From positions 1 through 64,000 of the forward strand of contig CALJAK010000011.1 in the NCBI GenBank assembly GCA_938027595.1: DNA of 64,000 bases, read 5' to 3'. Each line of letters opens with the position of its first letter. The stretch's first letter is position 1. The notes below the pieces were generated by a model, which was not told the DNA's origin, ran no database searches, and saw only the letters and a list, made by a program, of their open reading frames with translations. The DNA comes from an uncultured Thermoproteales archaeon. Lineage in GTDB: Archaea > Thermoproteota > Thermoprotei > Thermoproteales > Thermoproteaceae. Positions 1 to 64,000 of this stretch are shown here, in pieces. The translations under genes were made by a program, and so were the position numbers.

Positions 1-165
1 GGTATTTCTGGACAGCCGCAACACATCGCCGGCATTTTAGACAGTAGAGTAGTAGTAGCGATAAACAACGACCCAAACGCGCCGATATTCCAACACGCAG
101 ACTTCGGCATAGTGGACGACTTGTACAAAATCCTACCAATATTGATAAAGAAACTTAGAAAGTAG
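1..165 (+). CDS. etfA: electron transfer flavoprotein alpha subunit, C-terminal end (partial)
   Basis: Only the last 54 codons lie in the window; the gene starts upstream of it. The reading GISGQPQH, then a segment with [19 protein letters not shown] and a Lys-rich end, matches the FAD-binding C-terminal domain of ETF alpha, where the GxSGxxQH and AINxDPxAPIF segments contact the flavin. ETF passes electrons from acyl-CoA or other dehydrogenases toward quinone. The beta subunit and any FixC/FixX partner would be outside the window. An acyl-CoA dehydrogenase at 50491-51723 is a possible electron donor, which is inference only. Confidence 0.85.
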
Positions 166-227
166 ACACATAACATTTTAAACATCTACATAAACACATT
201 TCAAAGCATATTCATTAGTTTTCAACA

Positions 228-543
228 GTGGTTGATCAACACGAGCGTATTGTTGAGTTTGATGGTGAGTTTGGACTTCCGCCAGAGGGGGGGACTCTCC
301 AGTTGTTAGATGCTGAGGAGGATTTTACATGCTATAAAGAGGTCGTAGAAGAGTTGGGCACTGAGAGTGTGGGTGGTGGCGCACGACGTGAGTAGACACA
401 GCGCCGTGTTGAAGTTAGTGCTGCTGGGTGGTCTCTCCACGTACGGCGACATGGTGTAGAGATTAGCCGTGCCGGCAGTGGTGAGCCTCAGGGGCCTCTA
501 CAGAGCGGCGTGGAGGCGGCGTGTAACGCCGGAGTTTTGCTAG
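228..543 (+). pseudogene. decayed small gene of unknown family
   Basis: This 417-bp gap between etfA and the proteasome gene holds two consecutive readings that look like one broken gene. A GTG at 228 opens 55 codons (to 395) of acidic protein containing EFGLPPEGG. In another frame, a GTG at 388 gives HSAVLKLVLLGGLSTYGDMV, meets TAG at 457-459 and then reads on for 27 more codons (RLAVPAVVSLRGLYRAAW) to TAG at 541. Joining the pieces needs one frameshift and one stop read-through. I do not recognise the family. The 55-codon piece could instead be a genuine small gene. An AT-rich stretch (ACATTTTAAACATC, about 173-186) lies upstream but is further from the start than usual here. Confidence 0.4.
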
Positions 544-582
544 TGGCTAATGTGAGGGGCGCCGCTCTGTGGGGAGGATTTG

Positions 583-1191
583 TTAGAGTACTAATTGTAG
601 TTTTATTTCTTCTTCTCTCGCGCCGTCTTGACTAATTACGACGAGGTCTATCCCCCCTCCCGACACTGGGTCTCTCTCAATTGCCGTCTTTATGGCCTCC
701 ACCGCCAGTTTTTTTGCATCTTCTAGCGTCATGTCTGGTTTGTATCTGTTGTCCAACAGCGCGATGGATATCTTGGCACCCGTGCCCAACGCGGCGTAGT
801 TATCTTCCAACACACTCCCTAGGGGGTCTAACACGTAGAGGTGTGGCCCCTCCTCGTCGACGCCGCCTACCATCACCTCTGCGTAGAATGGCATAAATTT
901 CCTACTGAACATAACTGCCGACAGCAGCGTAGCCATCGCCCGCACAGTTGGCTTTTTCCTAGTGTCTAACTCGTAGGCTTTGGCGTTTACCTTAAGTATT
1001 TTAGCCAAAGTCTGCATGTCTGCAATAATGCCGGCAGACGCCACCGCCAATCTGTCGTCAATTGTGAACACCTTCCTGCCGGAGGCGCTCAGCGTGTAGA
1101 AGCCGTAAGACACTCGCTTCTCAGCCGCGAGCACTACTCCACTGTCTGTCTTTATGCCCACCGCAGTGGCGCCGATTTGAACCTCGCCCAT
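583..1191 (-). CDS. psmB: proteasome beta subunit, non-catalytic type
   Basis: This 202-residue protein has the full Ntn-hydrolase beta fold: [13 protein letters not shown] at the start, [18 protein letters not shown] in the middle and [13 protein letters not shown] near the end. The usual GTTTVG cleavage motif reads GATAVG, so the position of catalytic Thr1 is Ala8. The residues equivalent to Glu17 and Lys33 of the Thermoplasma enzyme are kept. Crenarchaea usually carry two beta paralogues, and a Thr1-less one is known in Sulfolobus; it would support assembly and ring structure rather than proteolysis. The chosen ATG at 1191 lies 24 bp from a TATA box at 1211-1218; a longer start at 1203 would sit too close to that box. 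Confidence 0.9.
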
Positions 1192-1210
1192 GTGTCTCCA
1201 CATCTGTCTA

Positions 1211-1218
1211 TTTATAAA
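1211..1218. promoter_or_regulatory. palindromic TATA box shared by psmB and rtcA
   Basis: TTTATAAA is its own reverse complement and lies in the 35-bp gap between divergent psmB and rtcA. Its centre is 24 bp from the psmB ATG at 1191. On the other strand it is only 13 bp from the rtcA GTG at 1227 but 22 bp from an in-frame GTG at 1236. One box may therefore serve both genes, with rtcA initiating at 1236. The inference rests on spacing alone. Confidence 0.5.
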
Positions 1219-1226
1219 CGTGAATT

Positions 1227-2267
1227 GTGGAAATCGTGATTACGATAGACGGTTCGTACGGAGAGGGCGGTGGGCAGATCTTGAGGACAGCCATAGCGCT
1301 GTCTTCACTGACGGGCAAGCCGGTGGAGGTGGTGAACATAAGAGCCAAGAGACCAAACCCGGGTCTCCAACCGCAGCACTTGACTGGAGTGAAAGCCGCT
1401 GCTTTACTCACAAACGCCGAGGTGGTGGGCGCCGAGAGGGGCTCCACTCGACTGGTGTACCGACCTGGCGTTGTGAAATGTGGACAGTACACCATAGACG
1501 TGGGCACCGCCGGCAGTGTGTCGCTAGTCATCCAAACGCTAGCGCCTCTGTTGATCTACGCCCCTTGCCCCACTAAAGTGACAATTGTAGGCGGTACCGA
1601 CGTCTCGTGGTCGCCGCCGGTGGATTACATGCGTTTTGTATTTGTGCCAGTCTTAAGGAAGTTCGGCGTCGATATGGAAATCACGTTGTTGAAGAGGGGG
1701 CACTACCCCAAGGGCGGGGGTCGGGTAGTGGTAGAGACGCGGCCCGTGGAGAGACTGAAGGCGGTGGAGGCCCCGGAGTTTGGACGCTTGGCGAGAGTGG
1801 GGGGAATTTCTCACTGTGTTAACCTCCCCCAGCACGTGGCTGAGAGACAAGCCAGAGCAGCTAGAGAAGCGCTGGGTCTCCCCGCCGAGATTGAAATCGA
1901 GAGAGGCGAGGGGTTGGGGCCCGGCAGCGGCGTTGTGCTGTGGGCAATTTCAGACTTGGACAACGTGGTGGGTGGAGACGCCCTGGGGGAGAGAGGCAAG
2001 CCAGCCGAGGCCGTGGGTCGCGAGGCGGCTGAGGAGCTGCTTGCGGTTTTGAAGAGCGGCGCTTCGCTAGATCCCCACATGGCTGACATGGCGGTTCTCT
2101 ACATGGCGCTAGCCGACGGCGTCAGTCGCATGTCTACGCCGGAGGTTACTTCACACCTAGAGACAAACGTACACGTGGTGAAGAAATTTCTCCCTACCGA
2201 CATAAAGCTGAGTCAACACGGCGGCAGGTGGGTCATGGAAGTGAGGGGAGTTGGATTTAGGCGATAA
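1227..2267 (+). CDS. rtcA: RNA 3'-terminal phosphate cyclase
   Basis: The protein (346 residues from GTG 1227) opens with the family signature [19 protein letters not shown] and carries the ADPHMAD-like segment ([19 protein letters not shown]) whose His is adenylylated in RtcA. The enzyme converts RNA 3'-phosphate ends to 2',3'-cyclic phosphates using ATP, in RNA repair or end maturation. Length is normal for the family. An in-frame GTG at 1236 gives [12 protein letters not shown] and is better spaced from the TATA box, so the true start could be nine bases later. The gene ends 11 bp inside the convergent GTPase gene. Confidence 0.92.
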
Positions 2268-3219
2268 CTCGCTCTAGCACTTCCCTAGTCCCGAGGCAGT
2301 TCAAGGTGGAGATGTAACCCACTGGGTTGAAGACTTTGGCTCTCTCTAACTCCCCCTCTGTGGCTATGTCTATCTTGTTCACTACAGCCACGACGGGCAC
2401 GGCTAGGGTAGCAATTTCGTCAAATATCCGCTTCTGCATCTCCAGCTGGAAGCCGGAGTGGGGTGTGGGGTCTACTATGAACAACACAACTCGCGCTAGG
2501 TGTCTCAACGCCAGTATGGCTTGTCTCTCCATGGCGTTTCTCTCGCTCAACGGCCTGTCTAGGAGACCTGGAGTGTCCACCACTTGCAGTCTACCTCTGG
2601 CAGTCTCCGCATGCCCCACATGTATCTGCCTCGTGGTGAAGGGGTACTCCCCAACTTGGGGCTTCGCCGAGGAGACACAGCGGACGAAACTACTCTTTCC
2701 CACGTTGGGCGCGCCCGCCACTACTACAGTGAAGACATTGGGGTCCACGGCGGGGAGGCGTTTGAAAAACGCCGCCGCTCTCCTCAACTCCTCCAACTCA
2801 GGTCTCAAGTCGCGTATGAGGTCTATAACTCTCGCCTTGAACCTCCCCCTGGCGGCGGCCACCTCTCGCTTGTTTGAAGCAATCTTGACAGAGTGTATGG
2901 CTTCTCTGGCGATTGCCCTCACTGCTATGTGCGCCCTACCCACTTTAGCCGTCGCGTGTTTGTAGTTACTCACGCCGAGCACTACGTCGAGTAACTCCCG
3001 GTAGAACGGGTGGAGTTTATCTACGTAAGGCATCTGCACCGCGGTTTGTCGCAAAAGCGACGCGAGAGACTTGCCGGCGTTGGTGATTCTCTTCACCTCT
3101 AGCCGCTTCAGTCTGACGAGAGCGGGCTCCGCCGTGGAGCCCCTGGCTTCACACTTGCTGTATATAGCTAGGAATTTGGCTTCTAACTCCTCGGCGCTGT
3201 AGACGTGGGGTATACGCAC
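2257..3219 (-). CDS. NOG1/OBG-family GTPase
   Basis: About 320 residues. The N-terminal half is an alpha-helical NOG1-type domain, followed by a G domain with G1 [11 protein letters not shown]3 DTPGLL and G4 NKID. Archaeal members are thought to act in large-subunit ribosome assembly. The reading frame continues upstream to 3369, but that part is antisense to the divergent SAM hydrolase gene; the conserved protein begins at [11 protein letters not shown] from the GTG at 3219, with an AT-rich TATA-like stretch around 3236-3244. The C-terminus is short after the G domain, as in archaeal forms. Confidence 0.85.
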
Positions 3220-3243
3220 AAATATACCTCCCCTATTAATAAT

Positions 3244-4008
3244 ATGTCTATCGCATTGTTGACAGACTTCGGCACTAGGGACTATTTTGTGGCTGTGATG
3301 AGGGGAGTCATAATGTCCATAAACCCGAGGGCGGTCGTGGTGGACATCACTCACGAAATACCACCCCAAGACGTGAACACAGCGGCGTTACTGCTGGAAA
3401 TTGTACACAAGTGGTTTCCGCCGGGTACTATCTTCGTCGCCGTGGTGGACCCCGGCGTGGGCACCGAGAGAGCTCCGCTACTCATCAAGACTAGGAGGTA
3501 TTTCTTCGTTGGCCCCGACAACGGCTTACTCTCGCCAGCGGCTGAAAAAGACGGCGTAGAGGCGGCGTATCACATCACCTACAGGCTGCCAAATCTCTCG
3601 AAGACTTTCCACGGCCGTGACGTCTTTGCGCCAACAGCCGCGTTGCTTTCGTTGGGCGTGCCCCCCTGGGCTCTCGGCTCGCCGACAGATCGGTGGATAC
3701 GTTTGCAAATCCCCACGCCGGAGGTTGGCGATGTTGTAGTGACTCAAGTGATTTACGTCGATAGATTTGGCAACGTCTACACTTCTGTCAGACAACCAAT
3801 TGCAGAAGTGGGGAGCGAGCTCTGCGTAGAGACACCCAGCGGACTCGTCAAAGCTAAATACGTAAACACATACGGCGAAGCGCCGCCCGGCGAGACTGTA
3901 ATACTCATAAACAGCGAGGGGTATCTAGAGATAGCCATATCTATGGGAAACGCCGCCGCTACGCACAGACTCAAACCGGGGCAAGTGGTGAAGATTAGAA
4001 AATGTTAA
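3244..4008 (+). CDS. S-adenosyl-L-methionine hydrolase (adenosine-forming), DUF62 family
   Basis: 254 residues with the family blocks LLTDFGTRDYFVAVMRGVI at the N-terminus, VVDPGVGTER, FVGPDNGLL and FHGRDVFAPTAA. Asp in VVDPGVG, Arg in GTER and His in FHGRD match the Asp-Arg-His set that activates water to hydrolyse SAM to adenosine and methionine in archaeal and bacterial DUF62 proteins. The family is related to fluorinases but is not a halogenase as a rule. The ATG at 3244 starts MSIALLTDFG; an AAATATA box at 3220-3226 lies 21 bp upstream and overlaps the start region of the divergent GTPase gene. Confidence 0.88.
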   Translation: MSIALLTDFGTRDYFVAVMRGVIMSINPRAVVVDITHEIPPQDVNTAALLLEIVHKWFPPGTIFVAVVDPGVGTERAPLLIKTRRYFFVGPDNGLLSPAAEKDGVEAAYHITYRLPNLSKTFHGRDVFAPTAALLSLGVPPWALGSPTDRWIRLQIPTPEVGDVVVTQVIYVDRFGNVYTSVRQPIAEVGSELCVETPSGLVKAKYVNTYGEAPPGETVILINSEGYLEIAISMGNAAATHRLKPGQVVKIRKC

Positions 4009-4048
4009 CGCAAGTGCACTCACAGAGACGGAAAACGCCGCTTGTGAC

Positions 4049-4069
4049 AAACGCCCTCGGGGGGCGTTT
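4049..4069. other. strong hairpin downstream of the SAM hydrolase gene
   Basis: AAACGCCC and GGGCGTTT form a perfect 8-bp stem around a five-base loop (TCGGG). It lies 40 bp after the SAM hydrolase stop and 78 bp before the ribbon-helix-helix gene. No T-tract follows, so a simple terminator is unlikely by archaeal rules. It may be part of a transcript end or a small RNA. A second, weaker inverted repeat GACGT/ACGTC follows at 4093-4108. Confidence 0.45.
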
Positions 4070-4146
4070 CTCGAGTCGCGTTGGTGGCGAGTGACGTTGA
4101 ATCACGTCGCTACATAAATTTTATCAATTGGATTCCTTGTGTCTCC

Positions 4147-4323
4147 GTGCCGAGGAAGAATTCTGAAAGAATGGTGATAATTTCCCTACACGTCCCTAAA
4201 CAAATGCTCAATGACATTGAGGATTTAGTAAAGAAAGGTTTGTATCCACATAGAAGTGAAGTATTTAGAGAAGCGTTGAGACAATATCTCGCACGGTATT
4301 CAAACGGAGCTCAAAATATATAG
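4147..4323 (+). CDS. ribbon-helix-helix (CopG/MetJ-type) transcription regulator
   Basis: 58 residues from GTG 4147: MPRKNSERMVIIS forms the beta strand that reads DNA, then LHVPKQMLNDIEDLVKKG and PHRSEVFREALRQYL form the two helices. The start is set by comparison with the paralogue at 30018-30260 (MPRNKNQDKMLLIS) and by a TATA-like ATAAATTTTAT at 4114-4124, 28 bp upstream. Longer readings from 4081 would begin upstream of the promoter. It is followed after 18 bp by the TorD-type chaperone and the oxidoreductase operon, so it is a good candidate for their local regulator, which is inference. It would act as a dimer. Confidence 0.82.
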   Translation: MPRKNSERMVIISLHVPKQMLNDIEDLVKKGLYPHRSEVFREALRQYLARYSNGAQNI

Positions 4324-4341
4324 TAGAGAATTCAATAGTGT

Positions 4342-4773
4342 GTGGTAGATAGAAGTCTGCTATATTTAGGCATAGCTCTCGCCTTGTTAAACGTGGAAGA
4401 GGTGTTTGCTAGAGAGATAGATTTAGACATTTCTAATTGTGACGTAAAGTCTCTAAGAGCTTCAGAATTGCGCGTAGATTACGACCCCGTCACTCGCAGC
4501 TTGCTGCCTAAGGCTCTTGCCCAATTTTACGAAGAGGCTGGTTTTGAAGCTCTTGAAGAGCCAGATAGTTTAGTCGCTATGTTTAGCTTCATGGCGCAAC
4601 TCGCCAGGAGGAACGAGCCTGACGATTTGAAAATTCAACACAGGTTTTTGAAAGTCCACTTAATACCCACGCTTAAATACGCCGTGGAAGTGTGCAGTGG
4701 TTTAGAACCACTTCTGGAGATCGTGATGGAAGACGTTAATTACTTACGTCGCATTTTGATAAACCGTCTTTAA
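4342..4773 (+). CDS. TorD/NarJ-family molybdoenzyme chaperone
   Basis: 143 residues, helical, from GTG 4342. The segment AGFEALEEPDSLVAMFSFMAQLA matches the ExPDxL motif of the TorD/DmsD/NarJ chaperones, which bind the twin-arginine leader and the apoenzyme until the molybdopterin cofactor is inserted. The protein is shorter than bacterial TorD (about 200 residues). It is in the same orientation as the ribbon-helix-helix gene before it and lies 166 bp upstream of the Fe-S subunit gene, which has its own promoter. The target is most likely the catalytic subunit at 6720-10238. Confidence 0.75.
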   Translation: MVDRSLLYLGIALALLNVEEVFAREIDLDISNCDVKSLRASELRVDYDPVTRSLLPKALAQFYEEAGFEALEEPDSLVAMFSFMAQLARRNEPDDLKIQHRFLKVHLIPTLKYAVEVCSGLEPLLEIVMEDVNYLRRILINRL

Positions 4774-4848
4774 CGATATATAGAGATGTATAATTAAATA
4801 TCTTTAACTATATAAATCCATCAATTTGTATTTGTTTATTCTCTTGTA

Positions 4849-4862
4849 GATATGTTCATATC
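4849..4862. promoter_or_regulatory. palindrome upstream of the oxidoreductase operon
   Basis: GATATG-TT-CATATC is a perfect 6+6 inverted repeat with a two-base centre, about 50 bp upstream of the operon's TATA box. Ribbon-helix-helix dimers bind short symmetric sites, so the product of 4147-4323 could bind here. This is a candidate by position and symmetry only. Confidence 0.4.
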
Positions 4863-4910
4863 GAGAAATTCATCTATTGTGAATGTTGTTTCTTAGTTAG
4901 AATAATAAAG

Positions 4911-4920
4911 TTTATATAAA
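4911..4920 (+). promoter_or_regulatory. TATA box of the molybdopterin oxidoreductase operon
   Basis: TTTATATAAA is centred 25 bp upstream of the ATG at 4940, the usual distance for a leaderless transcript. The 166-bp gap 4774-4939 is very AT-rich and holds a second TATA-like ACTATATAAA at 4808-4817 that leads to no obvious start codon. Confidence 0.6.
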
Positions 4921-4939
4921 TACAAATGGTTATAAATGC

Positions 4940-5593
4940 ATGTCAATCCAAACGCCTACCGTCAGCCGTCGTGAAGTTATAAAAACGTTGGCTGTTTCTG
5001 TGGCTGCGTCTTCTTTGGCGTTTGTAAATGCAAAAGAGACGGCTCACAAGTGGGCTATGTACATCGACGTGTCTAAGTGTTACGGTTGTTACGCTTGCGT
5101 AGCTGCATGCGCCGCTGAGAATAACGTGCCGATTGGGTCTTTTAGGACGTGGGTAGAGAGACACGAATTAAGCGGCGGAGTTGCAATTTTTGTCCCCAAG
5201 CAATGTAATCACTGCGCCAACCCCTCTTGTGTTAAAGCGTGTCCCACCGGCGCTACTTACAGAAACGAAGACGGCCTTATACTCCTCAAGTCGGATTTGT
5301 GCATTGGCTGCGGCGCATGTATACAAGCGTGTCCATACGGAGCTAGATTCTTCAACCCAATAAAAGGCACTCCGGACAAATGTACTTTCTGTAACCACAG
5401 AATTTATATGGGTAAGTTACCCGCTTGTGTTGAGACGTGCCCCACTGGCGCGAGAGTATTTGGAGACCTCAACGACCCCAACTCTGTAATTTCTAAAATC
5501 TTAGCCCAGACGCCGGTGCAGAGACTCAAAGCCGGCACTGGCAACGAGCCGTTGATATTCTACAGAGACCTCCCACAGGTGGCGAACGCATGA
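4940..5593 (+). CDS. Fe-S electron-transfer subunit (TtrB/DmsB type), Tat-exported
   Basis: 217 residues. A twin-arginine leader (SRREVIK at residues 9-15, then a hydrophobic stretch to about 30) precedes a ferredoxin-like domain with Cys47, 50, 53 and 57 as the first cluster set, followed by NHCANPSCVKACP, CIGCGACIQACP and CTFCNHRI...CVETCP. That gives four [4Fe-4S] clusters, as in the beta subunits of tetrathionate, polysulfide and DMSO reductases. It would relay electrons between the NrfD-type anchor and the catalytic subunit on the outside of the membrane. The stop overlaps the next start by 4 bp. Confidence 0.88.
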   Translation: MSIQTPTVSRREVIKTLAVSVAASSLAFVNAKETAHKWAMYIDVSKCYGCYACVAACAAENNVPIGSFRTWVERHELSGGVAIFVPKQCNHCANPSCVKACPTGATYRNEDGLILLKSDLCIGCGACIQACPYGARFFNPIKGTPDKCTFCNHRIYMGKLPACVETCPTGARVFGDLNDPNSVISKILAQTPVQRLKAGTGNEPLIFYRDLPQVANA

Positions 5594-6723
5594 GTTACCC
5601 ACTCTTCCCACAGGGGTATTGGTACCCGAACAACTTCGCCGATCCTGTGTTATGGACGCCGCTGCCGTTTGTTTATGTGCTTATAATCTCCGGCCCCGCT
5701 TTGTTGTTCACTGTCTATATATCTTACCTCACGGGGAAACTTAGGGAATTATTATCTCTCAGATTGGTGGTAGGTCTCGCAATGTTTTTAGTAATTCTGC
5801 TAGGTCCTCTAGCAGACTCGAGAGCGCCTGACAACACCTGGAGAGCTTTTGCAAATTTGCGGCTTTTGCCCAGCGACGCCAATCCCGGCATCTCGTTTAT
5901 GGCTATCCAAGGCATTTCCTTCTGGGCGCTGGGGGCAGTTGTGTCTATATTGTTCACATTGTTGTACTTCTCCTACCCGATGTACGTCAAATACACACAG
6001 ACTAAGAACCCCCTCTATAGATTACTCTCCCTCGGCGTATCTAACGAAAAGAGTTACCACGCCTTGGAGAAAGTGCTTAAATTCTTGGCTTTCATTGGAA
6101 TTTTTATAATGTTGTCGTGGCTTGCGTACCCCGCTACGCTTTTCATGCAGACGAGTAACTTCATATGGCAAAACACCATGACGCTCCCCCTAATGTTTGT
6201 AATTGAGAAATTTGTGGCGGATATGGCTGTTGTGATATTGATAGCTCTATTAGTGAGGTCTCTCTTGCCAAAACTCGAAGTGGAGTTTAAACCGATATTG
6301 GCAATTGTCGCTATAGCTTCAGCCGCGGCGATAGTGACTTTAGTTATACAAATGGGCATTTGGCTTGTGAGATTCGGCGGATCTCCCTACTACGCAGCTT
6401 TCACTCACCTCTATGGATTTCTCGGAGTAGTTCTAACTCTCTACTTCATATCGCTCATAACTTCAATCGCGTCTTTCCGCGCGTTGTCTCTAGCTGTGGT
6501 AGCCGCGGTGACTGGCCTCGTGGCGTATTTCCTCAACAAATGGACATTTATGATTAAAGCTCAAGAAATCGCAATGACGGGACTTGCGGCTATGGAAGTA
6601 GCGCTCCCTCTAAAAGTATACATGGAAATCATCGGCGTCTTCGCGCTCGGTCTGTTCTTGACTATGTTGCTCATCTCGTTGTTCCCCATTGATTTCGAAC
6701 CCAAGAGAGAGGGGAGGGTATGA
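5590..6723 (+). CDS. NrfD/PsrC-family quinol-oxidising membrane subunit
   Basis: 377 residues with about nine strongly hydrophobic segments spread along the protein (for example near residues 28-48, 60-75, 105-125, 165-190, 210-225 and the C-terminus), as expected for NrfD/PsrC/TtrC subunits, which take electrons from menaquinol without heme. The gene overlaps both neighbours by 4 bp, so it is translationally coupled to the Fe-S and catalytic subunits. Family-level sequence motifs are weak, and the assignment rests on hydrophobic profile plus operon position. Confidence 0.8.
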   Translation: MSYPLFPQGYWYPNNFADPVLWTPLPFVYVLIISGPALLFTVYISYLTGKLRELLSLRLVVGLAMFLVILLGPLADSRAPDNTWRAFANLRLLPSDANPGISFMAIQGISFWALGAVVSILFTLLYFSYPMYVKYTQTKNPLYRLLSLGVSNEKSYHALEKVLKFLAFIGIFIMLSWLAYPATLFMQTSNFIWQNTMTLPLMFVIEKFVADMAVVILIALLVRSLLPKLEVEFKPILAIVAIASAAAIVTLVIQMGIWLVRFGGSPYYAAFTHLYGFLGVVLTLYFISLITSIASFRALSLAVVAAVTGLVAYFLNKWTFMIKAQEIAMTGLAAMEVALPLKVYMEIIGVFALGLFLTMLLISLFPIDFEPKREGRV

Positions 6724-9700
6724 GCGCGAAAGTCAATAGAAGAACGTATATAAAAGGCGGTATAGCCATAGCGTCGTTAGCAGTATTCCTAAACGGTTAT
6801 TGGGATATTATAGACAAAGTGATTAGGCCAAAGAGACAATTTTACGATTCAGATCCACAATTCGGCGATAACGTTAGATATGTCCACTCGACGTGTTTAG
6901 GTTGTAACGTCAGGTGTGGCATAAGAGCGCGAGTAGTGAAATACGGCGATGTTGAAGTGATAGAGAGAATTGAGGGAAATCCATACCACATTTACAACAG
7001 AGCTGTGTCTTTCGGAAAACAGACGCAGAGATACGACCCACTTCCCTACAACACGCCGGTTAAAGAAGCTGTGGAGAAGTGGAGCGGTATGTTGTGCGCC
7101 AGAGGCGCCGACGGCATACACTACGTCTACGACCCCTATAGAGTCTTAAAGCCTTTGAGGAGAGCTGGCCCGAGAGGCAGCGGCAAGTGGAAAGTCATCA
7201 CTTGGGAGGAGTTGGTCAGATGCGTAACTGAGGGCTGCGAAATTCCAGAAACTGGCGAAAGACTGCCGGGTTTGAGAGATTTCTTCGCCTACGGCAAACT
7301 CAGAGAGGCGGGGTTTGAAGACCCCGTCAAAGTGTTGTCAGACATGAAGAAAGACGTAGATGGAATTATGGCGATTGCCAAAGCCAGAGACAAGACGTAT
7401 GACGACCTCGTAAAAGCTATTGAAGACTTCAAAGCCAAGTGGAGTAAAACACTGGGCGAGAGGGGGCTTAAGTTAGAAGACGTGTTGATAGATCCGGATA
7501 GGCCAGATTTGGGCACTAGAGCCAATATGGTTATTTGGCTCAGGGGCAGGGGGCAAGACAACGCAGATGTGTTCTACAGGAGGTGGACTTTTGCGTTTGG
7601 TAGCGTGAACTGGGCGAGACACACTTCGGCGTGTCAATTGGGGTTCTACGCCGGTAATTACCTCTGGTCTGGTTTTTACGACATAAATCCAGAGCGCAGT
7701 GCTAAAGTTTTAATAGCCGCCGGCGTGGAGATGGGGAGAATACACCCAGGCGCTACCGGGCAGGGACTCATAATAGAGAAAGCCGCGGAAGGCGAGGCGA
7801 AGATTTATTGGGTTAATCCACACGCTCCGAGAACTAGAGCGAGGGGCAACATAGTTTGGGTGCCGGTAAAGCCCGGGGAAGACGGCGCGTTGGCTTTTGC
7901 GTTGATTAGGTGGTTGTTAGAAAACAAGCGGTACAACGAGGCGTTTCACTCTGCTCCGAACGCAGAGGCGGCGAGGAAGTTAGGTTATCCATACCACAGC
8001 AACGCCACGTGGCTTTTAATCGCTGAAGAGGGACACCCGAGGTTCGGAGAGTTTCTGAAAGCCAAAGACGTGGGGTTAGAGGACTCGGATAAATACGTCG
8101 TGCGGACGGGCGAGAAATTCGCCGTGTTTGACAAAGTAGACAAAGCAGAGCTTCTGTTCGAAGGCAGAGTGACTTTGACCACTGGGGAGACTGTCTTAGT
8201 CAAAACGCCGCTTAAGATGTTGCATGACGAGGCTTTCAGCCGTAGTTTTGAAGATTGGGTCGCTATAGCTAGTCCATACGAGAGGGGAACGCCGGAGTTT
8301 GATAATTACGTCGAAATTGTGAAATCCATGGCGAGAGATTTCGCAGAGGCCGCACCCATGGCTGCTACGTATATCCACAGAGGCGCCGGCATGCATCCCA
8401 ACGGCGAGTATATAGTGTGGGCGTACAGAACTTTAGACATTTTGATTGGCAATTTCCACAGAAGAGGCGGTTTGTTGGGACGTCCCTCTCTCACTAGTTA
8501 CAACTCATACCTCTACGACCTTAGAGATTCTGGATTCGGCGAACCGGTGAGGTGGGGTCCGCCGATTGATAGACATAAATACAGTTACGAAGACACTCTG
8601 GAGTATTGGCTGAGAGTGAAGAAAGCGATGAAAGAAGGCAAGAAAGGCGAAGAAGCTGTCAAAGCAGCTTTCCCAACGAAAAGACCGTGGTATCCGCTCA
8701 CGCCTGAGGAGATATACACAGAAATTTTTGCCGGTATTGCCGAAAGTTATCCATATCCCGCGGGAGTTTTGATATTGTACTACGCGAATCCCGTTATTGC
8801 TACTAACTACGGGCTTAAATTCGTCGAAGTGCTTAAAGACACTAAGAAACTCCCGCTTTACATTGGCATAACTACTACAATAAACGAGAGCTATCTATAT
8901 GCAGATTACATAGTGCCAGACACTACGTATTTAGAGACTGGAACTAGCGGAGTTCATTTCTTATACGGAGGCGGCCTTGGCTACGTCAGAGCTGAGGGCT
9001 GGCGTACTCCAGTCATAATGCCTCTAACGCAACAAATCGGCACGTGTCCCAACGGACATCCCAGATACGCCTCTATGTGGGAGTTCCTCATCGACGTGGG
9101 CAAAGCGTTGAAAATGCCCGGATTTGGCGACAGAGCGTTCCCCGGAGTTAGGGGTAGGAAATACGAGGGGCAGTGGTTCTCTATGCATTGCTTCTGGGAG
9201 TACATAATGAGAGTATACGCCAACGGCGCTGCACACGCGAAAGACTTAAAACTAATACCGGAGGAGATTCCAGAGGAGGAAGTGCAGTTCGTGGAGAGAA
9301 ATTACCCCATTGCTCAGTTTAAAGACATACTGCCGCCAGACGAGTGGAAATACGCGGCGTACGTCTTAGCTAGAGGCGGCGTGTTTACTAGGTATGAAGA
9401 TTCTTTCGACGCCGCTGGATGGTCGAAGAGGTCTGTGCCCGGAGACAGGATTTTAAAACTATGGCATGACAAACTAGCTAAAACTCGCAATAGTGTTACT
9501 GGAGAGAAATTCTACGGCGGGCCGAAATACTTCCCGCCGGCTACATACGCTCCGGTAGCTCCGGCGTTTGCGAAAGTTGACAAATGGCTTCTCGGAACGC
9601 CGTTGAGACAACTATACAGCGAGAGGGAGTGGCCGCTTACTTTAGTGTTCAGCAGTGGGCCTCTGTTTACAAAACACAGAAGTCAATTCTACTACTGGCT

Positions 9701-10238
9701 TAAACAAATAACGCCGGAGAACTTCGTTGTGTTGAATCCAAAAGATGCCGCTAAATTCGGCGTTGAGACCGGCGATGTGGTTAAATTAGAAACGCCCTGG
9801 GGTTACATAGAAGCGCCGGCGGTAGTGTCAACTGCAGTAGCGCCGGGCGTAGTGTATTTGCCGTACGCCATGGGTAGATGGGCAGACACAGTAGTAGCAA
9901 AGCCGAAGTACACAGGTTTTACGAAATTTGTAGAAGAGCTGCCAGACCGCATGGAAATACCTGAAGATGCAGTGAATCCAGTCAAATCGCTCCCAGACAT
10001 AGTGAAAAAGATATTATTTACGAAAAGCCCGGCGGAGTACTACGAGAGGGGATTGGCGCCGGACAAATGGCGTTTCAACGGCGTAACGCCTAATTTAATA
10101 GAAGCGGCTGACCCCTCGTTGGGCAATTGGCCGTTGTTAACTTGGATAGGTGGGGGACAGGCGTATTTCGACACGCCAGCTCGCGTAGTTAAGACTGGAA
10201 AGAAACACAAGTTCGAAGTGCCCAACATCATTTGGTAA
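6720..10238 (+). CDS. molybdopterin oxidoreductase catalytic subunit (tetrathionate/arsenate reductase clade)
   Basis: 1172 residues. A Tat leader (NRRTYIKGG, residues 6-14) is followed by an Fe-S site Cys59-x2-Cys62-x3-Cys66 with a distant Cys126 (GMLCARG). Cys305 in HTSACQLGFYAG is the best candidate for the Mo or W ligand. GHPRYASMWEF and the C-terminal LVFSSGPLFTKHRSQFYYW / VETGDVVKLETPWG regions are typical molybdopterin-dinucleotide-binding segments. The large size, Tat leader and B-C-A gene order resemble TtrBCA. Archaeal arsenate reductases of Pyrobaculum fall in the same clade, so tetrathionate, arsenate and related oxyanions are all possible substrates. Expected location is the outer face of the membrane. 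Confidence 0.85.
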   Translation: MSAKVNRRTYIKGGIAIASLAVFLNGYWDIIDKVIRPKRQFYDSDPQFGDNVRYVHSTCLGCNVRCGIRARVVKYGDVEVIERIEGNPYHIYNRAVSFGKQTQRYDPLPYNTPVKEAVEKWSGMLCARGADGIHYVYDPYRVLKPLRRAGPRGSGKWKVITWEELVRCVTEGCEIPETGERLPGLRDFFAYGKLREAGFEDPVKVLSDMKKDVDGIMAIAKARDKTYDDLVKAIEDFKAKWSKTLGERGLKLEDVLIDPDRPDLGTRANMVIWLRGRGQDNADVFYRRWTFAFGSVNWARHTSACQLGFYAGNYLWSGFYDINPERSAKVLIAAGVEMGRIHPGATGQGLIIEKAAEGEAKIYWVNPHAPRTRARGNIVWVPVKPGEDGALAFALIRWLLENKRYNEAFHSAPNAEAARKLGYPYHSNATWLLIAEEGHPRFGEFLKAKDVGLEDSDKYVVRTGEKFAVFDKVDKAELLFEGRVTLTTGETVLVKTPLKMLHDEAFSRSFEDWVAIASPYERGTPEFDNYVEIVKSMARDFAEAAPMAATYIHRGAGMHPNGEYIVWAYRTLDILIGNFHRRGGLLGRPSLTSYNSYLYDLRDSGFGEPVRWGPPIDRHKYSYEDTLEYWLRVKKAMKEGKKGEEAVKAAFPTKRPWYPLTPEEIYTEIFAGIAESYPYPAGVLILYYANPVIATNYGLKFVEVLKDTKKLPLYIGITTTINESYLYADYIVPDTTYLETGTSGVHFLYGGGLGYVRAEGWRTPVIMPLTQQIGTCPNGHPRYASMWEFLIDVGKALKMPGFGDRAFPGVRGRKYEGQWFSMHCFWEYIMRVYANGAAHAKDLKLIPEEIPEEEVQFVERNYPIAQFKDILPPDEWKYAAYVLARGGVFTRYEDSFDAAGWSKRSVPGDRILKLWHDKLAKTRNSVTGEKFYGGPKYFPPATYAPVAPAFAKVDKWLLGTPLRQLYSEREWPLTLVFSSGPLFTKHRSQFYYWLKQITPENFVVLNPKDAAKFGVETGDVVKLETPWGYIEAPAVVSTAVAPGVVYLPYAMGRWADTVVAKPKYTGFTKFVEELPDRMEIPEDAVNPVKSLPDIVKKILFTKSPAEYYERGLAPDKWRFNGVTPNLIEAADPSLGNWPLLTWIGGGQAYFDTPARVVKTGKKHKFEVPNIIW

Positions 10239-10269
10239 ATCCCCATTTTTATATACCTATTTTTTATAT

Positions 10270-10749
10270 ATGGATTCATTCAATAGGGGAATTTGGGGGA
10301 GTCTAGCTGCTGGCGTACTCATTGTATTTGTCTTACTCACCGTGGGTTTTTACGAATTAACTCACCCGGCGGCTCTGGTTGGGATGTCTACACTTGTGGC
10401 GATAGCTGTCTATGTATATTTCAACTTCAGAGAGGCGCTTGGAGAAAAGTGGTTCAATCGGCTGGGGCCCCCCATAATTAGCCTAGCCGCCGTGGGGGTC
10501 ATACTCCTCTGGCTCGGTCGGGCGGAGGGGGCAGTCGCAATCGCCGTGGCTTACTTCGGCGAGCCAGCCATGGGGTATTACATATACAAAAAGTTAAAGA
10601 ACTACAGCGCCCCGTGGGCTTTAGCTTTTCTGACGTCTGCAGTTGTTTACGCATACACACTCCCACTAACAATGTGGAGCCTCTGGACAATCCCCCTAAC
10701 GGCAGACGTAGTGAAAGTAATTACTCTCACCTACTTTGCCGTACGCTAG
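10270..10749 (+). CDS. small integral membrane protein, unknown function
   Basis: 159 residues with about five transmembrane segments (roughly 10-27, 33-50, 66-82, 86-97 and 112-155) separated by short loops. No conserved motif is recognised. It starts 31 bp after the oxidoreductase gene behind its own TATA-like TTTATATA at 10246-10253, so it may be transcribed separately. A role in anchoring or assembling the respiratory complex is possible but unsupported. Confidence 0.65.
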   Translation: MDSFNRGIWGSLAAGVLIVFVLLTVGFYELTHPAALVGMSTLVAIAVYVYFNFREALGEKWFNRLGPPIISLAAVGVILLWLGRAEGAVAIAVAYFGEPAMGYYIYKKLKNYSAPWALAFLTSAVVYAYTLPLTMWSLWTIPLTADVVKVITLTYFAVR

Positions 10750-10757
10750 GGGCAGGT

Positions 10758-10808
10758 TTCACGTCGTTGTGAATTCGCGTCCGCGGCGTGGGACTGCGGG
10801 AGACGCCG
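10758..10808. other. two adjacent hairpins in an intergenic stretch
   Basis: TTCAC/GTGAA (10758-10773, six-base loop) and CGGCGT/ACGCCG (10784-10808, thirteen-base loop) lie between the membrane protein gene and the true start of the metallohydrolase. GC-rich paired RNA in hyperthermophiles often marks structured transcripts. No box motifs allow an assignment; an H/ACA-like RNA was considered but is not supported. Confidence 0.3.
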
Positions 10809-10853
10809 GTTGTTACAGCGGCGGTGGTAAAATTAATCTATCAATTGTTTCAT

Positions 10854-11717
10854 GTGGAAATAAAGCCTGTGGGGGAGGAGTCTATGGGTGTGAGGTCTAT
10901 GTGTCTCCACGTCGAGACTAGAGACGTGCGGATACTTCTAGACGCCGGGGTCTCTCTGGCGCCTAGGAGGTTCGGCCTCCCGCCGCACGAGAGGGAGTTA
11001 GAGAGAGTTAGAGAAGTGAGGTCTCGCATGGTCAACCTCCCGGCGGATGTAGTGACTGTGAGTCACTACCACAGAGATCACTTCACGCCGTGGTACCCCA
11101 GTCTCTACATGGCTACGGAGAGCAATACTTACATAGAGATATATAGAGGTAGAAAAATTTTGGCGAAGCACCCCGCCGATTTGAATTGGTCGCAAAAACG
11201 CCGCCACTACGGTTTTGTTAAATCTCTCCAAACCGCTGGGGGCGAGTTAATATACGCCGACGGCGGCGAGTGGCGTTTTGGCTCTACCTTAGTGATGGCT
11301 TCTCAACCCCTCTGGCATGGGGCTGTTGGCTCTAAGACGGGGAGAGTAATTGGTTTTGCCGTAATCGACGGCGAGGAGAGACTCGTCTTTCTCCCAGACG
11401 TAGAGGGACCGCTCGAGCCGGAGCCGTTGCGTTTTGCCGAGTCTGTAAAACCCACTATAGTCATAGTTGGAGGCCCCGCCGTTTATTTAAACATGGAGAT
11501 AGAGAAAGCCGTGGAGAATCTCAAATCGCTTATAGACATGTCTCCCCACACGTTAGTTCTCGCGCATCACCTCTTGAGAGATTTAGACTGGCGGCGGAGA
11601 GTGGCGGAAGTGTTGGAATACGGCGAGAGGAAAAGAGTTTACGTAACTACCTACGCAGGGCTGGCCGGCTTGCCCGAAGAACTGCTGGAGGCTAGGCGGA
11701 GGGAGTTATACAGATAG
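10854..11717 (+). CDS. UPF0282-type metallo-beta-lactamase-fold hydrolase
   Basis: 287 residues from GTG 10854, giving MEIKPVGEESMGVRSMC, the conserved opening of the UPF0282 archaeal family. Metal ligands are visible in SHYHRDHF (HxHxDH), in LWHGAVGS and in VLAHHLLRD near the C-terminus. The fold suggests a two-metal hydrolase, but the substrate is unknown. TAAAATTAATC at 10828-10838, about 21 bp upstream, supports this start over longer readings from 10788. The 3' end overlaps the convergent solute-binding protein gene by 12 bp. Confidence 0.82.
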   Translation: MEIKPVGEESMGVRSMCLHVETRDVRILLDAGVSLAPRRFGLPPHERELERVREVRSRMVNLPADVVTVSHYHRDHFTPWYPSLYMATESNTYIEIYRGRKILAKHPADLNWSQKRRHYGFVKSLQTAGGELIYADGGEWRFGSTLVMASQPLWHGAVGSKTGRVIGFAVIDGEERLVFLPDVEGPLEPEPLRFAESVKPTIVIVGGPAVYLNMEIEKAVENLKSLIDMSPHTLVLAHHLLRDLDWRRRVAEVLEYGERKRVYVTTYAGLAGLPEELLEARRRELYR

Positions 11718-13139
11718 CGAGCCCCCGGCGGCGCTCTCGTGAGACTTCCGCATGCGACTTCTCAACACAATGTAGGACAAGGCGAAGATCAAAGCGAAAG
11801 ACAAGGCGTAGAGAATTGGCGTCCAGCCTAGCTCTGTGGATGCGCGTGGTTCTGCGCGCTGCGCTGCCTCGAGTTGGGCGGCCACCTGCCGGTATTTCGA
11901 CCTAGCTGCCTCTCTCCAAGCGTGGTAAATCTGGTCTCTGTACGTGGGGTCTTTGGCGAGTTTGTCGTTTATCTCAACGGCGTTTTGGTAAGTGAAAGTC
12001 TGGACTGAACCAGTGGCTGGGTCTGTGTAGTTCACCGGCGCGGCTAACGCAGCCCAGAGTTGGTTGAACTGCGCTTCTGTAATTCTGCCGTCTAAACGAG
12101 CTTTGGCTAACTTCGCCCACACCTCCGTCAACAAGTCTTGCAAATCCACTAGAGTAGCTTCGTAGTAGTAGACGAAAGAGTAATAGTAGGAGGCGCTCTT
12201 CTCAGGCGGCACTGCTAGAATTTTGGAATTCATTAACTTCTCCAAGTGTTTCTTCAAGAGAGACGCCTTCGTTTGATTCACGTCGGGCGAGTCCAACAAC
12301 GCGGGGTTGCCGGGGAGTATATAGCGGTCCACAGTGTACTTGGCGATCTCTGTGAGGAAGAACTTAGCCAACGCCTCGGCTTTAGACCTATCGGCGCTTT
12401 TAGGTATAGCCACCGGGTCGTAGAGAATGTCAGTGCCGTCTTGCGGAATGCAGTAGTCCAACCCAGCGACAAAAGCGAAGTAATCCACCATGGGTCCGAA
12501 GAGCGCCTCCCCTCTCTTCACCATGTCTCTCACGGCGCCGCTGGAATCTACAAACCTAGCCAAAGCCGCCATCGCGGTGAGATATCTCCAACCTTCTTCC
12601 CAGCCATATATCTCAGTGACTAACTGCATCATGGCGGCTGTGGAGGTGGATTTAGAAGGTTTGGCGATCGCGAGGGGCTTCCTCCCAGTAGTTAGGTAGT
12701 ACTGCGTCAGTTCGAGAGAAGCCATGTCTCTCCAGCTACACACCGGCTTCAAACCAACTAGAGACTCTGCGCTGTAGCCAATCACGTAACCCAACAAAGC
12801 GTAGACGACATAGTACACCTCCCCATCTGGCCCGTATCTCTTCAGAGGTATGTTCCCCACTCTGTCCGGCACTTCGGGCAGGGGGGGCATGGGGGCTAGA
12901 TATCCATCTCTATAGAGAGATTCATACAACACGGGGGCCCCAGCCCAGAGGAAATCTACGCCACCTCTGTCGATCAACGCCTTCCACTGGAGGGGGTCGG
13001 CGGGGATTATCCTAATGTCTGGAAAATGCTCCCTCAGTTTGGGCAGCGCCACGTCTATAGACGCCGGGTCGGCTCGGGTTACCACAGTAGTGGAAAAAAC
13101 CAGAGTCGCCAAGAGGAGGAGAATCCACACACTCCTCAT
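11706..13139 (-). CDS. membrane-anchored extracellular solute-binding protein (ABC type, family 1)
   Basis: 477 residues. A signal peptide (about residues 1-20) precedes a two-lobed binding-protein domain with GGVDFLWAGAPVLYESL and QDGTDILYDPVAIPKSADRSKAEALAKFF, typical of iron/spermidine-type family 1 proteins. A hydrophobic segment (about 447-465) followed by RSRMRKS would anchor the C-terminus in the membrane, as in many archaeal binding proteins. No permease or ATPase gene is adjacent on the same strand, so its transporter must be elsewhere. A CTATAAAA box at 13155-13162 sits about 20 bp before the ATG at 13139. Ligand unknown. Confidence 0.72.
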   Translation of the reverse strand: MRSVWILLLLATLVFSTTVVTRADPASIDVALPKLREHFPDIRIIPADPLQWKALIDRGGVDFLWAGAPVLYESLYRDGYLAPMPPLPEVPDRVGNIPLKRYGPDGEVYYVVYALLGYVIGYSAESLVGLKPVCSWRDMASLELTQYYLTTGRKPLAIAKPSKSTSTAAMMQLVTEIYGWEEGWRYLTAMAALARFVDSSGAVRDMVKRGEALFGPMVDYFAFVAGLDYCIPQDGTDILYDPVAIPKSADRSKAEALAKFFLTEIAKYTVDRYILPGNPALLDSPDVNQTKASLLKKHLEKLMNSKILAVPPEKSASYYYSFVYYYEATLVDLQDLLTEVWAKLAKARLDGRITEAQFNQLWAALAAPVNYTDPATGSVQTFTYQNAVEINDKLAKDPTYRDQIYHAWREAARSKYRQVAAQLEAAQRAEPRASTELGWTPILYALSFALIFALSYIVLRSRMRKSHESAAGGSLSV

Positions 13140-13181
13140 GACAGTGGCTACGTAGTCTATAAAATTTTTTTCGGAATTGGA

Positions 13182-14351
13182 CTAAACCCGCTCTAACACT
13201 ACCGCAGCTCCTTGCCCACCGCCGACGCAGAGCGTGGCAACGCCGTAATCCACTCCGTCTAGCTGGAGCTGCCGCGCTAGCGTCCCCACGATCCTGGCGC
13301 CGGTGGCTCCCAGGGGGTGGCCGATGGCTATCGCGCCGCCTCTAGTGTTCACTGTCTCTGGGTCTATGCCTAACTCTCTTATGGCATAGAGCGTAACCAC
13401 GGCGAAGGCTTCGTTGATTTCCCACCGTCCGATTTGTTTCGCCGTGAGGTTTGCTTTCTCTAGCGCTTTCCTAGAGGCGGGCACTGGCCCCATGCCCATG
13501 ACGTCCGGCGGCACCCCGGCGAAGGTAACTGCTCTAATCTTCGCCATGGGTTGAAGTCCGTACTTCTTTACGGCTTCTCGCGACGCCAACATGACGTACG
13601 CAGCGCCTGAGTTGAGCGGCGAGGAGTTGCCAGCTGTAATGACGCCGTCTGGTTTAAACGCCGGCGGCAATTTGGCGAGAGTTTCTGGCGTGGTGTCTGG
13701 CCTCACTGATTGGTCTCGGTCTATTGTCTTCCCTCTGCTTGTCAAGGGAGTTATTTCGTCTTTGAAGTAGCCAGCGGCGTACGCCTCCGCCGCCCGCTTG
13801 TGACTTCTGTAAGACCAGAAATCCATCTCCTCTCTGGATATGGCTGAAATTTCTGCCAACTTCTCGGCGGTGAGTCCCATTATATATCCAACTTGGAGAT
13901 TGTACAATTTGTACTCCTCGTCGGTTAGAAACTTGGGGTTTATCTCTATGTGTGGGTTTTGGTACATGGGGGTTTTAGACATTTTCTCCACGCCGCCGGC
14001 TATGGCGAGGTCAATCATGCCGGTTGCAATCTCGCCAGCCGCCATGGCGATGGCGGTGATTGACGATGCGCATTGTCTATCCACATGTACCGCTGGGATG
14101 GTGTAGGGGAGCCCGCCGGCGAACACTACGTGTCTACCGCCGTATAGCCACTGTTCACCCACGGGCAGAGCGGTGCCAGTTATCAACTCCTCCACGGCTC
14201 CCGGCTCTACGCCGGTTTTTTCGAGTAGAGACTTCACCGCGGCGGCTGCTATTTCTTCGGGTCTCAATTCCCAAAAGTCGTCTTTCTCTGGCTCTCTCCT
14301 ACTGAAGCGCGTGAAGGCCGTTCTGGAGAAGCCCACAACGTAGACGTCCAT
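13182..14351 (-). CDS. acetyl-CoA C-acetyltransferase (thiolase)
   Basis: 389 residues with Cys94 in VDRQCASSITA (acyl-enzyme nucleophile), GHPLGATGAR (catalytic His) and CVGGGQGAA (second Cys). It is a complete degradative-type thiolase; no DUF35 partner follows, unlike the archaeal mevalonate-pathway enzyme. In Thermoproteales the acetoacetyl-CoA thiolase closes the dicarboxylate/4-hydroxybutyrate cycle by making two acetyl-CoA, and the fused crotonyl-CoA enzyme at 45803-47773 would provide its substrate. The two genes are far apart, so the link is inference. The gene is divergent from the MetE-like gene, with separate TATA boxes at about 14370-14377 and 14393-14400. Confidence 0.88.
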   Translation of the reverse strand: MDVYVVGFSRTAFTRFSRREPEKDDFWELRPEEIAAAAVKSLLEKTGVEPGAVEELITGTALPVGEQWLYGGRHVVFAGGLPYTIPAVHVDRQCASSITAIAMAAGEIATGMIDLAIAGGVEKMSKTPMYQNPHIEINPKFLTDEEYKLYNLQVGYIMGLTAEKLAEISAISREEMDFWSYRSHKRAAEAYAAGYFKDEITPLTSRGKTIDRDQSVRPDTTPETLAKLPPAFKPDGVITAGNSSPLNSGAAYVMLASREAVKKYGLQPMAKIRAVTFAGVPPDVMGMGPVPASRKALEKANLTAKQIGRWEINEAFAVVTLYAIRELGIDPETVNTRGGAIAIGHPLGATGARIVGTLARQLQLDGVDYGVATLCVGGGQGAAVVLERV

Positions 14352-14420
14352 TGCAACAACTACATAGCTATATATAACGTTTTATAGAAAAATTTTAAAA
14401 GACGCTAGCTACGTGTCTCA

Positions 14421-15575
14421 ATGTCGCTGCCGCGTGCGTTTATAACTTCCGTAGTGGGGTCGTGGCCTAGGCCCAACTGGTTAATAGACGCCTTCGACAA
14501 GTTCGAAAGTGGACAAATGGACCGGCGGACTTTCGACCAGTATCTAGACGACGCGGTGAAGTTAGCCATACGCGACCAAGAGGAGGCGGGGCTCGACGTG
14601 GTTACAGACGGCGAGCAGAGGAGAACTTCTTTCGTGGCTTTCGTTGGGCAGAAAATCAAGGGCTTCAAGATCGTGAAAGCGGAGGAGTTGAACCCCAACG
14701 CCAGGGAGATCATGAAGAGACACAAAGCCCCACTCACCATCTGGAGACCTGTGGTGGCTGGGTACATTGAGGATAGTGTTTTGGCCGTGGACGAGCTGCG
14801 GTACGCCAAGCAAGTGTCAACTAAGCCAATCAAAGTGACGTTGCCGTCGCCGTATTTAGTCATGTGGGAGTCTTGGCACGCCAAAATTTCCTCCCCCTAC
14901 TACCCCCGGCCTGAGGACGCGGCAGAGGCGTACGTAAAGGCATTGAGGCGGGAGATCGCCAGATTGATCGAGAGCGGTGCGGCTTTTATACAACTGGACG
15001 AGCCCATGTTGGGAGATTTGGTGGAGGCTGGGGGAGACGAGCCGGATAGATACAAGCGGGTGGCTTCGGAGCTCTATGGACAGAAATACAGAGGTTTGCG
15101 AGACGAGATACAACTAGCTGTAGATTTAGTAAACGAAGCCGTCCAGGGCTTCGGCACTTCGGTGCGGTTGGGTATGCATTTAGACAGGTGGCCCACTGAC
15201 GAATCGCCGGTAGTGGGTTACGAAAGGTTAGCTCCTCACGTATTCGATATCAAAGTGCGGCAGTACGTAGTGGAGTATAAACATCCAAAGATGGGCAACC
15301 CCGAGGAGTTTGCGAAAATACTGCCGCCGGACAAGGAGATCGGTCTGGGGTCAATCGACGTGAGAGACCCCAAGAGAGTGGAGACTGTGGAGGAGGTAGT
15401 GACGCATGTGGAGCGGATAGTCAAATACGTAGACCCCACTCGCATATGGCTCAACCCAGACTGCGGCTTCGCTCCAGGCATGTATAGAGCGTTCCCCAGA
15501 ACTGTGGCTATAGAAAAGTTGAGAGTAATGACTAAAGCAGCTGGGAAGTTGAGAGAGAAGTATTGGTGGGCGTAG
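14421..15575 (+). CDS. cobalamin-independent methionine synthase-like protein (MetE C-domain family)
   Basis: 384 residues covering a single MetE-type (UROD/MetE-fold) barrel. Conserved blocks are VVGSWPRPNWL at the start, DVVTDGEQRRTSF, AAFIQLDEPML and WLNPDCGFAPG. Of the MetE zinc ligands, His (LGMHLDRW), Glu (VVEYKH) and the last Cys (NPDCGF) can be aligned, but the Cys of the HxC motif is Asp here. Methyl transfer to homocysteine is therefore plausible but not certain. The N-terminal half of full-length MetE is absent, as in archaeal core enzymes. TATA-like ATTTTAAAAG at 14391-14400 fits the ATG at 14421. Confidence 0.68.
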   Translation: MSLPRAFITSVVGSWPRPNWLIDAFDKFESGQMDRRTFDQYLDDAVKLAIRDQEEAGLDVVTDGEQRRTSFVAFVGQKIKGFKIVKAEELNPNAREIMKRHKAPLTIWRPVVAGYIEDSVLAVDELRYAKQVSTKPIKVTLPSPYLVMWESWHAKISSPYYPRPEDAAEAYVKALRREIARLIESGAAFIQLDEPMLGDLVEAGGDEPDRYKRVASELYGQKYRGLRDEIQLAVDLVNEAVQGFGTSVRLGMHLDRWPTDESPVVGYERLAPHVFDIKVRQYVVEYKHPKMGNPEEFAKILPPDKEIGLGSIDVRDPKRVETVEEVVTHVERIVKYVDPTRIWLNPDCGFAPGMYRAFPRTVAIEKLRVMTKAAGKLREKYWWA

Positions 15576-16516
15576 AGCCCCTCTGGCGTTCTTTTTTCAA
15601 ACACCTCGCCAGCCGAGGAGTTGAGTCCATATGTCTACCCAAGTGGTTTAGGTGCAAGTGGGACCCGCCGCAGTGTGTGACAGTAGAGTTGCTGCTGGGG
15701 CGGTGGCGTTTATGCAAATCGCCTGCCAGCGGCAGAACCATCGGCGTCTGGAGCGGAGTGCAGTTAGCCACAGCCGGCGTTGGGGTGGCGTGTAATTGGC
15801 GCCTCGCCAAGCGGTGTGTAGACCAATTCCAACACGACTACACGCCGCCGGACGTCCCCAAGTTCGTCGTGGATCTATCACTGTGGGGAGAACACACCGC
15901 TGGAGAGAAACACGAGTTGGCGGAGCAGATAATCATGGCGCTGTCGGCGGTGAGGTCACACTTTTGGGATGGGAATTTCTGGATTACACACGCGCCGGCG
16001 GAGCTCGTGGAGTTTCTCAACCGGTTGGTGCACAAGATGAACATAGCCAGAGAACTGCCGCCGGCGGCGTCGCCAGTAGTGTTAGACCCAGAAGGCGATT
16101 GCGTATTTACAGAAGAAGATTTGTCTCGACACGACGTTTTCATAGTGGGGGGGATTGTGGACAAAGAGCGGACTGCCAAGTCAGCCACGGCGAGGTTGGC
16201 TGAGCTCCTCGGCGTGGCTAAGCGGTGTAGGATTGAGTTGAGGGGGTCCACCGTGGGTGTGCCAGACAGGATAAACAAAATTGTGGAGATTCTAGTGAAA
16301 ACCTTCGCTGGGGCGTCTCTAGAGTCGGCGATTTTGAGTAGCCAAGCCAAGAGAGATAGAGTATATAGACTCATGTGGGAGATACAGAAACGCGGGCGGA
16401 GGAGGGGGAACGCTCTGGAGATTTCTCGAGAGGCGTTGGCTGAAGTCAACTGGCTAGGCGCTTCTGAAGAAGAATTAAAACTAGCGCTTAAGAAAACTCG
16501 CGCAGTTGTAACTTGA
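15563..16516 (+). CDS. Trm10-family tRNA (purine-9-N1)-methyltransferase
   Basis: About 317 residues from TTG 15563 or GTG 15566, overlapping the end of the MetE-like gene by 13 bp. The middle holds FVVDLSLWGEHTAGEKHELAEQI and FIVGGIVDKERTAKSA, and later RGSTVGVPDRINKIVEIL; this order matches the SPOUT domain of archaeal Trm10, which methylates N1 of A9 and/or G9 of tRNA. An N-terminal extension with several Cys and Trp residues and a basic tail (KRGRRRG) could bind tRNA. The assignment is from remembered family motifs, so moderate confidence. Confidence 0.68.
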   Translation: MVGVEPLWRSFFKHLASRGVESICLPKWFRCKWDPPQCVTVELLLGRWRLCKSPASGRTIGVWSGVQLATAGVGVACNWRLAKRCVDQFQHDYTPPDVPKFVVDLSLWGEHTAGEKHELAEQIIMALSAVRSHFWDGNFWITHAPAELVEFLNRLVHKMNIARELPPAASPVVLDPEGDCVFTEEDLSRHDVFIVGGIVDKERTAKSATARLAELLGVAKRCRIELRGSTVGVPDRINKIVEILVKTFAGASLESAILSSQAKRDRVYRLMWEIQKRGRRRGNALEISREALAEVNWLGASEEELKLALKKTRAVVT

Positions 16517-16817
16517 CGACTAGAGCTAACGTTATCAAGAGGTAGAGCAACAACGGCAAGTGCTCCAGCGCCAACTCCCCGAACCCCCCCGCTGGTGACC
16601 AAACCGTGCGGGAGACTCTCCCAGCGTTAAACGCCAACAACGCGGCGAGTAGTGGATATATTCGCCTAGCTCCCCTCCACAACAACACAGCTGCGGTTGT
16701 GTACGCCGCTGCTAGCATTAAGTTCTCTGCCACAAGTAGCGGGGGGAGCCCCACTAAATTTATCCCCACGTATCCAACTGCCAGGAGGAGTAACAAAACC
16801 GCCAGACCCCTAGTCAT
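16488..16817 (-). CDS. small membrane protein, unknown function
   Basis: 109 residues with three to four hydrophobic segments (about 5-23, 30-46, 52-64 and 85-104) joined by short basic loops. It overlaps the 3' end of the aconitase gene by 8 bp on the same strand and the convergent Trm10-like gene by 29 bp. Co-transcription with aconitase is likely, but nothing links the functions. No recognised family. Confidence 0.6.
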   Translation of the reverse strand: MTRGLAVLLLLLAVGYVGINLVGLPPLLVAENLMLAAAYTTAAVLLWRGARRIYPLLAALLAFNAGRVSRTVWSPAGGFGELALEHLPLLLYLLITLALVVKLQLREFS

Positions 16818-19434
16818 GTTTAAGCACTTTCTTCAAGACGTAGGGCAGTACTCCCCCATGTCTTATGTACTCCACCTCAGCCCACGTGTGTACAGCCAGC
16901 CGCCCCTTCACTTCCTCCACTGTGCCGTCTCGTCTCTTAATTCTCAAAAACACCTCCCCACCCGGCTTCAACCCCCCCGAGAGTCCCAGTATGTCTATAG
17001 TTTCGTCTCCCTTCAACTCGAGAGGCGTCGGAGTTTGTATTGGAATTATTCCAACCATGGCGAGGTTCGTCCTATGTATCCTCTCGAAACTTTCCGCAAT
17101 CACAGCCCTCACCCCCAGCAACTTGGGGCCCTTAGCCGCCCAGTCTCTACTAGAGCCAGCCCCGTAGTTTTTGCCAGCCACAACCACCACCGGCACCCCC
17201 TCTCTCTTGTACATCTCAGCCACTTCATACACAGTGGCGACGATGCCCTCCGGCTGTTTAACTGCGTACCCCCCCTCTAGATTTCCAGCTTTATTTCTAT
17301 AGCCTCTACTGCCGAAAGTGCCGCGCACCATCACTTGCCAATTGCCGCGGCGGGCGCCGAAAGTGTTGAACTCATGTGGCTTGACCCCCAGCGACGTCAA
17401 GTACCGCCCAGCCGGGCTGTCGACCGGTATTCCGCCAGCTGGCGATATGTGGTCAGTGGTGATGTTGTCCCCCAGCACCAACAACGGCCTAGCGTTCACG
17501 ATGTCTCCCACATCTCCCCCGTTTGTGAACAATGGCGACGGCTGTATGTAAGTGTCGTTGGGGTCCCAGGGGTAGAGCAACCCAGTGGGGGCCTCCAGCT
17601 CGTCCCACAGCGGGTTCCGCCACTCCCTCCCCTCTAGCTCGCCCCACTCCTCCACCACGGCCTCCACTTCTCTCTGGCTGGGCCACAAGTCTGCTAGATA
17701 GACTGGACTCCCATCCGGCCGGAACGCCAACGGCTCGCTCTCTAAGTTCTTGTAGACAGTGCCGGCGATGGCGTATGCCACTACCAACGGCGGCGAGGTT
17801 ATGTACGCAGCCCGCACGTCTGGATGTATCCTACCCTCGAAATTCCGGTTGCCAGACAAAACGGCGGTGGCTAAGATGTCTTGCTCTCTCACGGCTTTAG
17901 CCACTGGCTGCGGCAACGGGCCTGAGTTACCTATACAAGTGGCGCAGCCGAAAGCCACCACGTGAAAACCCAATTGGTCTAGATACTTCTGTAGTCCACT
18001 CTTTTCGAGCATCTCCGCCGCCGCCCGGGAGCCGGGGGTGAAGCTAGTCTTCACGTAAGGCGGTGGTTTCAAACCCAACTCCACCGCTCTCTTGGCCAGC
18101 AAGCCGGCCGCCGCTAGGAGGTACGGATTGCTAGTGTTAGTGCAGCTAGTCACCGCTGCGATAACCACATCGCCGTCGCCAAAAGACACGCGGACTCCAT
18201 CTATCTCTATCTCCACTACTTTCCTCTGCCGCTTCTTTCTCTCGTTTAGAAAATCGGCGAAGCTCTTGGCCACCTCCCCCAACCTCCGCCGCTGCCAGGG
18301 TAACGTTGGTCCAGCCACTGCGTGATCCACAGTGGACAAATCTATCTCTACCACTTCGCTATATTCAGCGCTCTCCACGCCGCCGAAGACTCCCTGTAGT
18401 TTGTAATACGCTTCAACGAGCGCCACGCGGCTGGGCGGCCTCCCCGTAGCTCTCAAGTATTTCAACGTGTTCTCGTCTACTGGGAAAAGTGCCGTTGTGG
18501 AGCCGTACTCTGGCGCCATGTTGGCGATAGTTGCTCTATCCGGCGCAGACAACTCCCGCACACCCTCGCCGAAGAATTCCACAAAGGCGTCTACTACGTT
18601 CACTTTCCTCAACACCTCCGCCACAGCCAGCGCTACGTCTGTAGCCGTCACGCCGGGCTTCAACTTGCCGTATAGATAAACACCCACAACTCTCGGCGTG
18701 GGTATCGTGATGGGTTCTCCCAACATGACTGCCTCAGCCTCCACGCCGCCGACGCCCCACCCCAACACACCCAAACCATTCACCATGGTGGTGTGGCTGT
18801 CCATCCCCACCACAGTTTCGAAATACGCCAAGTCTCCCTCAGTCGCCACCACTTCCGTCAAGCGCTCTAAGTTTATTTGGTGTATAATGCCGACGCCCGG
18901 TGGGAACACCGTGAGGTTTTTGAAAGCCCCCTGCGCCCACTTTAGAAATCTATACCTCTCTCTATTTCTCGAGATCTCCATCTCCATGTTCTTCCAGAGC
19001 GCCTCCCGGGAGCCCCAGAAGTCCACATGCACCGAGTGGTCAATCACTAGAGCTACTGGTATCTTTGGATTCACCACCGCCGGATCTCCCCCGGCGTTGG
19101 CCACAATCTGGCGCATGGTGGCTAAGTCCACCACAGCCGGGACGCCGGTGTAATCTTGCATAATTACTCTAGAAATTTTTATAGCTATTTCTCCCCGAGG
19201 CGCCTTGGGGTTCCAGTTAGCTAACAACTCCAGTGCACTAGTGACGTCGCGGTTGTCTAGATTTCTAACTACGTTCTCCAACAGTATCCTAACTGAGTAG
19301 GGGAGTCTATCCACGTCGTAACCCTCTCTCTCCAATTCCTTCAGAGACACATATCGAAAGACCTCGCCCCCCACTGAAAATTGGCGAAACACGTCCAAAC
19401 TCGTGTCATGTATATAACTTTTTATTGTAGTCAA
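16810..19434 (-). CDS. acnA: aconitate hydratase, AcnA type
   Basis: 874 residues, the usual length of the monomeric AcnA/IRP-type enzyme. The N-terminus has IMQDYTGVPAVVDLATMR, then the cluster-ligand motifs VTSCTNTSNP and FGCATCIGNSGPL, and a C-terminal swivel domain with GDNITTDHISPAG and GKNYGAGSSRDWAAKGP. The [4Fe-4S] enzyme interconverts citrate and isocitrate in the TCA cycle (oxidative or reductive). The start overlaps the small zinc-ribbon gene upstream by 29 bp; a TATATAA box at about 19411-19417 lies inside the proposed N-terminus, so initiation may vary. Confidence 0.95.
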   Translation of the reverse strand: MTTIKSYIHDTSLDVFRQFSVGGEVFRYVSLKELEREGYDVDRLPYSVRILLENVVRNLDNRDVTSALELLANWNPKAPRGEIAIKISRVIMQDYTGVPAVVDLATMRQIVANAGGDPAVVNPKIPVALVIDHSVHVDFWGSREALWKNMEMEISRNRERYRFLKWAQGAFKNLTVFPPGVGIIHQINLERLTEVVATEGDLAYFETVVGMDSHTTMVNGLGVLGWGVGGVEAEAVMLGEPITIPTPRVVGVYLYGKLKPGVTATDVALAVAEVLRKVNVVDAFVEFFGEGVRELSAPDRATIANMAPEYGSTTALFPVDENTLKYLRATGRPPSRVALVEAYYKLQGVFGGVESAEYSEVVEIDLSTVDHAVAGPTLPWQRRRLGEVAKSFADFLNERKKRQRKVVEIEIDGVRVSFGDGDVVIAAVTSCTNTSNPYLLAAAGLLAKRAVELGLKPPPYVKTSFTPGSRAAAEMLEKSGLQKYLDQLGFHVVAFGCATCIGNSGPLPQPVAKAVREQDILATAVLSGNRNFEGRIHPDVRAAYITSPPLVVAYAIAGTVYKNLESEPLAFRPDGSPVYLADLWPSQREVEAVVEEWGELEGREWRNPLWDELEAPTGLLYPWDPNDTYIQPSPLFTNGGDVGDIVNARPLLVLGDNITTDHISPAGGIPVDSPAGRYLTSLGVKPHEFNTFGARRGNWQVMVRGTFGSRGYRNKAGNLEGGYAVKQPEGIVATVYEVAEMYKREGVPVVVVAGKNYGAGSSRDWAAKGPKLLGVRAVIAESFERIHRTNLAMVGIIPIQTPTPLELKGDETIDILGLSGGLKPGGEVFLRIKRRDGTVEEVKGRLAVHTWAEVEYIRHGGVLPYVLKKVLKHD

Positions 19435-19594
19435 CTACTTGTTGTCTTATCGCCTTTGGCGATCCCGTGGCTAACACTATGGCTTTCTCTGTCTGGAAGA
19501 GTCTACCGCAGTATGGACATTGGTGAGTTTTGGCTTCTGACTTAACGCCGCTTGCCCGCCCACAGTGGGGACACACCACCGCGCTGTACTTCAC
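19406..19594 (-). CDS. small zinc-ribbon protein
   Basis: 62 residues from GTG 19594, coupled to the upstream gene through a GTGA overlap. CPHCGRASGVKS and CPYCGRLF form a four-Cys zinc ribbon, followed by a short helical basic tail (SPKAIRQQVVDYNKKL). Such archaeal ribbons often bind nucleic acid or partner proteins, but no function can be assigned. The 3' end overlaps the aconitase start. The upstream in-frame residues (to 19648) are shadowed by the preceding gene. Confidence 0.72.
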   Translation of the reverse strand: MKYSAVVCPHCGRASGVKSEAKTHQCPYCGRLFQTEKAIVLATGSPKAIRQQVVDYNKKLYT

Positions 19595-20121
19595 TTGAGT
19601 ATCTTCTCTAGTAGTCTTAAAGCTTTTCCCAGTTGGTATTGGAAACAACCGTAGCGCGCTAGTTTGAACACCACGCCACCTCTGGCGTCTGGGCCGTACT
19701 GAGCACCCGTAGCGAAGAGGAGTCCTCTGTACTTCACAATTAAGTATTTACCTCTCGGCGTGACTCTCCCCCATTGCTTCGCCGTGGATATGTACGTAGA
19801 TACATAACCCAGTGGGGGAGCCATGGGGGCAATTGGCTCTAGACAGAGGTCCACTCGCTTAACTGCCACGTCTATAAAGCGAGCGACGGGGGGGTGAGAC
19901 ACCGGGGCGCAGATGGAGAGATCTGCCGGTAGTGTTGCGCCTCGCCAATTTATCAAGAGGAGACTCAGCGATGGGAAAGACGCTGGACAAGTCTCGGCTC
20001 CCCACTCCACTGCCACTCGCTGTAGGAATTGGGGGAGGTGACTCCCGACCCACTCGCCGATTGTGGTGGGTCGCTCCAAATCGAAGCGGTATTTGACTCG
20101 GCGCTGGAGAAGCCCCTGCAC
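19591..20121 (-). CDS. conserved-looking hypothetical protein
   Basis: About 176 residues from GTG 20121 (182 from GTG 20139). I do not recognise a family. The protein is mixed alpha/beta with several Cys and ends in a basic helix (LGKALRLLEKILK). The TATA box at 20148-20155 is 30 bp from GTG 20121 but only 12 bp from GTG 20139, which favours the shorter form. It is translationally coupled to the zinc-ribbon gene, suggesting the two products work together, which is inference. Confidence 0.6.
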   Translation of the reverse strand: MQGLLQRRVKYRFDLERPTTIGEWVGSHLPQFLQRVAVEWGAETCPASFPSLSLLLINWRGATLPADLSICAPVSHPPVARFIDVAVKRVDLCLEPIAPMAPPLGYVSTYISTAKQWGRVTPRGKYLIVKYRGLLFATGAQYGPDARGGVVFKLARYGCFQYQLGKALRLLEKILK

Positions 20122-20147
20122 GTAGGAAACTCTAACCACGTGAATGT

Positions 20148-20159
20148 TTATAAATAAAC
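20148..20159. promoter_or_regulatory. bidirectional TATA region
   Basis: TTTATAAATAAA contains the self-complementary TTTATAAA. To the left it is spaced for the hypothetical gene at 19591-20121, to the right for an ATG at 20175 that opens the 28-codon acidic peptide (centre to ATG about 23 bp). It resembles the shared box at 1211-1218. Confidence 0.55.
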
Positions 20160-20174
20160 CCTTTTCAAAACTTT

Positions 20175-20261
20175 ATGCCGTATTATAGAGAAGAGGAGTG
20201 GGAAGAGGAAGAACTCTGGGAGGAGTTTGAAGAAGAGTGGGAAGAAGAAGAAGAGTGGTAA
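20175..20261 (+). CDS. 28-residue Glu/Trp-rich microprotein
   Basis: ATG at 20175, 28 codons, TAA at 20259-20261. After MPYYR the peptide is almost only Glu (17 of 28) with Trp at positions 9, 15, 22 and 28 (spacings 6, 7, 6), plus one Leu and one Phe. If helical, the Trp residues would line up along one face. The TATA box at 20148-20155 is correctly placed for a leaderless start and a T-rich stretch (ATTTTTC) follows the stop. I know of no family for it. It could also be a chance purine-rich run: both GAA and GAG codons are used. Confidence 0.5.
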   Translation: MPYYREEEWEEEELWEEFEEEWEEEEEW

Positions 20262-20404
20262 TTTTTCAAAAACGTCCCCTTTTACCCCTTTTCATTTTTT
20301 AAAGAAGATTTGTTATATATACAAATAGGGTATTGTAATGTACACAGTTGTAGTCTAGGAATTGTTTGGGGTTAAGTTTTTAAATAGGGGGAATATGGAG
20401 AATT
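20262..20404 (+). promoter_or_regulatory. AT-rich intergenic stretch upstream of speH
   Basis: The stretch has T-rich tracts after the microprotein stop (possible terminator at 20260-20305), a TATA-like TTATATATA at 20313-20321 that leads to only a six-codon reading (ATG 20338), and TTTTTAAATA at 20377-20386, about 24 bp before the speH ATG. The first box could start a longer leader or an unseen small RNA; nothing further is recognised. Confidence 0.4.
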
Positions 20405-20770
20405 ATGGCGGGGGGTGTGGGGGTGGTGGGTAGACACATATATGGAAATCTCTATGGATGCGACTCCACATTGCTAAACGACGAAGTGGTTTTGACTTCT
20501 ATAGTGAGAGAAGCCGTGAGAGTGGCAAACGCCACGTTGATGTCTATAGGCGCGTATAGATTCTACCCAGGTGGTTTAACTATCTTTGCAATAGTGGCGG
20601 AGAGCCACATCTCGATACATACGTGGCCCGAGCACGGTTTTGCCACTGTAGATGTCTACACATGTGGCGACCACACTGACCCCAAAGCTGCTTTTGATTA
20701 CATAGTGTCTAGACTAAAGCCGTACAGAGTGGAGATGTACTACGGCGATAGGTCAATGCGGGGAGAATAA
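20405..20770 (+). CDS. speH: S-adenosylmethionine decarboxylase-family pyruvoyl enzyme
   Basis: 121 residues of the short prokaryotic AdoMetDC class. The self-cleavage site is ESHISIHTWPEHG, where the chain breaks before Ser and that Ser becomes the pyruvoyl group; the Cys in VYTCGDH is the proton donor. The product (decarboxylated AdoMet) feeds spermidine synthesis. Crenarchaea also have a paralogue that decarboxylates arginine, and the sequence alone does not let me exclude it. The ATG at 20405 follows a TATA-like box by about 24 bp. 27 bp separate it from the next gene. Confidence 0.85.
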   Translation: MAGGVGVVGRHIYGNLYGCDSTLLNDEVVLTSIVREAVRVANATLMSIGAYRFYPGGLTIFAIVAESHISIHTWPEHGFATVDVYTCGDHTDPKAAFDYIVSRLKPYRVEMYYGDRSMRGE

Positions 20771-20797
20771 TTTTTAAACGTAAAGCAAAGTGGAGCC

Positions 20798-21403
20798 ATG
20801 TCTATATTTAAACAAGCGTATCTCGAGTTGGCTCACTTCATTTTAAACGCCCTCGAGAAGTTAGACATGGCGCAGATAGAGCTCTTCATAAAGACAATCT
20901 TAGATATCCACCTGAGCAGCAAGAAGATTATTGTGGTGGGGGTGGGGAGGAGCGGCTTGGTGGGCAGAGCGTTCGCCATGCGTTTGAGACACTTGGGCGC
21001 CAGGTCTTTTGTGCTGGGCGAGACGATAACTCCGTCGGTGGAGGAGGGGGACCTCTTGGTAGCTATTTCGGGCAGTGGCACTACGCAGATAGTGATAGAC
21101 GCGGCGGAGGCAGCCAAGAAGATGAATGCCAAAGTGTCTGCAATAACTTCGTACCCAGACTCGCCGCTGGGTAGACTGGCGGACGTGGTAGTTTACGTGC
21201 CGGGTAGGACGAAGTTAGCTAATTCTCACAACTACTTCGCCCGCCAGATATTGGGTCTCCACGAGCCGCTGTCGCCTTTAGGTACGTTGTTTGAAGACAC
21301 GGCGATGGTGGTGCTGGACGCGGTTGTGGCGGAGTTAATGAAGAGGCTGGGGTTGGAGGAGAACGACCTTGCCAAACGCCACGCCAACATTGAGATGCCG
21401 TGA
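20798..21403 (+). CDS. hxlB: 6-phospho-3-hexuloisomerase
   Basis: 201 residues forming a SIS domain: KIIVVGVGRSGLVGRAFAMRLRHLG, then AISGSGTTQIVIDAAEAAKK and the C-terminal TLFEDTAMVVLDAVVAELM. This layout is that of archaeal PHI enzymes, which turn 3-hexulose-6-phosphate into fructose-6-phosphate; in archaea the pathway runs in reverse to make ribulose-5-phosphate for nucleotides. The partner synthase HxlA is not in the window. The gene's 3' end touches a candidate C/D box RNA on the other strand. Confidence 0.87.
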   Translation: MSIFKQAYLELAHFILNALEKLDMAQIELFIKTILDIHLSSKKIIVVGVGRSGLVGRAFAMRLRHLGARSFVLGETITPSVEEGDLLVAISGSGTTQIVIDAAEAAKKMNAKVSAITSYPDSPLGRLADVVVYVPGRTKLANSHNYFARQILGLHEPLSPLGTLFEDTAMVVLDAVVAELMKRLGLEENDLAKRHANIEMP

Positions 21404-21456
21404 TCAGTCTTGTCACCACCGCTCATCTTCGCCACACACCTGCCGTCATCAATGTA
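21399..21456 (-). ncRNA. candidate C/D box sRNA
   Basis: On the minus strand, C box TGATGA (21451-21446), a 14-nt guide-like stretch, a degenerate D' (GCGA), C' AGATGA (21428-21423), a second guide and D box CTGA (21407-21404) are present in the correct order and spacing for an archaeal 2'-O-methylation guide of about 50 nt. A TATA-like box (minus-strand CATTTAAACC, centre near 21475) would start transcription near the C box. Its 3' end overlaps the hxlB stop codon. Targets were not determined. Confidence 0.6.
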
Positions 21457-21477
21457 CATATGGAGTTGGGGGTTTAA

Positions 21478-22182
21478 ATGTACTACCTACATCCCAGGAA
21501 GGCACTCACCTCGCGCCAGACGGATGTGAGGTATGTAGAGACGTTGATGCGTCAACTCCTCGGCGGCGAGACGCCGGTGTTTGGCAAGGGAGACGAGCCT
21601 CTCCTCGCTCTGGCTGGGTTCTTCCCTGGAGATTGGCCCGCGGTGAATTTCTTAACGTTGTTAGTGTACATGTGGCGGCGGGGTTCGCTAGAGCTACCGC
21701 CGCTGGCGGCGGCGCCCGTGGTGGATAGAAACGCCGTTGGGGGGTCATCCGACGGCGGTGTATATTTCGATTTTCTACGTCTAGAGAGCGGGGTGGCTAG
21801 AGAAATCACCCGGTTTTACCACAAGGCGAAGCCAAACGCAGTAGTGGTGTTTCTAACTGGCGAGAAGTTTGAAGTGGCTGCCACTACAGACGTCGCGTCT
21901 CGAACTTTGTCAATTAAGAAAGTTGACCCACATCCCCACACGCCCGAGGGGGTGGCTACTCTGAAATACAGCCACGGCATCGTCGTCAAAATTCCGCCGT
22001 CGCCTAGAGAATTTCATCACTTCGCTGGAGAAGTGGCGTCGTTGTTTAAACAAGCCGCCGGTTTATCTAAACTCCAGAAGCCAAAGACGAGAGTAGAAGC
22101 TAGAGAGATATACCTCCTCCACGGGGGAGTCCCCGTAGACGGCGGCGTGGAGCTCGACAACGATGTCTACATCTACATATAG
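21478..22182 (+). CDS. hypothetical protein coupled to ubiX
   Basis: 234 residues, no recognised family. The N-terminal part is hydrophobic and Pro/Gly-rich (LALAGFFPGDWPAVNFLTLLVYMW), the rest alpha/beta with a Lys-rich C-terminal third and an acidic end. It overlaps ubiX by 20 bp, so the two are translationally coupled. A prenylated-flavin role is possible only by association. The ATG follows GTTTAAATG directly, so the real transcript may start further upstream. Confidence 0.6.
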   Translation: MYYLHPRKALTSRQTDVRYVETLMRQLLGGETPVFGKGDEPLLALAGFFPGDWPAVNFLTLLVYMWRRGSLELPPLAAAPVVDRNAVGGSSDGGVYFDFLRLESGVAREITRFYHKAKPNAVVVFLTGEKFEVAATTDVASRTLSIKKVDPHPHTPEGVATLKYSHGIVVKIPPSPREFHHFAGEVASLFKQAAGLSKLQKPKTRVEAREIYLLHGGVPVDGGVELDNDVYIYI

Positions 22183-22732
22183 AGTTTTCGTGGGGATCAC
22201 CGGCGCCTCCGGTGCGGTGTATGGAGTCAAAGTGTTGGAGCTTCTAAAGAGAGTGGGGGCGGAGGTGCACCTCTCCATTTCTAGAGTAGCTGAGAAAGTT
22301 ATAGAGACTGAGACTAACTACGGCGTGTCTTACGTCAAGTCTCTGGCGGATTTTGTGTGGGACGAGAGAGATCTGGCGGCGCCCCCGGCTTCTGGAAGCT
22401 TCGGCATAGACGCAGTGGCTGTGGTGCCCTGCTCCACAAAGACGTTGGCAGCCATAGCGCGGGGTCTCTCTGTGAATCTCATCGCACGAGCGGCGGAAGT
22501 GGGTCTCAAAGAGAGGCGCCGGGTGGTGCTAGTGGTGAGAGAGAGCCCCCTGTCGCTTGTACACATAAAAAACATGGAGGCGGTTACTCTAGCCGGCGCC
22601 ATAGTCATGCCGGCGTCCCCCGGCTTCTACACACGACCAGCGACGCTAGAGGAGTTGGTGACTACTTTCGCCGGCAGAGTGTTAGACGCCATGGGGATAC
22701 GGCACGACTTGACGCCCAGGTGGCGGCGGTAG
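22163..22732 (+). CDS. ubiX: flavin prenyltransferase UbiX
   Basis: 189 residues with the family motifs GITGASGAVYGVKVLE (FMN phosphate site), VAVVPCSTKTLAAIARG and VLVVRESPLSLVHIKNM. UbiX attaches a dimethylallyl group to FMN to make the cofactor of UbiD-type decarboxylases. The UbiD partner is not in the window. Because the window also carries mqnD, the cofactor may serve a decarboxylation step of menaquinone synthesis by the futalosine route, which is inference. It starts at ATG 22163 inside the preceding gene. Confidence 0.93.
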   Translation: MSTSTYRVFVGITGASGAVYGVKVLELLKRVGAEVHLSISRVAEKVIETETNYGVSYVKSLADFVWDERDLAAPPASGSFGIDAVAVVPCSTKTLAAIARGLSVNLIARAAEVGLKERRRVVLVVRESPLSLVHIKNMEAVTLAGAIVMPASPGFYTRPATLEELVTTFAGRVLDAMGIRHDLTPRWRR

Positions 22733-22747
22733 CGTCCAGCACGGCGG

Positions 22748-23413
22748 TCATACGGCTTTCACCACTTTCGAAAACACATCTATAAACCTCTGTCTCAAGT
22801 CTACCGACTCGTGCCTCCCAACTACGTTGGAGATTACGAGCACACAGCCCGTCTTGAAACTTCTCAACCACCCCAGCGCCATGGCTGTGGCGCACTCCAT
22901 CTCCACAGCCGCCGCCCCCCTCTCCCGCCAGAACTCTACAAAACTCTGACTCTCGCCATAGAACGCGTCGCTAGACACCACGTACCCCACCGGCGCATTT
23001 AACGCTTCTGCAAGTCTCTCCGTGAGGTGTGGATCTGCGGCGAGTGGTGGGTGGTAGCTGGGGAAATATGCGTTGTACAAACCGCCGGCTGGCGCCGCCG
23101 CCGCTGCCGCCACCAACACGTCGCCCACCGCCATCTGGCCGAGAGAACCCGCCGTGCCGACTCTCACGAAAATCTCCATCCCCAGCGTTTTCAACTCTTC
23201 CAGCACTATGGCGATTGAAGGTCCACCAACGCCGTGGTTCACTACAGTGACTCTCCTCCCTTGGGAGGTGCCGGTGTAAGTCAAAAACCTGTCTTGGTTG
23301 ACCAGCTTGGCGTCTTCCAGCAGCGAGGCGAACAACTGGACTCTCGCCGGGTCACCTGCGCCGATCACCAGCGGCGCTATGTCGCTCGGCGCGGCTCGAA
23401 TGTGGTAAGGCAT
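22748..23413 (-). CDS. nucleoside phosphorylase (PNP/UDP family 1)
   Basis: 221 residues with the family's phosphate and ribose-binding blocks: VIGAGDPARVQLFA, VNHGVGGPSIAIVLEEL, FVRVGTAGSL, SSDAFYG and AVEMECATAMALGWL. Such enzymes split purine or pyrimidine nucleosides with phosphate for base salvage; a crenarchaeal relative acts on methylthioadenosine. The substrate is not clear from the sequence: the SSDAF and EMECA segments suit purine/MTA or uridine phosphorylases. It is divergent from an M42 peptidase gene with 24 bp of AT-rich DNA between them. Confidence 0.85.
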   Translation of the reverse strand: MPYHIRAAPSDIAPLVIGAGDPARVQLFASLLEDAKLVNQDRFLTYTGTSQGRRVTVVNHGVGGPSIAIVLEELKTLGMEIFVRVGTAGSLGQMAVGDVLVAAAAAAPAGGLYNAYFPSYHPPLAADPHLTERLAEALNAPVGYVVSSDAFYGESQSFVEFWRERGAAAVEMECATAMALGWLRSFKTGCVLVISNVVGRHESVDLRQRFIDVFSKVVKAV

Positions 23414-23437
23414 ATTAATATCTATAGATAATTAATT

Positions 23438-24382
23438 ATGTTAGAAACTCTATCGAAAGCTCTAGGGGTGTCTGGATTTGAGGAAGAGGTGAGACGTAAA
23501 GTCATAGAACTGGCGGGAGGGGGCGGAGTAGACCAATTCGGCAACGTCACTATAGACGGCAAGTCGAGAGTAGCTTTCGTGGCGCACATGGACGAAGTGG
23601 GGTTGTTAGTGACGTCGATAGAAGAAGACGGCAGACTGAAGTTTAGGAAAGTGGGGGGTGTAGACGACAAAATTCTGCCGGGCCTCGCCGTAGTGTTGTA
23701 CGGCGACGGTTTTAGAGCGGAGGGCGTAATAGGCGTACCGCCGCCGCACTTCCAGCAACAGACGGCAGCCACTTGGCAAGATCTCTACATTGACGTGGGG
23801 GCCTCCAGCAGGCAAGAAGTGGAGGCGCTGGGAGTCGGCCCCATGACTCCAGCCGCCTTCGCCAAGAGATATGTAGACATGGGGCGATATGTTTCAGCCA
23901 CGTCTCTAGACGACAGAGCCGGCTGCTGGGCGTTGTTGGAGGCGTACAAGCGGGGTGTTGAAGCTACCTACGTCTGGACTGTACAAGAAGAGTTAGGCCT
24001 CCTGGGCGCCCGGTCGTTGGCGAGGCGGTTGGAGGGCAAGTTAGTTGTAGTGGTAGACACAATGGCGTGTTGCCACCCCAACTACACTGGCTCCATAAAA
24101 CCGGGGCAGGGGCCAGTCTTGCGCCTATTCGACAACTACGGCGCTTATACAAACAAACTAGCGAAGAGAGTGCTAGAGGTGGCGAAACGCGCCGGAATCC
24201 CCATCCAACTGGGGTCTGGGGGCGGCGGCACAGACGCAGCTGCGTTTCTAGCGGCGGGCGTGCCGGCCGTGGCTATCGGCATATTGACTAAATACTCCCA
24301 CTCGCCAGTGGAGATGGTACACAAAGACGACTTGCGCCACACGGCTGAGCTGCTGTCGGCGCTTGGGGGAGAGCTCGCCTAG
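23438..24382 (+). CDS. M42-family metal aminopeptidase (short form)
   Basis: 314 residues. Metal and catalytic residues are seen in FVAHMDEVGLLV (HxD), SLDDRAGCWALLEAY (metal-bridging Asp), VQEELGLLGARS (Glu base and ligand), VVVDTMACC and TKYSHSPVEMVHKDDL (His). M42 enzymes form dodecameric tetrahedral TET particles that trim peptides released by the proteasome. A longer paralogue is at 44692-45777. The N-terminus is compact (MLETLSKALGVSGFEEEV), typical of the family. Confidence 0.88.
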   Translation: MLETLSKALGVSGFEEEVRRKVIELAGGGGVDQFGNVTIDGKSRVAFVAHMDEVGLLVTSIEEDGRLKFRKVGGVDDKILPGLAVVLYGDGFRAEGVIGVPPPHFQQQTAATWQDLYIDVGASSRQEVEALGVGPMTPAAFAKRYVDMGRYVSATSLDDRAGCWALLEAYKRGVEATYVWTVQEELGLLGARSLARRLEGKLVVVVDTMACCHPNYTGSIKPGQGPVLRLFDNYGAYTNKLAKRVLEVAKRAGIPIQLGSGGGGTDAAAFLAAGVPAVAIGILTKYSHSPVEMVHKDDLRHTAELLSALGGELA

Positions 24383-24402
24383 CGCCGGCTCCGCGGCGTG
24401 GT

Positions 24403-25086
24403 TCATCCGTGGTTTTCGTACTGCCTCCTCTTGGCTAAGTAGCTCTCTACGCTGTCTACAACTCTGGCGGGTACTCCAGCGACTACGACGCCCGGCGGGA
24501 CGTCTCTAGTGACCACGGCGCCAGCCGCCACCACGGCGCCTTCCCCCACTTCAACTCCCGCCAATATGGTGGCGTTTGCGCCAATTACAGCTCTCCTCCT
24601 CACCACCACCGGCGCTAGTCTCTTGCTGGGTGGGTACTTGTCGTTTGTAATTACTGCGTTTGGTCCTATGAATACCTCTTCCTCAATCACGGTGCCGTTG
24701 GGTATGTAAACCATAGACTGTATCCACGCCCCCCTGCCGATTTTCACATCTCGCTCTATAGTGGTGTTTGTGCCTATCTTCACATCTTGACTTATCTTAG
24801 TGAATTCTCTCACTAACACGCCGTGGCCCAACTCCACCCCGTCGCCTATCTCTACGTTTTCGTAAATTACAGTCGCTCGCCTCACTATTGCCGAGTTGCC
24901 TAACTTCGCCCCGTCGCTCAACTCGTCTAAGTCTAACGACGCTTGTAGCACTTTCTGCCTAGTGGGATAACCCACGGTAGCTCCGTCTATGAAGCTACCT
25001 TGTCCAATTACTGTAGGTCCGTAGATCCGGGCGTCTGGAGATATATACCGGGCGTGTATTTTTGCTTTTGGAGATACATAACCCAT
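24403..25086 (-). CDS. left-handed beta-helix acyl/acetyltransferase
   Basis: 227 residues made largely of hexapeptide repeats ([LIV]-G-x4), for example [36 protein letters not shown] and [20 protein letters not shown]. These fold into a trimeric prism and use acetyl-CoA to acylate sugars or amino sugars. The closest general type is the sugar O- or N-acetyltransferase of surface-polysaccharide genes. The acceptor cannot be told. The gene is alone, divergent from two coiled-coil genes. The TATATATA box at about 25107-25114 is 25 bp from the ATG at 25086. Confidence 0.85.
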
Positions 25087-25092
25087 GACAAC

Positions 25093-25114
25093 CTTTATAT
25101 ATTGAGTATATATA
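25093..25114. promoter_or_regulatory. overlapping divergent TATA boxes
   Basis: TTTATATA at 25093-25100 is about 25 bp from the ATG at 25122 on the plus strand, and TATATATA-like DNA at 25107-25114 is about 25 bp from the ATG at 25086 on the minus strand. The two promoters cross over each other within 22 bp, so polymerases at the two genes would interfere. Confidence 0.5.
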
Positions 25115-25121
25115 CTATGCC

Positions 25122-25424
25122 ATGGAGAATTTTGAACAAATGTTAGTGGAGATTTTGACTGAGCTGAGGGAGCTTAGGCGAGATGTGGCTAAACTCCAGA
25201 GAGACCTCTCCGACATGTACAAAAAGCTGGCTGAGGTGAAAATTTCAGACACAGACGTGGCGGCGGCTGCGTTGAGAGAGGGGGTGGACAAGCTAAACGC
25301 CGCCGTGGACGCCGTCGTGGAGAACATAAGCCTAGTCAAATCTCTCTATGCCGAGGAGAAGATTAAACAAGACGAAGTTTGTCTAGCAGTTTTGGAGAAG
25401 TTAATGGCGGGTAGAAATGTTTAG
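25122..25424 (+). CDS. short coiled-coil protein
   Basis: 100 residues, nearly all helix. The heptad-rich N-terminus (about residues 1-40, [21 protein letters not shown]) predicts a coiled coil, followed by an Ala-rich helix. No family is recognised. It overlaps the long coiled-coil gene by 8 bp and probably forms a complex with its product, which is inference. The ATG at 25122 is set by the TATA box at 25093-25100; an out-of-frame ATG lies at 25117. Confidence 0.6.
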
Positions 25425-26634
25425 ACGTGAAGACAAGAAAGCAGAAGAGTGGCTAGAGAAATTGTTGACTGAGTTGTCTACCCTAACGACGCGTGTAGAG
25501 GAAGTACGCAACGGCGTAGTGTCTGAAGTTAAAGCCAACTCTCTGGAGTTAAAGAAGTCGGTGGAGGGACTCGCGGCTTTACTCAACAGAGTCTTCCGGG
25601 ATTTAACAGACGGCGTTAATCAGTTAAATAAGTCAATTAGTCAATTAGACGGCGCTGTGGATAGACTGGGGAATGCTTCTCGATCTCTGGAGGCGCTCAA
25701 CGCCTCCGCCAAGTCTGTGGCGGAGGCGGCTGGCCACCTGGCTGAATTGTTGAAGAAGTCCGAGGAAGTGTGGAACAAACTGGGGGATTTGGGGAGTCAA
25801 ATCGACGCGGTCAAGACGCAGGGCGAGCAGATTAGAGTTGTAGCCTCCGCCATGTTGGAATTAGTGAAAGAATTCAGTGGAAAGATGCAGGAGTACGACA
25901 ATAAATTGAGGCAATTGGCGTATAGAGAAGCTGAGATTCGCACTAGAGACGAGACACTGCGGAAGAGAGAGGGCGAGTTGGCGTTGATGTTTGAAAATGT
26001 AAAGCGATTTGGCGAATTGTCTGACGTGGCGAAATCCACGCTAGAGGAAACCAAGAGGTTGTTGCCTAGGCTGGCGGCTAGCCAAGAGGAGTTAGCCAGA
26101 AGAGAGAAAGAAGTGAGAGACGCCAGAGAGGAGTTGTTGAAGAGAGAGTTTGAGTTGAAGAAGTTGGAGCAAGAACTGGCGGTGAGGCAGAAACAATTAG
26201 CCGAGCGCGAGGAGCAACTCAAGAGCTTAGCCGAGCGAGCTTCTGAAGTGGAGAAACGCCTAGCCGAATTGGCTAAGAGAGAGGGGGAGCTGGCTGAATT
26301 ACAGGCGGCGGTGGAGAAGAAGCAGAGAGAACTAGAGGAGCTGGCGGCTAAATACAAAGCTCTAGAAGAAGCCATAGCGAAGCGTGAAGAGGAGCTCAAG
26401 AGATTGGAAGAGGCGGTGCGGGCTAAGGAAGTGGAGCTCTTGGATAACTTGGGCAAATTCGCCAGGCGGTTGATAGAGGAGGAGGCTAAGTTAAACCAGT
26501 GGGAGAGGCGGCTTGTGGAGCAAGAGAGAGAAGTGTTGGCGTTCTACCGCAGTCTCTTGCTTAGAGAAGCTATGTTGACACAACTAAAGACGCAGTTGGA
26601 GGAGTGTAGAAAGCGGTTAGAAAAAGGGGAATAG
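25417..26634 (+). CDS. long coiled-coil protein, SMC/tropomyosin-like
   Basis: 405 residues, almost wholly helical with Glu/Lys/Arg-rich heptads, for example REKEVRDAREELLKREFEL and RQKQLAEREEQLKSLAERA. There is no Walker A motif and no membrane segment, so it is not an SMC or Rad50 ATPase. About residues 10-150 are less charged (SLELKKSVEGLAALLNRVF). It probably has a structural role, for example in cell shape or as a scaffold. It is coupled to the preceding short coiled-coil gene. Low-complexity composition makes homology calls by composition unreliable. Confidence 0.6.
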   Translation: MFRREDKKAEEWLEKLLTELSTLTTRVEEVRNGVVSEVKANSLELKKSVEGLAALLNRVFRDLTDGVNQLNKSISQLDGAVDRLGNASRSLEALNASAKSVAEAAGHLAELLKKSEEVWNKLGDLGSQIDAVKTQGEQIRVVASAMLELVKEFSGKMQEYDNKLRQLAYREAEIRTRDETLRKREGELALMFENVKRFGELSDVAKSTLEETKRLLPRLAASQEELARREKEVRDAREELLKREFELKKLEQELAVRQKQLAEREEQLKSLAERASEVEKRLAELAKREGELAELQAAVEKKQRELEELAAKYKALEEAIAKREEELKRLEEAVRAKEVELLDNLGKFARRLIEEEAKLNQWERRLVEQEREVLAFYRSLLLREAMLTQLKTQLEECRKRLEKGE

Positions 26635-26907
26635 AGCTTTTAGAATTCCGTAGCTCAACGCCACGGCTGCTATTGTGAATGTAATTATCAAGAGAAACCG
26701 TATTGCTCTGAGTTCAGCTCTCTCTCTGTCGTCTATTGCTATGTCTAGTGAGTCTGAGACGTCTTTCAAGGCAAATTTAAAGAGCACAATGGCGATTATT
26801 AAAAAGACTAAGTTCAACGCACCTGCGATTGTAGCCTCCGCTTTGATTAACATGAGACCCAACATCATGACGCCGATTAAGTACAACACGGCGTATAGAC
26901 TCCACAT
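26617..26907 (-). CDS. small membrane protein, unknown function
   Basis: 96 residues with three hydrophobic segments (about 2-20, 28-44 and 70-92) around an acidic, charged loop (DVSDSLDIAIDDRERAELRAIR). No family recognised. It overlaps the end of the convergent coiled-coil gene by 18 bp. The ATG at 26907 has a TATA-like TTTAATAC on the minus strand near 26929-26936, 25 bp away; a GTG at 26910 is the only alternative. Confidence 0.6.
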   Translation of the reverse strand: MWSLYAVLYLIGVMMLGLMLIKAEATIAGALNLVFLIIAIVLFKFALKDVSDSLDIAIDDRERAELRAIRFLLIITFTIAAVALSYGILKALFPFF

Positions 26908-26935
26908 CACAGGGGTAAACTTAGCTATGTATTAA

Positions 26936-26952
26936 ACAGTTTTCACGACTGT
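26936..26952. promoter_or_regulatory. inverted repeat next to the promoter of the secreted-protein gene
   Basis: ACAGT and ACTGT flank a seven-base centre directly before the TATA box CTATATAAAA (26953-26962), which is 23 bp from the GTG at 26981. The position suits an operator at the TFB-binding region. The repeat is short and could be chance. Confidence 0.3.
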
Positions 26953-26980
26953 CTATATAAAATGGCGACGTGTTAACTAC

Positions 26981-28447
26981 GTGTTTGGATTTTTGTATTT
27001 AGTGATTAACGCAACACTTATAGCTATACCCATAGCCACCGTGCCGTTTCAATACACAACCCCCCTGTGGGGATGCGCCAATTTTTCCGCATATCTAGAC
27101 CCACTGTTACCCTTGGGCATCGCTTCGGTGTATACAATATCCAGCGGAGCTCTCTCAATGCCACCGTTGAATCCCTACCCCACCCCCAAGTACGTCTCTG
27201 GCGTGGCGTGTGGCGACTTCCTCGCCATGAGGATAGACAAATGGAGGCAGTTAAACCCACTGACGCCTCTCTCGATAGAGAGAGAAGACTCTACATATCT
27301 ACATTTGCCATATGAAATAAACACCACCGCCATTGTTAGAGTGAAGTCACTAACGCCGCCGAGCGTTAGGGGGGATTTTGTCTACAGAGTGAAGACTCAC
27401 ACCTCTAGAGATGTGTATATAGACGAATACGTCGTGTATGGATATGCACAAATCTCGGCATATGGATTGGCTAACGTGACTTACATAAGTTTAGACAGTC
27501 AAAAACCAGATTTCTACATCTACGTCCCCACCCCCGGCGTGGAGGTAGAGGGTTTGAGACAGTGGGAGCCGGACGTTAATTTCTGGATTTCTCCAAACCA
27601 AACCACGGGAGTGGGGCGCCCCAGAGTGATTGTGAAGCAAGTCGACGTGCTGGTGTTTGGCGAATGTGGCGGCACGGCGGTGGCGTTGAACCCACTAGAG
27701 AGACCAATCCAGTTATATGTAAAGCTAAACACTGGCGAGACTTACGTAGTTTCGCTGTACTACATGCCTAGAGAAATAACTACGTGGAGGTTTAGGGGGG
27801 CAGTGGCTAAGACAGCGGACGGGCTAGACCTACAGCCAGACCGCGTGTTCTCGGAAGACGTCTCCATCCACATGTGTGTAGTAGATGGAGTTTCTTACTA
27901 CGTAGAAGTGGCTGGCTATAAATACCCGGCGCGGGTTAGAGGGGGATGGGTAGAGGCCTACACCGACTTGGTGATGCCTAGAATTTCTCTAGACGACCCG
28001 CGGTTCAACGTCACGGTGTCGCCAGCGGTGTTGAGAATTGGGGAGAACGTCACTCTGCAGATTTACTATGGGGGAGTCCAAATCGCAGAGATCAAGAAGA
28101 GGGCGGAGTCATCTATACGCGTCAACACCACGGCGTTTTTCCGTGAAGTGAAAGTAGTAGATCTACTGGGGGCCCCCCTGCCAAAATTCACGGCGTACGT
28201 CGGCGTTTTGAAATTCGAAGGCAGCGACGGCGTAGTTAGAGTAATACCGTTGAGAAACACCGTGACGATAGAAACACACGGCGTGAGATACATCGCCGCG
28301 CTAGACGACGAAGTTAGAGTACCCACTTTGGCTTGGGGTAGTTTCGTGAAGATAATTGCGGCTGCTGCGATAGTGGGGACAGCCGCGGCGCTTGGCTTGA
28401 GGAAGAGGCGGGAAGAGATAAAAAGTGAGGAAACTGTAGTAGTGTGA
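26981..28447 (+). CDS. secreted, membrane-anchored beta-rich protein
   Basis: 488 residues from GTG 26981. The N-terminus (about residues 3-20) is a signal peptide or anchor, a large beta-rich domain with many Asn-x-Ser/Thr sites (for example NATL, NFSA, NTTA, NVTY, NQTT) follows, and a C-terminal membrane segment (WGSFVKIIAAAAIVGTAAAL) ends in a short basic and acidic tail. This is the layout of archaeal type I surface proteins. No family is recognised. The stop codon TGA is part of the C box of a candidate sRNA that follows. Confidence 0.6.
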   Translation: MFGFLYLVINATLIAIPIATVPFQYTTPLWGCANFSAYLDPLLPLGIASVYTISSGALSMPPLNPYPTPKYVSGVACGDFLAMRIDKWRQLNPLTPLSIEREDSTYLHLPYEINTTAIVRVKSLTPPSVRGDFVYRVKTHTSRDVYIDEYVVYGYAQISAYGLANVTYISLDSQKPDFYIYVPTPGVEVEGLRQWEPDVNFWISPNQTTGVGRPRVIVKQVDVLVFGECGGTAVALNPLERPIQLYVKLNTGETYVVSLYYMPREITTWRFRGAVAKTADGLDLQPDRVFSEDVSIHMCVVDGVSYYVEVAGYKYPARVRGGWVEAYTDLVMPRISLDDPRFNVTVSPAVLRIGENVTLQIYYGGVQIAEIKKRAESSIRVNTTAFFREVKVVDLLGAPLPKFTAYVGVLKFEGSDGVVRVIPLRNTVTIETHGVRYIAALDDEVRVPTLAWGSFVKIIAAAAIVGTAAALGLRKRREEIKSEETVVV

Positions 28448-28494
28448 TGATGGGATTCGTGTTGACTAGTGAGAAAGCCTTCGATCTCTGAAAA
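28441..28494 (+). ncRNA. candidate C/D box sRNA overlapping a stop codon
   Basis: C box GTGATGA (28444-28450) is followed by a 12-nt guide-like stretch, D'-like TTGA (28462-28465), C'-like AGTGAGA (28468-28474), a second guide and D box CTGA (28488-28491). The order, spacing and about 50-nt length fit an archaeal methylation guide. The C box contains the TGA stop codon of the upstream gene; overlap with gene 3' ends is common for Pyrobaculum sRNAs. It may be excised from the gene's transcript. TTTTTAAA just after it is the next gene's promoter. Confidence 0.55.
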
Positions 28495-28516
28495 TTTTTA
28501 AAGACAAAAAGAAGAG

Positions 28517-29641
28517 ATGTCGATGTTAGCTCAGCAGTACGACCCCGTTTGGTCTTGGCTGGTGTTATTGCTATTCTGGTTTATCTTCGCGCTCTTCTTC
28601 CAAGAGTTCCAGATGTGGAGATATCTGGCGCAAATAGGTGGTTTCTTGAATTACCTAGGTCAATTGTTGAATACGGCGTCGTCTAACGTTTTGACTGCTT
28701 TGGACAAGATAAAGAGACGGGAGGTTCAGAGAGCTGAAGTGGAGTCCACCTTGAGGAAAATGGTGGATTTCGCAGTCATTGAACCAACGTCGCTAGACCC
28801 CGCGGGAATTGTGCCGAAGTATAAACACATTATAAACAACTACGTCTCTACATACGAGAGAGAGATTGGCAAAATTGTGGATGACGGCGTTTCTGTGAAG
28901 AACATGGCTACGGCGGTGGAGGCGTTGAGGTACATGAATTTCATTTACAAAGTGATTGACCACTATTACAAATTGGCTAGGAAGTACAAAGCTTACTACC
29001 TCGTGATTCAATTGACTATGTTACTTCCACTTTTGAAAGAATTGACTGACACCGTGGGGGAGGCTGTCAACGCTTTCATAAAGGGCGTGCCGATAGGCGA
29101 CAGTGCAGGTCCGCAAGTGGCGTACAACATATTGTCGCGATGCAGCGGCGTCAAGTATTACCACGACGTGAAAGACACAGTCGTGGCGGAGTGCGAGCTC
29201 CAAGGCAGAAAACTACACGTCATAAAAGCGCTGGGTCCCGGCAGCACTGTGGGTAGACTAGACGAGGCGGTAGAGTACGTCTTTGGACAACTGAAATCTA
29301 CCCCAAAGTACATCGTGACGATTGACGCCGCTCTGCGGCTTGAGGGTGAGAAAACTGGCGAAGTGGCCGAGGGCGTTGGCGTAGCTATTGGGGGCATTGG
29401 CGTGGAGAAGTTCAACATAGAGTCATACGCCACGAAGTACGGCACACCGCTTTACGCGTTTTTGATAAAAATGCGTCAGTCGGAGGCGTTGACTACCATG
29501 ACGAAAGAAATTCACGACGGGGTGATCCACGCCACTAAGAGAGTGGAGGAGTTCGTGCTGACTCACATAAACCCCGGCGAGTCTGTCTTAATCATCGGCG
29601 TGGGTAACACAGTGGGGGTGGGACAGCCAGAGGCGGCGTAG
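28517..29641 (+). CDS. DUF1512-family archaeal protein
   Basis: 374 residues. One N-terminal membrane segment (about residues 12-32, WLVLLLFWFIFALFFQ) precedes a soluble helical domain. The blocks PIGDSAGPQVAYN and KALGPGSTVGRLDEAVEYV match what I recall of DUF1512, an archaea-only family of unknown function. The end (ESVLIIGVGNTVGVGQ) is Gly-rich. An in-frame ATG at 28523 is better spaced (25 bp) from the TATA-like TTTTTAAA at 28495-28502 than ATG 28517. Followed by a short hypothetical gene. Confidence 0.68.
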   Translation: MSMLAQQYDPVWSWLVLLLFWFIFALFFQEFQMWRYLAQIGGFLNYLGQLLNTASSNVLTALDKIKRREVQRAEVESTLRKMVDFAVIEPTSLDPAGIVPKYKHIINNYVSTYEREIGKIVDDGVSVKNMATAVEALRYMNFIYKVIDHYYKLARKYKAYYLVIQLTMLLPLLKELTDTVGEAVNAFIKGVPIGDSAGPQVAYNILSRCSGVKYYHDVKDTVVAECELQGRKLHVIKALGPGSTVGRLDEAVEYVFGQLKSTPKYIVTIDAALRLEGEKTGEVAEGVGVAIGGIGVEKFNIESYATKYGTPLYAFLIKMRQSEALTTMTKEIHDGVIHATKRVEEFVLTHINPGESVLIIGVGNTVGVGQPEAA

Positions 29642-29673
29642 ATAAGTTTTAAAACTGCCAAGTTTAACAATAC

Positions 29674-29997
29674 ATGAGGCTCAAGTCGCCATTTTTGCGC
29701 ATTGTACTCAACAACCACTATCTAGAGATTGAGTTTGAAAACGTGGCGATATTCGCCGAGTTTAAGAGGGGGCGTTTCACTGCGGAGATATATATCGACG
29801 ACGTTGGGTATATATACGAAAAGAAGCGGTGGCAAGTGTACGACGTAGATGAAAAAACGCGGCAACTCACCGCCAGAGATGTAGAAATGATGAGGTCATT
29901 AGCTAAAAAACTTTCGACGTTACCCAACTACGTTGTTTTAAAGAAGTTGATAGATGCGTTAAATATATCACAAATACGTGAAGTGAACTCTTTTTAA
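29674..29997 (+). CDS. hypothetical protein
   Basis: 107 residues. The N-terminal half looks like beta strands (LRIVLNNHYLEIEFENVAIF, then GRFTAEIYIDDVGYIYEK), the C-terminal half like helices ending in LIDALNISQIREV. No family recognised. It lies 32 bp after DUF1512 behind GTTTTAAAAC (29646-29655), about 23 bp before its ATG, so it may have its own promoter. Twenty bases separate it from the ribbon-helix-helix gene. Confidence 0.55.
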   Translation: MRLKSPFLRIVLNNHYLEIEFENVAIFAEFKRGRFTAEIYIDDVGYIYEKKRWQVYDVDEKTRQLTARDVEMMRSLAKKLSTLPNYVVLKKLIDALNISQIREVNSF

Positions 29998-30017
29998 TCT
30001 GGGATATGTTAAGTGAT

Positions 30018-30260
30018 ATGCCGCGTAACAAAAACCAAGACAAGATGTTGCTCATCTCTGTACACATACCCAAAAAGATGTTGGAAGAACTCGACGACTT
30101 ATTGCGGCGGGGGATTTTTCCAAACAGAAGCGAAGCGATAAGAGCCGCACTGCGAGACTTCCTATACAACAGAGAGTTATACAGACCCAAGCCAGATAGA
30201 AGAGAAGAAAAAGAAGAAGAAGAAGAGGAAGACTTCCCCGTCGTTAGGGGTAGGCATTAA
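30018..30260 (+). CDS. ribbon-helix-helix regulator with acidic tail
   Basis: 80 residues from ATG 30018: MPRNKNQDKMLLISVHIPKK forms the DNA-reading strand, then LEELDDLLRRGIFPNRSE and AIRAALRDFLYNRELY complete the fold. It is a paralogue of the protein at 4147-4323. A tail with a run of Glu (REEKEEEEEEDF) extends it, and the last base of its TAA stop is the first base of the pheS ATG (TAATG), so it is coupled to pheS. An upstream in-frame ATG at 30006 is possible; CTTTTTAAT near 29990-29998 fits 30018 better. Control of this operon is possible but unproven. Confidence 0.78.
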   Translation: MPRNKNQDKMLLISVHIPKKMLEELDDLLRRGIFPNRSEAIRAALRDFLYNRELYRPKPDRREEKEEEEEEDFPVVRGRH

Positions 30261-31687
30261 TGTTGCTGCCGCCGCCCCTCTACGAAATTGTAAAGAAGGC
30301 GCAAAACAAGCGACCTCTAGACGAGATTGCGGAGGAGTTGGGCACAAACGCCGAGAGTTTAATGCGGTACGTGGAGGAGGGTAGGGCGTTGGGAGTTCTA
30401 CATGTGGAAAGAGAAGTGGTAGTTAGGTACGAACACACCGAAGAGGGGCGGCGGTGGGCAGCGGCGGGGTTGCCGGAGTATATGTTGTTGAGGAGAGCCA
30501 TGTGCGAGGGGGGTCGCTGCGTCGTGCGTCTACAGCCCGGCAGCGAAGTGGCGCTGGCTAACTTGGCTAAGCTGGGTGTGAGGCCAAAAAGCGGCGTCAT
30601 TGAGGTGGATGAAGATACATATTGGAAGTTGGTGAATGTGTTAGAAGAGAAGCAGGCCGCATTGTTGCATTTAGACAAGGCGCCGCCCCCCCTGGTGGAG
30701 GAGTTCCTCCGGCGGAAGTTAGTCAAGAAGGTGGAGATGACTGTCATATATCTAAAGGCGGCTGTCCCCCTGGAGGCGGTGGCGCCAGCTGAGGTGAAGA
30801 CTGTCCTCACTTCTGAAGACATAAAAACCGGCCGGTGGCGTAGTTATTACCTAAAACCCTTTGACCCCACGGTGGAGCCGCCGGATTACCCAACGCCAGT
30901 TTTGCACTTCTTTAACGAGTTTCTTGACTACGTCAGGGAGGTGATGGTGGGGTTGGGTTTCGAAGAGGTGAGGGGGCCCATTGTGGAGTTGGAGTTTTGG
31001 AATTTCGACGCGCTTTTCCAAGCTCAAGACCACCCAGCTAGAGAGGTACACGACACTTTCTACCTCCAGTGGGATGGGCATGTGGAGGCGCCGCCCAAAC
31101 ATTTGTTAGAAGCCGTGGGTGAAGTGCATAGAGAGAAGTGGCGGTATGACTGGAGAGTGGAGAAAGCTCTGAAGTTAGTGTTGAGGACGCAGACCACAGC
31201 CACCACGGCGAGGGCACTCGCCGAGCGGGGCGAGGGGAATTACAAAGTTTTCACTATCGGTAGAGTCTTCAGGCCGGAGAAGCTAGACGCCAAACACTCC
31301 ATGGAGTTTCACCAACTAGACGGCATTGTGGTGGGGAAAAACCTCACCTTTAAGCATTTGTTGGGGCAGTTGGAGGAGATTGCGAAGGCGCTGGGCATGT
31401 CTAACGTTAAGTTCAAACCGGCTTACTTCCCCTTCACTTCCCCCTCGGTGGAGGTTTACGCAGAGCACCCCACTTTGGGCTGGGTGGAGTTCGGCGGCGC
31501 CGGCGTGTTTAGGCCGGAAGTCACGGAGCCCCTTGGCGTTAGAGAGAGTCGAGTCTTGGCGTGGGGTTGGGGGTTGGACAGAGTGGCTATGATACTCCTC
31601 CAGATAGAAGACATACGCGACCTCTTCACTAGGGATTTGGCTAAGTTGAGAGAGTACCACGCCCGGTGGGTGAGGTCGGTGGCGTGA
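30260..31687 (+). CDS. pheS: phenylalanyl-tRNA synthetase alpha subunit
   Basis: 475 residues. A winged-helix-like N-terminal domain (about 1-70, RPLDEIAEELGTNAESLMRYV) is followed by the class II catalytic core: LEFWNFDALFQAQDHPARE, TQTTATTAR (motif 2 region), FTIGRVFRPE and the motif 3 block GWGLDRVAMILLQIEDIRD. The enzyme charges tRNA-Phe as an alpha2-beta2 tetramer; pheT is not in the window. It is joined to the ribbon-helix-helix gene by a one-base overlap and to nadM by a GTGA overlap. Confidence 0.95.
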   Translation: MLLPPPLYEIVKKAQNKRPLDEIAEELGTNAESLMRYVEEGRALGVLHVEREVVVRYEHTEEGRRWAAAGLPEYMLLRRAMCEGGRCVVRLQPGSEVALANLAKLGVRPKSGVIEVDEDTYWKLVNVLEEKQAALLHLDKAPPPLVEEFLRRKLVKKVEMTVIYLKAAVPLEAVAPAEVKTVLTSEDIKTGRWRSYYLKPFDPTVEPPDYPTPVLHFFNEFLDYVREVMVGLGFEEVRGPIVELEFWNFDALFQAQDHPAREVHDTFYLQWDGHVEAPPKHLLEAVGEVHREKWRYDWRVEKALKLVLRTQTTATTARALAERGEGNYKVFTIGRVFRPEKLDAKHSMEFHQLDGIVVGKNLTFKHLLGQLEEIAKALGMSNVKFKPAYFPFTSPSVEVYAEHPTLGWVEFGGAGVFRPEVTEPLGVRESRVLAWGWGLDRVAMILLQIEDIRDLFTRDLAKLREYHARWVRSVA

Positions 31688-32217
31688 GGGCACTCTTCCC
31701 CGGGCGCTTCCAGCCGCCGCACTGGGGTCACATATACGCAGTGAGAGAGATATTGAGAGAAGTGGAGGAGGTAGTGGTCGTGGTGGGCTCGGCGCAGTTT
31801 AACTACATAGCTAAAGACCCCTTCACGGCGGGGGAGAGGATTTGGATGCTGCGTGAGGGGCTTAGAGAGGGCGGAGTAGATTTGTCTAGAGTTGTAATTG
31901 TGCCCGTGCCGAACGTAGAGAACAACTTCGAGTGGCTGGGGAGAGTGATTTCCTACACGCCGCCTTTTGACTTGGTCTACACTGGAAACTCCTACGTGGC
32001 GATGTTGTTCAGGCGGGCGGGGTATCAAGTGAAACAACTACAGTTATTCCAGAGAGAGGTCTACAACTCCACTAGACTGAGGGAACTCATGGCGAGGGGC
32101 GACTCTAGTTGGACTGAACTAACGCCGAGAGCCGTAGTCTCCATAATTAGAGAAATCGGCGGAGAAGAGAGGTTGAGAATTGCCTCTCTGGGAGAAGCGG
32201 AGCCGCACAAGTGGTGA
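31684..32217 (+). CDS. nadM: nicotinamide-nucleotide adenylyltransferase, archaeal type
   Basis: 177 residues starting at the GTG that overlaps the pheS stop. GRFQPPHWGH (HxGH nucleotide-binding motif) is at the N-terminus and YNSTRLREL (the SxTxxR motif of the family) near the end; KDPFTAGER lies between, as in archaeal NadM. It makes NAD+ from NMN and ATP. Length is typical (about 170-180). Placement after pheS suggests a housekeeping operon. Confidence 0.94.
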   Translation: MRALFPGRFQPPHWGHIYAVREILREVEEVVVVVGSAQFNYIAKDPFTAGERIWMLREGLREGGVDLSRVVIVPVPNVENNFEWLGRVISYTPPFDLVYTGNSYVAMLFRRAGYQVKQLQLFQREVYNSTRLRELMARGDSSWTELTPRAVVSIIREIGGEERLRIASLGEAEPHKW

Positions 32218-32224
32218 CGGCGCT

Positions 32225-32533
32225 CTACGGCTCGTATATAACTATCTTTATCTGGCGTTTTGACTTCTCCACTTTGGCGGCAGGTCGGAACGTCACTGTG
32301 TAACTCCCGTCGTCGTGTTGGACGTAACTCTCCACAGCCCACTTCTCGCCGCAGTCCGACAACAGTTCGGCGAAATCTTCAAAATAGTCATACGTCCCAC
32401 AAGTGTAGCACATGTGGCCAGAAAAACGAGCCACCACCACCTCCGCCCCGGCCTCTATCACATCTACCGCAGCCTCTGCGCCAAACATCTTTCTGAATCG
32501 GTCAACCGCGCTCGACACGCACTCCACAATCAC
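32225..32533 (-). CDS. hypothetical small protein with Cys motif
   Basis: 102 residues from GTG 32533. The protein has SGHMCYTCGTYDYFEDFAEL, a CxxC element, one further Cys (SDCGEKW), and a basic/beta C-terminus (KVEKSKRQIKIVIYEP). No family is recognised. The reading can be extended upstream to 32638, but the added residues are AT-rich and basic, and TATATAAA at 32547-32554 (about 18 bp upstream) marks this start. It converges on nadM with 7 bp between stops. Confidence 0.55.
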   Translation of the reverse strand: MIVECVSSAVDRFRKMFGAEAAVDVIEAGAEVVVARFSGHMCYTCGTYDYFEDFAELLSDCGEKWAVESYVQHDDGSYTVTFRPAAKVEKSKRQIKIVIYEP

Positions 32534-32679
32534 GCCCCGCGTTGAGTATATAAATTTTTCTTTATATATATTCAAATGGCTTTTCGAAAAAATATAATTA
32601 ATTTGGTATATATTTCCAGATTTATATCTATTTAACATATTGAAAGACGATGTTTATATTCAATCCGTAACTCACTCTC

Positions 32680-33606
32680 GTGATTATGCGTTGGGGTTTA
32701 GCCGCGTTGGCTGTGGCTGTGTTGGCTGTGGCGTTGTACATAACTTTCGCAAACGTCGCGGGGGGTCAATGCCCCCGAGATGTGAAAATCTACGCCGCGC
32801 CCACGTTGGTGAGATTCACAAGAGACGCGTTGGTTAGAGTGGGGGTTTCCACAGACGGCTTGTTGTCCGTGGGGTCTGTAGAGGCTCTGCGGAGAATTCA
32901 ACAGGGGGCAACGCCGGATGTTTTCGTCTCTGTGGATATAGAACTGGCGGAAAAGATGGGGAAGCCGCTGGATTTCCTCCCACTCGGACGTTTCAAGATT
33001 TCGGTGGTTTGTAGAGAGCGACTCAACTCGCCCCAAGAGTTAGCCACAGTAAAAACAGCTCTCTCAGACCCCAACAAAGCCCCCATTGGGTATAGAGAAG
33101 TGGCGTTGGCTTGGTTGTTGTATAGAGACGGCAAGGCGGATTTGTTAGACAAATACCGGAGGTTAGGCATTAGGTTTACACAAGGCGAGATTTACATACC
33201 CACGGCGCTGCCCGACACGGATTTAGTGACCGTGCAGCCGAATTTAGACGGCAGTTGGAGTGTTTTCGAAATCGGCGGTGTGGATTGTGTTTTTGTACAC
33301 ACGCCGTTTTTATTCGGCAGAGTGAAACTGCTCGAGGAAGTGAACTCCACTGAGTTGTGGACTGCGTACCGCGGGCGGTATAGAGACAGAGATGTATACG
33401 TCTATTTCTTCAAAAGCCCGTACGATTTCTTCAACGACCCGCCCCACGACGTGTATGTGAACTTGGTGGACCCCGCCGGGAGAATTGTGAATAGGTTCAA
33501 AGTGATACATTTCGAAGCGTTCGCCGCTGCGTTTACCGAGAGCGGCAGGTGTGTTCTAAACGTCATGCGGGAAATGGACAAGATGCACTACGGTTTGTAT
33601 GACTAA
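32680..33606 (+). CDS. molybdate/tungstate ABC transporter, substrate-binding protein
   Basis: 308 residues. A signal-anchor (about residues 5-25) precedes a small two-domain binding protein with VKIYAAPTLVRF (like ModA/WtpA openings), QQGATPDVFVSVDIELAEKM and SDPNKAPIGYREVALAWLLY. The oxyanion could be molybdate, tungstate or both; residues cannot decide. It heads an operon with permease and ATPase genes and would feed cofactor synthesis for enzymes such as the oxidoreductase at 6720-10238. The GTG at 32680 is 24 bp after GTTTATATT (32652-32660); ATG 32686 is an alternative. Confidence 0.75.
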   Translation: MIMRWGLAALAVAVLAVALYITFANVAGGQCPRDVKIYAAPTLVRFTRDALVRVGVSTDGLLSVGSVEALRRIQQGATPDVFVSVDIELAEKMGKPLDFLPLGRFKISVVCRERLNSPQELATVKTALSDPNKAPIGYREVALAWLLYRDGKADLLDKYRRLGIRFTQGEIYIPTALPDTDLVTVQPNLDGSWSVFEIGGVDCVFVHTPFLFGRVKLLEEVNSTELWTAYRGRYRDRDVYVYFFKSPYDFFNDPPHDVYVNLVDPAGRIVNRFKVIHFEAFAAAFTESGRCVLNVMREMDKMHYGLYD

Positions 33607-34330
33607 CGCCGCGATAGCCGGCGTCGCAATTGCGATAGTGATACTCCTCCTAGTGGCTCTACCCGCGGTTTATTTCGAACCGCCGCCTCCCGGCTTTTTG
33701 GAGAGCGTACTCCTCACGGCGGCGTTTGGGGGATTGGCTGCGGCAATTGCGCTAACTCCCGGCTTGGCGGCCGCCATGTTGGCTAGAAAGAGATGGAGCG
33801 CTCTGGCGCAAGTTTTGTACATACCGGCGGTAGTGCCGCCGACTTCTGTGGGAGTTTTGTTATTGGCTTCTTTCTACATCCCCAGGTCTCTCTGCATAGA
33901 GGGCGTGGAGTGGAGCTGCGGCGTTGCTGCGTTTGTGTCTGGACACGTGGTGAACAAACCGCTGGGTATACTAATCGCCATGACTATAATGGCTCTACCC
34001 TTGACTTTCTCCATATACGACGGCGCGTTGCGGGAGGAGCGGGCTGAAGTCTTCCTAAAGTCTTTGGGTTACTCCGGGCTGCGTCTATTGTTCGCAATGA
34101 TGCGTTCGTTGAAGACTGCGACGGTGTCTGCGTTTGTCTTCGCTTGGGTTAGGAGTTTCGGGGAATTGGGAGTACTGTTGGTTTTCGCTTCGTACCCCCC
34201 CACGGCGTCGATATACATATACAACGTTTGGTTGATATACGGCGTGGGGCCCGCGGTGGGCGCTTCTCTGACGGTAGTGGCTGTGGTGTTTGCAGTGGCT
34301 TACGTAGTTAGGCGGTGGCTCTCGAGATAG
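33599..34330 (+). CDS. molybdate/tungstate ABC transporter, permease
   Basis: 243 residues with about six membrane segments (for example 8-28, 38-60, 75-100, 120-145, 165-190 and 215-240). The cytoplasmic loop YDGALREERAEVFLKSLGYSG is the EAA-like coupling helix that meets the ATPase. It overlaps the binding-protein gene by 8 bp and the ATPase gene by 16 bp, so the three are coupled. Size fits WtpB/ModB. Confidence 0.82.
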   Translation: MTNAAIAGVAIAIVILLLVALPAVYFEPPPPGFLESVLLTAAFGGLAAAIALTPGLAAAMLARKRWSALAQVLYIPAVVPPTSVGVLLLASFYIPRSLCIEGVEWSCGVAAFVSGHVVNKPLGILIAMTIMALPLTFSIYDGALREERAEVFLKSLGYSGLRLLFAMMRSLKTATVSAFVFAWVRSFGELGVLLVFASYPPTASIYIYNVWLIYGVGPAVGASLTVVAVVFAVAYVVRRWLSR

Positions 34331-34971
34331 AGAAGTTAGAACTCAAACGGGGGAGTTTCCACTTGCGAGTAGACAGACTGGAGGTCAACTCTATCGTGGT
34401 TGTGGTGGGCAGAAACGGCTCTGGAAAAACGACGTTGTTAGACGCAGTGGCTGGCGTGTATAGAGCAAGCGGCCGCGTGGTGGCTTGCGGGAGAGACGTC
34501 TCGAGTCTGCCGCAAGAGAAGCGGGGGTTGGCTTACATACAGTCGATACCCATCGAGCCGCCTGGCAGAGTGGATAAGTTTTTGAGAGACGTGGCTAAGC
34601 TACATGGCACTGAGAACCAAATCGGCGAGGTGGTAACTCAACTGGGGTTGGGACACATCCTCGCTAGAGCGAGCGGCTTCTCTACTGGCCAGAGGCAGTT
34701 GATTAACTTAGCCGCCGCATTGTTGACTAAGCCCTGTGCTTTCCTCATGGACGAGCCAACTTCGCACCTCGATTGGATAAACAAAAAGAAATTCCTAGAT
34801 ATAGTCAAGAGTTTGGAAAAACCCGTGCTCTACGTCACTCACGACCCCCTCGAAGCGATGTACATAGCTAACTCCATATGCGTAATGGACAACGGCCAGT
34901 TGAAGAAATGCATCCCCAACACGCCGGGTGGTTTAGAGATTTACAAACGGGCAGAGGAGTTACTCACGTAG
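34315..34971 (+). CDS. molybdate/tungstate ABC transporter, ATPase
   Basis: 218 residues from GTG 34315. Walker A GRNGSGKTTLLD is at about residues 30-41, the signature reads FSTGQRQLINLAAAL (a variant of LSGGQ), Walker B is AFLMDEPTSHLD and the switch His is in VLYVTHDPLEA. There is no C-terminal regulatory domain, unlike full ModC. It energises uptake of the oxyanion with the two genes before it. The 3' end overlaps the convergent pantoate kinase gene by 31 bp. Confidence 0.85.
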   Translation: MALEIEKLELKRGSFHLRVDRLEVNSIVVVVGRNGSGKTTLLDAVAGVYRASGRVVACGRDVSSLPQEKRGLAYIQSIPIEPPGRVDKFLRDVAKLHGTENQIGEVVTQLGLGHILARASGFSTGQRQLINLAAALLTKPCAFLMDEPTSHLDWINKKKFLDIVKSLEKPVLYVTHDPLEAMYIANSICVMDNGQLKKCIPNTPGGLEIYKRAEELLT

Positions 34972-35723
34972 ACACGTCTATCTCTCAATTCAGTCACGTG
35001 CGTCTGCCAGCCGGCGAATTTCTCCACTACGTCGATCCACCTATCTACTTCTACGGCCACAGCCACAACGCCCTTCTTGGCGAAGTAACCCAACACCCCC
35101 GGCGTGTTTTTCAAAACTTCCGCCACCCAGCCGGGCAGGAAGCCCACTTCTTTAGAAAAACGACGCGCCACCGTTAGAAAACTCTCGAAAGTTGGCTCAC
35201 TGGCGAAAGTCAACACTGCGTCTCTCCCCGCCCGCTCCAACGCGCCGGCTCTCTCTGTCAACATTTGGCTGGTGTTTTGTCTACCCAAATCTACTGTGAT
35301 CAACACGGCTTTGGGACACCTCACTGAGAAAGCCTCCCCCACCCCCGGCGCGCCCGGTTTTGTCCTAACTACGAGACAACCGCCGGTGTAGATAGCCAAC
35401 ACGTCGCCCAAGCCAGTCAACCGCTTCACTTCCTCCACGTGGGCAGTTACATAGGCAGATTTGTCCAAACCCACAACCGCGATAGACCTCGCGATGTTCA
35501 ACACTGCGGAAGCTGCGTATCCATAGCCAATGGGATACGGAGATGTGATTCGAACGCCGACGTCGCTCGCGATATGCACCCCGTTGTACAAAGTCGAAGA
35601 TCCGACGAATTCCACGGCGGCTTCTTCTAACAGAAGACCTGCGCCGATAGAGCCAGTTGCGACGGGGTCGCGGCTGTAGCGAGGCAGCCAGAAGCCAGTG
35701 AGGTGGTGGGGTATTTTCAACAC
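34941..35723 (-). CDS. pantoate kinase (GHMP superfamily)
   Basis: 260 residues. HHLTGFWLPRYSRDPVATGSIGAG near the N-terminus and SPYPIGYGYAASAVLN (the GHMP glycine-rich loop, here IGYGYAAS) match archaeal pantoate kinase, the first enzyme of the archaeal route that phosphorylates pantoate before beta-alanine is added. The three partners of the pathway lie next to it: ketopantoate reductase (overlap 7 bp), PanB and phosphopantothenate synthetase. That context strongly supports the call over mevalonate-type kinases. Confidence 0.85.
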   Translation of the reverse strand: MLKIPHHLTGFWLPRYSRDPVATGSIGAGLLLEEAAVEFVGSSTLYNGVHIASDVGVRITSPYPIGYGYAASAVLNIARSIAVVGLDKSAYVTAHVEEVKRLTGLGDVLAIYTGGCLVVRTKPGAPGVGEAFSVRCPKAVLITVDLGRQNTSQMLTERAGALERAGRDAVLTFASEPTFESFLTVARRFSKEVGFLPGWVAEVLKNTPGVLGYFAKKGVVAVAVEVDRWIDVVEKFAGWQTHVTELRDRRVYVSNSSARL

Positions 35724-36538
35724 TTCTCCTCCAGCGCTTTCACTAAACTGTAGAGAGTTTTGTTGTACGGTGTGGGTATGCCTAGAGCTCTGCCGTATTT
35801 CACCACTGCCCCATTTATGAAATCTATTTCAGTCTTGACGCACCGCTTCACGTCGGAAGCCATGGAGGACAAGTTGCCCCCAGTGGCTTTAACAACTTCA
35901 AACAGCGCCCCCACTGGGTTCTCCAAGGCGACGCCCAAAGCTCTAGCCACCTCAGCCACTTCGGTCACCACCGCCACGGCTAATTCAGCGACGTCGTTGT
36001 TTTCTAGAATCACTTTGTTCTCTCTCTGCAGTATGGCTGTTATGGGGTTGACGGCGGCGTTGATAGCCAGCTTTAGCCACCTGTAGGGCTCTATGTCGTT
36101 GACTAACCTCACGGAGGCGCCGCCTCTTTGGATCAACTCGCCGAATTGTCGCACTTCTTTGGGTAGTATAATTTCCCCCACGCCTCTGAGTTCCGACCGG
36201 CACCCTTCTCTATATACGCCGTATGTAACTACGGCAGCTACTGCGTTTGGATACATTTCTCTAATTAATTCAAAACCCCCAACGCCGTTTTGAGCCACGA
36301 CGGCGACGCCTCTCAAGTGCGGAACTGCGGAGAGACTTTGAGGCGCTTTCACAGCTACAATGGTGTAATCTACTTGCGGTATTTCAGACACTGGCGTAAA
36401 CTCCAGCCTCCTACAGCCGGCGGTGCAGAAGTAAAACTCTTCGCAGTGTCTCCGCAATACGTATGGCTTAACGCCGGCGTTGTTTAGAAAATAGACAAAG
36501 AGAGACCCCACGGCCCCCATCCCCACCACGGCAAACAC
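35717..36538 (-). CDS. panE: 2-dehydropantoate 2-reductase
   Basis: 273 residues. The N-terminus MFAVVGMGAVGSLFVYFL is an NADPH-binding GxGxxG fold. NGVGGFELIREMYP and LKLAINAAVNPITAILQ (Lys and Asn of the active site) are typical of the ApbA/PanE family. It reduces ketopantoate to pantoate, the substrate of the downstream kinase. GTG 36538 is the start; only 24 bp separate it from the divergent panB. The gene runs into the kinase gene with a 7-bp overlap, so the two are co-translated. Confidence 0.88.
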   Translation of the reverse strand: MFAVVGMGAVGSLFVYFLNNAGVKPYVLRRHCEEFYFCTAGCRRLEFTPVSEIPQVDYTIVAVKAPQSLSAVPHLRGVAVVAQNGVGGFELIREMYPNAVAAVVTYGVYREGCRSELRGVGEIILPKEVRQFGELIQRGGASVRLVNDIEPYRWLKLAINAAVNPITAILQRENKVILENNDVAELAVAVVTEVAEVARALGVALENPVGALFEVVKATGGNLSSMASDVKRCVKTEIDFINGAVVKYGRALGIPTPYNKTLYSLVKALEEKC

Positions 36539-36543
36539 ATATT

Positions 36544-36557
36544 TATCTCAAGAGATA
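36544..36557. promoter_or_regulatory. palindrome between divergent panE and panB
   Basis: TATCTC-AA-GAGATA is a perfect 6+6 inverted repeat in the 24-bp gap. TATA-like ATATTTAT (36539-36546) serves panB and TATATATAT (36556-36564) serves panE, so the palindrome lies between and partly under both boxes. It is a good candidate operator for a regulator of coenzyme A synthesis; no regulator gene is adjacent. Confidence 0.45.
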
Positions 36558-36562
36558 TATAT

Positions 36563-37324
36563 ATGAAACGCCGCGTTACTGATTTCAAAAAAGGCGGGGG
36601 GCCCTACGTGTGGATAACTGCATATGACTACCCCACTGCGCGTTTAGTAGACGAAGCGGGCGTAGACGGCATATTAGTTGGAGATTCTCTAGGCATGGTG
36701 ATGTTGGGACTCCCGAACACGCTTGGGGTGACTTTGAGAGACATGGTTAGACACACCGAAGCCGTAGCTAGAGCTAAACCAAAAGCGTTAGTAGTGGCAG
36801 ACATGCCGTTTATGACGTACGAAACTAGTCCCAAAGACGCTTTGAGAAACGCCGCCAAGTTGATCAAAGCTGGGGCAGACGCCGTGAAGTTAGAGGGAGG
36901 TTTAGAATACGCGCTGGTGGTGGAGAAATTAGTCAAAGCCGGCATCCCAGTGATGGGACACATCGGCTTAAACCCACAACGCGTGTTGGCAACAGGCGGG
37001 TTTAGAATGGCCGGGAAGACCGAAGAGCAGAAGAGGAAGTTGATTCAAGACGCCAAAGCGCTGCGAGACGCCGGGGCGTTCGCCATCGTGGTGGAGTTCG
37101 TGCCGCCGGAGGCGGCTGGGGAAGTCACGCAGTCTGTAGACGTGCCGACGATATGCATAGGCGCCGGCCCCCACTGCGATGGGCAGATACTGGTCCTACA
37201 CGACGTGATTGGACTCACCGAGAGACCCCCAAGCTTCGCCAAGAAATACGGCGACGTTGCGGAAGCGATAAGAACCGCCGTGTCGCAATATGTGCGAGAA
37301 GTCAAAGCCGGCCAGTACCCCTGA
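36563..37324 (+). CDS. panB: 3-methyl-2-oxobutanoate hydroxymethyltransferase
   Basis: 253 residues of the PanB barrel: [60 protein letters not shown] and FAIVVEFVP. The Mg-binding Asp/Glu residues (VGDSLG, ADMPF) and KLEGG Lys are present. It makes ketopantoate from ketoisovalerate and a one-carbon donor, upstream of PanE. The ATG is 21 bp from its TATA-like box. The 3' end overlaps the convergent phosphopantothenate synthetase gene by 23 bp. Confidence 0.95.
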
Positions 37325-38072
37325 GGGAGTTGGCTAGTTCTCCAAGCCTCGCGTTTATGTACTCCAAAACATCCGCCAACACCCGCCGGTTGTCGTAAGT
37401 CCTCAGAACCTCCGCCAACTGCGGCTTGCCTCTCAACGCGTTGACGTACTCCACTAACTTCGGCATGGCTCTAGTCACGTTATCCACAATGGTGATAGAC
37501 GCCGATTGGGCAGTGCGGCTGAGGGGGTTGAGGTCGATGGCGATGACGGTTTTCCCCATTTTCCTAAGAGCCTCCGTCCTGTCACCGTCTTCCAGGGGGA
37601 CCAGCACCACGTCGGCTTTGTATATCCCCTCACAACTCACCCGCCGCCGCTCGCTGTGGAGTTCTGGAATTGTGCAGCCGGCGTCCTCGCCGACGCCCAA
37701 GACTTCCCCCGCGCCATGTTTCTTCAACAAGTGGGCTATCTTCTCCTCACGCTCTCTACTCCGGTAGAACAAATTCACTTCAATCCTCGCCGGCACTGCC
37801 CTCGCCAACTGCACCACTTCGCCGGGGGTCAACGCAGCCACGTTGCCGTTGACGCTAATCACTGGCCACTTGGCCAAAAGCAACGCCGCCGCAGCTGCCT
37901 CGATAGCTCTCAAAGCGGGGGGCGCGGTGACTTCGCCTATCAAATAATCGAAACACTCCCCCCTCCCATGCGCAATGAGACCCTGCATGGCGACCACGCC
38001 CTCACCCACGCCCTCCACCACCTTCTCCCGCTCTAGTAGACTGCGGTATCTGGGGTGAGTTGGGGGAATCAT
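37302..38072 (-). CDS. 4-phosphopantoate--beta-alanine ligase (phosphopantothenate synthetase)
   Basis: 256 residues from ATG 38072: [21 protein letters not shown], then [17 protein letters not shown] and [16 protein letters not shown], the hallmarks of the archaeal enzyme that replaces bacterial PanC. It condenses 4-phosphopantoate with beta-alanine using ATP. GTG 38081 in frame gives three more residues. The promoter TATATATA (38088-38095) lies just past the 3' end of tRNA-Tyr. With the kinase, PanE and PanB this completes the pantoate-to-phosphopantothenate section. Confidence 0.9.
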
Positions 38073-38098
38073 GTAAAACACTGGCGGTATATATACAA

Positions 38099-38219
38099 TC
38101 GGCCCGCCGGGATTTGAACCCGGGACCGCCCGATACAGGCCTGGGGGTTTTAGCGTGGAGCAGTGTCCCCCCAGGGGCTGTCTACAGCCGGGCGCTCTCG
38201 ACCGCTGAGCTACGGGCCG
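38099..38219 (-). tRNA. tRNA-Tyr(GUA) with a 47-nt intron
   Basis: Acceptor arms CGGCCCG and CGGGCCG pair fully, giving the C1-G72 pair and A73 typical of archaeal tRNA-Tyr. The D arm reads GCTCAGCGGTCGAGAGC and the T arm CCGGG-TTCAAAT-CCCGG. The anticodon stem CCCGG / TCGGG encloses CTGTAGA once an intron of 47 nt (38135-38181) is removed between positions 37 and 38, the canonical site. The intron itself can pair (CCTGGGGG with CCCCCAGG), and its ends ACAG/CTGT pair as well, consistent with a bulge-helix-bulge substrate for the splicing endonuclease. CCA is not encoded. Confidence 0.92.
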
Positions 38220-38240
38220 CTGTTTCTAAACACGCCGAAG

Positions 38241-38248
38241 TTTATAAA
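38241..38248 (-). promoter_or_regulatory. TATA box of tRNA-Tyr
   Basis: TTTATAAA is centred 25 bp from the tRNA 5' end at 38219. It overlaps the stop codon and last codons of the PhoU-like gene upstream on the same strand, so tRNA transcription starts right at the gene end. Confidence 0.65.
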
Positions 38249-39075
38249 CTTTTCGCAGTTGGCTTAAATTTAGAGGATTGGAAAATCGCCAAGTCTAGAT
38301 AAACCTCAGCCGAGTTGACTAGATAGTCCAACACTCTCATGGCGTGTAGAGCCTGTAGTTGTCTGTCGACCATTTGCATGAGTGTAAACCTCACAGACGG
38401 CGCCCTCCGTAGAAAATCAAAAAGTCCAGCCACCCCCCCGGACTCCACGGCTTTCCTCAAATCGCCAGACGCCTTAGCCAAAATGTGCCACACGTCGGCT
38501 CTGGCTCGCTCTCTCTGGAGTTCCACCACGTGGTCGACAGCTCTCTCCAGAAACCTAGCCAACTGCACGTAGAAAACACACCGCGGACACGGCCGCCTGG
38601 CGCAAAGCCTATTCACAGTCAACCTCAACTTGTCCACCTCGTCGTCTATAGCTTGGATAGTTTTCAAAGTCGTCATTCCCCCACCCAACCCCTCTAGAGC
38701 GTACACCAGAGCGTCCATCATTCTATCCAACACCTCCTCTCTCTTGAGATATTTATCCACATAGCGAATTACATACCTCCCCCCCTCCTCCTCAGCCACC
38801 TCCCCAAATACTCTCTCCACTGCTTTCTCCACCTCGTCACGCGACGCACGTATGTACAACTTGTCGAGCCCCGCGGCGTAACCCGCCACCACCGCCGCCA
38901 CCACATCGCCACCGTTGACTTCAGCCACCCGCTCCCCCACCAAGTTGATACCCACGAAGTACTCCCCCCAATACATCTCTACAGATTCCGGAGAGACATC
39001 TCGAAACACAGCCTTCGGGAGATACACTAGATACGACCCACGAACGCGAATCACTTTCCTAAGACAAGAACTCAT
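38242..39075 (-). CDS. AbrB-like/PhoU-domain phosphate regulator
   Basis: 277 residues from ATG 39075. The N-terminus CLRKVIRVRGSYLVYLPKAV is an AbrB/SpoVT-like DNA-binding strand motif, and the C-terminal half is a helical PhoU-like domain (ARFLERAVDHVVELQRERA; a cluster RRPCPRC lies in the middle). This fusion is common in archaea as a phosphate-uptake regulator. It is divergent from pstS, with 125 bp between the start codons, and probably binds there. ATGs at 39081 and 39093 are alternative starts. The stop overlaps the tRNA-Tyr promoter. Confidence 0.78.
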   Translation of the reverse strand: MSSCLRKVIRVRGSYLVYLPKAVFRDVSPESVEMYWGEYFVGINLVGERVAEVNGGDVVAAVVAGYAAGLDKLYIRASRDEVEKAVERVFGEVAEEEGGRYVIRYVDKYLKREEVLDRMMDALVYALEGLGGGMTTLKTIQAIDDEVDKLRLTVNRLCARRPCPRCVFYVQLARFLERAVDHVVELQRERARADVWHILAKASGDLRKAVESGGVAGLFDFLRRAPSVRFTLMQMVDRQLQALHAMRVLDYLVNSAEVYLDLAIFQSSKFKPTAKSL

Positions 39076-39200
39076 AGACATACTAAGCCACATATTTTTA
39101 CTTTTCGTATGAAAAACAGGGGAAAAACTCCCCACACATCTCGATACACAACAAACAAATCATATTGACAAACCTAAAAAACAAACGTCAATTAAGCCAC

Positions 39201-40511
39201 ATGCCAAACCCAATTTCAAACCCAAAAATCCTAGCAATCATAGCAGTGGTAGTAATAGCTGCAGTGATAGCCGCATCCTTCGCACTAATGCAACCATCTG
39301 GACAACAAACAACACCCACAACACCTACGCCTCCGCCGCAGACTACGCCTTCGCCACAGCCCACCACACAGCCGCAGACTACCACACAGCCCACCACTCC
39401 TCAGCCGACTACTCCTCCGCCGCAGACTACTCCGCCGCCGACTTTTTCGAGGGGGTCTCTGACGGGTGGCGGCGCTACGTTTGTAGCTCCACAAATGTTC
39501 ACTTGGTCTAGGAGAGTTTACGAGTTGTCTGGTGGTGCGTTTCAAGTCAATTACCAATCTATCGGCTCGGGCGCTGGAGCTGCGCAGTTTCTAGAAAAGA
39601 AGCTTGACTTCGGCGCATCTGACGTCCCCATGCCGAGAGAGAGATTTGAAAAAGTGTCTGGGCGTATGGTGCAATTTCCAGTTATCATCGGCTCAATTGT
39701 GATGGTGTATAACATACCCGAACTCTCGTATAAGAAAGTCGGCAAATATCTGAACCTCACTTCTGAAGTAATTTCTTTGATATACATGGGGGAGATAAAA
39801 CAGTGGTGTGACGAGAGAATTCAGAAGTTGAATCCAGGCGTTAAACTCCCCTGTAGAGACATCGTCGCGGTGCACCGCAGCGACGGCTCTGGCACAACGG
39901 CTGCTTTCACGCTTTATTTAACTAGAGCGTACCAACCTTGGAACGAGACGGTGGGCTGGGGTTACACCGTGAGATGGCCTGCTGACGAGAAGGCAAAGGG
40001 CACTGGCGCCAAGGGCAACGAGGGCGTGGCTCAAGCAGTTCTCACCACTTCATACTCAATTGGTTACGTAGAATTTGCATATTGGGCTAAGAATAGAGAT
40101 AAATACGACGCAGTGGGCGGCGTGGCGTATGTCAAAAACGACAACGACGGTAAGTATTACTTCCCCACTGAACAAAACGTCATGGCTGGCGCTGCGGCTG
40201 GGTTAGAGAGATACCGCCGGAAATACGGCAGTTACCCCACGCCCGACCAAGACTGGAACCCCGTCTCTATAGAGTTCTCCAACCCGCCGAGTGGCTACCC
40301 CATTATGGCATTTACGTACGTCTTCCTTTGGAAAGACTACGCCGCTGAGGGATACGCCGACGCATCCACGAGAGTCACGTTATTGAAACAATTCTTCAGG
40401 TGGGTTTTGACAGATGGACAGAAGAGTGAGAACGTAGTGGAGGGCTTTATCCCACTGCCTAGAGAATTAGCCGAGTTGGGACTCAGAGCGTTAGATTTTG
40501 TGAAGTCTTAA
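39201..40511 (+). CDS. pstS: phosphate ABC transporter, phosphate-binding protein
   Basis: 436 residues from ATG 39201, 24 bp after a CTAAAAAA box. An N-terminal membrane segment (about 10-30) is followed by a Thr/Pro/Gln-rich linker (about 36-82) of the kind that lifts archaeal binding proteins off the membrane, encoded by imperfect CCGCAGACTAC-type DNA repeats. The binding domain has GGGATFVAPQMFTW, YQSIGSGAGAAQF, DFGASDVPM and HRSDGSGTTAAFTLYL, the phosphate-contacting loops of PstS. Operon pstS-C-A with pstB-phoU following. Confidence 0.93.
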   Translation: MPNPISNPKILAIIAVVVIAAVIAASFALMQPSGQQTTPTTPTPPPQTTPSPQPTTQPQTTTQPTTPQPTTPPPQTTPPPTFSRGSLTGGGATFVAPQMFTWSRRVYELSGGAFQVNYQSIGSGAGAAQFLEKKLDFGASDVPMPRERFEKVSGRMVQFPVIIGSIVMVYNIPELSYKKVGKYLNLTSEVISLIYMGEIKQWCDERIQKLNPGVKLPCRDIVAVHRSDGSGTTAAFTLYLTRAYQPWNETVGWGYTVRWPADEKAKGTGAKGNEGVAQAVLTTSYSIGYVEFAYWAKNRDKYDAVGGVAYVKNDNDGKYYFPTEQNVMAGAAAGLERYRRKYGSYPTPDQDWNPVSIEFSNPPSGYPIMAFTYVFLWKDYAAEGYADASTRVTLLKQFFRWVLTDGQKSENVVEGFIPLPRELAELGLRALDFVKS

Positions 40512-40532
40512 AATACCAATTCTTTTTCCACT

Positions 40533-41456
40533 ATGTTTGGTTTAGTTCTATTATTCTCGGTGGTGGTTTACCTCCTGTCTATATTTCTCTTGATGGCTAT
40601 AAAGTTCAAGTGGGGCATGCGTTTAGCTGGGTCTATCTCGCTTGTCGTAATTAGCGGTATGATGATTGTTTTTCTCTACGAGGCTTGGCCCGCTCTAGAG
40701 CAATACGGCTTTGGGCTTTTGACTACCGCCGGGTGGGACCCGCCTAGGGAAGAGTACGGACTCCTACCGGCGATTATCGGCACGTTAATTACGTCCGCTG
40801 TGGCTATAGCCATCGCGGTACCTCTAGCCATAAGCATTGCCGTAACGATAAACGAAATGTTGCCCCGCTCTTTGAGGACAATTTTCGCTTCTCTCGTAGA
40901 TTTGATAGCTGCAATGCCCACTGTGATTTTCGGACTGTGGGGACTCTTCGTGTTGGGGCCCGCGTTGGCGGATTTCATAAACACGGCGGTGGGGGAGTAC
41001 GTGGCGGCTCCACTCTCTCTCCTCACGGCGTCTATACTACTCGCGATTATGATTACGCCTTACGCAGCCGCTGTGATTAGAGAAGGCTACGCGCTTGTGC
41101 CTAAAGTAGTGGAGGAAGCTATATACTCCGTGGGCGCTACGAAGTTAGAAGCCGTATTTATCAAATTGAAATATGTAAAAAACTACATCTTCGGTGGGCT
41201 CTTCTTGGCGTTGGGTCGAGCCATGGGGGAGACTGTAGCCGTGGCTATGGTAATCGGCGGTAATTACTCCAGACTGCCGCAGAGTTTGTTAGAAAGTGGC
41301 ATTACGCTATCGTCGCTTATAGCGCTCCAATTCCCCAACGCCGCGGCTTATGCATATATGATCCCCGTGTTGTTCACAGCTGCGTTGATGGTGGCAGTTT
41401 TGGGACTTGTGATAAACGGCGTGGCGATATATATCCTCTACAAAACGCAGATATGA
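40533..41456 (+). CDS. pstC: phosphate ABC transporter permease PstC
   Basis: 307 residues with about six membrane segments and the loop EAIYSVGATKLEAVFIKLKY, the EAA coupling motif that docks on PstB. GRAMGETVAVAMVIGG is typical of PstC. It pairs with PstA (overlap 4 bp) to form the channel. Twenty-one bp separate it from pstS. Confidence 0.93.
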   Translation: MFGLVLLFSVVVYLLSIFLLMAIKFKWGMRLAGSISLVVISGMMIVFLYEAWPALEQYGFGLLTTAGWDPPREEYGLLPAIIGTLITSAVAIAIAVPLAISIAVTINEMLPRSLRTIFASLVDLIAAMPTVIFGLWGLFVLGPALADFINTAVGEYVAAPLSLLTASILLAIMITPYAAAVIREGYALVPKVVEEAIYSVGATKLEAVFIKLKYVKNYIFGGLFLALGRAMGETVAVAMVIGGNYSRLPQSLLESGITLSSLIALQFPNAAAYAYMIPVLFTAALMVAVLGLVINGVAIYILYKTQI

Positions 41457-42355
41457 GAAAGCAGCTAAACACAGTGGGGCTGGCGCTCTTCGCCGTGTTG
41501 GCTTTCCTAGCCGTACTGCCGTTGTTTCACATAATTATAGACGTCTATACGAAGGGGATCTCGGCAATTGTGGAGTTGGGCGGTTTGAGTTTTCTATTCG
41601 ACATACCCCCCACGCCGTATGACAACAAAGGCGGCGTGGGGCCGCTCCTCGTGGGCACGCTCTACATGACTTTCCTAGGCGCAGTTTTAGGCGTATTGCT
41701 CGGTTTCCCCCTCGGCGTGTACATAGGCGAGTTTAGAAAAGAGTTTTTCGCCAATTTTAGCAGAGGCGGCGTTAACATATTAGTGGAATTCCCCACGATT
41801 ACAGTGGGGTTGTTTGTATACGCTCTCTTTTCAATTTCGTTAGTAGACATAAACCCCATGCTGGAGGGAATTTCTAACGCGTTGGCGTCAGTCGCCGGCG
41901 GTTGGGTGAAACACTTCATTGGTGGGTTGAGCCAGTTTAACGCATACGCCGGCGCTTTAGCTCTAGCAATAATTATGATTCCATACGTGGCGTTGTTTAC
42001 AGCTTCCGCGTACGCATCTATAGAACAAAACACGAGAGAGGCAGCGTATGCAATCGCGGGGAGGGAGTACAGAGCAGTTTTCATAGTGTTGAGGAAAGCA
42101 GTTAGTAGAGCTGTGTTAGCCGCAGTTTTGTTGGGCACGGCTAAAATCGCCGGCGAGACGGCGCCTCTGCTCTTCACTGCGTTTGGAAATGTGTACTACG
42201 CTCCGTTTACAGAAGCCACCGGCGCCATACCTCTGTGGATTTGGTACGCTGCGCAAACGCCTTACGAAGTGCAAATAGCTTCTGCATACGGCGCCGCTGC
42301 AGTTTTGTTGACAATTGTATTAGCCATATTCTTCGCGGCGAGGCTTAGGCAGTGA
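41453..42355 (+). CDS. pstA: phosphate ABC transporter permease PstA
   Basis: 300 residues, about six membrane segments, with REAAYAIAGREYRAVFIVLRKA as the EAA loop and GTAKIAGETAPLLFTAFG near the end, the PstA signature. Coupled to pstC through a 4-bp overlap. pstB follows after 41 bp with its own TATA-like box. Confidence 0.93.
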   Translation: MRKQLNTVGLALFAVLAFLAVLPLFHIIIDVYTKGISAIVELGGLSFLFDIPPTPYDNKGGVGPLLVGTLYMTFLGAVLGVLLGFPLGVYIGEFRKEFFANFSRGGVNILVEFPTITVGLFVYALFSISLVDINPMLEGISNALASVAGGWVKHFIGGLSQFNAYAGALALAIIMIPYVALFTASAYASIEQNTREAAYAIAGREYRAVFIVLRKAVSRAVLAAVLLGTAKIAGETAPLLFTAFGNVYYAPFTEATGAIPLWIWYAAQTPYEVQIASAYGAAAVLLTIVLAIFFAARLRQ

Positions 42356-42396
42356 CATATGAAACAACTTTATAACTATCCCACTGCAAGAGCAAT

Positions 42397-43143
42397 ATGA
42401 TAGACATAAGAGGGTTGAGGCTGTGGTTTGGTAATTTGCAAGTACTCAACGGCGTTGAGTTGAAAATACCGAAAAACACAGTATTCGCCATGATGGGCCC
42501 CTCGGGCAGCGGCAAGTCTACAATCTTGAGAGTTATCAATAGGTTGATAGAGCTCTATCCAGAGGCCAAAGTAGAGGGGGAGGTATACCTAGACGGCAAT
42601 GACATATTCAAAATGGACGTAGTGGAGTTGAGGCGGCGGGTGCAGATGGTTTTCCAGATACCGAACCCAATCCCAAACCTCTCCATATTTGAAAACGTGG
42701 CGTTGGGCCCGAAGCTCAACAAATTAGTTAAGTCAAAGGCTGAGTTGTTCCAATTAGTGAAAGAGTCTCTAGAAAAAGCGCAGCTTTGGGATGAAGTGAA
42801 AGACAGATTGAAAACGCCAGCTGGCAAACTATCCGGCGGCCAGCAGCAGAGACTCTGCATCGCGAGAGCGCTCGCGTTCAACCCAGAAGTCGTGCTCATG
42901 GACGAACCCACCGCCAACTTAGATCCGGAAAACACTGCAAAAGTAGAGGAGTTGATAGTGGACATGAAGAAAGAGAGGACTGTAGTGGTGGTTACGCACT
43001 ATCCGCCGCAGGCGGCTAGGATTAGCGATTACGTAGCTTTCCTCTACAAAGGCACAATTGTGGAGTCTGGGGCCGTTAGAGAAGTTTTCACAAACCCACG
43101 GCATGAATTGACGGAGAAATACGTAACGGGCAAAGTGTATTGA
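42397..43143 (+). CDS. pstB: phosphate ABC transporter ATPase PstB
   Basis: 248 residues. Walker [13 protein letters not shown] (about residues 33-44), Q-loop MVFQIPNP, signature [17 protein letters not shown], Walker [15 protein letters not shown] and switch [10 protein letters not shown] are all intact. ACTTTATAAC at 42367-42376 is 25 bp upstream of the ATG, so pstB-phoU can be transcribed apart from pstSCA. Confidence 0.95.
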
Positions 43144-43144
43144 C

Positions 43145-43762
43145 ATGAGGCGGTTGTTAGATTTGGCTGAAGAGAGAATTGTCCAGTTGCTGCGGGAGGC
43201 TAGAGAACACGCATCTACCTCGCTGTCGTTGTCTATAGAAGTGTACAAAAATGGGGCTAAGTCTGGAGAAATTAGGGCGTTGGCCTCTAGACTACACGAC
43301 CTCCACAACGAAGTTACAGAACTCGTGATGGAGGCTGTGGCTAGGTTCAGCCCAGTGGCTTCAGACTTGAGATTCCTCCGGGGGGCACTCTTCGTCTCTT
43401 ACGACCTTTACCGCGTGGCGAGATACGCCTACGACGTGGCTGTGGTAGTGGAAAAACTGGGCGGTGGATGTTGGTCGCGCCGGGTGGAGGAAGTGGGCGA
43501 CGTGGTGAAGAAAATGGTAAACACGGCGGTGGATATGTTCCTCACGAGAGACATTTCTAACATCGACGAGTTGAACAAATTAGACGACGAAATTGTGGAC
43601 AGGAATTACGAAGCGGCGTTGATGGACGTGTTGAGGGGGCCGGACAAATGTGGCGTGATTGAAACCATGGCGCTTAGACTCTTCGAGAGGGCGTCAGACC
43701 ACGCGGTGTACATTGGGAATCATGCGTATTACTTAGTTACGGGACTCTTGCGTAGGCGTTAA
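43145..43762 (+). CDS. phoU: PhoU-family phosphate transport regulator
   Basis: 205 residues, wholly helical with the two PhoU three-helix bundles (LRFLRGALFVSYDLYRVARYAYD and LRLFERASDHAVYIGNHAYY, with Glu/Asp residues that bind metal clusters). It begins one base after pstB and should gate the transporter. It has no DNA-binding domain, unlike the protein at 38242-39075, so the locus has two PhoU-type proteins. The 3' end overlaps the convergent MscS gene by 30 bp. Confidence 0.88.
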   Translation: MRRLLDLAEERIVQLLREAREHASTSLSLSIEVYKNGAKSGEIRALASRLHDLHNEVTELVMEAVARFSPVASDLRFLRGALFVSYDLYRVARYAYDVAVVVEKLGGGCWSRRVEEVGDVVKKMVNTAVDMFLTRDISNIDELNKLDDEIVDRNYEAALMDVLRGPDKCGVIETMALRLFERASDHAVYIGNHAYYLVTGLLRRR

Positions 43763-44695
43763 TTTGTCACACATAACGCCGCGCGTGTGGCATAGATACC
43801 TCGACAAATTCTCCACGAGTTTTTTCTCTCTGTAGGCAAGTAACCTCTTCAACACTTCTGACTTTACATATCTCCAGTCTCTGTAGATGGGTGTCTTCAC
43901 TTTGACGCGTATGATTACGAAGTCTTTGTCACTCTGTTCAGTGAAATCCACAGCCACCACGTCGAAACCCTCTAACTCACTCAAAATTTCACTCTGTAAA
44001 GTGTTTATAGATATGGCAGACAGCGGTAACTCCACTCTCACTGTCACAACTTGAGTCTCACTCCACCGCGGCGTGTAATCCACAACGCCCGAATTCAACA
44101 AAACTATGTTGGGAACCCTCAGCTCGTAACCCGTATCCATCACGAGAGTTGAGTAGAATAAACCAATTTCCACCACTTTCCCCTTGTACCCAGGCGCTAT
44201 GTAATCCGGCGAGAAGTACTTATATCCCGGGAGGAAAGTCCACTGGTAGGGTATTTGAGAAGTGACGATCCTCACAGTGTCGCCCACAGTGACGAAACGC
44301 GTGCCCAAGATCAACAAACCGGCGAACATATTACTCAACACAGGTTGGAGCGCCAAGCCCAACACGAGACCAGTCACTGTTCCACCCACCACCGCCAACT
44401 CTGCCCCAACTCTAGAAATCACCAAAGCGGCGAAGACCGCCACTAAGACACCTATTACTTTCACTAAATTCCCCACGCCGTACGCCCTAGCGCCGATAGT
44501 GGGGCGCAAGTGCGTAATCACGGCGTTGCCCACTAAATTCGCCAACGTGATTCCAACCACGGCGATTATAACCCCCCTCAGTAGATTTTCGTACTCACCC
44601 AAACCACCCCACTTCAACAACGCCAGGGAGATGTAGTAGATCAGTGCAGAGGCGACAATTACCGCGGCGACTTTGAGAATGGGGACTGTCTTCAT
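43733..44695 (-). CDS. MscS-family mechanosensitive channel
   Basis: 320 residues. About four N-terminal membrane segments (residues 7-27, 38-58, 80-96 and 102-128) end in the pore helix GGTVTGLVLGLALQPVLSNMFAGLLIL, which is Gly/Ala-rich as in MscS TM3. A cytoplasmic beta domain (GDTVRIVTSQ, GKVVEIGLFYSTLVMDTGYEL, VPNIVLLNSGVVDYT) follows. It would release osmolytes on hypo-osmotic shock. The start overlaps the end of the M42 gene by 4 bp. Confidence 0.9.
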   Translation of the reverse strand: MKTVPILKVAAVIVASALIYYISLALLKWGGLGEYENLLRGVIIAVVGITLANLVGNAVITHLRPTIGARAYGVGNLVKVIGVLVAVFAALVISRVGAELAVVGGTVTGLVLGLALQPVLSNMFAGLLILGTRFVTVGDTVRIVTSQIPYQWTFLPGYKYFSPDYIAPGYKGKVVEIGLFYSTLVMDTGYELRVPNIVLLNSGVVDYTPRWSETQVVTVRVELPLSAISINTLQSEILSELEGFDVVAVDFTEQSDKDFVIIRVKVKTPIYRDWRYVKSEVLKRLLAYREKKLVENLSRYLCHTRGVMCDKLTPTQESRN

Positions 44696-45777
44696 TTGAG
44701 TTTTTTCTCCATCAACTTCTCCACCACGTCTGGGGTAGTTTTCGACAAGACAGACGCCAAGAGACGGCTGGCGTTAACCGCGTCTCTCACGTCTATCAAC
44801 TCCACCGGCGAGTGGACGTAGCGAGTGGGGATTGATATAACGGCGGCTGGCACTCCCTCACGCCTAAACGCGATGGCAGTGGCGTCGGTAGTGCCGCCGT
44901 AGAGAACCTCCAGTTGGTGGGGTATGCCCTCCCCCTCTGCAATTTTCACAATGTGGTCTCTCAGTAGGGGATGTGCAATGAAGAGCCCTCCCCTACCGCC
45001 GTCCGCCACTTTAATCGCCGGCCCCCTGCCGAGCTTAGTCACATGCAGCCGCTCACTCACGCCGGGGACGTCGGCGGCTATAGTTACGTCTATGGCTATG
45101 GCGTAGTGCGGATTTATCCGCTCGGCAGTCACCATAGCCCCCCTGAGGCCCACCTCCTCTTGCACAGTGGCCACTGCGTATATGGTAGTCGGCACTTCGC
45201 GGAGTTGAGACATGGCGTATATCATAACTGCGAGCCCCACTCTGTCGTCGAAGGCTTTCCCAGTCACCAACCCACCGCCCAACTCTACAACTTCTCTATC
45301 CAAAACCGCCACGGACCCCACCGAAATTCCCATCTTCTCCACTTCCTCTCTACTGGAGGCACCTATGTCGATGAACAAATCTTTAATCTCCGGCGCTTCT
45401 CTCTCTTTGCCAACCGGCGTGACATGTGGCGGCGTGGAGCCGACGACCCCCCGCACCCAACCACCGTGCCGCGTCTTAACCCAAACCCGCTGCCCCACAA
45501 GCGTGACTTCACTCCACCCACCAATGGGTCTAAACCTGAGGAAACCCTCTTTCTCCACGTGGTCGACGACGAGCCCAATTTCGTCCATGTGCGCAGCTAC
45601 CATAGCTCTGTAGTTAGTCTCGCCCCGCCGCACTGCAATTACGTTACCCCACCTATCTACATACACCTCATCCACGTGAGGCTCGAGTTCTCTAACTACC
45701 AACTCCCGCACCTCATCCTCAAAACCCGAGGGGCCCCGCGCCTCAGACAACCTCTTCAGTAGAGATAGGAACTCCAT
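44692..45777 (-). CDS. M42-family metal aminopeptidase (long form)
   Basis: 361 residues with the standard M42 set: AAHMDEIGLVVD, AFDDRVGLAVMIYAM, VQEEVGLRGAM, IAIDVTIAADVPG and TRYVHSPVELIDVRD. Compared with the paralogue at 23438-24382 it is about 45 residues longer and has a GGWSEVTLVGQRV insertion typical of TET aminopeptidases. The two may form different TET particles with different end-residue preferences. The gene sits in a minus-strand run of lipid/CoA genes but its link to them is positional only. Confidence 0.9.
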   Translation of the reverse strand: MEFLSLLKRLSEARGPSGFEDEVRELVVRELEPHVDEVYVDRWGNVIAVRRGETNYRAMVAAHMDEIGLVVDHVEKEGFLRFRPIGGWSEVTLVGQRVWVKTRHGGWVRGVVGSTPPHVTPVGKEREAPEIKDLFIDIGASSREEVEKMGISVGSVAVLDREVVELGGGLVTGKAFDDRVGLAVMIYAMSQLREVPTTIYAVATVQEEVGLRGAMVTAERINPHYAIAIDVTIAADVPGVSERLHVTKLGRGPAIKVADGGRGGLFIAHPLLRDHIVKIAEGEGIPHQLEVLYGGTTDATAIAFRREGVPAAVISIPTRYVHSPVELIDVRDAVNASRLLASVLSKTTPDVVEKLMEKKLK

Positions 45778-45802
45778 GTGGATATTGACCTATAAAAAAT
45801 GA

Positions 45803-47773
45803 TTACTTCCCCTTGAATTGGGGTTTTTTCTTCTGTAGAAATGAAGAAACGCCCTCAATCACGTCCTCTGTGCTGAACAACAACCCAAACTGCGCCGACT
45901 CTAACAAAGCGCCAACCCACTGCGGCGCCTCCAAGCCGTAGTTTATGGCATATTTAGCCATAGCCAACGCCACGGGCGGTTTTTCGAGCAGCCTCCCCAC
46001 GAACGCCCTCAGCTCTTGCTCAAGCTTGTCCAGCGGGACGACTCTATTCACAAGCCCCAGCCGCTCTGCTTCTCTAGCGGGAATCCTATCGCCAGTGAAA
46101 ATCAACTCCTTCGCCCTATCTCTGCCGACCAACCTAGCCAACCTCTGCGTGCCCCCAGCGCCCGGAATGAAGCCGAGGTTTATCTCTGGCTGACCCAACT
46201 CGGCGGTTTCTGCAGCTATCCGGAAGTCACAAGCCATAGCCAACTCCAGCCCCCCACCCAACGTGTAGCCGTTGAGTCCACAAACCACCGGCTTGTCTAG
46301 CGACTCCAACCTGTCAAACAACAACTGTAACTTTCTAGAAATTTTGAAGATAGACACCGGCGTGGCTCCCATGAAGGCAGTCACGTCGGCGCCCACGGAA
46401 AACGCCCGACCCACGCCGGTGATCACCACCGCCCTGACTTTTTCGTAATCCGCTTGCTCAACCTCGTCGAGGACAGACCACAATTCCTCCACCATTTTGG
46501 GATTTATGGCGTTCAACCGCTCTGGTCTGTTGAGGACTATCCAGACCACCCCCGGCTCGTACCTCACTACCAACGTCTCCAATTTCTTCTCCTCGGCTCT
46601 GTGGTAGCTGTAGAAACCCACGCCTGTTTTCTTGCCGAGCTTCCCACCGGCGACCATCTCCCGCAGTAGCGGGTCTGGTTGGTACTCCTCCACTCCCCAC
46701 CCCTCCAGCGCTTTCACCACCACGTCTATGCCCAACTCGTCGGCGTACTCCAGAGGCCCCTTGGGCCAGTTGAGCCCAAGCCGCACCGCTTTGTCTATAT
46801 CTTCTCTAGTAGCTATGCCCTCTCTCAGTAGATACGCAGCTTCGTTGATCGCTGGCGCTAGGAGAGTCGCCACGTCTACCCCCGAGGACTTCGGTATTTC
46901 GGGCCACTGGAATTTGCCCGGCGCTGGATATCTGTAGAAACCCTCGCCAGTCTTCACGCCCAACTTCTTCTCTCGACACTTCTCCACGAGGAGGGGACAT
47001 GGACGTGTTTTGAAGCCACGTTGAGCCATAGCGCTGCCGACGTTGCAGAGTATGTCTAACCCAGTGTAATCCATCAACACAAAAGCACCCATGGGCAACC
47101 CAGCTTTGTACATCAAGGCTGAGTCTACCTCTTGCACTGTAGCCCCCCCAGAAGCCACCGTCCAGCATGCAGCTTCAGTCAACCTGGCGAAGATTCTATT
47201 CACGATAAATCCAGGCACGTCTCTATTCACTACCACAGTCTCCTTGCCCAACTTCTTGGCGTACTCTACCACTTTCCTCACCACCTCGTCGCTGGTGTGG
47301 ACCCCCCTCACCACCTCCACGAGCGTCATCAACACTGGGGGGTTGAAGAAATGCATCCCCACCACGGCGCTCCTCCTCTCGGGTCTCACACCTTCGGCGA
47401 TCTCCGTAATTGGCAGAGAGGAAGTGTTAGTAGCCAACACCGCCCCCGGCGGAGCGCAGCGATCCAACTCGGCAAATACTCTCTTCTTCACTTCCACATC
47501 CTCCACCACAGCCTCCACCGCCAACTCAATCCCCTCAGCCGCTTTACACACGTCACCAACTATCGTAGTTATCCTAGACAGAATTGCAGTGGGGTCCTCC
47601 CTCACTTGCCCCTTCTCCGCCAGTTTCTTAAGTGACCACTCTATGTTCTGCATTGCTCTCTTCAAGAAATCTTCAGCCACATCCACCAACGCCACTTGAT
47701 AGCCAGCGATGGCGAAGAGCTCGGCAATTCCATGCCCCATAGTGCCAGCTCCAATCACCGCCACTTTAGCCAT
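45803..47773 (-). CDS. fused 3-hydroxyacyl-CoA dehydrogenase / enoyl-CoA hydratase
   Basis: 656 residues. The N-terminal two-thirds is an NAD-dependent 3-hydroxyacyl-CoA dehydrogenase (GAGTMGHGIAELFAIAGY, HFFNPPVLMTLVE, then two 6-phosphogluconate-like C-terminal lobes with GEGFYRYPAPG and KKTGVGFYSY). The C-terminal third is a crotonase (NRPERLNAI, GYTLGGGLELAMACDFRIA, GFIPGAGGTQRLARLVG). This dehydrogenase-first order is the archaeal crotonyl-CoA hydratase/3-hydroxybutyryl-CoA dehydrogenase of the dicarboxylate/4-hydroxybutyrate cycle and of beta-oxidation. The aldo/keto reductase and acyl-CoA ligase lie upstream in the same run. Confidence 0.93.
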   Translation of the reverse strand: MAKVAVIGAGTMGHGIAELFAIAGYQVALVDVAEDFLKRAMQNIEWSLKKLAEKGQVREDPTAILSRITTIVGDVCKAAEGIELAVEAVVEDVEVKKRVFAELDRCAPPGAVLATNTSSLPITEIAEGVRPERRSAVVGMHFFNPPVLMTLVEVVRGVHTSDEVVRKVVEYAKKLGKETVVVNRDVPGFIVNRIFARLTEAACWTVASGGATVQEVDSALMYKAGLPMGAFVLMDYTGLDILCNVGSAMAQRGFKTRPCPLLVEKCREKKLGVKTGEGFYRYPAPGKFQWPEIPKSSGVDVATLLAPAINEAAYLLREGIATREDIDKAVRLGLNWPKGPLEYADELGIDVVVKALEGWGVEEYQPDPLLREMVAGGKLGKKTGVGFYSYHRAEEKKLETLVVRYEPGVVWIVLNRPERLNAINPKMVEELWSVLDEVEQADYEKVRAVVITGVGRAFSVGADVTAFMGATPVSIFKISRKLQLLFDRLESLDKPVVCGLNGYTLGGGLELAMACDFRIAAETAELGQPEINLGFIPGAGGTQRLARLVGRDRAKELIFTGDRIPAREAERLGLVNRVVPLDKLEQELRAFVGRLLEKPPVALAMAKYAINYGLEAPQWVGALLESAQFGLLFSTEDVIEGVSSFLQKKKPQFKGK

Positions 47774-47800
47774 GGAAATTAAACCTGGCGTTATTATATG

Positions 47801-48739
47801 TTATATCTTCAAAAAAGAAAAAACTAACTTCTGGAGAAACGCCGGCACTGCCCTCGCGCCGGTTGTCAAAAGCTTGTTGTTTATGAAGGGTTTTGAAACT
47901 TGGTCTATTTCGGCAATTTCTCGCTCCGTCAGTGTGAATCTCTGCGATTCCACTACGTCTCTCGCTTGCGCTACGTTCTTCACACCCGGTATGGGGAACG
48001 CGCCCTTAGCCACATGCCACGCCAACACTACCACCGCGGGGGTAGTAGACCGCCTCTCTGCAATTTTCTTTATGCACTCCACCACCGCCCGACTTTGTGG
48101 AGTTGGTTTCACAACAGAGCCAATCCGGCGAGCTGGGTCGTTGTTCAATTTCTCTTTGACTGCGGCGCCCCTCGCCAAGGGACTCCAAGAAATTACCACA
48201 AACCCCAACCTCCTGCCGGCGTCTATGAGAGACTCTGCCCCCCTCTGTAGCGGATTGTACACCACCTGGTCGGACACTAACTCCCACTTTTTCGTGCAAT
48301 ACACCGCTTTGTTCATTAACTTCACGTCGAAGTTACTAACGCCGATTTCGTGCGTAAATCCGGCGTTTGCAGCTTTTTCCAACTCTCTCACGGCTCTGCA
48401 GAGGGGCACATATATGGGGGGCGGCCAGTGGAGTTGCAAGAGGTCAATACGCCCGAGCCTCCTCCGGCTGGCCTCGGCGCTTTTCAACACGCGCCCCCAG
48501 TGAAAACCCGCCACTTTAGTAGCTACGACGATTTCGGGTCTGTCTTTCACAAGCCGCCCCACGAACTCTTCGCTCTTCCCACCGCCGTATATCTCTGCAG
48601 TATCTACAAACCTCACGCCGTGGTCAAAGGCGTAGTTATACGCTTTTTCTAACTCTCTAAAATCTACAATCCAAGCCCTGCCGCCGGCTTGCCACGCCCC
48701 AACGCCCACCCGCCCGACATTTAAACTACCGATTTTCAC
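47801..48739 (-). CDS. aldo/keto reductase
   Basis: 312 residues with the (beta/alpha)8 AKR signature: FVDTAEIYGGGKSEEFVG (Asp and Tyr of the catalytic set), VVATKVAG (Lys), DLLQLHWP (His) and IGVSNFDVK. It reduces aldehydes or ketones with NAD(P)H; the substrate is unknown. It starts (GTG) 14 bp inside the end of the acyl-CoA ligase gene, so the two are coupled. Confidence 0.87.
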   Translation of the reverse strand: MKIGSLNVGRVGVGAWQAGGRAWIVDFRELEKAYNYAFDHGVRFVDTAEIYGGGKSEEFVGRLVKDRPEIVVATKVAGFHWGRVLKSAEASRRRLGRIDLLQLHWPPPIYVPLCRAVRELEKAANAGFTHEIGVSNFDVKLMNKAVYCTKKWELVSDQVVYNPLQRGAESLIDAGRRLGFVVISWSPLARGAAVKEKLNNDPARRIGSVVKPTPQSRAVVECIKKIAERRSTTPAVVVLAWHVAKGAFPIPGVKNVAQARDVVESQRFTLTEREIAEIDQVSKPFINNKLLTTGARAVPAFLQKLVFSFLKI

Positions 48740-50405
48740 GCTTCAATTCTTCAGCTCTCAACTCCCGCTTCAATATCTTGCCTATGGCGGATTTGGGTAG
48801 AGAGTCTCTGAACTCCACCAAGCGGGGTTGTTTATAGTGCGCCAACTTGTCGCTAGTCCACTTCAGAATTTCCTCGGCAGTAATTTTGTTCTTACACTCG
48901 TCTCTCAACACTATGAAAGCCTTCGGCACCTCGCCCACGTCCGGCCGGGGCACGCCAATTACGGCAGCCTCCTTCACACAGGGGTGTTGATACAACACCT
49001 CCTCCACCTCCCTACCGAACACCGAATACCCCTTGTACTTAATCACGTCTTTCTTCCTATCCACCACGTAGAAATACCCCTCGGCATCCATGTAACCCAT
49101 GTCACCCGTCCTAAACCACCTGAGTCCGCACGCTTCGAAAAACACATCTTCCTCTGGCCCGCTGCGGTAGCCCTTGAAGACTTGAGGCCCAGAGATGACA
49201 ATCTCGCCGATTTGCCCCGGTGGGAGGAATCTCGGCGCTTCTGCGTCGGCAATCGCCATGTATGTAGAGGGCACCGGCAGCCCAATAGAGCCAAATTTTG
49301 GCTTGGTGAAGAGTGGATTTACCGTAGCCACCACCGCAGTCTCTGTGAGTCCATAACCCTCTCTCAACACGGCGCCAGTCAACTCTTCGAATTTCTTAGC
49401 CACCTCCATCGGCAGCGGAGCGGCGCCAGATATGCAAATAGCCACAGACTTGAGATTGAACTGCCTCACTTTGGGGTGGTTGATTATCATGTTGTAAAGT
49501 GTGGGGACTCCATGCAGCGCATGCACGCCGTGTTTCTCAATGAGTTTCATAATTTGCTCAATGTCGGGCTTGGGGACGACCACCACAGTCGCGCCGTCGA
49601 ATATGGCGTAGTGCATCACAGCCACCTGGCCATATATGTGGAACCAGGGGAGGACACCCATGAAAACCAATCTCTCTATCCCCCTCCTCCTCTTCAAGAC
49701 GTCTACAATTGGCTTAATCTGCTGGAGGTTAGCCGATATGTTGCCGTGAGTTATCATAGCGCCTTTAGGCAACCCAGTGGTGCCGCCGGTGTACATCAAA
49801 GCCGCCAAATCCTCCGCCGGATTTATGGGAGCTCTGTAAGAAGTGGGGCTGTACCTCAACACGTCTCTATACGGCAGAACTCTACCACCATATTGAATTT
49901 TAGGCGGCTTCAACTTCATCTTGGCAAGTGGCTTCATCCAAAACGGCATGTACTCCGCCACCTCCACCACCACCACTCTCTCAAAGGGGACAACCTCAAC
50001 GTTTTTGTACAATACGTCAGCTGCGAAAATCACCCTAGCGCCGGAGTCTTTAGCTTGGTGCTCAATCTCCCTCGGCGTGTACATGGGGTTGATGGGAGAC
50101 GCCACAGCCCCCACTTTCAAAATACCGTAATACACAATAGCGAAAGCCGGCGTGTTGGGTAGATAAAGCGCAACCACATCCCCCTTACCCACACCCCACT
50201 CTCTCAAGGCGGCAGCCACGCGGTCGCTGTGGTCCCCCACAGTCTTGTACGTAATTTCCCGACCAAAGTATATATACGCCGGGACGCCCCCCGCTTGAGA
50301 CACTTGCCTATCTAAATATTGATAGAGAGGCGCCAGCTTTATCTCCACCTCAGCCGGCACCCCCTCGTCATAATACGCAACCCACGGCTTTGTAACACAA
50401 TCCAT
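48726..50405 (-). CDS. AMP-forming acyl-CoA synthetase
   Basis: 559 residues from ATG 50405. YTGGTTGLPKGAMITHGN (P-loop), GYGLTETAVVA, the hinge block WFRTGDMGYMDAEGYFYVVDRKKD and the C-terminal Lys motif KSAIGKILKREL define the ANL family. It activates a carboxylic acid to its CoA thioester. The frame continues far upstream to 50804, but that part is antisense of the divergent acyl-CoA dehydrogenase. TATTTTAAA at 50424-50432 is 23 bp upstream. Chain length preference is not evident; medium or long-chain is guessed from the neighbours. Confidence 0.88.
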   Translation of the reverse strand: MDCVTKPWVAYYDEGVPAEVEIKLAPLYQYLDRQVSQAGGVPAYIYFGREITYKTVGDHSDRVAAALREWGVGKGDVVALYLPNTPAFAIVYYGILKVGAVASPINPMYTPREIEHQAKDSGARVIFAADVLYKNVEVVPFERVVVVEVAEYMPFWMKPLAKMKLKPPKIQYGGRVLPYRDVLRYSPTSYRAPINPAEDLAALMYTGGTTGLPKGAMITHGNISANLQQIKPIVDVLKRRRGIERLVFMGVLPWFHIYGQVAVMHYAIFDGATVVVVPKPDIEQIMKLIEKHGVHALHGVPTLYNMIINHPKVRQFNLKSVAICISGAAPLPMEVAKKFEELTGAVLREGYGLTETAVVATVNPLFTKPKFGSIGLPVPSTYMAIADAEAPRFLPPGQIGEIVISGPQVFKGYRSGPEEDVFFEACGLRWFRTGDMGYMDAEGYFYVVDRKKDVIKYKGYSVFGREVEEVLYQHPCVKEAAVIGVPRPDVGEVPKAFIVLRDECKNKITAEEILKWTSDKLAHYKQPRLVEFRDSLPKSAIGKILKRELRAEELKRENR

Positions 50406-50490
50406 GAAAATATTTCGCCACACTATTTTAAAGTTGCCAGAGAGTCTCTGGTTTACCTCAATATATTTATAGCTGGGGAGAGTTTGTCTC

Positions 50491-51723
50491 ATGGTGTTTC
50501 CCCTCGACTCTGTGGAGGATTTCTCTATCGCACTGACGCCGGAGCATGAAATGTTTAGAAAAACAGTGCGGACGTTTCTAGAGAGGGAGGTAGCGCCGAG
50601 AGTTATGGAAATAGAGGAAAGCGACGAGGTGCCCAGAGATTTGTTGAGAAAAATAGCCGAGCAGGGCTTCTTGGGTGTGGGTATCCCAGAGAAATACGGT
50701 GGGCAAGGCGGCGACCACCGCATGGCGGTTATAATGGGCGAGGAGTTCTGCAGAGTCTTACCCAGCCTCAGTGTGTACTTTGGGACAAACGAACTCTTCA
50801 CCACGCCGATATTGCTCTACGGCACCGAGGAGCAGAAGCAGAGGTACATACCACCCATAGCGTCTGGAGAGAAGTTCGGCGCTTTCGCCGTAACTGAGCC
50901 ATGCTGCGGCTCAGACGTGGCGGGTATACAGACGAGAGCGGAGAAATCCGGCGACAAGTGGGTAATAAACGGCAGGAAGGCATTCATAAGTAGCTCAGAC
51001 GTAGCTGACTACTTCATAGTGCTGGCCAGGACGTACCCACCGCCAGATAGAAAACTCAGATATCTAGGCCTCACTTTCTTCGTCGTGGAGAGAGAAACGC
51101 CAGGCTTTAGAGTAGAGCAGTGTTACAACAAAATGGGTCTCCACGGCAACCACGCGTGCGAGCTGGTGCTCGAAGGCGTGGAGGTGCCCGACGAAAACCG
51201 CATAGGCGACGAGGGCATGGGTTTTCTATACGCCATGGAGACTTTCGACAGGACTAGAATCGGCGTGGCGGCTCAGGCGGTTGGCATGGCGCAGGGGGCG
51301 TTCGAAAAGGCGTTTCAATACGTCCACCAGAGGCAAGCCTTCGGCGTGCCGCTGGCGTACTTCCAAGCAGTGCAGTTCAGCCTAGTGGAGGCACTGGCGA
51401 AGATATTCACCGCGAGACTCCTCACATACCTAGCGGCGAAGTTAGCAGACGAAGAGAAGAAAGAATATACATTTGTAGCTTCACTAGCGAAGTTCTACGC
51501 CACAGAAGCGGCAGAGGAGGTGATTTCAGAAGCGATAAATCTCCACGGAGGCGTCGGAGTAATAGTAGAAACCGGCGTAGAGCGATTCCTCAGAGACGTC
51601 AAAATCACACAGATATACGAGGGAGCTAACAACATCCAGAAGCTAGTGGCGTACCGCCAGTTGGTGAGAATACTGAGAGAAAAGGGGCAGATACCCGAGG
51701 AGGTGGCTAAGTTACTCACTTAA
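50491..51723 (+). CDS. acyl-CoA dehydrogenase
   Basis: 410 residues. [63 protein letters not shown] and the C-terminal [14 protein letters not shown] (catalytic Glu) are the FAD acyl-CoA dehydrogenase blocks. It desaturates acyl-CoA at alpha/beta and hands electrons to ETF. The ATG at 50491 is 25 bp after ATATTTAT. It is divergent from the acyl-CoA synthetase gene and next to the hydratase/dehydrogenase run, which together make a beta-oxidation set. The stop overlaps aIF2-beta's stop. Confidence 0.9.
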
Positions 51724-52142
51724 ATTACTTTGAGTGGGGTGGAGGCGCCGCAAGCTAGGCACTTCAAGAGGTAAATGCGTTCTCCCTTCTCTAGAGTTGT
51801 GTCTATGGAGTTACAGACTGGACACACTACGTAGAGTCTGATGTATCGCTCGTACACCGCCTCCACTACCTTGGGTGACTTCTCGCCGTGTAGTATAAAC
51901 ACGTCGCCGTCTATGGTGCCCGGCACCGCCAACTCCTTCTGGAAGAACTTAGCCATGAGGTATACGTCTCTGTTGAGCCGCTTTGCAATCTGGCCGAAGT
52001 TCTTTATAAAAGTCTTCCGCGGTTGGTTCTCCACCTCTACTCTAGGCAGCTCCGCCCTCCTCTGAGCCTTGGGGGTGACTAACCGATATGCCCTCTCCAA
52101 CAGAGCCATGTACTCCTCGTCCACAGTGTGCAATCTCTCCAT
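51720..52142 (-). CDS. translation initiation factor aIF2 subunit beta
   Basis: 140 residues: helical N-terminus, the alpha-beta domain ([27 protein letters not shown]) and a C-terminal zinc ribbon [26 protein letters not shown]. Matches archaeal aIF2-beta in length and order. It binds aIF2-gamma and initiator tRNA. It lies 1 bp after the TmcA stop and is probably co-transcribed with it, linking tRNA modification and initiation. Confidence 0.93.
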
Positions 52143-52143
52143 G

Positions 52144-54474
52144 TTAAAAGTCTTTTCCCCTCACTGTGCCCACTACGAACAGGGGGACTTCAAACTGACC
52201 CCCATAGTAGTAAAACAACAACACTTTCACCACCTCCCGGAGAAACAACATGAGGTCTCCCCTAGACACGCCGGCTCCCTCCGCCGCCTCACGCCACGGC
52301 TTAGCCTCCAGCACTTTGCTCACCAACGCCCTCACCGCCGCCTGCGGCAGTTTGGGCCTCCGAGAGCTATAGAAATACCTCACAGCCAACATGTAAATGG
52401 CGTCTGTCACATTTTCGTAAGTCATGGGTCCATAGGCGTAAGCCACCAACCTCTCGATCTGATTCGCCGACAGCGCCGGCGGGTTGTCTATCTCCCACCC
52501 CCAATCCCACAGTAACAACTCCGCCTCGGCTGGCGTCACGTCGGCGTAGGGCCCCATGAGAGAGTGGATAAGCCTCCGCCTGAACTCCACATTGGCGTAT
52601 TTCACCAACTCTCTAGCCGCGTCACTCAGGGGTTTCACCAGCAACACGCTGTATTCGCCAGAGGTGGGGTTCCGCTCCGGGGAGAGATGTATAGGCACAT
52701 AGCCGTTCTTAACCCAAAACTTGAGCAGCCTGTCGTAAAGCCCGAAACCCACACCTAACCAATCCACCCCAGCCGCGGCTGCCTCCTCCTCTAGCTTTCT
52801 CAACGCCAAACTCCCCAAACCCAAACTCTGCAGCTCCGGGTGTGTAGCTATGCGTACAATACGCCAACCCCTCAACTTGGCGAATTGTGGAATCCGCCAG
52901 TACTTGAGGAAGCGGTCTGGGATTATGTTGCCGGGTAGTTTCAACCCCCGGAGGGCTTGGTCTATGGACAAGTCGTCTAACTCCCCCTCGTGAGCCAACT
53001 CCACAGCTACCACAATCTTGCCGCTGGGCAGCGCCAGAGCTCTAGCGAAGTGATGCGGCGCGTCCAGCAACATGCCCAAGTCGTCGGGTTCGTTGCGGTA
53101 GTGCGCTTGTACATATATGCCGAAGAATTGCCTAAGCGCCTCCTCGCTCTGTAGACTATCCACGTAGACAACTCCCCCCTCCAACTCACTCTTGTCCACC
53201 CTAGCCGGCTCTGCGTCTAGTAGAAACACGTCAAACAGCCACTTCTCCACGGGGTCTCCACGGCCGTAGCGAATTGGCTCCTCCATCTCGTATCTATACA
53301 CCTCGGTATCTCTAGAACTCTGGAGATATTTGAGAAACCTAAGCGAAAAACCCCTCCCGGCGCCTTCATAGCCATGTATCGTCGAGGCGAAAACCAACCG
53401 GTCGAATTTCCCATGCGCCGCGTAGAGCACAGGCAGCGGAACGGCGGCAGCTTCGTCAATAGCCACAATGTCCGCATGCTCCCGCTTGAGGAGCATGTAG
53501 GGAGTCACCACATCTATAAATATGCCGCTGGCTTTAATCGACTTAACTTCGCCCCCCTCCCTCTCCACAGCCGGTTTGTAACCCAACGCCTCGAGCCCCC
53601 TCACGGCGAACTCCACCAGAGTCTCCAAATTGCCGTACTCCATGGCGGCGGTGACTATCTGCACTTTAGACTTGGCTTTCCTCAACTTGTGCCCAACGCC
53701 GGCGAGTCCAAGACCCAAAGCGGCGCTCTTCCCCCTCCCCCTGTCGGCTGTCACAACCACCGCCACCTTACCCCTGGGCTTTTGGTACAAATGCTCAAAG
53801 AGCTTGAGCACCTCCACTTGGTCTTGCGTAGCGGCTAGGCGGTATATCTTGAGAGGCAACACCGCCTTCTCCGGCAACTCGAGCTCACCCCGCCGGTACA
53901 CCTCCACTTCCCCAACGCCAGACTCCTTCAACAACACGCCGCTGTCCACGTCGTACACAACAATCCCCTCGTGGTTGTGGAGACTATTCCAAAACCTCTC
54001 CTTCAGCCCGTGGCGTAAATGCTGCGGTCCAAACTGAGGCACTAACAGAGTACTTTGGAACTTAGTGACGTACCGACGCCAAACCTCCAGCGGCGGTATG
54101 AGGAAGACGTAGAGCCCACCCCCCCTCACAACGCCGCCGAGGCGCCCCACGTCGTTAGGCTTCAAGTCGTTGACGAGGTCGAGAACTGCAAAGTCGTACG
54201 TAGCGCCGAGGAGTTTGGGAGTGTCTTTATAAGGCCTAAACTCCACCTCCACCGGCGGCTTCGCGTCGCGGAAGTAATTCATCCGCCTATTGGCATCTGC
54301 ATACTCCGGTTGAAACATGTAAATCCCCCTCCCCCCACCACCGGCCTCCACAAATGCTCTCAAAACCCCCGCCGCCGCCTCCGCAAGCCTCCTCTCGTCT
54401 ACACCCACTAGAGCCACTACCCTCCTGTGGTTCGCCAACCTAGCTCTCTTGACCTCCTCTCTTACAAAATCCAC
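52144..54474 (-). CDS. tmcA: tRNA(Met) cytidine acetyltransferase
   Basis: 776 residues from GTG 54474. DUF1726-like N-terminal part, then a helicase-like ATPase with Walker [16 protein letters not shown] (about residues 242-256) and [13 protein letters not shown] (Walker B), the [16 protein letters not shown] block, and a GNAT domain ([21 protein letters not shown]). The enzyme makes N4-acetylcytidine at the wobble position of elongator tRNA-Met or elsewhere. Archaeal TmcA/Nat10-like proteins also acetylate rRNA. Its own TATA-like ATATTAAT lies about 20 bp before the start. Confidence 0.93.
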
Positions 54475-54493
54475 GACATCCGTGGGGGCTATA

Positions 54494-55294
54494 TTAATCT
54501 ACAAATTGCGGACTGCAGCCCGGCGCCACGCCGGACTCGCCAGCTCTCGCCAAGAGCTCCACCACCGCGGCGACCCCCCTAGCGCCCAACTCTCTAGTGT
54601 AGCTATTTACATACATATCTACAAACCTAGCCGTCTCCTCTAGAGTGAGACCCCTGGAGAACTTCTGGGCATACCGCAGCGCCTCCTCTCTATGACTATC
54701 GGCGTACTCAATAGACTTCCGCAGCGCCCGCTGCATCTCAACGGCGAACCCCACGCCCAGCGACTTCCTCACGACGTTTACCCCCAGCGGCGTCGGCAAA
54801 CCAGTCTGATCTCTCCACCACTCACCCAAGTCAAGCACTTTGACAAGCCTCAACCTGCCGTAGGTGATCTGCCCCTCATGTATCAAAACGCCGCCGTCCA
54901 CCACTCCAGCAGCCACGGCGTCCATAACCCGGTCGAAGGGAATCTCCACAGTCTTCACCCACGGCATCGCCAGCTTGAGGAGAAGCGCCGCCGTCGTATA
55001 TCGACCAGGCACCGCCACCGTCCGGAGTTCCCCACCTCTAGACACCACCACCGGCCCGTACCCCTCGCCCACGGAAGCCCCCACTCTCATGACGTAGTAC
55101 CGCCCACAGACGTGGGCGTACGCGTGCACACTCACCGCAGTGACGTCCAACAACTCCTCAAGAGCCAACTTATTCAAAGTCTCAATGTCCGCCAGGAATT
55201 CCACAAATTCGCCAGGCAGCCCCACGGCGCCTGAGGCAATCCCATAGAACATATACGCATCATCCGCGTCGGGAGAGTGAGCCAACTTAATCAC
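54494..55294 (-). CDS. mqnD: 1,4-dihydroxy-6-naphthoate synthase (MqnD-like)
   Basis: 266 residues. HSPDADDAYMFYGIASGAV at the N-terminus and GVLIHEGQITYGRLRLVKVLDLGEWWRDQTGLP match MqnD of the futalosine pathway, which cyclises an intermediate to 1,4-dihydroxy-6-naphthoate for menaquinone. A close relative, MqnA, differs in the N-terminus, so MqnD is preferred. Menaquinone would serve the NrfD-type subunit of the oxidoreductase. It has a TATA-like CTTAAATAG on the minus strand near 55311-55319. Confidence 0.82.
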   Translation of the reverse strand: MIKLAHSPDADDAYMFYGIASGAVGLPGEFVEFLADIETLNKLALEELLDVTAVSVHAYAHVCGRYYVMRVGASVGEGYGPVVVSRGGELRTVAVPGRYTTAALLLKLAMPWVKTVEIPFDRVMDAVAAGVVDGGVLIHEGQITYGRLRLVKVLDLGEWWRDQTGLPTPLGVNVVRKSLGVGFAVEMQRALRKSIEYADSHREEALRYAQKFSRGLTLEETARFVDMYVNSYTRELGARGVAAVVELLARAGESGVAPGCSPQFVD

Positions 55295-55310
55295 GGAAGT
55301 GTTACGCCAC

Positions 55311-56102
55311 CTATTTAAGTGTAATCAAAATCGCGGCGGTTATGAGCAAGTAGGCAACCACCGTATACACGCCGGGGATCTGCCCCAAGACCACCACACC
55401 CCACATGGCGGCAAGAACAGCCTCCATAGAAGCCACCACAGACGCCCTCGCCCCACTGACTTTCGACACAGCCGAAGCGAACAACCAGTATGGAATCACA
55501 GTGGCGAAAATCGCCAAATACACCCCAGCCAAGACAGCCTCCACCGTCGGCGCGCTATCCACCGCAGCCAACAGCGGCAACGTAGCAATGGGCGCATACG
55601 GCATAGCGCCCAGAGACGCCTCGGCGTCCCTCCCCCGCTTGCCGTACTGCCTAGCCACCGCGATGTATCCGCCGTAAAAGAGACCAGCGGCGAGACCAGC
55701 GGCAAAGCCAACTACCGAAATCTCGCCAGTGGCAGAAGCCACATACATAACAACCACCGCCGTCAGTATCAACCCCACACTGACAACCTCAAGCCCACTG
55801 GGCCTCTCCCCCAACGCGAAGAGCACCAACGTAGCCCAAAGAGGAGCCGTATAGAGCAAATAAGCAGCCGGACCCACCCCCGCATATATGGCGGCCGCTA
55901 GATACGCAGTACAGAGCCCACCCAACAGAAGCCCCGGCAAAACACCCCACCTAGACAAGCGGGCACCCACAGCCAACGCGAAAACCGCAGCTATAGACAT
56001 CCTGATAAGCGCCATCCAGACGTAAGCGCCGCCGAAATGTGCAGCGAGCCCAATGGTAGACCAGAGAAAAGCCGCAGCAAAAATCATCAAATATGGACTC
56101 AT
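55311..56102 (-). CDS. EamA/DMT-family transporter
   Basis: 263 residues from ATG 56102, with about ten membrane segments in two five-helix repeats (MSPYLMIFAAAFLWSTIGLAAHFGG start, VSGARASVVASMEAVLAAMWGVVVLGQIPG in the second EamA repeat). Substrate unknown; family members export amino acids or metabolites. The upstream frame to 56153 begins inside the regulator gene, so the shorter start is used. It follows a winged-helix regulator after 13 bp, which may control it. Confidence 0.85.
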   Translation of the reverse strand: MSPYLMIFAAAFLWSTIGLAAHFGGAYVWMALIRMSIAAVFALAVGARLSRWGVLPGLLLGGLCTAYLAAAIYAGVGPAAYLLYTAPLWATLVLFALGERPSGLEVVSVGLILTAVVVMYVASATGEISVVGFAAGLAAGLFYGGYIAVARQYGKRGRDAEASLGAMPYAPIATLPLLAAVDSAPTVEAVLAGVYLAIFATVIPYWLFASAVSKVSGARASVVASMEAVLAAMWGVVVLGQIPGVYTVVAYLLITAAILITLK

Positions 56103-56115
56103 TACCTGCTGGCGT

Positions 56116-56532
56116 CTATCCCTCTCCCCACTCTTCTCCCCACTCCTCTCCAACCGCCTCGCCCCACGTGTACATGTCTATCAACCCCATGGCGAGTAGC
56201 ACGGGGAGGACCGGCTCCAGGGGGGCAAGGAGTTGCTGCGCCTCGCTTTCTCTACCCTCTCTCCTCAGCTGGGTAGCTCTCTCAATCCTGTCCCTAACCT
56301 CCTCCCGCCACTTAGCCAACGCACTCCACCCAGCCTCAGTAATGCCGTAAGCCTCCCTCCTTACGAAAAACCCCTTCTCCCGCCGCTCCACCCAGCCAAA
56401 AGCCAACAAAGCCGAGAGAGCGGCCTCCACCTCCTGCGGCTCCATATCTAACTCGCCAGCTATCTCGCCCACCGTCTTCACGCCAGTGGAGAGAGACTCC
56501 AACACTAAGTAATACTCTTGTTTCAACTCCAT
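56116..56532 (-). CDS. winged-helix transcription regulator (PadR/MarR-like)
   Basis: About 138 residues from ATG 56532. MELKQEYYLVLESLSTGV... is followed by VGEIAGELDMEPQEVEAALSAL (helix-turn-helix), a basic wing (WVERREKGFFVRREAYGIT) and a C-terminal helix that probably dimerises, ending in an acidic Trp-containing tail (GEEWGEEWGEG). The EamA transporter gene follows on the same strand, so the pair looks like a self-contained export unit. Effector unknown. Confidence 0.7.
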   Translation of the reverse strand: MELKQEYYLVLESLSTGVKTVGEIAGELDMEPQEVEAALSALLAFGWVERREKGFFVRREAYGITEAGWSALAKWREEVRDRIERATQLRREGRESEAQQLLAPLEPVLPVLLAMGLIDMYTWGEAVGEEWGEEWGEG

Positions 56533-56560
56533 GATCACGATTTAATTATTACCTTATTAA

Positions 56561-56618
56561 CATTGTGTGATGTACGCGGCTGTTGTCTGATAAGTGACGT
56601 AAATGGGAAGAGCTGAAT
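56561..56618 (+). ncRNA. candidate C/D box sRNA
   Basis: C box GTGATGT (56567-56573), a 13-nt guide, D' CTGA (56587-56590), C' AGTGACG (56593-56599), a 12- to 13-nt guide and D box CTGA (56613-56616) are in the correct order. Both D and D' are exact and both guides have the length seen in Pyrobaculum sRNAs. The RNA lies between the divergent regulator and cimA genes. The last C-box base is T rather than A. Targets not determined. Confidence 0.65.
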
Positions 56619-56630
56619 AAATTTATATAT
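56619..56630 (+). promoter_or_regulatory. TATA box of cimA
   Basis: AAATTTATATAT is centred about 25 bp upstream of the ATG at 56650 and far (87 bp) from the GTG at 56712. This supports 56650 as the natural start and so the presence of a frameshift in the gene. It directly follows the D box of the sRNA. Confidence 0.6.
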
Positions 56631-56649
56631 GTCAAATTTCTATATAGCC

Positions 56650-58241
56650 ATGCCGGGGATTATGTAGAAACACTAGACACCACACTACGAGACGGCACCC
56701 AAGGCGCCAACGTGTCATTCACGCTGCAAGACAAGATAAAAATCGCCCTCGCCCTAGACGAGCTGGGGGTGGATTACATCGAGGGGGGGTGGCCCTACTC
56801 CAACCCAAAAGACTACGAATTCTTCAAAGCCGTCAAGAACTACAGCTTCACCGCCAAACTGGCGGCTTTCGGCAGCACTAGACGCAAAGGCGTCAAGCCG
56901 CACGAAGACGAATCGCTAAACTCCATCGTGAAGGCCGACGTACCCACCGCCGTCATATTCGGCAAGAGTTGGACACTCCACGTGGAGAAGGTGCTGGAGA
57001 CCACATGGGAGGAAAACCTAGCCATGATAACCGAAAGCGTGGAGTATTTGAGACAACACGGCATGGAAGTCATATACGACGCGGAACACTTCTACCAAGG
57101 CTACCGAGAAGACCCAGAGAAAGCACTGGAGTCCATAGAAGCCGCCTGGCGAGCCGGCGCCAGAGTGATAGTTCTAGCAGACACAAACGGCGGCACGCTG
57201 CCGCACGAAGTGTACGAAATAACCACAGAAGTAAAACGCCGATTCCCCAATATGCAACTAGGCGCACACATGCACAACGATTCGGGCTGCGCAGTGGCCA
57301 ACACCGTAATGGCCGTGGCAGCTGGAGCTAGACACGTCCAGGGGACAATCAACGGAATCGGCGAGAGGACAGGCAACGCCGACCTCACGGCAGTACTACC
57401 AAACCTAGCCCTCAAGATGGGACACAAAGTGTTGAGAGGGAGAGAAATCGCCAAGTTGAGAGAAGTGTCCCAGTTAGTATACGAAGCGCTAGGCGTTCAG
57501 CCCAACCCCTACCAACCCTACGTAGGCCACTTCGCCTTCGCACACAAAGGCGGCGTCCACGCGGCGGCAGTGTTGAAAGTGCCAAAGGCGTACGAACACA
57601 TAGAGCCACAGGCAGTAGGCAACAAACGGACATTCATAGTCTCTGAGGTAGCCGGCTCCGCCAGCCTAGCGCTAAAAGCAGCCGAAGAACTAGGCATATC
57701 ACTAGACAAACGACAGGAGGCGGTCAGAAAAGCACTAGAAGAAATCAAACAACTAGAGCGAGCAGGCTACTCCTTCGACACGGCGCCAGCCTCCGCCGTG
57801 TTGATCCTATTGAAACACCTAGGACTCTACCAAGAGCGATTCAGACTCAGAGAATGGCGCGTTATGACAGGCCCCACAGCCACCTCATACGCAGTGGTGA
57901 AGGTAGCCATAGGCGACGAAGAAAAGCTAGAAGCCGGCGAAGGAGTAGGACCAGTCCACGCAGTAGACACCGCCCTGAGAAAAGTATTCACCTCCGCCTT
58001 CCCACAACTACTCGGCATACAACTAACAGACTACCGAGTAGTGCTACCCACCATCGTCAAAAGCACCGAAAGCATAGTAAGAGTAACAGTAGAATTCACC
58101 AACGGACAGAAACGGTGGAGAACAGTAGGCGTATCCAGCAACGTAGTAGAAGCCTCCATAAAAGCACTCGTAGACGCCTACGACTTCGCAATACAAACAC
58201 ACCACACAACCACAAACCAACCAAACAACCAACAACAATAA
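56650..58241 (+). CDS. cimA: citramalate synthase (CimA), apparent 1-nt frameshift near the start
   Basis: The main frame (GTG 56712 to 58241, 509 residues) has the CimA blocks DYIEGGWPYSNPKD, YDAEHFYQGY, ADTNGGTLPHE and HMHNDSGCAVANT and a C-terminal regulatory domain. The essential DTTLRDGTQG motif lies before 56712 in the same frame, but no start codon is in frame there. An ATG at 56650, 25 bp from a TATA box, reads MPGIM and stops at TAG 56665. Adding one base, for example a fifth G in GGGG at 56655-56658, gives MPGDYVETLDTTLRDG. The enzyme makes citramalate from pyruvate and acetyl-CoA for isoleucine. The tail is Thr/Asn/Gln-rich and unusual. Confidence 0.82.
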
Positions 58242-58264
58242 ACACACCACCAAAACCTCCACAC

Positions 58265-58413
58265 CATTCAATCCCCCCTCAAGATTCCGCCCCAGAGGCT
58301 AGAGAGGTACTAAGCGTAATATCGACGCCTTCAATCCTCTCTTTGAGATTCGGAGAAAGTAAAACAGTGGGAGGAGTAGGGGGAGTTTCCTTTCAATCCT
58401 CTCTTTGAGATTC
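58265..58413 (-). CRISPR. three-repeat CRISPR array without cas genes
   Basis: Two near-identical 24-bp units (58328-58351 and 58390-58413) share CTCTCTTTGAGATTC and differ at one base; a degenerate unit at 58265-58287 retains TTCAATCC and AGATTC. Spacers are 40 bp (58288-58327) and 38 bp (58352-58389). Read on the minus strand the repeat ends in ATTGAAAG, the crRNA 5' tag of crenarchaeal type I systems, so transcription should run from high to low coordinates, with the degenerate repeat at the far end. No cas gene or clear leader is in the window. Confidence 0.8.
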
Positions 58414-58602
58414 GAAGTCTTCGCACAATGGGAATAATGTTGTGACGGTTGTTGTAGATCCCGGCGGGGGTTACGAGTGCGTCATGGGGTTTGCATGACG
58501 GTGTTAGTGGGTGTGTGGCGAATTTCGCGTCGTTGTAATTCGCATACAGCTGGGCGTTGACGCCGCTGGGTTATGCGCCCTCCGTCTTTCTGTTGTGGCG
58601 TT
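58414..58602. other. non-coding gap after the CRISPR
   Basis: No gene is seen. GTCATG/CATGAC (58481-58499) forms a six-base stem with a seven-base loop. A 20-bp element at 58524-58543 resembles 10758-10778 (one substitution, one missing base). There is no convincing TATA box on the minus strand to act as a CRISPR leader. Confidence 0.4.
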
Positions 58603-59106
58603 TCACAACTCTGCTAGTTCTACTTCCCTCGTCTCTGTGTTTAATAGGGCGGCGGTTTTCCTCTCGCTGGCGCATCCGCATGCTTCTCCGGGGTTTATGA
58701 CTAAGACGCCGTTGTGTCTCTCCACGTGGGGTTTGTGTGTGTGTCCGTAGATCACTACGTCGAAGAGGCCGGATTTGGCCATGGCTTCTACCAATATGGG
58801 GGAGGTGCCGTGGTAGATGCCGATTTTTAACCCGTCTGCCTCCACGACGCCGGCTTCGCCTAGTATTTCCACTTCTGCCTTGGCGGATCTCAACGCGAAG
58901 AGGTACCTATCGCCGTCGTTGTTGCCGAAGACTGTCGCTATTCTCACGCCGGGGCCTACGGCGCGTCGGAGTTTGAGCATGCTGAAGGGGGAGGTCCAGT
59001 CGCCGGCGTGTATTACTAGCTCCACTCCGGCTTCTCTGAACTTCTTTCCGGCTGCCGCGATTGCTTTCCAATCGTCGTGTGTGTCTGAAATAATTCCGAT
59101 TAGCAC
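58603..59106 (-). CDS. YfcE/MJ0936-type phosphodiesterase
   Basis: 167 residues with all calcineurin-like metal motifs: SDTHDDW, HAGDWTS, GNNDGD, YHGTS and GHTHKPH. This compact form hydrolyses phosphodiesters such as bis-pNPP with Mn or Ni; the in vivo substrate is not known. It is a complete, single-domain protein. It is divergent from the CoxG-like gene with CTATATATAA (59121-59130) about 20 bp before the ATG. Confidence 0.9.
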   Translation of the reverse strand: MLIGIISDTHDDWKAIAAAGKKFREAGVELVIHAGDWTSPFSMLKLRRAVGPGVRIATVFGNNDGDRYLFALRSAKAEVEILGEAGVVEADGLKIGIYHGTSPILVEAMAKSGLFDVVIYGHTHKPHVERHNGVLVINPGEACGCASERKTAALLNTETREVELAEL

Positions 59107-59179
59107 GTCCCCTCTTTAGCCTATATATAAAGACTTCGCCCGTGGGGAAATGTATATATTTCGCTCTCTAGGCGGGGGA

Positions 59180-59617
59180 GTGAATATCGTCGAGCGGGGC
59201 GAGTTCGCCGTGAGTAAGCCGCCCGGCGAAGTGTTGGCGTTGTTGAAGAAGCCCGAGGAGGTGGCTAAGTTGATACCTGGAGTTTCCAAAATTTCGAAAT
59301 TGGGCGATGGATATGTGGCAGAGCTCCTCGTCAAGTTGGGCACACTCTCCGGCAAGTTGAACACCCGCTTTAGATATGTAGAGAGAGAAAACGGCGTAGT
59401 TATAGTGGGAAACGCCAGCGGCATGCAGACAACCGCAGACTTCAAACTCGACGTATTTCTATCGCCACTGGAGAGCGGCACTTTAGTAAAGTGGCTATTC
59501 GAAGGCACGGCCAGGGGGCTACTGTCGACATTAGCGCCGACGTTGGTAGTGGAGACCTTGAGAAAAGTCGCGCTAGAGACCGCCAGAAATCTGGAGAACT
59601 ATCTACAAAAAATTTAA
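59180..59617 (+). CDS. CoxG/SRPBCC-family protein
   Basis: 145 residues from GTG 59180. MNIVERGEFAVSKPPGEVLALLKKPEEVAKLIPGV, then YVAELLVKLGTLSGKLNTRFRY and LESGTLVKWLFEGTARGLL, fit the START-like fold of the CoxG family, which accompanies CO and other molybdenum hydroxylases. An upstream ATG at 59150 overlaps the TATA box GTATATAT (59152-59159), so the GTG 25 bp downstream is preferred. The next gene encodes a TusA-like protein. A role in molybdoenzyme maturation is possible. Confidence 0.75.
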   Translation: MNIVERGEFAVSKPPGEVLALLKKPEEVAKLIPGVSKISKLGDGYVAELLVKLGTLSGKLNTRFRYVERENGVVIVGNASGMQTTADFKLDVFLSPLESGTLVKWLFEGTARGLLSTLAPTLVVETLRKVALETARNLENYLQKI

Positions 59618-59638
59618 AAAAACCAAAGATATGTATAC

Positions 59639-59866
59639 ATGCCTAAAACACTTGACGTTAGGGGGAAGTTCTGTCCAGTGCCAGTGATGGAGACCGCCAA
59701 GGCAATAAACCAAGTGGAGGTGGGAGACTTTTTAGAAGTACTCGCCACAGACCCAGCGGCGGACCCAGACATAAGAGCGTGGGCAAAGAGAACTGGACAC
59801 GAAGTAGTTAAGACAGAAAAAAACCCAGACGGCAGCGTCAAAATCGTAGTAAAGAGACTAAAATAA
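59639..59866 (+). CDS. TusA-family sulfur carrier
   Basis: 75 residues: LDVRGKFCPVPVMETAKAI has the CPxP motif whose Cys carries persulfide sulfur, followed by GDFLEVLATDPAADPDIRAWAKRTGHEV. It probably moves sulfur for cofactor or tRNA thiolation or for dissimilatory sulfur metabolism; in a possible tetrathionate-reducing organism it may also link to sulfur respiration, which is inference. The ATG is about 24 bp from AATTTAAAAA. It follows the CoxG-like gene after 21 bp. Confidence 0.87.
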   Translation: MPKTLDVRGKFCPVPVMETAKAINQVEVGDFLEVLATDPAADPDIRAWAKRTGHEVVKTEKNPDGSVKIVVKRLK

Positions 59867-60015
59867 CCCCCCCTTTTTCCCAGCACCCCACGTGAGTCAC
59901 GAGCGGCAGCGAGCTGTGATATATCGCCCTGGCGTTTGAATCGCTTGGGGCTCGCCGCACGCCGGAACTCGCTAGGTGCAGCCACGCGCGGAGTGCGCCC
60001 GCGGGGGGCGCTCCG
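59867..60015. other. GC-rich structured intergenic region with a direct repeat
   Basis: CTGTGATATATCGCC (59914-59928) recurs as CTGTGATGTATCGCC (60027-60041, the end of the next gene), 14 of 15 identical. GGAG...CGCCC and GGGCGCTCC near 59990-60014 form a strong hairpin with a two-base bulge. A T-run follows tusA (CCCCCCCTTTTT) and may end that transcript. No tRNA or box motif is found. Confidence 0.45.
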
Positions 60016-61158
60016 TCACTTCGGCTCTGTGATGTATCGCCTTTTTACCGCGCGTATTACTTTGGGTATGTCTATGGACATGGGGCATACTAGTCTGCAG
60101 TTGCCGGCGTGGGTGCAAGACATGGCGTGGGGCCCCGCCGCCTCGACGCCTCTGGTGATTGCTGTCCACATGACTCCCATGGGGCCGGTGTAGGGTGGCA
60201 CTCCGAATTTGGGCCCCGCCGTTAGGTATATGGGGCAGTGCATGTGGCACCTGCCGCACCTCACGCAGAGGAGTGCTTCCCACAGCTCGGGGTCTCTCGC
60301 TGCGGCCCGCCTCCCGTTGTCCACTAGCACCATGTGGAATTCTCTCGGTCCCTGTGCTGGGGTTACTCTAACCATCTCCACGTCGGCGGTGGAGCTGGGT
60401 CCGGCGGAGAGGTTTATGTATGTGGGTGGGTAGAGCCCGGCGTATGCCGATTGCACTACCGCAGCCGTGAAGGCGTAGGTCAAGTTTGGCATCAATTTCT
60501 CCACCCCGTCGTACACTATGTGGACTCGTGGGAGGCTGGACACTAGTCTAATGTTGCCCTCGTTCTCTACAAGCACCACGGCGCCTGTGTCGGCGGCTAT
60601 GGCGTTGGCGCCGGTGATGCCCACGTCCGCCTTGATTATCTTGCCTCTTAGGAATTCCCCAACGCGCCTGGCGATGTATGCGGCGTCTGGCTCCACGGCG
60701 ATGTTTAACTTCTCTCTAACCACCTCGGCTGCCCGCTCTCTAGTCATGTGGACGGCGGGCGCCAGGAGGTGGCTGGGCTCCTCGCCGGATAGTTGTATCA
60801 AAAACTCGCCGAGGTCTGTCTCCCACACTTCGTTACCCCACTCCGCCAGCCTCCTCCGGAGGCCAGTCTCCACAGCCACGTTGTTCTTACTCAACACCAC
60901 CAGCCGCCCACTCCCCACCACCTTAGCCACCACCTCCGCGGCCTCCTCCCCGTCTTGGGCGAGGTAGAACCTGCCCCCCAAGTCCCCCACCGCCCTCTCC
61001 ACCTGCCCCAGGTAGAAGTCTAGGTTCTTCACCACCTCCTCTCTGGCTCTCCTCACTTCTCTAGCCAAATCCGCGAGGTAACTAAACCTGGAGAGGATTT
61101 GGTACGTCCTGGGGACTATGGCTAGCCTCGCTCTCTCTATGGCTTCACCCCAACTCAT
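60016..61158 (-). CDS. LUD-domain Fe-S protein (LutB-like)
   Basis: 380 residues. The N-terminal two-thirds is a LUD domain (GVEKLMPNLTYAF, GITGANAIAADTGAVVLVENEGN), followed by a ferredoxin-like segment with CVRCGRCHMHCP and CTHAGNCRLVCP for two [4Fe-4S] clusters. In bacteria LutB works with LutA and LutC to oxidise L-lactate. Here it is the last gene of an overlapping operon with a CCG-domain (LutA-like) protein and an ABC ATPase. The substrate could be lactate, glycolate or another 2-hydroxy acid. Confidence 0.85.
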   Translation of the reverse strand: MSWGEAIERARLAIVPRTYQILSRFSYLADLAREVRRAREEVVKNLDFYLGQVERAVGDLGGRFYLAQDGEEAAEVVAKVVGSGRLVVLSKNNVAVETGLRRRLAEWGNEVWETDLGEFLIQLSGEEPSHLLAPAVHMTRERAAEVVREKLNIAVEPDAAYIARRVGEFLRGKIIKADVGITGANAIAADTGAVVLVENEGNIRLVSSLPRVHIVYDGVEKLMPNLTYAFTAAVVQSAYAGLYPPTYINLSAGPSSTADVEMVRVTPAQGPREFHMVLVDNGRRAAARDPELWEALLCVRCGRCHMHCPIYLTAGPKFGVPPYTGPMGVMWTAITRGVEAAGPHAMSCTHAGNCRLVCPMSIDIPKVIRAVKRRYITEPK

Positions 61159-61906
61159 GTAGCAACTTCAACTTTTCGTAGATCGACGCCACTCTCTCCA
61201 CGTCTATCGACAACTCCCTCCTGGGGGGCTCCTCGCCCTCCCGCAGTCTGCCGCCACGTATGTATATCAACCTATTGGCGATGGCCGTGACGTCGGGGTC
61301 GTGCGTAGCTATGAATATGGTGGTCCGCATGGTTTTGTTGACAGCCGCAATGAGGCTGAGCAACAGAGAGGCGTTGTCCACATCCACGTTCGAGGTGGGC
61401 TCGTCTAGAATCAACAGCGGCGGGTCGGCAGCCATAGCTCTAGCGAAAGCCACACGCTGCTGCATGCCGCCGGACAGTTGGCTGGGGTACAGCCCCCCCA
61501 CGCCGCCGAGGCCAACCATCTCCAAGAGAAGCCTCGCCCTCATGTAAGCCAACTCCCTCCTGACGCCAAGCGCAACTAGCGGCAGCGCCACGTTCTGCTC
61601 CGCCGTGAGGTAAGGCACAAGGTTGAAAGTCTGGAAGAGGAAACCCACATTCCTAAGTCTAAACTTCTCCAACTCCCTCTCCCCCATGTGCGTTACGTCT
61701 CTATCGAGAATGTACACCTCGCCAGAGGTGGGTCTGTCTAACGTACTCACTATATTCAACAGCGTGGTTTTCCCAGAGCCCGAGGGACCCATCAAAACCA
61801 CCACCTCCCCCCGCTCCACAGACAGCGAAACTCTGTCGAGAGCAACCACGTCGCCACCCTTCGTCTTATACACTTTCGTCACTTCTCTCAACACCGCGGC
61901 TTTCAT
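61145..61906 (-). CDS. ABC transporter ATPase (LolD/MacB type)
   Basis: 253 residues with Walker A GPSGSGKTTLLN, Q-loop FLFQTFNLVPYLTAEQN, signature LSGGMQQRVAFARAM, Walker B LLILDEPTSNVD and the switch His in IFIATHDPDV. The class normally works with an FtsX/MacB-type permease, but none is next to it. It overlaps the CCG protein gene by 4 bp and the LUD gene by 14 bp, so it is firmly part of that operon. Confidence 0.88.
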   Translation of the reverse strand: MKAAVLREVTKVYKTKGGDVVALDRVSLSVERGEVVVLMGPSGSGKTTLLNIVSTLDRPTSGEVYILDRDVTHMGERELEKFRLRNVGFLFQTFNLVPYLTAEQNVALPLVALGVRRELAYMRARLLLEMVGLGGVGGLYPSQLSGGMQQRVAFARAMAADPPLLILDEPTSNVDVDNASLLLSLIAAVNKTMRTTIFIATHDPDVTAIANRLIYIRGGRLREGEEPPRRELSIDVERVASIYEKLKLLHELG

Positions 61907-62799
61907 TCCACCACCTCAGCCAAATCTAGTCCCCCCAGGTTGACTAGGCAAATTGGGCAAGCAACCACAATTTTGTCCGACAGGCGAGTCAACTTCGCCA
62001 ACCTATCCAACGCCACCCGCTTGGCGAGGCTAGGCAACACCGCCTCCACGGGCCCCCCGCAGCAGCCGGACGTCTCCCTCCCCGTGACGTAGGGGTCCTC
62101 CACGGGGCGGCCCGGCGCCAGTATCTCCCTCAGTCTGTGGTACATGTCGAGGTGCCTACTGTAGAGACAAGAGTCGTGAATTACAAAATTCGAAATCTTC
62201 ACACGGCTTACCTTCACTAACTCTAGGTAATTCACCACCCCCAAGTCAAACCCATCCACGTACTTGGGGTAAACCACAGAAAGCACATAGTGCGTATGTG
62301 GATCCACGGTGACCACCTCCCTCACCCCCGCCGCCTTAAGCCGGCGGTAGACCTCCCCAGCGTGCCTGGCGAACTCCTCCTCAAACCCCAACTCGTACAA
62401 GAGTGCCCCAGAGTAGGGCTCCTCCTCCAAAACGCCAACCTCCACACCACTCCTCTCCAGCAGTCTATATATGTTTTTGAGTATGGCCGACGCCCTCTCC
62501 TCCTCATCTCTCGACGGCTTCAACAGAAACCTCGCCAGGTACTTAGCCCCAGCGCTAGCCAGCCAAGCCGCGGCGCCCCCCTCCGCCGCGCGGGACTTCT
62601 CCAAGAGATCCACCGCCCGCTTGACGAGCGGCGCCAGTTGATACATGCAGGAGGTGTACAAAACCCGCTCCCCACGGGGGAGCCCCTCCCGCCACCTCCG
62701 GCAGACGCCGGGGTCCACCGGCAGAGGCAGGCCGTACTTCTCAAGGGAGTAAGTCACCAACTCTCTCAAAGTCTTCACCCACTGCCTAACGTCACTCAT
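61903..62799 (-). CDS. CCG-domain Fe-S oxidoreductase subunit (LutA/GlcF/HdrD-like)
   Basis: 298 residues from ATG 62799. The C-terminal motif SGCCGGPVE...CPICL is one CCG-type cluster-binding site; the N-terminal half has YTSCMYQLAPLVKRA and HDSCLYSRHLDMYH. Only one complete CCG motif is clear, so it may carry a single non-cubane or [4Fe-4S] centre. Such proteins pair with LUD proteins or FAD-linked 2-hydroxy-acid dehydrogenases. It overlaps malate synthase by 8 bp and the ATPase by 4 bp. Confidence 0.78.
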   Translation of the reverse strand: MSDVRQWVKTLRELVTYSLEKYGLPLPVDPGVCRRWREGLPRGERVLYTSCMYQLAPLVKRAVDLLEKSRAAEGGAAAWLASAGAKYLARFLLKPSRDEEERASAILKNIYRLLERSGVEVGVLEEEPYSGALLYELGFEEEFARHAGEVYRRLKAAGVREVVTVDPHTHYVLSVVYPKYVDGFDLGVVNYLELVKVSRVKISNFVIHDSCLYSRHLDMYHRLREILAPGRPVEDPYVTGRETSGCCGGPVEAVLPSLAKRVALDRLAKLTRLSDKIVVACPICLVNLGGLDLAEVVE

Positions 62800-64000
62800 G
62801 CCTAACGTCAAGTAGATAGTTACGAAGCTTCACGTCCCCCACCTCTGATGTGAAAACCGCCTCCAAAACGGACTTCCTAACCTCCGGAGGCAGCGGCGCC
62901 AGCACCATGAGGAGGCGCCCCGAGTGTTGTAAATACACGGGCGACGTTAGTTTAACCCACAGCGCCTCCATAACCACATCCGCAAAAGACCTGTCGAACT
63001 TGGGCACCGAGTCAGCCACGGCCCTCTCCAACTCTCTACTCATGACTTGGAGTATTTCCTCCGCGACCGCGCGGGGGTCCCTCACGCCGGAGACGCGCTG
63101 GAGTACCTCTTTCACTCTGTCTACAAACCTCGCCAGAATCCTCTCGGCCGCCACTCTGTCTAGCTCTTCGTAAAATGCGGATGTCCACTCTCTATGTAGC
63201 TGCCAGAGTTTCTTAAACATGTCTATGGTGAATCGAGTGCCGGGCTCTACTCTAACTACCTCCACGGCGGGGACCACGCCCAGCTTAGTCTTGGCGGGCC
63301 CCCTCAAATATCCCCCCCTTGTGAAGACCGCGCCGTGGCGTAGTAGAGTCCACAGCCAAGTGACGAAAATTCGGTAGGTGGCCAAGTCGTTCATGAACCT
63401 CTGCCCCAACTCGTAGTCGTCAATCGCCGCCGCGAGGTTGCCGTTCAACAACTGAAAGCCGTAATTTGCAGCCATGTAAAACGCGTGCTGCACACGCTCC
63501 ACGGTGATGTCTCCCCTCGGCGGTTCGTAGAGCGCGCTCCAGAGGTCGCCCCCCCAGGGGATGGAGAACAACTTCTCGGGGGTGTCCACGTCGCTCTCGT
63601 GGATAACCCACGGCGTGATTTCGCCCCTCTCGTTCAATAAACCAAGCCGCTGGAACGTCGCCCTCTCCTCTTCCGTGAGTCCACTATCTACAGCCGGCGT
63701 GCGTACCCCGTCCACCTCCACGTATTTGGTGGGGCGGTCTATGAGTTTCTGTAAGTCGGCCAAGTCAACTCTGAGGGGCTCGCTGCCGGCTTTTACGTAA
63801 CTCTCCTCCGGCGTGGCGACCCAACTCTGTCTAAACAAATCGAACAACTTCCCCTCTACCCCTCCAGCTAGGATTTCCCCAAGAGTGACGCGCCCCACTG
63901 GACCCCTCGGCACAAATATGAGGCCAATCAACCGCTCTCTGAGTTTGTCAAGCCAGATGCCCCTCAAAGCTCTGGCGTTGTACCTATGCCTGCCGTAGGG
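62792..64000 (-). CDS. malate synthase, C-terminal part (partial)
   Basis: At least 402 residues; the gene continues beyond 64000. The visible end begins PYGRHRYNARALRGIWLDK in frame at the window edge and holds ALYEPPRGDITVERVQHAFY and FQLLNGNLAAAIDDYELGQRF, which match the C-terminal domain of malate synthase, where a conserved Asp acts as the base (DDYELGQ region). The enzyme condenses glyoxylate and acetyl-CoA. A TTG at 63967 can look like a start but the frame runs on. The downstream Fe-S genes suggest glycolate or glyoxylate metabolism. Confidence 0.72.
   Translation of the reverse strand, partial: PYGRHRYNARALRGIWLDKLRERLIGLIFVPRGPVGRVTLGEILAGGVEGKLFDLFRQSWVATPEESYVKAGSEPLRVDLADLQKLIDRPTKYVEVDGVRTPAVDSGLTEEERATFQRLGLLNERGEITPWVIHESDVDTPEKLFSIPWGGDLWSALYEPPRGDITVERVQHAFYMAANYGFQLLNGNLAAAIDDYELGQRFMNDLATYRIFVTWLWTLLRHGAVFTRGGYLRGPAKTKLGVVPAVEVVRVEPGTRFTIDMFKKLWQLHREWTSAFYEELDRVAAERILARFVDRVKEVLQRVSGVRDPRAVAEEILQVMSRELERAVADSVPKFDRSFADVVMEALWVKLTSPVYLQHSGRLLMVLAPLPPEVRKSVLEAVFTSEVGDVKLRNYLLDVRHE

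Follow-up and report, generated by a model that had tools for sequence, protein, structure and literature searches.

The question raised by this locus is whether an ORF of only 28 codons, dominated by Glu and Trp, is a gene and, if so, what its product might do. The window analysed here is the whole stretch of 64,000 nucleotides from an uncultured Thermoproteales archaeon; it is carried by contig C11 of the source genome, in which the DNA of the ORF is present once. The features that concern it are the following.

20175..20261, + strand: Glu/Trp (E/W) microprotein gene, 28 aa, MPYYREEEWEEEELWEEFEEEWEEEEEW, from the reading of the ORF and its conservation
20147..20156, + strand: TATA box TTTATAAATA, centred about 24-25 nt before the microprotein ATG, predicted to direct a leaderless transcript
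20262..20302, + strand: T-rich stretch after the microprotein stop, a probable transcription terminator

The ORF opens with an ATG at 20175 and closes with a TAA stop at 20259-20261. Its peptide comprises 17 Glu, Trp at positions 9, 15, 22, and 28, and a single Arg at position 5, and is devoid of Lys; the 28 codons, the Glu count and the Trp positions of the original prediction match the letters exactly. The promoter that this prediction had assigned to the gene corresponds to the TATA box at 20147-20156, and the T-rich stretch that it had placed past the stop was found at 20262-20302. A TATA-type box about 25 nt 5' of the ATG is also present in Pyrobaculum and Thermoproteus relatives, and most relatives of the gene have T-rich stretches 3' of the stop. 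Because of the distance of about 25 nt between TATA box and ATG, the Pyrobaculum microprotein gene is predicted to be leaderless and separately transcribed.

We considered the possibility that the ORF is noise or a purine-rich non-coding tract, as GAA/GAG-rich DNA easily yields such reading frames. Using speH as an anchor in eleven genomes of the genus and reading the region upstream of it, we found the microprotein at the same position in 9/9 further Pyrobaculum-type genomes with a completeness of 90% or more (one such relative, from a Pyrobaculum-type genome, reads MPIWYYREEEEWEEEEELWEEFEEEWEEEEEW). Close relatives are also present in Thermoproteus and Vulcanisaeta. A degenerate DNA pattern for WEEFEEEWEE matched 28 of 45 Thermoproteales genomes, at one site each, versus zero when the pattern was read backwards, which argues against noise. 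The named records with this pattern include Pyrobaculum oguniense, Pyrobaculum sp. WP30, Thermoproteus sp. AZ2, Vulcanisaeta distributa, and other Vulcanisaeta; an exact-pattern scan of named genomes returned only Thermoproteales-type records, and no match to WEEFEEEW was found in viral contigs. The 16-codon core is represented by 28 distinct DNA versions, among which 14 of the 16 third positions are variable, versus 1/16 first and 1/16 second positions. The sole first- and second-position changes share one codon, which encodes Leu in Pyrobaculum and Thermoproteus and Glu in Vulcanisaeta, and the remaining amino-acid changes are only two, both Glu to Asp. Both core Trp codons are fixed across the 28 versions, and Phe is encoded equally often by TTC and TTT, so that changes are nearly all synonymous, as not expected of a non-coding tract. 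As the variation of the core is almost purely synonymous, these sequences indicate that the Thermoproteales members are under purifying selection at the protein level. The ORF is thus almost certainly a real protein-coding gene, and a chance or non-coding origin is barely credible. The original prediction, which suggested that the peptide was not noise, had proposed looking for its conservation in the genus and for an excess of synonymous changes, and both checks bore it out.

The same prediction could point to no described family, and this agrees with our searches. No family matching the microprotein was found with Pfam and NCBIfam profiles, no match to the microprotein region in Rfam, and no match in the PDB up to E = 10 (phmmer, for which short biased sequences are hard). 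Literature searches, mainly of open-access coverage, found no described archaeal Glu/Trp microprotein or ABCE1-operon small protein. The microprotein is too small to be an enzyme, for which it has no room. An AlphaFold2 model of a 32-aa relative consists of one helix (residues 3-31, pLDDT 90.6); E-rich peptides are readily modelled as helices, and the model weakly suggests that a helix is formed. Of the designed amphipathic helix that had been proposed, the helix is compatible with this model; the exact heptad design is not retained, since the Trp spacing varies in the wider family described below.

The immediate neighbours of the gene are the following.

20405..20770, + strand: speH, adenosylmethionine decarboxylase (TIGR03330, 140.9 bits, cut-off 75.65)
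20377..20386, + strand: TATA-like box TTTTTAAATA, about 24 nt 5' of the speH ATG; putative promoter element of that gene
19591..20139, - strand: divergent gene encoding a 182-aa protein, a neighbour in Pyrobaculum and Thermoproteus
19406-19648, - strand: 80-aa protein with two CxxC pairs (a small zinc ribbon), between the divergent 182-aa gene and aconitase

The TATA-like box suggests that speH is transcribed separately from the microprotein gene. The position beside speH, as first described, holds locally; outside Pyrobaculum it recurs in a single Thermoproteus-type genome only, and the phylum-wide neighbour of the E/W gene is ABCE1. speH is probably a local neighbour, not a partner. The idea of a speH leader was rejected, on account of the separate TATA boxes and of relatives without speH. 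A second speH-like paralogue (about 50-56% identical) was observed in every Pyrobaculum-type genome that is at least 90% complete (L013-L022), with no adjacent E/W gene.

The 182-aa protein has several invariant Cys across Pyrobaculum and Thermoproteus and no match in Pfam or NCBIfam. Its AlphaFold2 model (pLDDT 90.9) gave no significant match when compared with PDB folds, and the protein may, on the strength of this model, have an orphan fold. That the gene encodes a diverged THUMP protein was considered and rejected: profile comparison gave a probability of 0.4%, and the true THUMP gene of the source genome lies elsewhere, on contig C8.

The microprotein of the window belongs to a set that extends through the phylum. 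With up to three mismatches, the WEEFEEEWEE pattern retrieved E/W proteins of greater length from other orders of the same class, and a looser pattern, EEWEEEEE, was found in 115 of 398 Thermoproteota genomes, the reversed control matching only a handful. The 97 distinct E/W tails collected have a composition of 73% Glu, 13% Trp, and 4% Phe, and 92 of the 97 close, next to the stop codon, with Trp (72 tails), Phe (13), or Leu (7). The ORFs range from about 18 to more than 80 aa, and the spacing between W/F residues is broad (3-9), the near-heptad spacing of Trp being a trait of the window's subfamily only. The window peptide likewise comes from a short, Glu/Trp-dominated ORF and has one of the three terminal residues W, F, or L; we regard it as a member of this set and infer orthology for the distant members.

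To avoid selecting on the E/W ORF, we located ABCE1 first, in 200 genomes, and read its upstream region at 69 loci, namely the 30 best ABCE1 matches and 39 others spread over many families, including extra genomes of f18 (f- and g-numbers are the family and genus labels of the genome collection used). An E/W ORF was found at most 1.5 kb upstream of ABCE1 at 35 of these 69 loci, a fraction that is descriptive and no estimate for the phylum, as neither the 30 best nor the 39 others are a random draw. Locus L214 was left out of the count, having been fetched with its E/W ORF already known. The ORF was present upstream of ABCE1 in 12/12 genomes of f15 and 10/10 of f18, and about half of the ABCE1-centred loci had no adjacent E/W gene. 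Clustering of neighbour genes placed ABCE1 (NF009945, 653 bits) directly downstream of the E/W gene, on the same strand, in many lineages, and the adjacency of the two extends to 22 Thermoproteota families in total when ABCE1-centred and E/W-centred loci are combined. Between them there is often a 95-aa TFS/RPB9-like zinc-ribbon gene, and a divergent THUMP-domain gene often lies upstream. The likely ancestral order, as read from these loci, is a divergent THUMP gene followed by the E/W gene, the TFS-like zinc ribbon, and ABCE1. Some families have the E/W gene next to a gene, assigned by eye, that resembles one for NAD synthetase, an AbrB/PhoU-type regulator, or asparaginyl-tRNA synthetase. In f16, the strand that carries the E/W ORF is the opposite of that carrying zinc ribbon and ABCE1.

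The 95-aa zinc ribbon found beside ABCE1 (L025, L071, L119, L137, and others) resembles transcription factor S in the N-terminal half of the latter only. The one copy tested scored below the TFS cut-off, and its sequence may represent a family of its own.

How these loci relate to the window can be followed stepwise. The order divergent THUMP, E/W gene, zinc ribbon, ABCE1 is found in f44, f5, and f10. Within the window's own order, genus g6 of f3 has the divergent THUMP, the E/W gene, and the zinc ribbon, with no ABCE1 in the stretch read; Vulcanisaeta-type (g8) genomes have only the divergent THUMP and the E/W gene (12/12); and in Pyrobaculum and Thermoproteus the microprotein gene adjoins the other divergent gene, not THUMP. 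The ABCE1 of the source genome is on contig C7, with no E/W ORF upstream, indicating that the ABCE1 link has been lost in the window's family. Because synteny is shared stepwise and the Pyrobaculum and Thermoproteus core has 15 of 16 residues in common with that of Vulcanisaeta, the window gene most likely descends, on this genomic evidence, from an ABCE1-linked gene that moved. One might object that only the Thermoproteales version, with its WEEFEEEWEE pattern, is one gene family and that the ABCE1-adjacent E/W ORFs elsewhere are independent low-complexity proteins. In sequence of such composition alignment cannot prove the homology of distant members, and lengths (about 18 to more than 80 aa) and Trp spacing differ. 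We consider independent origins rather unlikely, however, as the stepwise synteny of THUMP, zinc ribbon, and ABCE1 ties two genera of the window's order, g6 and g8, to f44, f5, f10, and others, and the terminal EEEEW/F rule is common to the set.

Acidic nascent chains destabilise translating ribosomes. It could therefore be proposed that the ORF is a cis-acting leader peptide, whose poly-Glu nascent chain would destabilise or stall the ribosome and thereby control the downstream gene, speH here and ABCE1 elsewhere. In many genomes the ORF does indeed precede speH or ABCE1 on the same strand and is short, like acidic leader peptides, which sometimes lie ahead of a translation gene, and termination could be slowed by the conserved aromatic codon that adjoins the stop. 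Yet a leader is co-transcribed with the gene it regulates and lies immediately upstream of it, whereas speH has its own TATA-like box, with T-runs in between. In Vulcanisaeta, the next gene downstream is convergent, at the Thermoproteus-type locus L082 no co-directional gene of known family follows, and in f16 the ORF and ABCE1 are on different strands. Unlike acidic leader peptides, the microprotein has a promoter-like element of its own and occurs without a co-directional downstream gene. A leader function appears very unlikely on these grounds and, as E/W copies exist without a co-directional downstream gene and on the opposite strand, the microprotein very probably acts in trans.

ABCE1, universal in archaea and eukaryotes, is a ribosome-recycling factor, and acidic Trp-containing peptides dock into basic surfaces with hydrophobic pockets. 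In view of the ABCE1 neighbourhood and the composition of the peptide, we tentatively favour, at somewhat less than even chances, the explanation that the microprotein is an ABCE1-linked acidic-aromatic ligand acting in trans; that it is linked to translation or recycling is an evenly balanced proposition. The microprotein would be a free, highly anionic peptide, studded with Trp and Phe and ending in an aromatic residue or Leu, which would dock as a ligand on a positively charged surface with hydrophobic pockets, either on ABCE1 or on a surface of the 30S subunit or of a factor that is used by ABCE1. Such docking, which would be comparable to the binding of the eIF3b RRM by the acidic, Trp-centred motif of eIF3j, would modulate the splitting and recycling of ribosomes. 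This specific mechanism, built on analogy, is possible, if doubtful, and adjacency to ABCE1 may reflect shared regulation rather than contact.

In the solved case, the conserved Trp in the acidic motif of eIF3j occupies a basic/hydrophobic pocket of the eIF3b RRM (PMC2824034), and ABCE1 interacts with the b, g, and j subunits of eIF3 (PMC5105147). The resemblance to the N-terminal acidic motif of eIF3j/Hcr1, Trp among acidic residues, is one of composition only, by inspection against PMC2824034. Both have a link to ABCE1, through gene neighbourhood here and through a reported interaction in eukaryotes. eIF3j is larger and has other domains, unlike the microprotein, which has 28 aa, no other domain, and no Pfam/NCBIfam match; the comparison is an analogy and no homology is claimed. 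eIF3 is not known from archaea. Conceivably, though we would not count on it, Thermoproteota have an accessory factor of translation, so far undescribed and made up of hardly more than the acidic-Trp motif, that partners ABCE1 (or a 30S surface) and regulates ribosome splitting as a functional counterpart of eIF3j. A phylum-wide microprotein encoded beside ABCE1 would give new access to the regulation of ribosome recycling in archaea in the absence of eIF3, and the ABCE1 link makes a direct biochemical test possible. The family is absent from Pfam, NCBIfam, and the PDB though phylum-wide and, in its Thermoproteales members, under strong protein-level selection; proteins made of almost nothing but two kinds of residue can be precisely conserved yet easily missed in annotation.

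Two other modes of action in trans were weighed against the ABCE1-linked ligand. In the first, the microprotein could serve in hot cells as an acidic chaperone of general scope, or as a mimic of nucleic acid, that protects basic proteins (ribosomal, chromatin), and it would have no specific connection to ABCE1. Its high Glu and Trp contents and loose Trp spacing suit multivalent binding to basic surfaces, and in several families the gene is beside unrelated ones; but the recurring adjacency to ABCE1 in 22 families is then hard to explain, and the core hardly differs between genera of the Thermoproteales, a precision beyond what bulk charge would demand, which leaves this role a doubtful one.

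Proteins of the SSB and T7 gp2.5 type have, at their free C-terminus, an acidic run that ends in an aromatic residue, and the microprotein could be a trans-acting analogue of this tail of single-stranded DNA-binding proteins. The likeness is one of general layout, an acidic run and a terminal aromatic; a Glu run followed by a final W, F, or L is found in 92 of the 97 E/W tails, and the motif also occurs as the C-terminal tail of about 110-aa proteins in one Pyrobaculum genome and of a LysW-like zinc ribbon, from which it follows that it is portable. Unlike these tails, the microprotein is encoded by a free-standing gene, has no attached OB-fold, and is not flanked by replication genes; its recurrent neighbours are genes of translation and transcription, and OB-fold or DNA-repair genes do not recur beside it on a wide scale. 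Such a role is quite unlikely.

LysW/ArgW amino-group carrier proteins share with the microprotein a very acidic C-terminus with Trp, and in some genomes a LysW-like zinc ribbon bears the E/W tail; unlike these carriers, the window peptide has Trp as its last residue where they have the carrier Glu, and it lacks a zinc ribbon. The LysW-like zinc ribbon with a long E/W tail was observed in family f37 (L111, L112, L113), one copy of which, when tested, scored above the cut-off of PF21344. The proteins of about 110 aa are three paralogues of Pyrobaculum genome G004 (L077, L078, L079); the domain ahead of their E/W tail is in no other genome of the genus, and TnpB-like genes lie near them.
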